Of a DNA stretch of 32,158 nucleotides, positions 1 to 32,158 are shown one piece after another. Location: positions 1 through 32,158 of the forward strand of contig JABRWB010000030.1 in assembly GCA_039961635.1 (NCBI GenBank), given 5' to 3'. A program made the position numbers and the translations under genes. The notes under the pieces were generated by a model that had not been told where the DNA came from, ran no database searches, and saw only the letters and a list, made by a program, of their open reading frames with translations. Source of the DNA: a bacterium. GTDB lineage: Bacteria > 4484-113 > JAGGVC01. Numbering within the stretch: the first letter of the stretch is position 1; each line of letters begins with the position of its first letter.

Positions 1-27
1 GGAGGCGGAGGCGGCGGATCCGCGTAA
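1..27 (+). CDS. Possible 3' end of an upstream gene (glycine-rich tail)
   Basis: Frame 1 reads six glycines, Ser, Ala and then TAA. This could be the glycine-rich C-terminus of a gene that begins outside the window. Eight codons are too few to assign a family or to exclude chance in GC-rich DNA. The next gene follows after about 60 nt on the same strand. Confidence 0.2.
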   Translation, partial: GGGGGGSA

Positions 28-89
28 ATTCAATGATTTCACTGTTCCGGTCGGCTCCGGCCGCTCGAGTACGATGAAAGGGAGACTCG

Positions 90-2204
90 ATGATGAAGAT
101 CAAATTGCAGATTAACTTGATGATCGCTGCGGCGATGGTCTTGACCGCCGCGTTTGTGTTCTCGTGCGCGCCGGGCAACGCTCCGGCGGGAATTCCCGGC
201 AATCCGCCGCCCCAGGACAGCGGTCAGCAAGGCGGCGATCCGCGCGAGCCTGTTTATTACGCCCCAAGCGCAGTTGGACAGCTGCTGGACGGCCAGCAGT
301 TCGATTCGATTCTCGTGGGATCGGCATTCAACAGCGAGTTCGTTTACGTGCTTTCAAAGGAAGCCGTGTATGCATTCAGCAAAACGACGAACTTTCAGAA
401 CCTGACAGGTGTTCCGAACGCGCCGGCGAAGGATATCAGCGTGCTACCGGAAAACTCCTATGCCGACATGCCGTTGAATTACTCAAAGCATGTGGCAGTT
501 GCACATTCACCCGGCGAAGGAGGTGGCGATGAAACCGGATGCGTGATTGCACTGTACGGTCCGAATCTTGATCCGATTTCGACAAGGCTGGATGATGGAC
601 AGCCCGGATTCCGCAAATGGCTGGCCTTCCCCGCATACTTCGCCGTTGAGAACATAATTCCGAACCTTACTCAACCACCCGATCCAGGAGATAGTTGGGA
701 CATCGTCGATGTGGTGGGCTTGGACCTCACGCGAAACGGAAGCATATTGGCCAAAGTCCAAATGGCCTGGTTGGACGACAGCGAAGGTTTGAAAGGTGAC
801 GATGGTATTGCGGACGAAGTCGCGATATTCGACATTTCAAACGATGAGCAGCCTTTAAGACTGTTTTTCGTGGACGCATGGGACGATCCGCACGGGGAAA
901 GACATCCCACCAACGTTCTCGTACCTTACTTCGATAACGCGACGATCTTCGCTCCTCCTGACGACGACGATGACATTCAGGATTACGGCCCTTATCATGA
1001 CGGGCAAAACTACGCCATCGGCTTCGGCACGTCGCCCGCCATCGGAAAGGATCTCGATCCATTGAATTCGAATCCGGCCGATTATTTTGTTAACGAGTCA
1101 ATTACCGTCCTCGACTTCGTCGGCGTTTCTACCTTCAGCGACGAGAAACTGCCGAGTATAGAATTCCCCAACTACGATTGGGATTACACGTATTCCACCA
1201 GATCTTCCGCGGTGGGGGAACGCGCCACGATAGACGACTACCGCGCAATCATCGGCCAGTCGTACGGCTCCGGGCCCGGAAGCTTCGCCCCGAATCCTCC
1301 AATAGTACCGGCGGGCTTACCGGGGGAAGGCGATCTAGAAGATCCCGACGTGGATGCGGGCGGACCGGCGGGAATGTTTTGGGATCCGGTTTTGCGCAGG
1401 CTTTATGTTTGCGATCCGGGCAACAGGCGCGTCCAAATATTCCAGCGCAACGACAACGACGGCTCCTACGCTTACTGGGGACAGATCGGTTCCGGCGCTC
1501 GCGGGCTGACCGGAAATGCCCTGGTTGCGCCGAAGAGTGTCGAGGTTGACCGGGACGGCACGGTTTACATTTGCGATGTTGACCGAATCAGAATATTCAA
1601 CCGCGAAACCCCGCAGATCGGCTTCGGAAGCCTGGCGGGAACCGTCCGCAAGATGCCGGGCGGCTTTGCATTGCCGGACGCGACGATTACGGTCAGCGGC
1701 TCGCAAGGATTCGTGGCCCAGGTATCAACAGATATCAACGGCCAGTACAGAATTCCTAACCTCGCCACCGGTCGTTATTTCGTGACGGCGTCGCATCAAT
1801 TCGGCAACCTGGAGGACGACTCGGCGACGATTACGATTCTTTACGACCAAGCTTCTGTTGCAAACTTCAACCTGTGGGATCGCGGTATCATTCAAGCGGT
1901 CAATGGGAACCTGGCCGGCACGGTATACGACGATGCGACGGGCAAACCGATAGAGGATGCAACAATTAGGCTGATCGACCAGACCGGAACCGAGTACAAC
2001 AGAACGTTCACCACCAACTCGGTGGGCACTTTCTCGATTCCCGATCTTGCGGCCGGATTCTGGGATGACAACCAAGTATGGCATCCGACCACATGGCAGA
2101 TTGTCGTTTCGAAGGAGTTCTATAACACCACAACGACGTTTGTCGAGCTTCTTCCCAGAAGCACCGTCAACATCGAGGTCAGGCTCAAGCCGCTTCTGGG
2201 CTAA
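90..2204 (+). CDS. Large lipoprotein with NHL-type repeats and two carboxypeptidase-regulatory-like domains
   Basis: This is a predicted membrane-anchored lipoprotein of 704 residues. A hydrophobic signal peptide ends in the lipobox V-F-S-C with Cys26 as the lipidation site, followed by a Pro/Gly-rich linker. Residues about 430-510 contain NHL-like beta-propeller motifs (LYVCDPGNRRVQIF, then VYICDVDRIRIF). Two carboxypeptidase-regulatory-like beta-sandwich domains follow (about 515-600 and 605-700), each with the G-x-V...G-x-Y/F-x-I-P-N/D-L-A pattern. The ATG at 90 (or 93) follows AAAGGGAG at suitable spacing. A strong terminator lies just downstream, so the gene probably ends its transcript. 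Surface binding or structural roles are typical of such domains, but no substrate can be named. The lipoprotein and domain calls are firm; the function is unknown. Confidence 0.85.
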   Translation: MMKIKLQINLMIAAAMVLTAAFVFSCAPGNAPAGIPGNPPPQDSGQQGGDPREPVYYAPSAVGQLLDGQQFDSILVGSAFNSEFVYVLSKEAVYAFSKTTNFQNLTGVPNAPAKDISVLPENSYADMPLNYSKHVAVAHSPGEGGGDETGCVIALYGPNLDPISTRLDDGQPGFRKWLAFPAYFAVENIIPNLTQPPDPGDSWDIVDVVGLDLTRNGSILAKVQMAWLDDSEGLKGDDGIADEVAIFDISNDEQPLRLFFVDAWDDPHGERHPTNVLVPYFDNATIFAPPDDDDDIQDYGPYHDGQNYAIGFGTSPAIGKDLDPLNSNPADYFVNESITVLDFVGVSTFSDEKLPSIEFPNYDWDYTYSTRSSAVGERATIDDYRAIIGQSYGSGPGSFAPNPPIVPAGLPGEGDLEDPDVDAGGPAGMFWDPVLRRLYVCDPGNRRVQIFQRNDNDGSYAYWGQIGSGARGLTGNALVAPKSVEVDRDGTVYICDVDRIRIFNRETPQIGFGSLAGTVRKMPGGFALPDATITVSGSQGFVAQVSTDINGQYRIPNLATGRYFVTASHQFGNLEDDSATITILYDQASVANFNLWDRGIIQAVNGNLAGTVYDDATGKPIEDATIRLIDQTGTEYNRTFTTNSVGTFSIPDLAAGFWDDNQVWHPTTWQIVVSKEFYNTTTTFVELLPRSTVNIEVRLKPLLG

Positions 2205-2236
2205 TCGCCTGACCGAAAAATCCGATTGCAAAAATC

Positions 2237-2262
2237 AAAGCCCCGCTTCGGCGGGGCTTTTT
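2237..2262 (+). terminator. Rho-independent terminator after the first lipoprotein gene
   Basis: An 8-bp GC-rich stem (AGCCCCGC / GCGGGGCT) closed by a TTCG tetraloop is followed by a T tract. It lies about 33 nt after the stop codon of the lipoprotein gene. The A residues before the stem could pair with the T tract in the opposite direction, but the tRNA on the minus strand ends about 65 nt away. Confidence 0.85.
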
Positions 2263-2327
2263 CTTGCGCGGGTATTACGCCAATCAGGGTCGAACGAACC
2301 GGAACGGGCTTTTTTGAAAAGCAGATA

Positions 2328-2403
2328 TCGGGGCGGCGAGATTCGAACTCGCGATCTCAAGTCCCCCAGACTTGCGCTCTAGACCGGGCTGAGCCACGCC
2401 CCG
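2328..2403 (-). tRNA. tRNA-Pro (anticodon GGG)
   Basis: The minus strand folds into a full cloverleaf of 76 nt. The acceptor is CGGGGCG/CGCCCCG with the C1-G72 pair typical of bacterial tRNA-Pro and discriminator A. The D stem is GCUC/GAGC, the anticodon stem CAAGU/ACUUG with loop CUGGGGG (anticodon GGG), and the T stem GCGAG/CUCGC with loop UUCGAAU. The 3' CCA is not encoded and must be added by the CCA-adding enzyme. Confidence 0.96.
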
Positions 2404-2573
2404 ATGGGACGCGAATTATACGGGATTTTGGTCAGCCGCGCAACGAAAACGGCCTCTTTAATCCGCGGCATCGGGCAGCCGGAACAACTTGCGAAAGCGT
2501 GGACAGCGGCCCAAATTGAAAAAGAATCCGTTTGATGATAACATTCCAGATGGGCTACGGCACCGGAAATCCT

Positions 2574-2948
2574 ATGTTTAAAATCAAAACCGAGCAGTAT
2601 GCGGGTTGGAAAATAGTCGCGCTTCACGGCGACCTTGACCAGGCCGGCATTGAAGTTTTCAAAAAGGGGATCGAAGAGCTTCTGGCCGAGCCGGGGAAGC
2701 AATATCTTTTCGACCTTACGAACCTCAAATTCATCAGCTCCGAAGGCCTCAACATCCTGCTTTGGTTCCGCTTCCAGCTCGAAAAGCAGGGCCCCGCGAA
2801 GGTAATTCTCACGAATGTATCCGGTTTCATCCAAAAAATCTTCAACATAACAAAAATCGACGCGCACTTCGACATACAGCCGGACCGCGAAATGTTTTTC
2901 GCAGGCCTTTCCGCCAACAACCAGGAATCGGCAAGGAAAGGTCAATAA
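2574..2948 (+). CDS. STAS-domain protein (anti-anti-sigma-factor type)
   Basis: This is a single STAS domain of about 124 residues, the fold of SpoIIAA/RsbV anti-sigma-factor antagonists. The hallmark segment is LFDLTNLKFISSEGLNILL, where Ser55/Ser56 sit at the position that partner kinases phosphorylate in characterised members. The ATG at 2574 starts exactly where STAS domains usually begin (MFKIKTEQ). A longer reading from TTG 2532 or ATG 2535 adds 13-14 residues and has no clear ribosome site. No anti-sigma kinase or sigma factor is adjacent. The next gene, a MacB-type permease, begins 8 nt after the stop, so the two are probably co-transcribed, which is an unusual pairing. The fold is clear; the partner is unknown. 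Confidence 0.8.
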   Translation: MFKIKTEQYAGWKIVALHGDLDQAGIEVFKKGIEELLAEPGKQYLFDLTNLKFISSEGLNILLWFRFQLEKQGPAKVILTNVSGFIQKIFNITKIDAHFDIQPDREMFFAGLSANNQESARKGQ

Positions 2949-2956
2949 CCGCTGCG

Positions 2957-4162
2957 ATGCGCCGCAAAGCACTCGCGGTTTCATTAAGCCAGTTCGCGAC
3001 CCATCCCGTTCAGACGATTCTGTCGGTGATCGGAATCGCGATCGGAATCGCCAACATAATTACGCTGATCAGCCTTTCCGAGACTGCGAAACGCCAGACC
3101 GAGCGCATAATGAGCGATTTCGGGGCCAACACGCTTTTCGTCACTCCCTATTTCAACGCCGACGAGCCGCTTGCTAGTCAAGGCGCGGTCGCCGCGGCGT
3201 TCCTTCCCGCCGATTACGAAAATGCGATACGCGCACTTCCGGAAATCGAAAGCGTATGTCCCATTTCGGTATTTCCCTCGCACGTGGGATGGGGCTCGGT
3301 TCGCAAGTTCAGCACTTTGCTTGGAACGCGCGAGAACATGCGCGAAATCCGCAACTACGAAATGGTCGAAGGCGTTTTTCTTTCGAAAGCAAACATCGAA
3401 AACATGGATCTTGTTTGCGTGCTTGGATATTCCGCCCGCAGAAAAATATTCGGCGATTCGCAAGCAATAGGCGAATCGGTGGCCATAAAGGGCAGAAAAT
3501 TCAAGGTGATCGGCTCGCTCGAGGAACGCGGTTTTTTCGGTTTCGAGGATTTGGACGACAGGATATACGTCCCGATAACCGTACTCTCCGAAATGTACCA
3601 ATTCGACGGTGTGCACACTATTTTGGTGGAGAAAAAAGCCGACATTTCCGACGACGCGGCGATAGCCAAAATCGAGAAAGCGCTGCGCGCCGCGGGCGGC
3701 GGCTCCCAAGGCGACGACGACTTCAAGGTGTTCTCCATCAAAGATTTCAGCAGGCTTCGCGATAAAACGTTCGCAGTGTTTTCGGTAATCCTCATGGGCG
3801 TCGGGGCAATCGCTCTGGTCGTCGCAGGAATCGGCATAATGAACGTCATGCTGATGTCTGTAATCACAAGGACGCGCGAGATTGGGATTCGCAAGGCTGT
3901 GGGCGCGTCAAAGGCGGATGTATTCACGCAATTCCTCGCGGAGTCCGCAGTGACATGCATAATCGGATCGATTATCGGCATTGGTGCGGGGGTGGCCGCG
4001 ATGGTCGGAATCACGCGTTGGGCGCACTGGACGCCTTACATCTCGACCGGCACGGTCGCTCTGGCCGTGCTTTTCAGCATTCTGACAGGAATCGTATTCG
4101 GCTTGCTGCCGGCGCTTCGCGCGGCATCCCTCGACCCCATCAACGCGCTTCGGTACGAATAG
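2957..4162 (+). CDS. MacB/FtsX-type ABC transporter permease (orphan)
   Basis: This 401-residue protein has the four-helix MacB/LolC plan: an N-terminal membrane helix (about 20-42), a large periplasmic MacB-PCD domain (about 50-270), and a C-terminal FtsX domain with three helices (about 280-395). The FtsX loop TREIGIRKAVGASKADV, typical of this family, is present. Such permeases work with an ATPase and often a MacA-type adaptor to export or move envelope substrates. Neither is adjacent here, so the ATPase must lie elsewhere. The open frame extends 65 codons upstream but overlaps the STAS gene in another frame. ATG 2957 (MRRKALAV) gives the usual N-terminus for the family. Its stop codon abuts the stop of the convergent dehydrogenase gene. 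Confidence 0.85.
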   Translation: MRRKALAVSLSQFATHPVQTILSVIGIAIGIANIITLISLSETAKRQTERIMSDFGANTLFVTPYFNADEPLASQGAVAAAFLPADYENAIRALPEIESVCPISVFPSHVGWGSVRKFSTLLGTRENMREIRNYEMVEGVFLSKANIENMDLVCVLGYSARRKIFGDSQAIGESVAIKGRKFKVIGSLEERGFFGFEDLDDRIYVPITVLSEMYQFDGVHTILVEKKADISDDAAIAKIEKALRAAGGGSQGDDDFKVFSIKDFSRLRDKTFAVFSVILMGVGAIALVVAGIGIMNVMLMSVITRTREIGIRKAVGASKADVFTQFLAESAVTCIIGSIIGIGAGVAAMVGITRWAHWTPYISTGTVALAVLFSILTGIVFGLLPALRAASLDPINALRYE

Positions 4163-5305
4163 CTACAAGTCGATTCCGGAAAACTCCGGAGAAATCCCGC
4201 TTTCGCGCAGGAACCGCAAAATCGCCGCGAATATTTCCGCGTCCTTTCCCAGTTCTTCCGGAGGCACAATTCCGGCCGCTTTCAGTTTTCCTTCGGCGAT
4301 GAGCAGCGCCGCCGCGACCGCTGGCAGCCCCGTCGTGCGAGCCATCGAGCTGTCGCCCGTGGACTTGTCCATACGCTCCAGCAGCCGCATTTCCGCGCAC
4401 GCGCTAGTTTGGCCGCGAACGCCTTTAACGTTTACATGCATCGCTGTGAATTCCGGCTCGCCGGGGCGCAGCTTCCACTCGCGGGACAAAAGAGCAGAGG
4501 TAACTTCCAGGGGTATCGCCTTTCCGTTCGTTGTCTGCACAGGCTCGGCGCTGAAGAATCCTAGCTCGCACAAAAGCTTCATTTTGTCCGCGTGTCCCGG
4601 ATAGCGCAGCGTTTTCTCGCGCATGTCGGGACAGTCCATCGTGCGCAGAAGCGTGCGTAGACCGTCGGTGTTGAAAGCCTCCAGCGTACCGACCCCCGGA
4701 AACTCGACGGTTTCGATTTCGGAAAGTGCGGGGCGCGTGACCGCTTTGCCGTTAACGCGCAGCCGCGCCGGCCGCTTGTATTCCTCGATTACGTCTGACG
4801 GCGAAAACGGCGCCTTGTATTCGGTTTTTCCGCTCCTGTCTTCAGGGAGGCCTCCGACCAGAATGCTTATCTCGTCACATCTGTCCATGGAAGCCGCGAA
4901 TCTCGCAGCCGCCATACCGCCCAGTCCAGGCATCACCCCGCAGTCCACGACCGCGGTTACGCCGTGCTCTTTTGCCAAACTATCCAGCTCGAACGGATCT
5001 TCCGGAAAAAACGAGATGTCAACCGTATTTTTCCCGGCGCGAATGACTGTTTCGAGCGACTTGAAACCCAGCTTCCCCGGCAAAGCTCCGATAATCAAAT
5101 CCGAATGGCTGGCAAGATTCGTGACTTCCCGCGCGTCCGACAGGTCGGCTCGCTTTATGGTAATTCCTTTTGTGTTCATAAGCCGCGCCAGCGGTTCGCC
5201 GTCCGCGTCCGCAGCGGTTACATGAAATCCTTGCTGCGCGAGCGTGCGGGCGATGAACCCGCCGACCATTCCGCAACCGAGAACAGCGATTTTGCCCTTC
5301 GACAT
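4163..5305 (-). CDS. Saccharopine dehydrogenase / lysine 6-dehydrogenase-like oxidoreductase
   Basis: This is an NAD(P)-dependent oxidoreductase of 380 residues. A Rossmann domain starts with the G-x-G-x-x-G motif (LGCGMVGG, residues 9-16). The catalytic domain carries VVDCGVMPGLGGM, LRYPGHADKMKLL and MARTTGLPAVAAALL, segments characteristic of the lysine-6-dehydrogenase branch of the saccharopine dehydrogenase family. That branch oxidises the epsilon-amino group of lysine to a semialdehyde/cyclic imine; true saccharopine dehydrogenases cleave or form saccharopine. The substrate here is inferred only. ATG 5305 follows GGCGGAG and is preferred over the in-frame GTG at 5311, which overlaps that ribosome site. 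The gene stands alone, with no lysine pathway genes nearby. Confidence 0.85.
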   Translation of the reverse strand: MSKGKIAVLGCGMVGGFIARTLAQQGFHVTAADADGEPLARLMNTKGITIKRADLSDAREVTNLASHSDLIIGALPGKLGFKSLETVIRAGKNTVDISFFPEDPFELDSLAKEHGVTAVVDCGVMPGLGGMAAARFAASMDRCDEISILVGGLPEDRSGKTEYKAPFSPSDVIEEYKRPARLRVNGKAVTRPALSEIETVEFPGVGTLEAFNTDGLRTLLRTMDCPDMREKTLRYPGHADKMKLLCELGFFSAEPVQTTNGKAIPLEVTSALLSREWKLRPGEPEFTAMHVNVKGVRGQTSACAEMRLLERMDKSTGDSSMARTTGLPAVAAALLIAEGKLKAAGIVPPEELGKDAEIFAAILRFLRESGISPEFSGIDL

Positions 5306-5349
5306 CCGCACTCCGCCGGAACAAAATTAACAGATATCCGGTTGGGCGG

Positions 5350-5355
5350 ATTATA
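5350..5355 (-). promoter_or_regulatory. Candidate -10 box for the dehydrogenase gene
   Basis: On the minus strand a GTATAAT sequence lies about 45 nt upstream of the dehydrogenase start, in the short gap after arsM. No convincing -35 box is visible at 16-18 nt. The box suggests the dehydrogenase is transcribed separately from the ars operon. Confidence 0.45.
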
Positions 5356-5393
5356 CATACATTTCGGGCGCGTGGTTATACGCTTTTGGCTTG

Positions 5394-6161
5394 TTACGAA
5401 TGTTTGCGCGCCACTATCGTGACGCTTGACGCCGCGCCTTCGAGGCTTGCCGAAATGTCCTTCGTCAAAGGATCGTCGCAGGCGTTTTCAGCCGTGTAAA
5501 GCCTGTCGGAGGCGATTTCGATTTCACTCAAACCGGAGTCCTGAATCGCCTGCAGGTATTCTTCGCGCATAAGCGCGCCAGCGATGCAGGCGGCGTAAGC
5601 GTCAAGATCGGACGCGATGCTCATTGGAAGCGGGCGGTTGAGGACTATATCGGATACAACCATCTTGCCTCCCGGCTTGAGAACGCGGAATATCTCGCGG
5701 AACACTTGAGGTTTGTCGGGACTGAGATTAATGACGCAATTGGAAATAACCACGTCAACCGAGCCGTCCTCAACCGGAAGGCTCTCGATGTAAGCTTCGC
5801 GAAATTCCACATTTGACAATCCGGTTCTTGATTCGAGCTTTTTGGCGTTTTCGCGTGCAAGCTCCAACATTTCGGGAGTCATGTCCACTCCGATCGCGCG
5901 GCCGTCCGGCCCGGCTATTTCGGCCGCGATGAATACGTCTTTACCCGCGCCGCATCCGAGGTCGAGAACGACGTCGCCAGGCCGGATATGCCCGAAAGAA
6001 AGCGGATCGCCGCAGGACAATCCGAGGTCCGCCTCCGCCACCGGATTGGCCGATGCCTCCGGCGCGCCGGAGCAGCATGAGCCAGAAGGCCCGCAGCAGG
6101 AAGTCCTGCTGGTAGCTACCCTGGCATAAGCTTTTCTAACCGTTTTGCGGACATCCGCCAT
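5394..6161 (-). CDS. arsM: Arsenite S-adenosylmethionine methyltransferase ArsM
   Basis: ArsM methylates As(III) with S-adenosylmethionine in the cytoplasm, giving methylated arsenicals. Residue numbers here count from the longer ATG at 6170. The protein has the SAM-binding motif I VLDLGCGAGKDVF (68-80), an acidic post-I region GVDMTPEML, and the three cysteines expected for arsenic binding: Cys53 in LSCGDP, Cys145 in ISNCVINLS and Cys195 in AACIAGA. The N-terminus has an extra Cys pair cluster (SCCGPSGSCC, 24-33) common in bacterial ArsM. ATG 6161 (MADVRK) lies 9 nt after GAGG; the ATGs at 6170 and 6167 sit on or too close to that site. It is the last gene of arsR-arsC-acr3-arsM, 18 nt after acr3. 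Confidence 0.93.
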   Translation of the reverse strand: MADVRKTVRKAYARVATSRTSCCGPSGSCCSGAPEASANPVAEADLGLSCGDPLSFGHIRPGDVVLDLGCGAGKDVFIAAEIAGPDGRAIGVDMTPEMLELARENAKKLESRTGLSNVEFREAYIESLPVEDGSVDVVISNCVINLSPDKPQVFREIFRVLKPGGKMVVSDIVLNRPLPMSIASDLDAYAACIAGALMREEYLQAIQDSGLSEIEIASDRLYTAENACDDPLTKDISASLEGAASSVTIVARKHS

Positions 6162-6179
6162 TTGCATCATCCTCGGTTA

Positions 6180-7274
6180 TCAGGCCGTTTCCAGCCTGAA
6201 ATATTTTCGTTGAAAATAAAGCGCGACATTTACAAGCGAAATCAACACTGGAACTTCCACAAGCGGGCCGATTACCGCCGCGAACGCCACTCCCGAGCCG
6301 ATTCCATAAACCGCGACCGCGACCGCAATCGCAAGTTCGAAATTGTTCGATGCCGCCGTGAACGAAAGCGTCGCGGTTTTGGAATAATCCGCTCCGATGC
6401 GATGCCCGATGAAAAAGCTCACAAGAAACATCACGACGAAATAAATAAGCAGCGGAACCGCGATCCGCAGCACGTCCAGCGGAAGCTGGACGATGTACTC
6501 GCCCTTTAGCGAAAACATGACTACAATCGTGAACAGAAGCGCGATCAACGTTATCGGGCTGATTTTGGGAATAAACTTGCCGTGGTACCACTCTTTTCCC
6601 TTTGCGCGAACTAGCGCGAACCGCGTGAGCATCCCCGCGATGAACGGGATGCCGAGATAGATGAACACGCTCTGCGCGATCTGGCCTATCGAAATATCCA
6701 CTATGCTTCCCTTCAGTCCGAACATCGGCGGCAGCACGGTGATGAAAATCCACGCGTAAACGCTGAAAAAGAGCACCTGGAACACGCTGTTGAACGCGAC
6801 CAGTCCCGCGCAATATTCCGTATCTCCCTTTGCAAGCTCGTTCCACACGATGACCATCGCGATGCATCGAGCAAGGCCGATCATTATCAAACCGACCATA
6901 TACTCCGGGTGGTTCGGTAGGAAGATAATCGCAAGGAAAAACATCAGTATCGGGCCGATGATCCAGTTCTGGACGAGCGAAACAAGAAGAATCTTCCAGT
7001 TGCGGAAGACGTCGCCCAGCTCTTCGTAACGAACTTTCGCGAGCGGCGGGTACATCATCAGAATCAGTCCAATCGCAATCGGAACATTCGTCGTCCCCGA
7101 ATTGAACCGGTTGATGAATGATTCGACGCCGGGCACAAAGTAGCCCAGTCCCACTCCCGCTGTCATTGCTAGAAATATCCAGAGAGTAAGGTAACGATCG
7201 AGAAAAGAAAGTCTGCCGGCAATTCCGCGACCACAAACAGGCGCGACCGAAGCGCCAATTGACTCCGAACTCAT
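6180..7274 (-). CDS. acr3: Arsenite efflux permease, ACR3 family
   Basis: Acr3 is an inner-membrane carrier that extrudes arsenite using the proton-motive force. The 364-residue protein has about ten membrane helices. The diagnostic motif [19 protein letters not shown] contains the conserved helix-4 cysteine (Cys137), and [15 protein letters not shown] contains the helix-9 glutamate (Glu313). Both are essential in characterised Acr3 proteins. The start overlaps the arsC stop codon (ATGA, 4 nt), and AAGGAG lies 8 nt before it, so translation is probably coupled. The first 25 residues are a non-conserved cytoplasmic tail. It works on the product of ArsC, encoded just upstream. Confidence 0.95.
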
Positions 7275-7717
7275 TTTTGGTGCTCCTTCTCCTTCATTTC
7301 TTCTATCAAGTCCGGCAATCCTTGAACGAACCGCCGGATTTCTTCGCGCACGCGGCGATACACGTTCAACACTTCCTCTTCGCCGATTAGTCCGCGCGCA
7401 AGCATGGGCGGGTCTTCAAATCCTTTGTGATAAGTCATCGCCGCTCCGGGAATAATCGGACAAACTTCCCGAGCATGGTCGCAAACGGTAACGGCGATGT
7501 CGAAACTCTGGCCGTCGAATTCCGAAACGTGCTTGCTGCGCGCGTTCGATATATCCACTCCCGCTTCCTTCATCACGGCGACCGCGCGCGGATCCACACC
7601 GTCGGGCGCGACTCCGGCGGAAAACGCCTCGATGCTGTCGGCAAAGAGATAACGCGCCCAGCCTTCGGCCATCTGGCTGCGGCACGCGTTGCCCGTGCAA
7701 ACGAAAAGAATCCTCAT
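7271..7717 (-). CDS. arsC: Arsenate reductase, thioredoxin-coupled (LMW-phosphatase fold)
   Basis: ArsC reduces As(V) to As(III). The 148-residue sequence belongs to the low-molecular-weight phosphatase-like class known from Staphylococcus, not the glutaredoxin-dependent class. It has the P-loop CTGNACRS (Cys7-x5-Arg13), the two relay cysteines Cys79 (VTVCDHA) and Cys86 (EVCPIIPG), and the general acid Asp102 (EDPP). The cysteine cascade ends in a disulfide that thioredoxin reduces. The open frame runs 37 codons further upstream inside arsR, but ATG 7717 gives the standard N-terminus [10 protein letters not shown]. It overlaps arsR (ATGA) and acr3 (ATGA) by 4 nt each. The two thioredoxin-like genes in the neighbouring operon are possible electron donors. 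Confidence 0.95.
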
Positions 7718-8082
7718 TTTTGCTTTACCCAAGTGCAGAGTTCCTCCGGGGGAGTTTTGAGCAGGTTTTTCAGCTTCGCCGCGTCTTTTTTGGCCTGCGC
7801 GGAGTCGCGCGCGGCGTCGCACGCCCATTCGAGCGCGCGGATCGCTTCCCGCGGCGCGGATTTTTTGTCAGCCAGCCGGTAGAAAACCCAGCGCCCGTCC
7901 TTGCGCGGCTCAATCAATCCGGCGCCGCGCAGAATCGAAATGTGCTTCGACACCGTGGACGGAGCGAGATCCAAAAGCTCCACCATCTGGCATACGCACA
8001 GCTCGCGCCCGGCAAGCGCAAGCACGATGCGCACACGTCCTTCGTCCGAAAGCGCAGCCGCGATTTTGGTCAGTTCCTTCAT
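7714..8082 (-). CDS. arsR: ArsR-family metalloid-responsive repressor
   Basis: ArsR is a winged-helix homodimer that represses ars genes and releases DNA when it binds As(III) or Sb(III). This protein has 122 residues. The helix-turn-helix is near ELLDLAPSTVSKHISILRGAGL. The metal motif E-L-C-V-C-Q (Cys29, Cys31) lies at the start of the DNA-binding helix region as in classical ArsR. Further cysteines occur at WACDAA and near the C-terminus (ELCTW). The gene heads arsR-arsC-acr3-arsM. A 24-bp inverted repeat lies 21 nt upstream of its ATG and overlaps the likely -10 box, as expected for autorepression. The same element precedes the upstream operon at 12191-12214. The Shine-Dalgarno is weak. 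Confidence 0.94.
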   Translation of the reverse strand: MKELTKIAAALSDEGRVRIVLALAGRELCVCQMVELLDLAPSTVSKHISILRGAGLIEPRKDGRWVFYRLADKKSAPREAIRALEWACDAARDSAQAKKDAAKLKNLLKTPPEELCTWVKQK

Positions 8083-8102
8083 TGAGTCACACCCGCAATT
8101 CG

Positions 8103-8126
8103 ATACTTCGCCAAGTGACGAATTAT
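8103..8126. promoter_or_regulatory. Putative ArsR operator before arsR (copy 1)
   Basis: An inverted repeat has arms ATACTTCG and CGAATTAT around an 8-nt spacer, with one arm mismatch. It lies between the ccdA stop and the arsR start. On the minus strand it overlaps a GATAAT box (8122-8127), so a bound repressor would block transcription of arsR-arsC-acr3-arsM. A 24-nt stretch (8099-8122) is identical to 12187-12210, before the permease operon. The two sites are about 4.1 kb apart, and I saw no other complete copy in the window. Confidence 0.75.
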
Positions 8127-8132
8127 CTTAAC

Positions 8133-8846
8133 CTAGTTTCCGAAAATCAGCCAAATCCCGGCCGCGGCGAAGACGGTGCCCGCGACGCGCTTAAGCCACA
8201 AATTCGCGGCCGCGAGCCGGCTGTCTCCGACAAGCCGGGAAGCAATTTCCATACTAAGTCCTGCGATTATCACCAAAACACAATGGCCGATGGAGTAGAA
8301 CAAAAGCAAAACGAATCCGTAAAACGCCGTTCCCGCGCCTGACGCGTCCACCGCGCCGCCCGCGATAATCGCCAGAATCACCGCAAGCACCGGCGTCGCG
8401 CACGGCGCGCTGATGAATCCGAACGCGATTCCAAGCAAAAGCGCGCCCAGCCATCCGGCCGATGCGCGCTTTACGCGCTCGGGCAGCGGAATGTTGATTT
8501 CGAGCAAACCGAACAAATGCAGCGCGACCAGCAGGCAGATTATCGCCGCGGGCAGCTTCCATAAATCCCCCAAGGCGGTCGCAGCCCTTCCGATGCCGAC
8601 CGCAGCCAGCCCGAAAAGCGTGAACGTGAAAGCAAGCCCCAATGTGAACAGAAGCACCGAGGCGATTCGCCTTCCGCGGCTTTCGCGCCCCGTTCCCTGC
8701 GCCGCGAGAAACGCGAGGAGCAGCGGAACCGACGCGATCACGCATGGATTCGCCGCGGTCAGCATCCCGCCCAAAAGCGCGGCGGCCGGCGCCCAGAGCG
8801 GCCGCGATTCGAGCGCGGAAGAGATGGATTGGACGAGCGATTCCAA
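8133..8846 (-). CDS. ccdA: CcdA/DsbD-type transmembrane thiol electron carrier
   Basis: CcdA proteins pass electrons from cytoplasmic thioredoxin across the inner membrane to external thioredoxin-like proteins. This 237-residue protein has about six membrane helices. One conserved cysteine is in AANPCVIASVP (Cys35) and the other in ISAPCATPVLAVIL (Cys149), the redox pair of the family. The likely start is TTG 8846, with AAAGGCGG at a usable distance. It begins 3 nt after the stop of the membrane-anchored thioredoxin gene, which suggests the two proteins are partners. It is the last gene of the seven-gene operon and ends 50 nt before arsR with no visible terminator, so read-through into the ars operon is possible. 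A cytochrome c maturation role is less likely here because no ccs genes are nearby. Confidence 0.88.
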   Translation of the reverse strand: MESLVQSISSALESRPLWAPAAALLGGMLTAANPCVIASVPLLLAFLAAQGTGRESRGRRIASVLLFTLGLAFTFTLFGLAAVGIGRAATALGDLWKLPAAIICLLVALHLFGLLEINIPLPERVKRASAGWLGALLLGIAFGFISAPCATPVLAVILAIIAGGAVDASGAGTAFYGFVLLLFYSIGHCVLVIIAGLSMEIASRLVGDSRLAAANLWLKRVAGTVFAAAGIWLIFGN

Positions 8847-8849
8847 AGA

Positions 8850-9383
8850 CTAACCGCCTTTGGCGGAGCCGCCCGTTTGTCCGCCTTCATTTTTGCCGCT
8901 CGGACCGGTCAGGCGCGCGACGATTTCGTCCACGGTCAGCACGCCGACGTGCCGCCAGGTCTCGTTGCCTTGCGCGTCGAAAAAAATCTGCGTCGGTATT
9001 ATCGAAATGCCGGCGAGCTTTGTTTGCTCCTGCTGTTCGTACACATTCACGAACATAATCGTAGCGGCGTCTCCGACCTTCGGCCTCGCTTCGGACATGT
9101 TTTTGTCCATTTCAATGCATGGAATGCAGTTGAGGCTTCCGAAATCGACCATCGCAGGTTTGCCCGCCGGCACTCCCAGCCTCGCCGCCAGCCCCCGATC
9201 TTCTCCCGCGAGATTAACCTGACCGGCGCGGTTTTCGGGCTGAGTTTCGGCGACCCCTCGCGCTGCGTCTCGGGGCTGCTCCGAGTCGCTTGGATGAACT
9301 TGCTTGGGCTGTTGCCTGAGACTCCATGCTCCCACCGCGAGCAAAATCACGCCAGCGACCCATATCAGAGATTTTGCTTTCAC
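8850..9383 (-). CDS. Membrane-anchored thioredoxin-fold protein facing the periplasm
   Basis: This 177-residue protein starts with a Lys-containing N-terminus and one membrane helix (about 5-21), then a Gln/Pro/Glu-rich linker (22-65). A thioredoxin domain follows with the active site L-N-C-I-P-C (Cys86, Cys89) and a cis-proline region IIPTQIFFD. The topology implies that the domain faces the periplasm, where CcdA, encoded next, could reduce it. The start is GTG 9383, which overlaps the previous gene's stop as GTGA. The open frame extends 79 codons upstream only as a shadow of the small thioredoxin gene. The C-terminus is Gly-rich. Its client is unknown; arsenical or metal-thiol chemistry is suggested only by the operon. 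Confidence 0.85.
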   Translation of the reverse strand: MKAKSLIWVAGVILLAVGAWSLRQQPKQVHPSDSEQPRDAARGVAETQPENRAGQVNLAGEDRGLAARLGVPAGKPAMVDFGSLNCIPCIEMDKNMSEARPKVGDAATIMFVNVYEQQEQTKLAGISIIPTQIFFDAQGNETWRHVGVLTVDEIVARLTGPSGKNEGGQTGGSAKGG

Positions 9384-9646
9384 GCGCCGCTCCCGGTTTC
9401 GCTTTGTGAAAGCCGTGTAGTAATTATCGAGGTCAGCTCCGGCATAGTCGGAAGCTTTCCGGACAGGACCAGTTTCCCGTCGATCGCGAGCCCAGGAGTC
9501 ATCATGACGCCCGCGGCAATGATCTTGTTTAAATCGGTAACTTTTGAAAAATCGGCTTCGACGCCGAGATTTCTCAATACCGACCTGGTTCTGTTTTCCA
9601 ACTCGATGCACTTGGCGCATCCAGTACCGAATATCTCAACCTTCAT
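9380..9646 (-). CDS. Small redox-active thioredoxin-like protein (TM0996/MTH895 type)
   Basis: This is an 88-residue cytoplasmic thioredoxin-fold protein. It starts MKVEIFGTGCAKC with the active site Cys10-A-K-Cys13, and later has the V-M-M-T-P-G cis-proline segment and the family ending around KLPTMPEL. The family is known as glutaredoxin-like small redox proteins in thermophiles and methanogens. It is often found beside ArsP/YraQ-type permeases, as here. It may take electrons from the ferredoxin or from thioredoxin reductase and pass them to ArsC or CcdA; this is inferred from context. The stop overlaps the start of the membrane-anchored thioredoxin (GTGA). A 45-nt gap separates it from the ferredoxin gene. 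Confidence 0.9.
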   Translation of the reverse strand: MKVEIFGTGCAKCIELENRTRSVLRNLGVEADFSKVTDLNKIIAAGVMMTPGLAIDGKLVLSGKLPTMPELTSIITTRLSQSETGSGA

Positions 9647-9691
9647 GCAGACACCTCCGTTGGTTTTTTTGCGGCCTTGCGGCCGAAGATA

Positions 9692-9982
9692 CTATTTAAA
9701 TCCCGCGGCAACTTGTTTGACAAGTTCGGCAAGCAGCTCCTTCGTTGCGCCTTTGTCCGGAAACGAAATCGCTTCCAGCGGACAGAATCCGGCGCACTTG
9801 TCGCACATCACCACGCAGTTAAATGGATTCGACACGATCATTTTCGATCCGTCGCCTGCAAGCTCGTACACTCCGTTTGGACAGGTATCAAGGCACTCGC
9901 CGCAGCCGGCACAATGATCTTCGTCGATTTCGGGTTCCCAAGGGATTCGCTCTCTTGGAATGCCCATGTATGTTCCTGCCAC
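9692..9982 (-). CDS. Two-cluster ferredoxin (4Fe-4S)
   Basis: This 96-residue ferredoxin-like protein has two Fe-S motifs. The first is canonical, H-C-A-G-C-G-E-C-L-D-T-C-P. The second is spaced C-x3-C-x2-C-x3-C-P (CVVMCDKCAGFCP), one residue longer than usual in its first gap. The N-terminal segment GIPRERIPWEPEID before the first cluster and the ending AISFPD mark a subfamily of stand-alone ferredoxins. GTG 9982 has AAGGAG 8 nt upstream; ATG 9967 (MGIPRER) is an alternative with CAGGA. It begins 12 nt after the HdrA-like gene. As a low-potential carrier it could feed electrons into the thiol relay encoded downstream. That link is inferred. Confidence 0.88.
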   Translation of the reverse strand: MAGTYMGIPRERIPWEPEIDEDHCAGCGECLDTCPNGVYELAGDGSKMIVSNPFNCVVMCDKCAGFCPLEAISFPDKGATKELLAELVKQVAAGFK

Positions 9983-9994
9983 TATTTCGACTCC

Positions 9995-10405
9995 TTAAAT
10001 CGCGGGCTCCCCTGAGCGCGGTTTAACCGCTGCAAGGATTTTTTGAAATACGGACTCCGTATCTTCCTGCGCCATGCTCACTGGAATCCAGTTTGCTTCC
10101 GTCATCGGCACGCCTGCCTTTTCGAAGCCGTCCCTGAGCAGCTTTTCCTGTCGCTTCTCCGCGCAGGCCGGCGTTATGAAGGCGATATCCCGGTTGAGCA
10201 GCCGCCCCATCAGTCTCTCGCCGTCTTCTTCGCAAAGGCGCGGGTGCAATGCGATGAATTCGATTTCATTTCCGAGTTCCAATCTCGCTCGCTCCGACAA
10301 TACCCAGAAGTCAATCCTCGCCATGCTCGGGCACGCGCCGCTGCTTGAGCAAATCAAAACCGCGGGTTTCCGGAAAGTTGCGTGTTCGACTGACTTATCT
10401 TCCAT
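9995..10405 (-). CDS. Cys-containing protein resembling the N-terminal part of HdrA
   Basis: This 136-residue soluble protein starts with VLICSSSGACPSM and contains ALHPRLCEEDGERL and FITPACAEKRQEKLLRDGF. The order and spacing (an N-terminal Cys segment, then a Cys before an acidic stretch, then a Cys-x-x-(R/K) helix) resemble the N-terminal Cys-rich domain of heterodisulfide reductase subunit A. The FAD and ferredoxin domains of HdrA are absent. The likely role is as an electron-transfer or complex-forming partner of the adjacent ferredoxin and the MTHFR-C-like protein. The start overlaps the upstream gene by 11 nt, so translation is probably coupled. The homology is judged by eye and is weak; it could be an uncharacterised family. 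Confidence 0.6.
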   Translation of the reverse strand: MEDKSVEHATFRKPAVLICSSSGACPSMARIDFWVLSERARLELGNEIEFIALHPRLCEEDGERLMGRLLNRDIAFITPACAEKRQEKLLRDGFEKAGVPMTEANWIPVSMAQEDTESVFQKILAAVKPRSGEPAI

Positions 10406-10937
10406 CTTGCGCTCCTTCTGATTTGGTCGGTCCGATCTGGACTGGATAGGCCGAATCGAGCCGCCTGAATCTTTGCTCCGAAACGTATTTCATCCTGCAT
10501 CCCTGCTCGTCGAATCTGCAATGGCCGCAGGATAAACAGGCAAGCTCGCCTTTTACTCCCGGTCCGAGTGTGTCAAGACCGGGAATTATGCGCACTTGCG
10601 GCAACGAGTTTCTGAGGCAGAGCAAACCAGCGCCGCAAGAAAGAGCCAAAACCTGCAAATCCTTATTGGCAGGATCAAATCGCGGCGCGATTTTTTCCCT
10701 TACCGCCTTGGGGTCACAAAGCCCTTCTTCGAGAGCGTCAACAAGCTCCGGCAACCGCTTTACCCGCACTTTCGCGCCGGACAGCAATTCGCGCATTTCG
10801 GCTACCTGTACCGTGCCGCCCGTTTCGCTCGTCTTCGCGCACTTGTCGCACCCGAGCACAACCGTGCTTCGCGAAGGCGTCAGGCGCAGCAATTCCAAAA
10901 TCTCCTGAAACTCCTTTTTCTTAGTTATTACGCTCAT
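10395..10937 (-). CDS. Methylenetetrahydrofolate reductase C-terminal-domain (MetV-like) Cys-rich protein
   Basis: This 180-residue protein has eight or more cysteines in the pattern of the MTHFR C-terminal domain family, which includes the zinc-binding MetV subunit of acetogen MTHFR. The motifs are LGCDKCAKTSETGG (Cys30, Cys33), LALSCGAGLLCLRN (Cys101, Cys107) and ACLSCGHCRFDEQGC (Cys134, 137, 140, 147). It is not fused to or next to a MetF-type catalytic subunit, so a role in one-carbon metabolism is not shown. Between an arsenical-type permease and an HdrA-like protein plus ferredoxin, it may act as a metal- or methyl-handling or electron-transfer module. The family call is fairly good; the function in this operon is unknown and is one of the main points of interest. 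Confidence 0.72.
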   Translation of the reverse strand: MSVITKKKEFQEILELLRLTPSRSTVVLGCDKCAKTSETGGTVQVAEMRELLSGAKVRVKRLPELVDALEEGLCDPKAVREKIAPRFDPANKDLQVLALSCGAGLLCLRNSLPQVRIIPGLDTLGPGVKGELACLSCGHCRFDEQGCRMKYVSEQRFRRLDSAYPVQIGPTKSEGAQDGR

Positions 10938-10955
10938 TTGATCACCCCCCGGGGG

Positions 10956-12140
10956 TTAAAACAACGCACCGAAAATCCATCCTGAAACCGTCGCAAGCGC
11001 GACAACCAGAACGACGAACGCAACGGTCTTTTTCGTTCCGATGAACGAATTGATCACGAGCATGCTTGGCAGACTGACCGCGGGGCCCGCCAGGAGCATC
11101 GCGAGCGCCGGTCCCTTGCCCATTCCGCTTCCGATGAGCCCCTGCAAAATCGGCACCTCGGTCAGCGTCGCGAAATACATGAACGCGCCCGCGATTGCGG
11201 CGAAAAGGTTCGCCGCGATTCCGTTTCCGCCCACCAGCGCGGATATCCATTCGGATGGAATCACGCCCTCGTTTCCCGGCCTTCCCAGGAAAAATCCGGC
11301 GGCGATTACGCCCAGAAACAGTAGCGGGAAGATCTGCTTGGCATACGACCAGCTTTCGCGCGTCCAGTCGGAAAGCTCATTGCGCTTGAACCAGAGCAGG
11401 ATTGTTACCGCCAGAAGCAAAAGCGCCGCGCCCGAAAGCCACCACTTGACGGCGAACACCGCGGCGAAGAATCCAGCACCGGTCTTGGGATTGGCCCAGT
11501 TGGCGAAAACGAGGAACGCGACCATGGAAAACAGGTACAGCGCGTCCTGCCAAAGCTTGCGCCCGGCTTTGGAAGCGCCGCTATTTTCCGCCGCGGCGGC
11601 GGCCAGCCGCTCGCCGTCCGCCCCGTCCTTCCGGAACAGGAACGCCATCGCAAGGCCGATGACTATCGAAAAGATCACCGCGCCCGCTGCCCGCGCCGCG
11701 CCTATTTCCCAGCCCAGTATCCGCGCCGTGAGGATTATCGCGAGCACGTTGATCGCCGGGCCGCTGTACAGAAACGCAATAGCGGGACCGAGACCCGCGC
11801 CGCGCCTGTAAATGCTTGCGAACATCGGAAGTACCGTGCAGGAGCAGACCGCGAGAATCGTTCCCGAAACGGATGCCACTCCGTATGCCAGGATTTTGCT
11901 CGCGCCCGCGCCAAGGTAGCGCATAACCGCTTCCTTGCTTATGAAAACGCTGATCGCGCCCGCGATGAAAAACGCGGGGACGAGGCAAAGAAGCACGTGC
12001 TCGCGCGCGTACCATTTGGCCAATTCAAGCGCTTCCAGCACCGCGTTGTCGAACCGCGCCGCGCCGACGGGCAGGAAGTACGCGGCCAGGAACACCGCGA
12101 TAACCGCCGCAAGCGCTTTCAGTTCGGCTCTGGTATCCAA
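10956..12140 (-). CDS. Permease of the ArsP / YraQ (UPF0718) family
   Basis: This integral membrane protein has 394 residues and about ten helices in two related halves. The first half has the conserved V-C-S-C-T-V-L-P motif (Cys99, Cys101) followed by FLYSGPAINVLAI. The second has LTEVPILQGLI and the matching LLAGPAVSLPSMLVI. Family members include ArsP, which exports trivalent organoarsenicals such as methylarsenite, and permeases linked to other metals. The product of ArsM would be a plausible substrate here. TTG 12140 follows AGAGGCG by 6 nt. The gene heads the seven-gene operon, and an ArsR-type inverted repeat lies 50 nt upstream. Export of methylarsenicals is inferred from family and regulation. 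Confidence 0.88.
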   Translation of the reverse strand: MDTRAELKALAAVIAVFLAAYFLPVGAARFDNAVLEALELAKWYAREHVLLCLVPAFFIAGAISVFISKEAVMRYLGAGASKILAYGVASVSGTILAVCSCTVLPMFASIYRRGAGLGPAIAFLYSGPAINVLAIILTARILGWEIGAARAAGAVIFSIVIGLAMAFLFRKDGADGERLAAAAAENSGASKAGRKLWQDALYLFSMVAFLVFANWANPKTGAGFFAAVFAVKWWLSGAALLLLAVTILLWFKRNELSDWTRESWSYAKQIFPLLFLGVIAAGFFLGRPGNEGVIPSEWISALVGGNGIAANLFAAIAGAFMYFATLTEVPILQGLIGSGMGKGPALAMLLAGPAVSLPSMLVINSFIGTKKTVAFVVLVVALATVSGWIFGALF

Positions 12141-12190
12141 TTCATTCGCCTCTAACCGGCGAAGATATCGAGAACAATAAACTCACTTCG

Positions 12191-12214
12191 ATACTTCGCC
12201 AAGTGACGAAGTAT
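12191..12214. promoter_or_regulatory. Putative ArsR operator before the permease/redox operon (copy 2)
   Basis: A perfect inverted repeat has arms ATACTTCG and CGAAGTAT around an 8-nt spacer. On the minus strand its distal end overlaps a TACAAT -10-like box (12213-12218), placing a bound repressor over the promoter of the permease gene. No good -35 box is visible. The site shares a 24-nt identical stretch with the one before arsR, including a TTCG flank outside the arms. It is the better palindrome of the two. Confidence 0.75.
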
Positions 12215-12272
12215 TGTAACTGGATTACTTGATTTCTGGCGCATGCGGTATCGCTTGTGAAAGCAATCGCGT

Positions 12273-12713
12273 TTACCACGCGTAAAGGCTGCTGTATAAG
12301 ATTGCAAACAGGAATACCCCAAAACCGACTATCGCGATGCCCACTATCCTAAGTGCGGAGTTGCTTTCTGCATTAAAGGAGCTTGAACCTGCGCCTTGCG
12401 AGAAAACTCCAAGACCGAGAAAAATAATAAGCAAAGCTATTATCGAATAACCGATTGGATTTTCCTTGAGATTGAGCAGAGGAGCTTCATAGAATTTGGG
12501 AATTGCCCAAAACAAGGTCACTCCGAGGCCTCCCAAACCGATAATTGCCGCAAGAAGTCCGGATTTGCGTTTCGATTCTCGATCCGCGTCGCTATAGGAG
12601 AATCTTGCTCCGGCCAATAGCGAAATCCCCGCAAAGGAGATACCGCCAAAAACAAACAATGCCAAAGCAAAGGCAAGTGAAAAAATGTCTCCTCTATCGC
12701 CTAAGTAACTCAC
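12273..12713 (-). CDS. Hypothetical four-helix membrane protein
   Basis: I do not recognise this 146-residue protein. It has four hydrophobic segments (about 12-35, 50-70, 87-105 and 122-143), separated by a polar Lys/Arg/Asp/Ser loop after the first and a Ser/Asn-rich loop after the third. No catalytic or metal-binding motif is visible. Base composition is more AT-rich than in its neighbours, with many AAA and ATT codons, which could mean later acquisition. The GTG start at 12713 has no Shine-Dalgarno; a TAAAAT box ends 6 nt before it, so the transcript may be leaderless. It lies just upstream of the arsenic cluster on the same strand but ends before the operator, so it is probably independent. 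Confidence 0.7.
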   Translation of the reverse strand: MSYLGDRGDIFSLAFALALFVFGGISFAGISLLAGARFSYSDADRESKRKSGLLAAIIGLGGLGVTLFWAIPKFYEAPLLNLKENPIGYSIIALLIIFLGLGVFSQGAGSSSFNAESNSALRIVGIAIVGFGVFLFAILYSSLYAW

Positions 12714-12719
12714 GCGCCG

Positions 12720-12725
12720 ATTTTA
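12720..12725 (-). promoter_or_regulatory. -10 box placed for a leaderless transcript of the membrane-protein gene
   Basis: On the minus strand TAAAAT is followed by 6 nt and then the GTG start codon. A -10 box this close puts transcription initiation at or next to the start codon. There is no ribosome-binding site. The -35 region is GC-rich and non-consensus. Confidence 0.45.
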
Positions 12726-12806
12726 CCACCCCCGGAAAAAGCGGCGGCGCGGCCACCGCATCGCGATGGACGCGCCGCAAATCTAACGCAGGCTTGAAAG
12801 GCGGGG

Positions 12807-13298
12807 CTAGCTTCCGCCGAAGTGCCAGATGAACCCGGCCGAGATCATGTTGTCGATGCTGCCCTCGTCCGGATCGAAGAAGTGGTCGTAGGTGGCGTTG
12901 AAGCTGACGTTCGGCTGGAAGTAGTAGATGAACTGGACGTTCGCGCCGTTCTCGGTGAAATTGTTGCCCGCGTCGTCCTCGATGTCGATGTACGTGTACC
13001 CGACGGCAAACTTGGTGGGCGACGCCTGGCGGCTGAAGCTGCTCCTGCCGCGCTGCTGGCCGAAGGGAAGCACGTAGTCGGCGCGGAACACCCACGCGTC
13101 GTCGAAGCCGTCGTCGTCCAGGAAGTACAGGTTCCAGGTGCCCTGGACCAACCAATTTTCGCTGGAAAGCTCGACCGTCGGGCCGTTCAGGCTGCCTATG
13201 CCGAAATTCACGTTCGGCCCCGATCTGCCCTGGCAGAAGCCGGGCGATGCGAACAACAAAACGGCAGCTAAAGCCGCCGCAACTGCGAGAAACCGCAT
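12807..13298 (-). CDS. Small predicted outer-membrane beta-barrel protein
   Basis: This 163-residue exported protein has a signal peptide at about 1-23 (hydrophobic core AAALAAVLLFA, then SPGFCQ). The mature part is a run of amphipathic beta strands rich in alternating aromatic residues (WLVQGTWNLYFLDDDG, TKFAVGYTYIDIED, NVQFIYYFQPNVSFNATYDHFF) and ends in SAGFIWHFGGS. That pattern suits a small barrel of roughly eight strands. Acidic loops (DDDGFDD, DIEDDAG, DPDEGS) could bind cations. ATG 13298 has GAGAGG upstream; a GTG/ATG reading five codons longer lacks that spacing. A TATAAT box (13328-13333, minus strand) lies about 30 nt upstream. The function is unknown. Confidence 0.72.
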   Translation of the reverse strand: MRFLAVAAALAAVLLFASPGFCQGRSGPNVNFGIGSLNGPTVELSSENWLVQGTWNLYFLDDDGFDDAWVFRADYVLPFGQQRGRSSFSRQASPTKFAVGYTYIDIEDDAGNNFTENGANVQFIYYFQPNVSFNATYDHFFDPDEGSIDNMISAGFIWHFGGS

Positions 13299-13406
13299 TC
13301 CACACCTCTCCACAGTCAGGATTGGGAATTATAGCATCATTCGCCGGCCATGCGTCGTCAAATCTCCCGCGAGAAATCCGCCGGGCGGTTCAACAGCAGC
13401 TTCCGG

Positions 13407-15404
13407 CTACCCGCCCACGACAACGATCGCCTCCTGGCTGGGCGCGCCAAGCGTGCGGCTGAACCGGTCGTACGGGTACACGACGTAAGTGTGCTCGCCG
13501 ACGGGCGCGGTCCAGTCGGTGTAGGTGACCGTGGGCCAAAGCTCGATCAGGTGCGTGCGCTCCGGGTAGGGTTCGAGACTGACGGCGCCGATCGCCTCGC
13601 CGTCGCGGAAGACGTAGTATCCCGTGACGCGGGAGAGGTAGTTGAGGGCGATCGGGGTAACATCGGAAATATCAACAAAACCGTCTCTTCCGCCGTCTAT
13701 CTGGCTGTCGATGTCATCGTTATTTCCGTCATTGGCGCTTTCCAATAACCTCCATGCCAGCGGCATAAAATCAGCCATGGTTCCGATGAAATCGCCATTG
13801 TAATCTCCGCGGACCGAGGCGCGCCAATTGAGAACAACATGGTTTTGTGCTGAATCGAATAATGCATTCAATTCGCCTCCACCATGGTATGGAGCTCTTG
13901 GAGTCATCGGCTCCGCGGCCGGCAATCCCGACGACCTCCACTCAAATGGCGCTGCCACGACGCGCAAAGGAATTCTGTCCGGGTTCGCCATTCCTCTTTC
14001 GTAGCTGTACGCCAGCAGGTTATCGGGCTGTCTACCATCAATGGCAAAGTCGTTGATTATGAAATCCCCCAAAAACACCAATCCATTCGATTGCACGGAT
14101 TCGGGAAAAAAGCGGAATTGCGTTATCGTGGTTTTATCCTCAATAATTTCCAGCCAGGTTTGGACGGCCTCGTTGTCGGAAACATACGAATGAGCCTGCT
14201 GCATTCCGGACGCCGAAATGGAACCGGAGTACTCAAGAATAATCTCGTACGCCGGAATGCCGCCATCAAATTCGTTCGCGCACACGATGAAGTCCACTTT
14301 GCCTGGAACTCCGACTTCGACAGCGTCGATCCAAATTGAATTAGGCCCCGAAGTCGGAGCACTGACCACGGCGTAACTGAAATACTCCTTGTCAATTCCG
14401 TACTTGTTGCTTACTTCAATGTAGCCGCCAAATACCCCTCGTTCAATAAGCTCGACGGATACGTTTGCCGCGTCAGCCGCGAAAGGAGCAGCGCCTGAGC
14501 CGAAATGCCATTCGTAGACGAGCGGCGGAGTACCTGTCGAATCGACCGAGAATTCCAGGATATCGCCTGGAGAACCGGCCTTGTTGAGATAGTTTCCGCC
14601 CATTATTTTCGGCCTGGCCTTGACCGCAACCGGATCGCTCGGGGCAAGCAACATACCCTCCCGATTGCGGGGTACAATCCATACGAAATTCGGATATTCC
14701 GTAAGTTCGAATTCATAACCGTCAAGCATTGCCCTGGGCTCGCTTACCGGGGATTTTGCCGGTAATTCACCGAGTATCGTGCCGCCGGGTTTATCATCGG
14801 AATAAGACGCATAGACCACATAGCTTGAAATCGTCGTGCCGAAATTCAATGCGATGGCAGTAATGTCGCCGATTCCAACCTCCCCGCTTCCGTCGTCGTC
14901 CAACCACCTCAAATAAATGTAGTCGCCTTCAACACCGTTGGAATCTGAACCGAAATTGGCCGCAATCGGAGTCAAGTCACCGATTCCCACTTCGCCGTCC
15001 AAATTGTAATCTCCACGGTTGCTGTACGACCACCTGATTCTGTCCGTTGTCGCAAACAACACTGCATCGGTTACCTTTCCGGAATAAGCAACAGCGGAAG
15101 CGGACTTATTCGAAAAGCGGTTTTCCATAAGCTGCCCGACCAACTCCGCCCGCAGCATCGCGAATGCTTTTTCATCCACCCCATCCGGCGGCGTGTAGCT
15201 TTCCACCTCCTCCAGGATGTCGGACAGCGGACGCGCCGCGGGTACCGAAACGTCTTGCGCGGAAGGCGACAAAGAGCCGGTTTCCGCGAATTTCCGATCG
15301 GGAGTTTTTTGCGGGAGCGCGCCGCTTATGCGCCGCTCACCGCCGGAGCATGAGGCGAACAAGACCAAGGCCGCCAGGAGGGCCGATGAGTACCGTACTT
15401 TCAT
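13407..15404 (-). CDS. Lipoprotein with dockerin-like repeats, a PKD-like and a cohesin-like region
   Basis: This is a predicted lipoprotein of 665 residues with lipobox F-A-S-C (Cys19). Residues about 131-190 hold two dockerin-type calcium loops (GDYNLDGEVGIGDLTPIA, then DDDGSGEVGIGDITAIA), each an EF-hand-like D-x-N/D-x-D/S-G followed by a helix. A PKD-like beta domain follows (LEFSVDSTGTPPLVYEWHFG). Next is a cohesin-like stretch (KVDFIVCANEFDGGIPAYEIILEYSG). A second dockerin-like pair lies at about 515-590 (GDYNGDFIGTMADFMPLA and a later D-G-F-V-D-I-S-D loop). The C-terminus is a fibronectin-like beta domain. Dockerin and cohesin modules bind each other in cellulosomes, but no catalytic domain is present here, so a surface-assembly role is only inferred. 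AAGGAGG precedes the ATG. Confidence 0.85.
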   Translation of the reverse strand: MKVRYSSALLAALVLFASCSGGERRISGALPQKTPDRKFAETGSLSPSAQDVSVPAARPLSDILEEVESYTPPDGVDEKAFAMLRAELVGQLMENRFSNKSASAVAYSGKVTDAVLFATTDRIRWSYSNRGDYNLDGEVGIGDLTPIAANFGSDSNGVEGDYIYLRWLDDDGSGEVGIGDITAIALNFGTTISSYVVYASYSDDKPGGTILGELPAKSPVSEPRAMLDGYEFELTEYPNFVWIVPRNREGMLLAPSDPVAVKARPKIMGGNYLNKAGSPGDILEFSVDSTGTPPLVYEWHFGSGAAPFAADAANVSVELIERGVFGGYIEVSNKYGIDKEYFSYAVVSAPTSGPNSIWIDAVEVGVPGKVDFIVCANEFDGGIPAYEIILEYSGSISASGMQQAHSYVSDNEAVQTWLEIIEDKTTITQFRFFPESVQSNGLVFLGDFIINDFAIDGRQPDNLLAYSYERGMANPDRIPLRVVAAPFEWRSSGLPAAEPMTPRAPYHGGGELNALFDSAQNHVVLNWRASVRGDYNGDFIGTMADFMPLAWRLLESANDGNNDDIDSQIDGGRDGFVDISDVTPIALNYLSRVTGYYVFRDGEAIGAVSLEPYPERTHLIELWPTVTYTDWTAPVGEHTYVVYPYDRFSRTLGAPSQEAIVVVGG

Positions 15405-15451
15405 TTCATCCTCCTTGAAATCTTCGGGGAGGCGGGGGGAAGGACAGCCTT

Positions 15452-15479
15452 ATTTTACCCCGAAACGCCGGGATTTCAA
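15452..15479 (-). promoter_or_regulatory. Promoter of the 665-residue dockerin-like lipoprotein
   Basis: On the minus strand TTGAAA, a 16-nt spacer and TAAAAT lie about 50 nt upstream of the ATG at 15404. With the plus-strand promoter at 15533-15561 it makes a divergent promoter pair in the 187-nt gap between the two lipoprotein genes. Confidence 0.55.
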
Positions 15480-15532
15480 GCGCGAAATCCGGATTTCGGC
15501 CCGTTTCGGAAAAAAAAAATATGGCGCAGCAG

Positions 15533-15561
15533 TTGCGAAAAACCGGAATTTGCGGTATAAT
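15533..15561 (+). promoter_or_regulatory. Promoter of the 338-residue dockerin-like lipoprotein
   Basis: TTGCGA, a 17-nt spacer and a perfect TATAAT lie about 30 nt before the ATG at 15592. The ribosome site AAGGAGG is at 15580-15586. This is one of the clearest sigma-70-type promoters in the window. Confidence 0.7.
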
Positions 15562-15591
15562 CGAAACAGCCCGCTGGATAAGGAGGCTGTG

Positions 15592-16608
15592 ATGTTCCGG
15601 CATTATTTTTATACCATTTTGGTCGGAATTCTTGCGCTTTCGTCATGCTCGGCGGGAAGCGCACCCGCCCCGCAAACCCCTAGCGCGCCGCCCGCGGCGG
15701 CAGTTTCGCCCGATTCCATGCGCCACGGCGCGGACGGCGAAACGATGGCGCTGCTTTTGGCCGAGTTCGACCGGATCCGCGCGCAGGCGGAGGCCAATCC
15801 CTCTCCCCCCCCCGACGTTCCGGTGCATTTCTTCTTGGACGAGTACGCGTCCGTAGTCAGGATCCTTTACCCCAACGTCGGCGACTACAACCTGGACGGC
15901 GAGGTGGGGATCTCCGACCTATCGGTGCTGGCCGCCCGGTTCGGGGCGAGCAAAACCGACGGGGACAACGACCTTTTGGACATGTGGCTCGACTCGGACG
16001 GCAGCGGGGACGTGGGCGTGGGCGACGTGACGCTGGTCGCGCTGCGGTTCATGTCAAAACTCGAAGGATTCAAGGTCTGGAACACCCAAAGCAACTGGAG
16101 CAGGCTCCTTCCGCCGCCCCCCGCACCGGAGGATCAACAAAGCCTCGGCTACTTCGAGTTCAACCCCGGCATGCTGGATGATGGTTTTTCGATTTACCAA
16201 ATACTGCCGTCATTGAACGATGTTTACTGGGCTATCGAGGCGGTTTACAGCGGGCCGCGCCGCCCGGAAGTAATCATGCCGGAAGATCGGATTATCAGGT
16301 GGGACGGGTACGAAATAATTACCGAACCGGAAACAAACCAACGAATCGCGGTGGAAAGCGGGAAGGTGAACGTAATTCTTTCATTCCCTTACAAGCTGGG
16401 CTCGCCGTTGTTCCAAACCTTCCTTTCGGAAAAAGGCGCCCGCGCCTTGTCCGCGGACATGGAAGACCGGTCGTTCAAAGTTCTGCTGCCTCCGGACATT
16501 TCCATTCTGCAGGCGGTCGCGGACTGGCCAAATGAAAAGCCGGACATGTTCTACGAAGTCTCGCCAATCCGGGTTTTCGGCGGCGGGGACATCGAATTGG
16601 ACGGTTAG
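15592..16608 (+). CDS. Lipoprotein with a dockerin-like calcium-loop pair
   Basis: This is a predicted lipoprotein of 338 residues with a signal peptide and lipobox L-S-S-C (Cys19), then a Pro/Ala-rich linker. Residues about 97-152 are a dockerin-like pair (GDYNLDGEVGISDLSVLA, then DSDGSGDVGVGDVTLVA), closely matching the pair in the divergent neighbour. The remaining 180 residues are mixed alpha/beta without a recognised motif. ATG 15592 has AAGGAGG 5 nt upstream and a clear promoter; the frame is open further upstream but without a start of this quality. The shared repeat and divergent layout suggest the two lipoproteins are related in function, perhaps displayed together. No cohesin partner is identified with confidence. 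Confidence 0.85.
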   Translation: MFRHYFYTILVGILALSSCSAGSAPAPQTPSAPPAAAVSPDSMRHGADGETMALLLAEFDRIRAQAEANPSPPPDVPVHFFLDEYASVVRILYPNVGDYNLDGEVGISDLSVLAARFGASKTDGDNDLLDMWLDSDGSGDVGVGDVTLVALRFMSKLEGFKVWNTQSNWSRLLPPPPAPEDQQSLGYFEFNPGMLDDGFSIYQILPSLNDVYWAIEAVYSGPRRPEVIMPEDRIIRWDGYEIITEPETNQRIAVESGKVNVILSFPYKLGSPLFQTFLSEKGARALSADMEDRSFKVLLPPDISILQAVADWPNEKPDMFYEVSPIRVFGGGDIELDG

Positions 16609-16635
16609 GGCAAAGCCGAACCAGCCTGCCGCGGA

Positions 16636-17571
16636 TCAGGACTTCCTCCCCGCGCAGATGCATACCGTGTGATTTCCCACCCATGTGAGCGTGCCCGCGG
16701 CAAGCGCTTCGAGCGCCTTGTTCTGGCGCGCGATCCGCTCGTCCCAGAACGCGTCGAACCCGGCCTCCGTACCGCCGCCCGCAACATACTCGCTTTTTAG
16801 CTGCGGCAAGAACTTGCGGCACTGCTCCTCGGACAGTGTAATGCGCAGGTTATCTGCAAGCGCAAGTTTTTCTTCCGTGTCGTACGGAGGGATAAGCGCG
16901 AGCATCCGGTCGCTTTTGCGGAAGAAAAAAACATCAAGTCCCGCATCGGTGAAAAACGCGGGCATCCGGCGCGCCACCGCGCTGTCGCCCTGCCCCGCGG
17001 CAATCTTCCCGCGGTAAAGCGTCGCCGCATACTCGAATTTGCGCGCCGCCCAGCCGTAGTCCACTTCGTCCGATTCGCAAGCGCTGTCCCAGCCCGCAGG
17101 AAAGCTGGCGAAGTTGTCCGGCTCTATGGCGAAGACTATTCCGCCCGGCGCGGTCGCACGCGCCATTTCCGCGACGGCTTTGCCCGGCTCGGTCAGGTGA
17201 AGCAGAACCGTCGAACATCCCGCGATGTCGAACGCGCCGTCGCCGCATCCGAGCGAATAGCAATCGCCGCGTTCGAAGGCGACTCGCCCGACCAGTCCCC
17301 GGGACTCGCATTCCTCGCGTGCGGAAGCCAACAGCGCGTCGCTTGTGTCAACGCCCCTGACCCGAAGCTCCGGATTGAGCCTCGCCATTTCAAACGCAAG
17401 AAATCCCGCGCCGCATCCCGCATCCAGCGCGGCGCGGGCGCGACCGATCTCCAGGTGCTCCCGGAACACCCAGTCAAGCCAGTCCCAGTTGAACAGCCAT
17501 CTCCGCTGGTCGGTGATGATGCGGCGGTAATGCCCGCTCGACCAATCCACATCTACCGTCGGCTCGCGCAA
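16636..17571 (-). CDS. Class I SAM-dependent methyltransferase, substrate unknown
   Basis: This 311-residue soluble protein has a seven-strand methyltransferase core. Motif I is AALDAGCGAGFLAFEMA (48-64), the acidic residue ending strand 2 is in RGVDTSDALL, and the strand-4 region is DIAGCSTVLLHLTEPGKAV. This is followed by TAPGGIVFAIEPDN. A C-terminal part of about 130 residues, rich in aromatic and charged residues, probably sets the substrate. The start is TTG 17571, with GGGAGG 6 nt before it. The gene is convergent with the dockerin-like lipoprotein and divergent from the zinc-finger gene, so it appears monocistronic. The substrate cannot be told from the sequence. Confidence 0.82.
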   Translation of the reverse strand: MREPTVDVDWSSGHYRRIITDQRRWLFNWDWLDWVFREHLEIGRARAALDAGCGAGFLAFEMARLNPELRVRGVDTSDALLASAREECESRGLVGRVAFERGDCYSLGCGDGAFDIAGCSTVLLHLTEPGKAVAEMARATAPGGIVFAIEPDNFASFPAGWDSACESDEVDYGWAARKFEYAATLYRGKIAAGQGDSAVARRMPAFFTDAGLDVFFFRKSDRMLALIPPYDTEEKLALADNLRITLSEEQCRKFLPQLKSEYVAGGGTEAGFDAFWDERIARQNKALEALAAGTLTWVGNHTVCICAGRKS

Positions 17572-17727
17572 GAAACACCTCCCGGCAACCTCGCATTCAA
17601 GCGGGCCGCCGCGCTGATTATATGCCGCGAATTTATGCTATACTGCAGAAGTGATACGCGTAGCATTTCCGCGGGGCTGTGAATTCTCCCCTGTGCGGGG
17701 GCGCGGGGGAAGCTTGGGGGTTGAGGT

Positions 17728-18312
17728 ATGCCGGTTAAGTATAAGGAGAGCATCTGCCCGAAGTGCGAGGGGCAAGGCGTGCTCTACTACACGACGACCA
17801 AGTTTTTCGGCCTGGTGAAGAACGAAGTCGCGTACGCCTGCACCGAGTGCGAGGGACGCGGCCGGGTGCGCGGCGAGCCGTTCTGCCCGGTATGCGACGG
17901 CGCGGGGCTGATTGGCAACGAACGCGAGCTTTGCCGCACCTGCAACGGCACCGGAACCGGGGACGAATTCCGGCATGTCCCCCGCGGAATGCTTGCCGCG
18001 GGAAATTCCTTCTCCCGCCGTTGCGACAAATGCAAGGCGGAAACTCTGCACGAATTCGTGAGCGACATCGAAACGAAAGTGATCACGACGACCTGGGAAA
18101 AGGACGAGTGGAAGCGGCAAAAAGACGAATTCGAACGCATAAAAATCGAGTGTTCGGTCTGCGGCCAGAGCTACTATGCGAAGCTGGACAAGTACTTCCA
18201 TTCCGAAGGCGGTTATGTCGCGTCCGGAGATGGAGACGATGATGAAAGCAAAGCGGGGAAAAAACGCCTTTGGGGGCAGGACTTCAGCTCGCCGAGCGAA
18301 ATTTTCAAGTAG
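17728..18312 (+). CDS. DnaJ-type zinc-finger protein without a J domain
   Basis: This 194-residue cytoplasmic protein has four C-x-x-C-x-G-x-G repeats in the order of the DnaJ central zinc domain: CPKCEGQG (10-17), CTECEGRG (38-45), CPVCDGAG (53-60) and CRTCNGTG (69-76). They should bind two zinc ions. Two further CxxC pairs follow (CDKC at 99-102 and CSVC at 142-145), probably forming a third zinc site around a charged helical segment. There is no J domain or HPD motif, and no substrate-binding C-terminal domain. Possible roles are a thiol/zinc chaperone accessory or protein-protein adaptor; none is shown. A TATACT box lies at 17639-17644. The C-terminal tail is acidic then basic. Confidence 0.78.
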   Translation: MPVKYKESICPKCEGQGVLYYTTTKFFGLVKNEVAYACTECEGRGRVRGEPFCPVCDGAGLIGNERELCRTCNGTGTGDEFRHVPRGMLAAGNSFSRRCDKCKAETLHEFVSDIETKVITTTWEKDEWKRQKDEFERIKIECSVCGQSYYAKLDKYFHSEGGYVASGDGDDDESKAGKKRLWGQDFSSPSEIFK

Positions 18313-18375
18313 AGCAAAGGCGCGTCCGCGCGTTATATAATTGGTTTTCCAAAAATCTCGGGTAAGGGGTGTTTC

Positions 18376-19398
18376 ATGAGGAGCCTTGCAATTTCCATTG
18401 TGATAGTCGCCGCTTTGTGCGCGTCAGCCCATGCGGCCACGGTGTCGGTGGACAAAGAAATCTACAAACTGGGGGAGAAAATTCGCGTTACTTTCACGGA
18501 TCCCGGTGCAAATGCCGGCGCATGGATAGGGCTGTTTGACGCCTCCGTGCCCACCGATCCGTACACAGACGCGGACGATTACGACCGCGATTACGCATAC
18601 ACGGGCGGAAAAACATCCGGAGTTGTCGAGCTTGACGCCGTTGACACGGGTTTCTTCCAGGTACGGTTCTTCGAGAGAGACGCGGATCCGGATATACCTG
18701 TGGCATCGTCCGCCACGTTCCAAATTTCCACGGAAGGCGGACGGATAGGAGATCCCACCGTCGCGTTCGACAAGCCGGTCTACAAGCGCGGAGAAAAAGT
18801 CAAACTGACCTTCACATTCAATCCTTCGCTGCCCGACGGCGCTTGGATCGGATTGTTCAAGAATTTCAGCCCGCTGGATGGAAGCGAAGATCCGGACGAT
18901 CACGATATTAAGTACGAGTACGTCTCGGGCCGCACTTCGGGCGTTTGGGCGTTCGACGCGCCCGACGAACCCGGTTATTACGTCGCAGCCATAATCAGCG
19001 GAGATTCCAACGAGTGGACGCCGTACTGCAGAGTGAGGATGCAGGTCACTCTTGACGGAAAGACGGCGCTTCCGGTGGCCGATGACCGCAATCCGCTTGC
19101 GGCTTCGGCGGTGCGGGTACGCGCCGGCGACGAGATTACAATCGCGTACAAAACGCCTCTCGGAGTCAAGAGCAGCGCTTGGCTGGGGCTTATTCCCGCG
19201 AGCGTCGGCTCGCTTCGCGAGCAGGACAACGATGCGGCAGACATCGACTACATTTACGTAAAGGCCGGCCAGTCGTGGTACTGGACATTCCACTCCCCAT
19301 CGCAGCCAGGCACTTACGTTGTAAGGCTGTTCCCCGCGGACGAAAACGACGCGTATGCGATCAATCAGGGCGTCTATTTCGAAGTGGTGCCCAGGTAG
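18376..19398 (+). CDS. Secreted protein of three repeated beta-sandwich domains
   Basis: This 340-residue protein has a signal peptide (1-20, ending SAHA). It is built from three diverged copies of one domain of about 95 residues (about 24-117, 128-226 and 236-339). Each copy has an (Y)K-x-G-E-K-(I/V) strand, an A-W-I/L-G-L-(F/I) strand, an acidic D-D-(Y/H)-D loop, a TSGVxxxDA or equivalent strand, and a closing G-(F/Y)-(F/Y)-x-V-R/A strand. The acidic loops could bind calcium. I do not know a named family for it. The ATG follows GTAAGGGG, and TATAAT lies at 18336-18341. It is not anchored by a lipobox and is probably periplasmic or secreted. Confidence 0.8.
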   Translation: MRSLAISIVIVAALCASAHAATVSVDKEIYKLGEKIRVTFTDPGANAGAWIGLFDASVPTDPYTDADDYDRDYAYTGGKTSGVVELDAVDTGFFQVRFFERDADPDIPVASSATFQISTEGGRIGDPTVAFDKPVYKRGEKVKLTFTFNPSLPDGAWIGLFKNFSPLDGSEDPDDHDIKYEYVSGRTSGVWAFDAPDEPGYYVAAIISGDSNEWTPYCRVRMQVTLDGKTALPVADDRNPLAASAVRVRAGDEITIAYKTPLGVKSSAWLGLIPASVGSLREQDNDAADIDYIYVKAGQSWYWTFHSPSQPGTYVVRLFPADENDAYAINQGVYFEVVPR

Positions 19399-19521
19399 AG
19401 TCCGGCGCGCACTGCCAATTTCGCACCCATTCCCCTCCGATGGGAGCGGTCCGGCCGGCGCAATGAATTACATATAATCCTGCGGCGGGTCAGCGAAAGT
19501 GCGGCGGAGAAGTCGTTTGGG

Positions 19522-19527
19522 TATAAT
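19522..19527 (+). promoter_or_regulatory. -10 box placed for a leaderless transcript of the 404-residue lipoprotein
   Basis: GTATAAT ends 8 nt before the ATG at 19536, with no Shine-Dalgarno between. Transcription starting about 7 nt after the box would begin at or next to the start codon. No -35 consensus is visible. Confidence 0.6.
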
Positions 19528-19535
19528 ACTCGCCT

Positions 19536-20750
19536 ATGTCTTCGTCCACTTCATCGAAATACGTTCCCGCCGCGTTCGCGGCGGCATTTCTTGCCGTTCT
19601 CGCGCTTGCCGGATGCAAGCCGGCGGACGGCGACGGCCAGGCTCAGGAGAACGGCCAGATATCCAAGTCCGAAACATCTGCGAATCAGCAGCCCCTCGCC
19701 GGGGACGACTTCGACTGGACAACGGTGCATTTCAAGCGACCGGTGACCGTCCTGCATACATGGCCCGAAAATATGCGTGTTCCGCCGATTGCGGCCATAA
19801 ATTCGACAGGCAGCCGACTTGTTTTCGCGGATGAATCCAAAGAGGTTGCCGGAGGCTCGGCGGTATGGCTGATGAACCTGCCCGGCGGCGAAAAACGCAA
19901 GCTTTTCGACGTCGAAGGCGCCGTGTTCAACTTGATTCTCTCAGATACAGGCAAGGTTTTGTTCTGCGTCAGCCTGCAAGGGGGACAGCTGTACTCGATC
20001 GAAGAAGGAAAAGTCTGGGCCAGGGTGGACTACGAGGATTGCAAAGAAGTCGTGGCATTGGGGCCGGGCGGCAACACCATGACTTGCTGGGGAGGAGGTA
20101 CCGGCACCCTTCGGCATTACAGCAAGACTTTCAATCTGCTTTCGGTTGAGCCCTTTTGGGAGGATCCACTGCCTTCGGATTCCAAGGACGTTTATTCCGG
20201 AAAAAGCGTGATTTTCCTTCCTGATTTAGCGATCACCCAAATAATAGTCCAAGTGGGCACAAAGGAAAATCCGAAGTTCACACTGCTCACACTCAACACG
20301 AGCCAAAAGCAGTACTATCGCCATCATCAAATGACCTATGCTTACCTGGTGGGCGGGGTGCTCAATAAAACCGGCGAGATTTACAGATGCCTGCTGGCGC
20401 AGCCCGAAAATTGGCGCGGCAGAAACTCCGAGGGTCATGTTCCCCTGACGCACAGGCTGATTTTCAATACGGCGGACATGAGTTACAAGTCCGAAACGAT
20501 AAAGCCCTTTTCCGATATTCCGCTTGCAATGGACAGGCTGGCTGAAATCGCGCTTGTGGATACGGCGGACGGCTCGCTGACGGCATTCAAGTTGGACGAC
20601 GGCTCCACGGTGGCGACCGTGCCGGCTCAACAGCTGGGAGAGTGCAAATTTGTCGCCGCAGCGGGCGACCTGGGCGGTTTTATCGCGATTTGCGGCAAGG
20701 AGTTGCGCTGGTACGACCTGGACAAATTCGCAGTGAAACCTGCAAAGTAA
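19536..20750 (+). CDS. Lipoprotein, probable beta-propeller
   Basis: This is a predicted lipoprotein of 404 residues. A basic/Ser N-terminus is followed by a hydrophobic core and the lipobox L-A-G-C (Cys27). The mature protein has repeated short strand pairs with turns such as NSTGSRLVFADES, SDTGKVLFCVS and ADGSLTAFKLDDGS, typical of WD40/YVTN-like beta-propellers, but no clear family signature. Translation probably starts directly from a leaderless mRNA, because TATAAT ends 8 nt before the ATG. A STAS gene follows after 54 nt on the same strand. The function is unknown; a sensory or ligand-binding role would fit the fold. Confidence 0.75.
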   Translation: MSSSTSSKYVPAAFAAAFLAVLALAGCKPADGDGQAQENGQISKSETSANQQPLAGDDFDWTTVHFKRPVTVLHTWPENMRVPPIAAINSTGSRLVFADESKEVAGGSAVWLMNLPGGEKRKLFDVEGAVFNLILSDTGKVLFCVSLQGGQLYSIEEGKVWARVDYEDCKEVVALGPGGNTMTCWGGGTGTLRHYSKTFNLLSVEPFWEDPLPSDSKDVYSGKSVIFLPDLAITQIIVQVGTKENPKFTLLTLNTSQKQYYRHHQMTYAYLVGGVLNKTGEIYRCLLAQPENWRGRNSEGHVPLTHRLIFNTADMSYKSETIKPFSDIPLAMDRLAEIALVDTADGSLTAFKLDDGSTVATVPAQQLGECKFVAAAGDLGGFIAICGKELRWYDLDKFAVKPAK

Positions 20751-20804
20751 TTTTAAGGATGTAAGGCCAAAGTCGGACATTGGCATTTCATCGGGAAATG
20801 AACG

Positions 20805-21134
20805 ATGTACATGGTTCGTGAAAACAGGGGCGGTCTTTCGTGCCTGATTGTGAGAGGCTCGATTTCAGGCTCGCAAGGACAAGCCCTGGTGACGAAAGTG
20901 CTCGATTGCGCGCGCACCGGAGTCCAGGCCGTCGTTATTAACCTGGACGAATGCGAGGCCATTACAACCGATCTCTTCAGTGCGTTTTCGACAATTCGCA
21001 GGGAATTGTCGCGGCGCAATGTGGAGGTTTACCTCGACCGGGTAACCGGGGCCAACAGGACGATTTACGAGAGGTTCCCCGACCTTTTCGACGTGCCGCT
21101 GGCTCCCGAAGAAATAAGCGAAACCGAGGGCTAA
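20805..21134 (+). CDS. Second STAS-domain protein with Thr-Thr at the switch site
   Basis: This is a 109-residue single STAS domain. The strand-helix signature is VVINLDECEAITTDLFSAF; the usual Ser-Ser of anti-sigma antagonists is Thr54-Thr55. The rest (LIVRGSISGSQGQALVTKV, VEVYLDRVTGANRTIYER) matches the four-strand/helix order of the fold. The Thr pair could still be a phosphorylation switch, but that is not shown. No kinase gene is near. The stop codon overlaps the stop of the convergent lipoprotein gene. A weak GGGAAATG lies before the ATG. Together with the STAS gene at 2574, two such switches occur within 19 kb, each apart from any sigma-factor operon. Confidence 0.7.
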   Translation: MYMVRENRGGLSCLIVRGSISGSQGQALVTKVLDCARTGVQAVVINLDECEAITTDLFSAFSTIRRELSRRNVEVYLDRVTGANRTIYERFPDLFDVPLAPEEISETEG

Positions 21135-21757
21135 ATGCCGGGGTCGAGGGTGTAAAGAATCGTGTAAGCGGATAGGCTACCCGGCTCGCCGGCCGAAAAA
21201 TCGAATTCGACTATATCCGGAGTCATCACACAGAATCCGTCGTCGCTGCAATACGCGGCCGCAACATCGAATGAAATCTTTCCGGAACTTCCCGGCTTCA
21301 CCCCGGTGACCTTGAACTTGATCGATTCGGGAATGTCGGCGCCTTTCGAAAAAGTCAACTCCGCCGGCTCAATCGTCACGCCTTCAGGTTTTTCTTTTAC
21401 TTTCAATGTGAGCGGCACCGCGTCGTCGTTGTAATGGCAGTTTGCCGCAAGCACAAATTTCATTTCGATTTCACCGCCGGACGAGGGATCGAATGTGGGC
21501 GTTGTTCCTTCGGGCAGACCCTCGAACTTCCACATTTTTTGTGACTCCGGCGCAGGCTCTTCCCCTCCGTTTCCGGAAGGAGTTGTATTATCGTCGGCCG
21601 TCGCGGGCACTTCGCCGGGCGAGCCAGATGAGCCGCCTCCGGGCGCCACTTCCGTCGCGGGCTCGTCGGGCTGCGACTCGCCACTTCCACCGCCCGGGCA
21701 GGCGGCCATAAGCAGGCAAAGAGCAATCAAAACTAACAGTACTGAAATGTTGCGCAT
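21131..21757 (-). CDS. Lipoprotein with a DsbD-alpha-like C-x5-C motif
   Basis: This is a predicted lipoprotein of 208 residues with lipobox M-A-A-C (Cys20) and a long Gly/Ser/Pro/Glu linker to about residue 75. The domain from about 76 is an immunoglobulin-like beta fold: EMKFVLAANCHYNDDAVPL contains Cys107, and AAAYCSDDGFCVMTPDIVEF contains Cys170 and Cys176. The C-S-D-D-G-F-C motif resembles C-A-D-A-G-F-C of the N-terminal domain of DsbD, which carries electrons to periplasmic partners. Similar C-terminal domains occur on some thioredoxin-like proteins. The start has AGGAG, made in part from the purD stop codon 9 nt upstream, so it may be co-transcribed with purD. A thiol-redox role is inferred from the motif only. 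Confidence 0.72.
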   Translation of the reverse strand: MRNISVLLVLIALCLLMAACPGGGSGESQPDEPATEVAPGGGSSGSPGEVPATADDNTTPSGNGGEEPAPESQKMWKFEGLPEGTTPTFDPSSGGEIEMKFVLAANCHYNDDAVPLTLKVKEKPEGVTIEPAELTFSKGADIPESIKFKVTGVKPGSSGKISFDVAAAYCSDDGFCVMTPDIVEFDFSAGEPGSLSAYTILYTLDPGI

Positions 21758-21766
21758 TTCGTTCTC

Positions 21767-23185
21767 CTAGCGCAGTTTGGCGATATCCTTGCGAAACTGC
21801 ATGCCTTTGAATTTTACGTTGCCTACCGCGTCGTATGCAAGCTTTCTCGCGGCGGAGAGCGATGCGGCGCGCGCGCTTATCGCCATGACCCGGCCGCCCG
21901 ATGCGTAAAGCGGCTGGTGTCCAAGCTTCTCGTGTTCCTTCGTGGGCTCTCCCAAGGTCACGCCCGACATGAACACGCTCACTGGCGGCATGCGGAATGG
22001 ATGCATATAGAGCACCGTATCCTCCTCGCCTTCCGGTTTCACGCCGATGCGCTGATTGAGTGCCGGAATCTTCTCCAAGCCGCCGATTGGAACCGGCGCA
22101 CTCTTGCCCGTCGGATATTTTTCGGTCGCGAGAACGACGGTGACAACGCTCTCGTTGCTCCATATAGGCCTTGCCCGCACCAATCTGCGGTTCGCGCACA
22201 GCTCCAAAAGGGCGGACAAATCGCTTCTTATGAGTGGAAGAATGGCCTGAGCTTCAGGGTCGCCCATTCTCACGTTAAATTCGAGCACCTTTAGTCCATC
22301 CTGGGTAAGCATACAGCCGAAATAAATGAATCCGCAGTATTCCAGTTCCTCCGTTTTCATTCCCTCGATGAACTTCGGCAGAATATTGCCGTTGAAATCG
22401 TCCAAGACTTCTTTTGTGGCGAAAGGGGATGGAGCTATGGCGCCCATCCCTCCGGTGTTCGGCCCCTTGTCCCCGTCGAGCTGGCGCTTGTAGTCTGTCG
22501 CGGCCGGAAACGGCAGGTAGGTTTCGCCGTCGAAAAGGCCGATGAAGCTGATTTCCTTGCCGGACAATCCCTCTTCGACAATCACGCGCGAACCTTCCGT
22601 TCCAAAAATCTGCTTGTTCATCAGATTGTCAAGTGCGGATCTAAGCTCGCGCTTGCTCCCGCATACGAAGACCCCCTTGCCGGCGCACAATCCATCCGCC
22701 TTCACCGCAACGGGGAAAGGTAGCGATGCGCCGTACTCCAGAGCTTTGTCAAATTCGTTCGCGGCGAAATAGCGGAATTCCGCCGTCGGGATATCGTACT
22801 TCTTCATAAACTTTTTTGCGAAGGACTTGGACGATTCCAGCTTGGCCGATTTTTTGACCGGGCCGATCACCCTGATTTCGTTTTTCTCCAAATAATCAGC
22901 GATACCATCGGCCAGCGGGCCTTCCGGCCCGACAACCACGAGGTCGATTTTCTCTCGCTGAATCGCGTTGACAAGTTCTTCTTTCTGGTCCGGCTGAAGG
23001 TGGACGCACCTTACACGCGCGCTGTATTTGCCCTCCAGCACTTGGCCGAATCCGCTCACGATATGCGGGTCGTACACGCCATAGTTTATTTCGGTCGTGT
23101 ATACGCGCTCAACCTGCTTGGACAACATCAACGTGTTTGCGATTGCGCATTCGCGCCCGCCGTTGCCAATTATCAGTAATCTCAT
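21767..23185 (-). CDS. purD: Phosphoribosylamine-glycine ligase
   Basis: PurD catalyses the second step of purine synthesis: it joins 5-phosphoribosylamine and glycine with ATP to give GAR. The 472-residue sequence starts MRLLIIGNGGRECAI, the N-terminal dinucleotide-like fold. It has the ATP-grasp segments VAVKADGLCAGKGVFV, GGMGAIAPSPF and LEFNVRMGDPEAQAILPL, the last binding metal and ATP. Most PurD proteins read G-G-R-E-H; here the His is Cys13. Length is somewhat above the usual 420-430. ATG 23185 overlaps the dnaB stop (ATGA) and has GGGAGG 6 nt upstream. A longer reading is a shadow of dnaB. The dnaB-purD coupling is unusual because purD normally sits in purine operons. Confidence 0.92.
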   Translation of the reverse strand: MRLLIIGNGGRECAIANTLMLSKQVERVYTTEINYGVYDPHIVSGFGQVLEGKYSARVRCVHLQPDQKEELVNAIQREKIDLVVVGPEGPLADGIADYLEKNEIRVIGPVKKSAKLESSKSFAKKFMKKYDIPTAEFRYFAANEFDKALEYGASLPFPVAVKADGLCAGKGVFVCGSKRELRSALDNLMNKQIFGTEGSRVIVEEGLSGKEISFIGLFDGETYLPFPAATDYKRQLDGDKGPNTGGMGAIAPSPFATKEVLDDFNGNILPKFIEGMKTEELEYCGFIYFGCMLTQDGLKVLEFNVRMGDPEAQAILPLIRSDLSALLELCANRRLVRARPIWSNESVVTVVLATEKYPTGKSAPVPIGGLEKIPALNQRIGVKPEGEEDTVLYMHPFRMPPVSVFMSGVTLGEPTKEHEKLGHQPLYASGGRVMAISARAASLSAARKLAYDAVGNVKFKGMQFRKDIAKLR

Positions 23186-24663
23186 GATTTGCCTCCCGAT
23201 TTCCTCCCGCCGCGGTCGGCAGAAAGAAAATAATCCCACGTGCTGGGCACAAATTTACAGTACTCGCGCATGAAAAGAAGCGGGCAGTCGCCCACCGGAC
23301 CGTTCCTGTTTTTGGCGATGGAGCAGAGCATGTTGTCGGTGTGCTTTTTGGTCGTCAGCCTGCGCTTGATTTTCTGTGCGTAGTCCGGCGCGTTGATTGC
23401 GGGCGCGGATTCTTCCTCGCCCTGCGGTATCCAGTGCGAAAGGAACATCACGACGTCCGCGTCCTGCTCTATCGAACCGGATTCGCGCAAATCGTGCAGC
23501 ATCGGCCGCTGCTCCTTGCGCGATTCCACCTGGCGGGAAAGCTGGCTGCACGCCAGTATCGGCACGCGCAAGTCCAGTGCGAGGTTTTTGAGGCCGCGCG
23601 ATATGGCGCTTACTTCCTGGACGCGATTTTCGGTTTTGATACCGCTGTACATCAATTGAAGGTAATCCACGATTACCAGCGCTATCCCGCCGTATTTGCT
23701 GACAACGCGGCGCGCCGTATTCGCCACCTGGCGGACCGTCAAGGCGCTCGAATCGTTCATCAAAATTCTGCTTCGCGAAATGTTACGGATGCTCTGCGAA
23801 AGCATTTGCCACTCGTTGTCCGCCAGCTCGGCGCTTTCAATTCTCCCGATGGGCAGCTTGGATTCGGACGCCACCATCCTTAGAGCGAGCATTTCGTTCG
23901 GCATTTCCAAGCTGAACAAAAGCACCGGCAAGCCCTGAGGATTATTCGCCGCAACGTTAAGCCCGATGTTCAGGGCGAGACTGGTTTTACCCACGCCCGG
24001 CCTTGCCGCTATTATGTTCAAGCTGCCGGGATGAAATCCGCGAAGCAGTTCGTCAATGTCCGGAAAGTTTGAGCGTACCCCGGCGTAATAAGGCTCGCCC
24101 GGCCTTTCCAAGCGAAAGTCGTGAATGCTAGTGATTTTCTCGATAAGCTTGTCGAACACGCCTCCAAGCTCCGAGTAGCCTTTCGCTTTTCCGAACTTTG
24201 ATATTTCCAGTATCGCCTTCTCCGCCTGGTCAAGTATTTCCTCCGGCGAATCCTGCTGTCCAAACGCGCTTTCGATGATTTCCGTGCACGTACGGATGAG
24301 GGCGCGCAGAGTGTACTGCTCCTGCACGAGGTAGGCATGGTGTTCCGCGTGGGCGGCGGTAGGCGCGGCGGAAAGAAGCGACGCGACGTATCCCGCACCC
24401 CCGACTTTTTCGAGGAGCCCCTTGCGCTTAAGCTCGTCAAGCGTCGCGGGCAGGTCGCTTTTTAAACCGCGTTCGTACAACGAAACGCAAGCTTCAAAAA
24501 TTATTCCATGCTGGTCAAGATAGAAACTGTCCGGCCCGATTATTTCCCTCACGGCTGGGAAAATGTCCGGATCCAGCATAATCGCGCCCAGCACGGCCTG
24601 TTCGATGTCAGGATTCTGCGGCGGTATCCGTCCTTCGAAAACCGATTCCCTAACCCGAGTCAA
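23182..24663 (-). CDS. dnaB: Replicative DNA helicase DnaB
   Basis: DnaB is the hexameric 5'-3' helicase that unwinds DNA ahead of the replication fork. The N-terminal primase-interacting domain (RIPPQNPDIEQAVLGAIMLD) is followed by the linker helix and the RecA-type motor. Walker A is AARPGVGKTS (219-228), Walker B VIVDYLQLM, and the family motifs LFSLEMPNEML and LACSQLSRQVE are present. It has about 493 residues. TTG 24663 has CTGGAG 6 nt upstream and is preferred. GTG 24699 is in frame but has no ribosome site. A 19-codon ORF ends one nucleotide before the TTG and may couple translation. No intein is present. A promoter lies at 24748-24776. Confidence 0.93.
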   Translation of the reverse strand: MTRVRESVFEGRIPPQNPDIEQAVLGAIMLDPDIFPAVREIIGPDSFYLDQHGIIFEACVSLYERGLKSDLPATLDELKRKGLLEKVGGAGYVASLLSAAPTAAHAEHHAYLVQEQYTLRALIRTCTEIIESAFGQQDSPEEILDQAEKAILEISKFGKAKGYSELGGVFDKLIEKITSIHDFRLERPGEPYYAGVRSNFPDIDELLRGFHPGSLNIIAARPGVGKTSLALNIGLNVAANNPQGLPVLLFSLEMPNEMLALRMVASESKLPIGRIESAELADNEWQMLSQSIRNISRSRILMNDSSALTVRQVANTARRVVSKYGGIALVIVDYLQLMYSGIKTENRVQEVSAISRGLKNLALDLRVPILACSQLSRQVESRKEQRPMLHDLRESGSIEQDADVVMFLSHWIPQGEEESAPAINAPDYAQKIKRRLTTKKHTDNMLCSIAKNRNGPVGDCPLLFMREYCKFVPSTWDYFLSADRGGRKSGGKS

Positions 24664-24664
24664 T

Positions 24665-24721
24665 CTAATCTCCAGTCCGGCGACCCGTGAAAATTGCACC
24701 GCAGGCGGAACAAATGAACAT
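24665..24721 (-). CDS. Possible 18-residue upstream ORF before dnaB
   Basis: An ATG at 24721 follows AGGGGG by 7 nt, a good ribosome site. It opens a frame of 18 codons (starting MFICSACG, with a C-x-x-C motif) that stops at TAG, one nucleotide before the TTG start of dnaB. It lies directly after the predicted dnaB promoter, in a frame different from dnaB. It could be a translational-coupling leader or a true microprotein. Its short length means chance cannot be ruled out. Confidence 0.4.
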   Translation of the reverse strand: MFICSACGAIFTGRRTGD

Positions 24722-24747
24722 TGAAAATCCCCCTGGCGGTCGCCCCT

Positions 24748-24776
24748 GTTTTAGCGCATCGGAGGTGGCGAATCAA
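24748..24776 (-). promoter_or_regulatory. Promoter of dnaB
   Basis: On the minus strand TTGATT, a 17-nt spacer and TAAAAC are followed by the leader ORF and dnaB. The 329-nt gap between rplI and dnaB otherwise shows no tRNA, terminator or conserved ORF. One frame of the gap (minus strand, around 24850-24960) is open for about 35 codons but has no recognisable product. Confidence 0.5.
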
Positions 24777-24992
24777 TACGGTTTCCTGGCAAGCGAAATT
24801 TTCGGCGCACTCTTCAACCTTCGCTCTCACTTCCTAAGACTTCCCGAACAAGTTACAAACACGTTAGGTTTGCAAAAGCGTCTGACGCAAAAAGAACCTT
24901 ATTGCGCGACTCGAACACGCGCGCGAAATAGCGTCGGACTTCATAGGGTTGGACAACCACGCTGGAGAAATTTCCGATTTTCGAGCCGACAA

Positions 24993-25523
24993 CTATCCTT
25001 CAGCAGGCGATGAAGATTCGTCCGGTGCGGATGCAGCATCGGAGGCGGCTGCCTGCGCGATATCGGATTCGCGCTCGTCTTCGGACTTAATCACAACCTT
25101 GATTTCACCCTTGATTTCGGACGACGCGCGCAGCTCCACAACGTATTCCCCCAGGTGCTTAATCGGCGAGGCGAGCCGGACAAACTTGCGATTCAAATCT
25201 GTGCCAAACGACGCCTTTAGTGCGTCGCTGACGGTCTGGTTCGTCACGGCGCCGAAAAGCCTGTTTTCCTGGCCGGCCCGCATATAAATCGTGATCGACT
25301 TTCCGGTAAGACGCTCGATGATTTCTTTCTCTTCCTTGAGACGAGCGAGGCGTCGCTCTTCTCCGGCCTTTTTGATCTGGCCGATGCGGTTCAATACGTC
25401 GGGGCGGGCAAAGTCCGCGAGCTTGTTCGGGATAAGCCAGTTACGGCCGTATCCCGGCTTTACCGTCACAACTTCCCCGGCTTCGCCGAGATTGTCCACG
25501 TCGTCCAACAAAACTACCTTCAT
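24993..25523 (-). CDS. rplI: 50S ribosomal protein L9
   Basis: L9 binds 23S rRNA near the L1 stalk. The N-terminal RNA-binding domain is complete (MKVVLLDDVDNLGEAGEVV, then KPGYGRNWLIPNKLA), followed by the long connecting helix (EERRLARLKEEKEIIERL) and a C-terminal domain (RLFGAVTNQTVSDAL, VELRASSEIKGEIKVVI). A Ser/Ala/Asp-rich tail of about 26 residues extends beyond the usual length of about 150. GGAGG lies 6 nt before the ATG. It follows rpsR by 26 nt in rpsF-rpsR-rplI. Confidence 0.97.
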   Translation of the reverse strand: MKVVLLDDVDNLGEAGEVVTVKPGYGRNWLIPNKLADFARPDVLNRIGQIKKAGEERRLARLKEEKEIIERLTGKSITIYMRAGQENRLFGAVTNQTVSDALKASFGTDLNRKFVRLASPIKHLGEYVVELRASSEIKGEIKVVIKSEDERESDIAQAAASDAASAPDESSSPAEG

Positions 25524-25549
25524 TGCAATCCTCCGTGCCGGCCCCGGCC

Positions 25550-25777
25550 TTACCTGTTGACGTAAGGCAAAAGAGCCATGAACCTGGCGCGCTTTATCTC
25601 GCGCGCGAGTCTGCGCTGGTACTTCGCCGATACTCCGGTGCGCCTGCGGGGAAGAATCTTCCCCCGGTCGCTTATGAACCGCTTGAGAAGCATGACCGCC
25701 TTGTAATCGATGGGCAGGTCTGGCTCAAGCTTGAACGGACAAGACTTGCGGGCTCTCATTTTTCCTGGCGTTTTCAT
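25550..25777 (-). CDS. rpsR: 30S ribosomal protein S18
   Basis: This 75-residue protein has the S18 core [23 protein letters not shown] followed by the basic S-A-K-Y-Q-R-R-L segment and the ending [10 protein letters not shown]18 binds the 16S platform next to S6. The N-terminal zinc-ribbon C-P-x-C of many S18 proteins is reduced to one Cys (SCPFK), the metal-independent form. It starts 4 nt after the rpsF stop. The ssb gene commonly found between rpsF and rpsR is absent. Confidence 0.97.
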
Positions 25778-25781
25778 GTCG

Positions 25782-26144
25782 CTACCCCTGTGCCTCCACC
25801 TTGGAAACTTTGGTCCGCGCCTTGCGCCTGGAAGCCTTTTCCACCTTCTCGGTGTAGTCCGTCACAAGGAACCGAAGAACCTTGGGATGGTATTTGAGAA
25901 GGTAGTTGAGATCGGGCACGATTTCCTTCGGCGCGCGGAACCGGTGAATAACGTACAGGCCGTCCTTGAACCGATCCACAGGATAGGCGAGATGGCGCTT
26001 CGCCCATTTGTCCGTGCGGTACAGCCGCCCGTCGTACTGCGCGATGAGCTCCTCGACCTTTTTTGCATTCTCTTCAATCTCCTCGGCCTGGGTCTCGGGA
26101 TTGAAGAGAACCATCACTTCATATTCCTTATTCCTGACTTCCAC
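25782..26144 (-). CDS. rpsF: 30S ribosomal protein S6
   Basis: S6 forms a heterodimer with S18 on the 30S platform. The ferredoxin-like fold is clear: [50 protein letters not shown], and [14 protein letters not shown]. The 120-residue length includes a basic C-terminal extension ([13 protein letters not shown]). GTG 26144 has AGGTGG 6 nt upstream. Longer readings run past the promoter and are not real. It is the first gene of the ribosomal operon. Confidence 0.95.
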
Positions 26145-26175
26145 GACATACCACCTGAGAATTTGGCGAACCGGG

Positions 26176-26204
26176 ATAATAGCAGAACCGGCGGGCGCGC
26201 GCAA
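26176..26204 (-). promoter_or_regulatory. Promoter of the rpsF-rpsR-rplI operon
   Basis: On the minus strand TTGCGC, a 17-nt spacer and TATTAT lie about 30 nt upstream of the rpsF GTG start. This places the transcription start about 25 nt before translation. Confidence 0.55.
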
Positions 26205-26317
26205 TACCATGGCCGCCCAAGGCTGAATTACCATTCCAAAGCCCCGATAGTTGAATCAATGCCCTTTTCGGCAGGTACAGATAGCGTTTTGTGCCGCAAT
26301 CCGAAAGGAGGAATGCC

Positions 26318-26950
26318 TTGAAATCCCAAGCCATCGCCGCGCTCGCATGCTCGTTGCTCATTACGTCCGCCCTACCCGCTTCGGCGGCTCCGCCCGCCCC
26401 GCCGCTTTCGATAGACATCATCAACGATTTCTATATGGAGAGGAGCCCCGTGTACGACTACCGGCTGCTCATTCCCGGCTTCGGCCCCGGCCAGGTGCAA
26501 CTTTCGTGGGACCTCGAAACCTGGGAGCCGGCGAGCGCAGGCTACCGCTGGCCGTTCCGCCCGGCGGAAATCGTGAAGGCGAAAATCCAGCCGCGCCTCA
26601 CGGTCGGGATCGACACAAATTCGGACGGCCTGGACGTGCCTTGGATAGGCGCACAGACGCTGATCGTGGCGAAGAAGTGGGATCTGTTTTCCGCCGCGCG
26701 ATTTCCGACAAACGACACGCGCTGCGGCTTTTTCAACGAGCTTGCTGTTGAGGGATTCCGCGTCGACGACTGGTCGCTGCGTGCGAACGTGATCGAGACG
26801 CACGCGGCCGGGCGCGCTCCGGGATGGTCGGCCGGGCCGGAGCTTATGTATTGGAAGCACCCGGTGCAGCTTCGGTTCGCGTGGTTCGATTCGATGAACG
26901 ACCGCGGGCGAAACGAGTGGCGGTTCTGGTTCGTCATCCCGGTCGCATAG
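26318..26950 (+). CDS. Secreted protein of unknown family, probably beta-rich
   Basis: This 210-residue protein has a signal peptide at about 1-23 (hydrophobic core ALACSLLITSAL, then PASA). The mature part is rich in Trp, Arg and Phe with alternating strands (SPVYDYRLLIPGFGPGQVQL, PRLTVGIDTNSDGLDVPW, WKHPVQLRFAWFDSMND, EWRFWFVIPVA). That pattern fits an outer-membrane barrel or a periplasmic beta protein. The C-terminus ends in aromatic/hydrophobic strands. The start is TTG 26318 with AAGGAGG 6 nt before it. An ATG at 26313 is out of frame, and the longer frame lacks a ribosome site. It is monocistronic and divergent from rpsF. I recognise no family. Confidence 0.7.
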   Translation: MKSQAIAALACSLLITSALPASAAPPAPPLSIDIINDFYMERSPVYDYRLLIPGFGPGQVQLSWDLETWEPASAGYRWPFRPAEIVKAKIQPRLTVGIDTNSDGLDVPWIGAQTLIVAKKWDLFSAARFPTNDTRCGFFNELAVEGFRVDDWSLRANVIETHAAGRAPGWSAGPELMYWKHPVQLRFAWFDSMNDRGRNEWRFWFVIPVA

Positions 26951-27073
26951 CAGCGCTACGGATTCCGCGGATAGCGGGGATGGGCCGTTGGCCGTGAGCA
27001 AGGGATTCCGCGCCGTGCAGCCGGAGAAGTCCGCCTTGAAGCGGGGACGAGCCCCCGCGCGGCCGGGCGGAAA

Positions 27074-27148
27074 TCGGGGCGGCGAGATTCGAACTCGCGA
27101 CCTCTTGCTCCCAAAGCAAGCGCGCTAACCGGGCTGCGCTACGCCCCG
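27074..27148 (-). tRNA. tRNA-Pro (anticodon UGG)
   Basis: The minus strand folds into a 75-nt cloverleaf. The acceptor CGGGGCG/CGCCCCG and T arm (GCGAG, UUCGAAU, CUCGC) are identical to those of the tRNA-Pro at 2328-2403. The D stem is GCGC/GCGC, the anticodon stem CUUGC/GCAAG and the loop UUUGGGA (anticodon UGG). Discriminator A is present and CCA is not encoded. Confidence 0.96.
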
Positions 27149-27256
27149 AAGGAAGTGAAATTGTAGCATTGGGGGATGGGCTAAGCCGCGACCCCCGGAT
27201 CGCGGTCGCCGCGCCCCGCTTTGCTACCATAATCCCCCGTCGGCGGGGTACCAACC

Positions 27257-28834
27257 ATGCCGGCGGTTCTCGCGGCTTTCCCGGATATGTCAACAACAAA
27301 TGAAAATTCGGTTGCGGAAGTCACTAACCCGCTCGGCGCGGGTGTGGCTGGCGCGCGCGCAACATCCTCAGCCCTAAACGAATCGGCGGGCGAATTGAGT
27401 GAATCGACGTCCGGAGCGGCGCGAGGCGCAACGCAAACGCCCGCGTTCACCTACTGCTTCAAGGTTTTCGGCTGCCAGATGAACGTGGCGGATGCGAACG
27501 ATCTGGAACTCACGCTGCGGCTGCGGGGCGGTTCGCCCGTCGAAACCGAGGCCGACGCCGACCTGGTGCTGGTCAACACGTGCGTCGTGCGCCAGAAGGC
27601 GGAAGACAAGGCGTACTCGTATATCGGGATGCTCAAGGCGGTGAAGGACGCCCGGCCCGGCGCGTTCCTGACGGTGATGGGATGCCTGGTGCCGAAAAGC
27701 CGGGAGCACCTTGCGGGGCGGTTCCCGTTCGTGGATTTGCTTGTGGATTACAGCGCGCCGGACACGGTGGTGGAGGCGCTGGACAACTCGTTTCCGCCGA
27801 TGCGCGACAGCGGGGGCGCGGGCGCGGCGATACGCGACGCGCTGACGGCCGACCCGCGCGTGCTTTCCGGCGAGGCGAAAGTCGACGAGTTCATGGGCGC
27901 GCCGGAGATAGGAAGCGCCACCGCGATTAGCGAGCTTAAGAAGAGCGGCCTCGTCACGATAATCCGCGGCTGCAACTACCGCTGCACGTACTGCATCGTG
28001 CCCAAGGTGCGCGGACGCGAGATTTCGATTCCGCCCGAAGTGATCGTTGCGGACGTGAGGCGCAAGCACGAGATGGGCTACCGGATGATCACGCTGCTTG
28101 GCCAGAACGTTCTTACTTACGGCGACGACCGCGAGGGCTGCCCCGATTTCGCGGGGCTGGTCGAGCGCGTGCTGGACGAGACGGAAGTGCCGTGGCTGCA
28201 TTTCCTCACGTCGCATCCTAGGGATCTTTCAGATGAGTTCGTGGCGCGGATTTACAAACACGACCGCATGCTCAACTCACTGCACCTGCCGTTCCAGGCG
28301 GGGAGCGACCGGATACTGAAACGGATGCTGCGGCTGTACACGCGCGATTATTTTTTGTCGCGTGTCGACGCGGTGCGAAGCGCGCGGCCGGATATTTTCC
28401 TTTCGACGGACGTGATTGTGGGATTCCCCGGCGAGACGCGGGAGGATTTCGAGGAGACGCTTTCGATGATGCGGCGCGTGCGGTTCAACGACGCGTACAT
28501 GTTCAAGTTCAGCCCGCGCGAGGGCACGCCCGCGACGCGGTTGCCGGACGAAGTGCCGGAGGCGGAGAAAAAGGCGCGGCTGGCGGAGCTTATCGCGCTG
28601 CAGCACGAGATCGGCCGGGAGGAGAACCGCAAGTACGTCGGACGGAAGTACCGCGGACTCGTCGAGGATGTAGGGGCGGGCGGCGGCTCGCGCAAACCAA
28701 CCGCGATCGTCCGGCTGCCGATAAACAAGCCCGCGGTCGTCGCGGACGCTCCCGATGATTTGGCCGTGGGCGATTGGGTGGACGTAGAAGTCACGAACGT
28801 GCGCAACTCGACGTTCGACGCGGAGTTTGTTTGA
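27257..28834 (+). CDS. miaB: tRNA-2-methylthio-N6-dimethylallyladenosine synthase
   Basis: MiaB is a radical-SAM methylthiotransferase that adds the methylthio group to i6A37 of tRNAs reading UNN codons. The N-terminal domain binds an auxiliary 4Fe-4S cluster through Cys73 (FGCQMN), Cys109 (VNTC) and Cys143 (MGC). The radical-SAM cluster motif is RGCNYRCTYCIVP (Cys239, 243, 246). LGQNV and NSLHLPFQAGSDRIL are MiaB signatures. The C-terminal TRAM domain ends the protein. At 525 residues it is longer than usual (about 440-470): there is a low-complexity Ala/Ser/Thr/Glu N-terminal extension of about 65 residues and an enlarged linker at about 180-230. ATG 27257 follows GGCGGGG; ATG 27287 is an alternative. 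Confidence 0.95.
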   Translation: MPAVLAAFPDMSTTNENSVAEVTNPLGAGVAGARATSSALNESAGELSESTSGAARGATQTPAFTYCFKVFGCQMNVADANDLELTLRLRGGSPVETEADADLVLVNTCVVRQKAEDKAYSYIGMLKAVKDARPGAFLTVMGCLVPKSREHLAGRFPFVDLLVDYSAPDTVVEALDNSFPPMRDSGGAGAAIRDALTADPRVLSGEAKVDEFMGAPEIGSATAISELKKSGLVTIIRGCNYRCTYCIVPKVRGREISIPPEVIVADVRRKHEMGYRMITLLGQNVLTYGDDREGCPDFAGLVERVLDETEVPWLHFLTSHPRDLSDEFVARIYKHDRMLNSLHLPFQAGSDRILKRMLRLYTRDYFLSRVDAVRSARPDIFLSTDVIVGFPGETREDFEETLSMMRRVRFNDAYMFKFSPREGTPATRLPDEVPEAEKKARLAELIALQHEIGREENRKYVGRKYRGLVEDVGAGGGSRKPTAIVRLPINKPAVVADAPDDLAVGDWVDVEVTNVRNSTFDAEFV

Positions 28835-28871
28835 GCCGCAAGCGAAATTTCACCACCATTGGAGAGCCGCA

Positions 28872-29402
28872 ATGAAACCCGAAACCCGCGTCAAGAAGCT
28901 CAACGAAAAGATGGAGAAGCTGCACGCAGAAATCGCCGAGGCGTACAAGCAGCTCTCCGGCACGCCGGTGCAGGACTATGCGCTTACCGACCGGAACGGA
29001 AAAAAGGTTAGGCTCTCGAAGCTGTTCGGCAAGCATGACAAGCTGGCGCTGGTGCACAATATGGGAAGGCAGTGCCCGTACTGCACGATGTGGGCGGACG
29101 GGTTCAACTCGCTGTATCACTATGTCGAGCGGCGGGCTGCGTTCGTCGTCGTCAGCCCCGATCCGCCGGAAATCCAGAAAGCGTTCGCCGAAAAGCGCGG
29201 GTGGAAGTTCAAGATGCTCTCCGCGCATGGCACGACGCTGTTCAAGGATTTGGGTTTCGAGTTCGAGGGCAAGCCGTGGCCCGGTTTGAGCACTCTCTAC
29301 AAGGGAAAGGACGGCGGGATAATGCGCCACGCGTTCAAATACTTCGGCCCCGGCGACGGGTTCTGCAGCGTGTGGAGCTTCTACGAAATGCTGCCGGAAT
29401 AA
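28872..29402 (+). CDS. DUF899-type thioredoxin-fold protein
   Basis: This 176-residue protein has an AhpC/thioredoxin-like fold. An N-terminal coiled helix (EKMEKLHAEIAEAYKQL) is followed by a strand pair and the probable active site GRQCPYCTMWADGFN (Cys68-x-x-Cys71). VVVSPDPPEIQKAF and the ending DGFCSVWSFYEML are typical of DUF899 proteins. The family has no agreed function, though peroxiredoxin-like or redox activity is possible. ATG 28872 has GGAGAG upstream; the gene follows miaB by 37 nt and may share its transcript. Confidence 0.85.
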   Translation: MKPETRVKKLNEKMEKLHAEIAEAYKQLSGTPVQDYALTDRNGKKVRLSKLFGKHDKLALVHNMGRQCPYCTMWADGFNSLYHYVERRAAFVVVSPDPPEIQKAFAEKRGWKFKMLSAHGTTLFKDLGFEFEGKPWPGLSTLYKGKDGGIMRHAFKYFGPGDGFCSVWSFYEMLPE

Positions 29403-29440
29403 AGATAATAAGCCTTGAATTTCAGGCAGCATTCTAATCT

Positions 29441-29533
29441 TGGCCAAGTATAATCCCCACAGTGGCCGCGCCCGATTGCCGCAAGATCGAATCCGAGCTT
29501 GTCCGCGCGCTTTCCCGCGACCGCTTTTGTTGA
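29441..29533 (+). pseudogene. Degenerate copy of the glcD promoter and first 23 codons
   Basis: The stretch aligns without gaps to 30039 onward, the start of the intact glcD gene. By hand count about 54 of 66 coding positions agree from the GTG at 29462. The copy encodes C-R-K-I-E-S-E-L-V-R-A-L and then runs into TGA at 29531. Its TATAAT box (29449-29454) ends 7 nt before the GTG, matching the leaderless arrangement of glcD. Many differences are synonymous (AAG/AAA, CTT/CTC), so this looks like the remnant of an older paralogue rather than a fresh duplication. The hicB-hicA module lies between the two copies. Confidence 0.7.
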
Positions 29534-29544
29534 CCGGTTCGGGG

Positions 29545-29550
29545 TATAAT
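29545..29550 (+). promoter_or_regulatory. -10 box placed for a leaderless transcript of hicB
   Basis: GTATAAT ends 7 nt before the hicB ATG at 29558, and no Shine-Dalgarno is present. Initiation about 7 nt after the box would coincide with the start codon. No -35 consensus is visible at the usual distance. Confidence 0.6.
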
Positions 29551-29557
29551 TGAAGCG

Positions 29558-29764
29558 ATGAAGCTTCTCGTTACCATTGAAACCGACGAAGTCGGCTGGA
29601 TCGTGGCCGAGTGTCCAGCGCTGCCGGGATGCGTTTCCCAGGGCCGCACTCGCGAAGAGGCGCTCGCCAATATTCAGGACGCCATAAAATTGAGCATTAA
29701 GTCCCGAAAGGAACTTGGACTGCCCCTTCCCCCTGAAACGGACGCCATCGAGGTTGCTATTTAG
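29558..29764 (+). CDS. hicB: HicB-family antitoxin (short form)
   Basis: HicB proteins bind and neutralise the HicA mRNA interferase and often repress their own operon. This 68-residue form is the partially degraded-RNase-H-like HicB domain only: VTIETDEVGWIVAECPALPGC followed by SQGRTREEALANIQDAI, the family signature. The C-terminal DNA-binding (RHH or HTH) domain found in longer HicB proteins is missing, so autoregulation is uncertain. The order is hicB then hicA, the reverse of the classic hicAB. The hicA-like frame starts right after its stop (TAG then GTG). The gene lies inside a duplicated glcD 5' region, which suggests it arrived as a cassette. Confidence 0.88.
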   Translation: MKLLVTIETDEVGWIVAECPALPGCVSQGRTREEALANIQDAIKLSIKSRKELGLPLPPETDAIEVAI

Positions 29765-29995
29765 GTGGCGCAACTTCCCATTGTCAGCGGGAAAGCCGCT
29801 GTAGCAGCTTTTGTTCGCCTTGGCTGGAATATACATCGCCGCGAAAGCACACATATAAGTCTTGTTAAAAAAGGTTAGTCGGTTCTGCTCGCCGTTCCGG
29901 ATCACAAGGAAGTTCGCAAAGGGACGCTTCGTACTTTAATTCGACTGGCCGGAATTTCGGTTGATGAATTTCTAGAAGCACTTGGGAAGAAGTAA
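29765..29995 (+). pseudogene. hicA: HicA-type mRNA interferase gene with an in-frame TAG
   Basis: Read from GTG 29765 this frame encodes a HicA toxin of 76 codons. Before the stop it has the conserved G-W-N-I-H-R-R-E-S-T-H-I-S-L-V-K-K-G, including the catalytic-type His30. After the stop it has VLLAVPDHKEVRKGTLRTLI and RLAGISVDEFLEAL, the remaining family hallmarks. Codon 38 is TAG (29876-29878), where a charged or polar residue is usual. One base change from CAG, GAG or AAG would create it. The downstream half stays in frame and well conserved, so the mutation is recent, is suppressed, or is a sequencing error. As it stands the toxin is inactive. Confidence 0.78.
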
Positions 29996-30047
29996 AATTC
30001 CTCTCCAACAGAGTTGCAAACTTTGAAATCCAGCTCGATGGCCGCTG

Positions 30048-30053
30048 TATACT
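30048..30053 (+). promoter_or_regulatory. -10 box placed for a leaderless transcript of glcD
   Basis: TATACT ends 6 nt before the GTG start at 30060, with no Shine-Dalgarno. The same layout is seen in the degenerate upstream copy (TATAAT, 7 nt, GTG at 29462). Confidence 0.55.
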
Positions 30054-30059
30054 TCCACC

Positions 30060-31514
30060 GTGCCAATGCCCGATTACCGCAAAATCGAATCCGAGCTTGT
30101 CCGGGCGCTCGCGCGCGACCGGGTTTCTTCGTCGCCCGAAATCAAAGTGACGCACGGGTACGACGCGTCCCGGCTGCGCGGGAAGCCCGACGTCGTCTGC
30201 TGGCCGTTTTCTACGGACGAAGTCTCCGCGATCTGCAAAGTCGCGTCCGCGCACGGCGCGCCGATAGTCGCCCGCGGCGCGGCGTCGGGGCTGACCGGCG
30301 GATGCGTCCCGGAGCATGGAGGCATCGTCGTGGATTTCCTGCGGATGAACCGGGTGCTTTCGGTAGATCCTGTTTCCGGATGCGCCGTCGTCGAGCCGGG
30401 AATTCTGGTGGACGATTTCCAAGCGCACCTTGCGCCGAAGGGGATGTTCTATGCGCCGGACCCGGGAAGCTCCGCGTACGCGACCATCGGCGGGAACATC
30501 GCGGAAAACGCGGGCGGGATGCGCGCGGTCAAGTACGGCGTCACGCGCGATTCGGTGCTCGCTCTCACCTGCGTTCTGGCCGACGGAAGCGTGATCCGCA
30601 CGGGCAGCCGCGCGCACAAATGCGTCGCCGGCTTCGACCTGACGCGGCTCATCTGCGGAAGCGAAGGGATGCTTGCGCTTATCACCGAAGCCGCGCTCAA
30701 GATAATTCCGCTGCCGAAGTTCACCGCGACCGTGCTGGCGGGATTCGACAGCGAGGGAGCCGCGCTGACTGCCGCCGCGCATGTCTGCTCCGAAGGCGCG
30801 CTGCCGCGCGCGCTCGAATTCGCGGACCGGAAATGCATCGAGGTCATAACCGGAAGAGCCGTTCCGCTTGCGGCAGCGTCCAGTGGCGAGCCGCCGAAAC
30901 CGATTGCACCCGCTCCCGTTGCGCCGCTTATCGGCGGGGACTGGAAGGCATTAATACTTGCGGAGACCGACGGCGCGACGCGGGAATCCGCCGACGCGGA
31001 AATGGCGCTCGTCAAAACGGTGATGGAAAAATACGGCGCGCGGTCAATTTTCCAGGCGGCGGATGCATCCGAGCGGACGAAAATCTGGAGTGCGCGCAAG
31101 ACGCTGGCGTCCGCGCTGTACAACGTCGCGCCCGTAAAGCTGAACGAGGATATCGCGGTGCCGCGCGCGGCGCTCGCGGAATTCGTCGCGAAGTCGACCG
31201 CCGAAGCCGAGAAGCGCGGGCTGTTTTTCTGCAACTACGGCCATGTGGGCGACGGCAACCTTCACGCGACGGTGATGCTGCCGGACGACCGGACCGAAAC
31301 CCGAGCGCCCGCCGAGGAACTGGTCGCATTCGTTTTCAGACTGGCGCTGGATCTGGGCGGGACTATTTCGGGAGAGCACGGAATAGGGATGACAAAACGG
31401 CCGTTTCTTTCCTGGGAAATCGGAGAGGCCGAGTTGGACTTGATGCGCAGAATTAAATCGCTTTTCGATCCGCAAGGGATATTGAATCCCGGAAAGCAGT
31501 TTCCGGCATCATGA
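30060..31514 (+). CDS. glcD: FAD-linked oxidase, glycolate/D-lactate dehydrogenase GlcD type
   Basis: This 484-residue flavoprotein oxidises a 2-hydroxy acid such as glycolate or D-lactate. The FAD-binding PCMH domain includes VARGAASGLTGGCVP, YAPDPGSSAYATIGGNIAEN and AGGMRAVKYGVTRDSVL. The C-terminal FAD-oxidase domain has NYGHVGDGNLHATVM and GEHGIGMTKRPFL, which hold the substrate and flavin-contacting residues. The partner subunits GlcE and GlcF are not nearby, and no Fe-S domain is fused, so it may act alone or with remote subunits. GTG 30060 fits a leaderless start 6 nt after TATACT; ATG 30066 is the alternative. The exact substrate cannot be told. Confidence 0.9.
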   Translation: MPMPDYRKIESELVRALARDRVSSSPEIKVTHGYDASRLRGKPDVVCWPFSTDEVSAICKVASAHGAPIVARGAASGLTGGCVPEHGGIVVDFLRMNRVLSVDPVSGCAVVEPGILVDDFQAHLAPKGMFYAPDPGSSAYATIGGNIAENAGGMRAVKYGVTRDSVLALTCVLADGSVIRTGSRAHKCVAGFDLTRLICGSEGMLALITEAALKIIPLPKFTATVLAGFDSEGAALTAAAHVCSEGALPRALEFADRKCIEVITGRAVPLAAASSGEPPKPIAPAPVAPLIGGDWKALILAETDGATRESADAEMALVKTVMEKYGARSIFQAADASERTKIWSARKTLASALYNVAPVKLNEDIAVPRAALAEFVAKSTAEAEKRGLFFCNYGHVGDGNLHATVMLPDDRTETRAPAEELVAFVFRLALDLGGTISGEHGIGMTKRPFLSWEIGEAELDLMRRIKSLFDPQGILNPGKQFPAS

Positions 31515-31817
31515 AAAACCGCGTTTTTCGAAACCTTGTGTTAATATCGGGTCGTGCCGCGGGCGCACAATCCGACGCGGTTTATGCATGTTGCCCGAGC
31601 CGGGGCCGAAGCACGGAGGAATCGGAAACGGAAATGGCGATGCGCAAACCGGGAAGTCGGGCGGTATTGGCGGGGCGGATTCGTTTGATTTGCCGCGTTA
31701 ATTCCGCAGCTTCATATATTTAAAAGTGTCTCATTGACGAGAATCAAGTTGAATTCGACTCAAGCTCAAATAAGCTCGCCAAAATTGTCCCAAGCGCAGA
31801 AACGCGCGGAGGAAGGA
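31515..31817. other. Gap between glcD and the MEDS gene with no confident gene
   Basis: About 300 nt without a convincing gene. A 70-codon plus-strand frame overlapping the glcD stop (ATGA at 31511) has no conserved or compositional support. A shorter frame from ATG 31588 to TAA 31701 would give a 37-residue Gly/Asn-rich peptide without a ribosome site. TATATT at 31715-31720 could belong to a promoter for the next gene. Confidence 0.4.
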
Positions 31818-32158
31818 GTGAAACAGGGTAGAAGTAACAACGGGAGCTTTTTGGAGGCTATAGCCGGGATAACCACGCACGATTACGCGTGCCTTATCTG
31901 CAAAACGCGCGATGAAATGGCGGATGCGGTGGCGCCGTTTGTGGCATGCGGCCTGGCGGCCGGGGATGCGTGCCTTGTGGCCTCGGACAAACGCGCGATT
32001 ACATCCATCCAAAAAGCGCTGCCGGCGTCGCAATTTAACGCCGTGCGCAAAAAAAAGCAGTGCGATCTTGTCACCGTTACAAAAAGAAGCGAGTTGTTCG
32101 GATCGGAAAAGTTCAATCCGCGACAAGGGATCAAGTTTCTTGCTAAGGCGCATTCCGC
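31818..32158 (+). CDS. MEDS-domain (DcmR-type sensory) protein, 3' end outside the window
   Basis: The reading frame from GTG 31818 stays open to the window end (113 codons). It has GGAGGAAGGA directly before the start. The segment T-T-H-D-Y-A-C-L-I-C-K-T-R-D-E, then PFVACGLAAGDACLVASD, matches the MEDS domain (named for methanogen/methylotroph DcmR sensory domain), which often precedes a histidine kinase or anti-sigma ATPase. Substantially complete N-terminal domain is seen; the C-terminal output domain lies beyond the window. An upstream in-frame TTG extension is possible but has no ribosome site. Confidence 0.72.
   Translation, partial: MKQGRSNNGSFLEAIAGITTHDYACLICKTRDEMADAVAPFVACGLAAGDACLVASDKRAITSIQKALPASQFNAVRKKKQCDLVTVTKRSELFGSEKFNPRQGIKFLAKAHS

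What the first reader, a model, noticed from the sequence alone, without database searches (positions are those of the whole stretch)
9692..10937. MetV-like, HdrA-like and ferredoxin genes together in an arsenic-regulated operon
Three small proteins with cysteine patterns of anaerobic C1/electron-transfer enzymes (the MTHFR C-terminal zinc domain, the N-terminal Cys domain of HdrA, and a two-cluster ferredoxin with an unusual second motif) are encoded with overlapping or nearly touching genes, but without MetF, full HdrA, HdrBC or hydrogenase. This suggests a reduced electron-transfer or methyl/metal-handling complex repurposed for arsenical chemistry. I know of no described function for this trio next to ArsP and ArsM.
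Basis: partly seen in the sequence, partly recalled or inferred. Interest (0 to 1): 0.75.

Follow-up and report, generated by a model that had tools for sequence, protein, structure and literature searches.

The report
Iron-sulphur protein pair in arsenic operons
Two small iron-sulphur proteins, a cut-down piece of the enzyme HdrA and an unusual ferredoxin, sit side by side in arsenic-resistance operons of at least five unrelated bacterial phyla, which suggests an undescribed way of feeding electrons into arsenic detoxification.

Summary
The three genes are real, tightly packed and on the minus strand inside an ars gene set (ArsP, MetV-like, HdrA-like, ferredoxin, ArsE, thioredoxin, CcdA | ArsR, ArsC, Acr3, ArsM). 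An identical 24-base palindrome-containing element lies upstream of both ArsP and ArsR, so both units are probably ArsR-controlled. The conserved unit is a pair, not a trio. In 34 standalone HdrA-N-like loci from 33 genomes, 31 have the ferredoxin directly adjacent, always with the odd CX3CX2CX3-4C second motif. Gene order flips between clades. An ArsR with the CxC arsenite motif lies within 6 kb in 22 of 34, and Acr3 in 10, in five phyla; full-length HdrA controls gave none. The standalone protein keeps HdrA's cluster cysteines and adds one that HdrA lacks, as if to complete the [4Fe-4S] site on its own. The MetV-like protein is a shortened MetV homologue, found otherwise only in one Acidobacteria ars cluster; the genome has no MetF. 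Best reading: an arsenic-induced, ferredoxin-dependent electron feed for the operon's thiol redox proteins (ArsE/Trx/CcdA) and thus ArsC. The module's existence is well supported; its electron acceptor is inferred. I found no description of it in the papers searched.

The parts
12187..12210 (-). putative ArsR operator copy 1 (TTCGTCACTTGGCGAAGTATCGAA), 46 nt upstream of ArsP
   Evidence: identical copy at 8099-8122; 0 expected in 100 shuffles
10956..12140 (-). ArsP/YraQ-type permease (ArsP_1), first gene of the unit
   Evidence: PF03773 E 7.7e-72
10395..10937 (-). MetV-like protein, shortened; keeps eight cysteines of the MetV core, lacks the C-terminal NGPCGG...C part
   Evidence: MetV profile E 5e-21; alignment A3; close relative in L009 ars cluster
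9995..10405 (-). HdrAl: standalone protein like the N-terminal [4Fe-4S] domain of HdrA (C19, C25, C58, C81; S at position 21)
9692..9982 (-). ferredoxin with CX2CX2CX3C and CX3CX2CX3C motifs, partner of HdrAl
   Evidence: Fer4_7 E 9e-10; same second motif in all 31 partners
9380..9646 (-). ArsE / MTH895-family small thioredoxin (redox-active disulfide protein 2)
   Evidence: TIGR00412 88.5 bits, cut-off 62
8850..9383 (-). membrane-anchored thioredoxin-like protein, probable GTG start at 9383
   Evidence: PF13098/PF00085, start
8133..8846 (-). CcdA/DsbD transmembrane electron carrier
   Evidence: PF02683 E 2e-13
8099..8122 (-). putative ArsR operator copy 2, 16 nt upstream of ArsR
7714..8082 (-). 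ArsR with CVC arsenite motif
   Evidence: PF01022, NF033788; motif
7271..7717 (-). ArsC, low-molecular-weight phosphatase (thioredoxin) type
   Evidence: sequence and position, LMWP-type CTGNACRS motif; start; matches ArsC genes in ars clusters of other genomes
6180..7274 (-). Acr3 arsenite efflux permease
   Evidence: sequence; homologues in ars clusters of other genomes
5394..6170 (-). ArsM arsenite methyltransferase
   Evidence: NF008823 289 bits, above cut-off

Best explanation
The core is a conserved two-protein iron-sulphur module: HdrAl, a free-standing HdrA N-terminal-domain protein, and its dedicated ferredoxin. It is made under control of an arsenite-sensing ArsR. Proposed mechanism: electrons from the cell's low-potential (reduced ferredoxin) pool enter the dicluster ferredoxin, pass to the [4Fe-4S] cluster of HdrAl, and from there reduce the operon's thiol proteins (ArsE, the membrane thioredoxin and CcdA), which in turn serve ArsC and keep arsenic trivalent for ArsM, Acr3 and ArsP. 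Shown by sequence: the pair, its conserved cysteines, its repeated ars/ArsR context, and the shared operator-like element. Inferred: cluster binding, direction of electron flow, and the acceptor. The MetV-like protein is a local extra iron-sulphur subunit that probably docks on the same module, as MetV is thought to do with HdrA in type IV methylene-THF reductases.
For: 31 of 34 standalone HdrAl genes are adjacent to the CX3C ferredoxin on the same strand, in both gene orders. CxC-type ArsR within 6 kb in 22/34 and Acr3 in 10/34, in five phyla; within 1.5 kb, 16 and 7 of 34 against 0 and 0 of 34 full-length HdrA loci. The Acr3 label needs at least three changes on the tree, so the association was probably made more than once. 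HdrA cysteine columns C9/C46/C69 are invariant, and C15 is present in 31/32 HdrAl but 0/28 HdrA; in HdrA the fourth ligand comes from another HdrA chain (PMC9012536). ArsE, thioredoxin and CcdA lie beside the pair in the window, L087, L089 and L090; this redox trio in ars operons was proposed as an arsenate-reduction system (PMC2963123). A ferredoxin and a redox-active disulfide protein lie beside arsC-1 of Fusibacter, whose authors propose ferredoxin-linked arsenate reduction (PMC9751042). Identical operator-like 24-mers lie upstream of ArsP and ArsR.
Against: In the phylum of G200 the usual unit is only ArsR-Fd-HdrAl, with no ArsE, ArsC or CcdA nearby, so the acceptor need not be those proteins. 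An ordinary NADPH-type thioredoxin reductase is present in this genome, so the thiol proteins already have a reductant. No cluster, potential or interaction has been measured. Structure models were too poor to use.
Confidence: 0.42

Rival explanations
1. Direct reductase: the HdrAl cluster itself, with an open or labile iron site, reduces or binds the arsenical (arsenate, methylarsenate or thioarsenate), so the pair is a new kind of arsenic reductase.
For: The pair stands alone with a CxC ArsR in many genomes, so it may be sufficient. Three invariant HdrA-type cysteines leave one iron open if C15 is not a ligand.
Against: C15 is nearly universal and could close the site; ArsC is present in the window; no catalytic motif is known.
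Confidence: 0.18
2. Sulphur or persulphide module: HdrAl and ferredoxin handle sulphane sulphur or lipoate-bound dithiols, in the manner of sHdr systems, and the arsenic link is indirect (shared thiol chemistry, thioarsenic species).
For: L020 has ArsE-HdrAl-Fd followed by a DGC::GcvH fusion, two more DGC-type genes and a lipoate-ligase-like gene; DGC genes also flank L021, L087 and L121.
Against: The window and its nearest relatives L088-L090 and L094 lack DGC, GcvH and ligase; their neighbours are Acr3, ArsP, ArsR and ArsC.
Confidence: 0.17
3. Metallochaperone or arsenic sink: the small cysteine-rich proteins bind As(III) and pass it to Acr3/ArsP, as ArsD does.
For: Many conserved cysteines; adjacency to Acr3, with only a Usp gene between them, in L088-L090.
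Against: The cysteines follow iron-sulphur motifs shared with HdrA and ferredoxins.
Confidence: 0.08
4. Methyl handling: the MetV-like protein works in C1 transfer to or from arsenic with ArsM.
For: MetV homology; ArsM in the same gene set.
Against: MetV is described as the iron-sulphur subunit beside the flavin subunit MetF (PMC8760232), and no MTHFR gene is in the genome; L009, which carries the other MetV-like gene, showed no ArsM in the 13.9 kb seen.
Confidence: 0.04

Closest known systems
HdrA (heterodisulfide reductase subunit A), N-terminal domain
   Same: Cluster cysteine columns C9, C46 and C69 invariant; profile and NCBIfam matches
   Different: Standalone 117-136 aa; no FAD/thioredoxin-reductase domain or ferredoxin domains in the chain, no HdrBC beside it; extra cysteine at C15
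CcdA + thioredoxin + redox-active disulfide protein 2 in ars operons (PMC2963123)
   Same: The same three genes follow the ferredoxin here, with ArsC
   Different: That paper's main text mentions no ferredoxin or heterodisulfide reductase; the pair would be an added electron input
MetV, small subunit of MetVF methylene-THF reductases
   Same: N-terminal and core region with eight cysteines, about 34% identity to the best MetV
   Different: Lacks the C-terminal part; no MetF in the genome; PF12225 does not match
HgcB ferredoxin of mercury methylation
   Same: Among the best NCBIfam matches of the ferredoxin (E 1.6e-9)
   Different: 37.5 bits against a cut-off of 99; no cysteines after the second motif; no HgcA beside it
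Fusibacter sp. 3D3 arsC-1 context (PMC9751042)
   Same: Ferredoxin and redox-active disulfide protein beside arsC; ferredoxin-linked arsenate reduction proposed
   Different: No HdrA is mentioned there; its ferredoxin was not compared here

Membership tests
HdrA | N-terminal domain with cluster cysteines | tested here: met
   columns C9, C46, C69 invariant; the window lacks C11
HdrA | FAD-binding thioredoxin-reductase domain and ferredoxin domains in the same chain | tested here: not met
   136-aa ORF with no such domain
HdrA | HdrB/HdrC partners encoded beside it | tested here: not met
   none in the gene set
HdrA | bound [4Fe-4S] cluster | not testable with these tools
   needs protein
MetV / type II MTHFR small subunit | homologous core with conserved cysteines | tested here: met
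   E 5e-21 to an independent MetV profile
MetV / type II MTHFR small subunit | C-terminal cysteine part / PF12225 | tested here: not met
   absent
MetV / type II MTHFR small subunit | MetF partner in the genome | tested here: not met
   no PF02219 in a 96%-complete genome; 11 of 14 control genomes respond
2[4Fe-4S] ferredoxin | two CX2CX2CX3C motifs | tested here: not met
   first canonical, second CX3CX2CX3C, in the window and (with CX3-4C) in 30 relatives
ars operon | arsenite-type ArsR with CxC motif plus arsenic transporter | tested here: met
ars operon | shared operator linking the two transcription units | tested here: inconclusive
   identical 24-mers upstream of ArsP and ArsR; binding not tested
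HgcB | score above curated cut-off, HgcA neighbour | tested here: not met
   37.5 against 99 bits
ArsEFG (roxarsone/nitarsone system) | ArsE with its ArsF and ArsG partners | tested here: inconclusive

The most novel reading that the evidence does not exclude
HdrAl plus its ferredoxin is by itself an undescribed iron-sulphur arsenic-reducing (or thioarsenic-reducing) enzyme system, ArsR-induced, widespread in anaerobes and independent of ArsC.
Probability: 0.18. Interest if true: 0.78.

Novelty: new variant of a known kind. Interest (0 to 1): 0.56.

Why it matters
Arsenic detoxification is usually described as NADPH- or thiol-driven. A conserved, ArsR-controlled ferredoxin/HdrA-fragment pair in several phyla would tie arsenic handling directly to the low-potential electron pool of anaerobes. 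It would offer a concrete candidate for ferredoxin-linked arsenate reduction, which has been proposed for ArrAB-free arsenate reducers, and it defines a protein family that has no Pfam model.

Tried and rejected
Trio as a conserved unit: rejected, because MetV-like relatives were absent from 247 genomes of the G232 phylum at 1e-12 and from 288 relatives at 1e-15. Plasmid spread: no tblastn match of the MetV-like or HdrAl protein in 72,556 plasmids. HgcB identity of the ferredoxin: rejected by score and motifs. Need for the pair because thioredoxin reductase is missing: rejected, it is present. AlphaFold of HdrAl (pLDDT 47) and of the MetV-like protein (pLDDT 63; no PDB fold match at E<=0.001) gave nothing usable. 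MetV profile against PDB sequences: no match. Searches of open-access papers found no description of HdrA-like plus ferredoxin in ars operons.

Full report
What is in the window. The minus strand carries two adjoining arsenic units: ArsP permease (12140-10956), MetV-like (10937-10395), HdrA-like (10405-9995), ferredoxin (9982-9692), ArsE-family thioredoxin (9646-9380), membrane thioredoxin (9383-8850) and CcdA (8846-8133); then ArsR (8082-7714), ArsC (7717-7271), Acr3 (7274-6180) and ArsM (6170-5394). Identities rest on Pfam and NCBIfam for ArsP, the ferredoxin, ArsE, thioredoxin, CcdA, ArsR and ArsM, and on sequence plus homologues in other ars clusters for ArsC and Acr3. From ArsP to CcdA the genes overlap or lie at most 45 nt apart; the CcdA-ArsR gap is 50 nt.

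Regulation. The gaps in front of ArsP and in front of ArsR hold an identical 24-mer, TTCGTCACTTGGCGAAGTATCGAA, at 12187-12210 and 8099-8122. It is not expected once in 100 shuffles even with three mismatches allowed. The ArsP copy is centred on the palindrome TACTTCG-N8-CGAAGTA. The ArsR carries the CVC arsenite motif. The simplest reading is one ArsR controlling both units; binding is not shown.

What the three proteins are. HdrA-like: the window protein alone matches no curated family. A profile of eight family members has HdrA chains as its three best PDB hits, and NCBIfam HdrA models match members. The same profile picks up full-length HdrA in many genomes. In aligned match columns C9, C46 and C69 are invariant in both the standalone proteins and HdrA, C11 is shared by all but one protein of each set, and C15 is present in 31/32 standalone proteins but 0/28 HdrA. 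In HdrA one ligand of the N-terminal cluster comes from another HdrA chain (PMC9012536). I infer that C15 supplies the missing ligand in the free-standing version. The window protein lacks only C11, so that residue is probably not essential.

MetV-like: a profile of true MetV proteins hits it at 5e-21 with all core cysteines, but the C-terminal part is missing and neither MetV nor MetF was found elsewhere in the genome.

The neighbourhood test. Profile and protein searches covered 289 genomes across the domain and four further phyla. They gave 34 standalone HdrAl loci in 33 genomes. The ferredoxin is adjacent in 31. The order is HdrAl-Fd in the window type and Fd-HdrAl in the G200-phylum type, a flip that keeps the pair together. 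A CxC-type ArsR lies within 6 kb in 22 loci, on the same strand in 20 of them. Acr3 lies within 6 kb in 10 loci spread over five phyla. With the same 1.5 kb rule, 34 full-length HdrA loci gave no Acr3 and no ArsR, against 7 and 21 for standalone loci; this control is incomplete on the downstream side because the HdrA reading frames are long. The tree needs at least three changes for the Acr3 label. The window's nearest relatives (66-73% identity) are all in Acr3 loci of another phylum, several as Acr3-Usp-HdrAl-Fd, and none carries the MetV-like gene. The only close MetV-like relative (54%) is in an Acidobacteria cluster ArsR-ArsE-thioredoxin-CcdA-ProC-Acr3-cytochrome-MetV-like, without the pair.

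How it probably works. ArsE, thioredoxin and CcdA in ars operons were proposed as a redox system for ArsC (PMC2963123). In Fusibacter a ferredoxin and a redox-active disulfide protein lie beside arsC-1, and ferredoxin-driven arsenate reduction was proposed (PMC9751042). The pair described here has the right parts to be the input of such a chain: low-potential ferredoxin, HdrAl cluster, thiol proteins, ArsC. The bare ArsR-Fd-HdrAl units of the G200 phylum show that the usual acceptors are not always encoded nearby, which keeps direct arsenical reduction and a sulphur role open. The DGC/GcvH/lipoate-ligase neighbours of L020 are the best argument for the sulphur or lipoate rival.

Limits. No structure model was usable. 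Function, metal content and partners are all inferred. Absence of a published description is only absence from the open-access papers searched.

Noticed in passing
window 12187-12210 and 8099-8122, minus strand: Identical 24-base operator-like element upstream of ArsP and of ArsR.
   Followed up: partly
L020 5600-8355: After ArsE-HdrAl-Fd: a DGC::GcvH (lipoyl carrier) fusion, two more DGC-type genes, a lipoate-protein ligase-like gene and a carboxymuconolactone-decarboxylase-like gene; looks like a dedicated lipoylated carrier beside an ars cluster.
   Followed up: partly
L009 2578-3420, L019 9462-10247, L087 3674-4480, L089 14209-15012, L092 5261-6043: A ProC-like (pyrroline-5-carboxylate reductase family) gene recurs beside CcdA, thioredoxin, Acr3 or HdrAl-Fd in several phyla.
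   Followed up: no
L088 2038-2922 and the same position in L089, L090: A Usp (universal stress) gene lies between Acr3 and HdrAl in three loci, giving the order Acr3-Usp-HdrAl-Fd.
   Followed up: partly
L089 9787-10236 and L091 7916-8323: A small CoA-binding-domain-like protein adjoins the HdrAl-Fd pair, downstream in one locus and upstream in the other.
   Followed up: no
L023 8135-8350: The ferredoxin's first motif has D in place of the second cysteine (CIGDFVC), as in aspartate-ligated [4Fe-4S] ferredoxins.
   Followed up: no
window 13407-16608: Two large secreted-type proteins with dockerin-like repeats (NLDGEVGIGDLT...), divergently oriented just upstream of the ars units.
   Followed up: no
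window 4163-5311: Saccharopine-dehydrogenase-like gene directly downstream of ArsM on the same strand.
   Followed up: no
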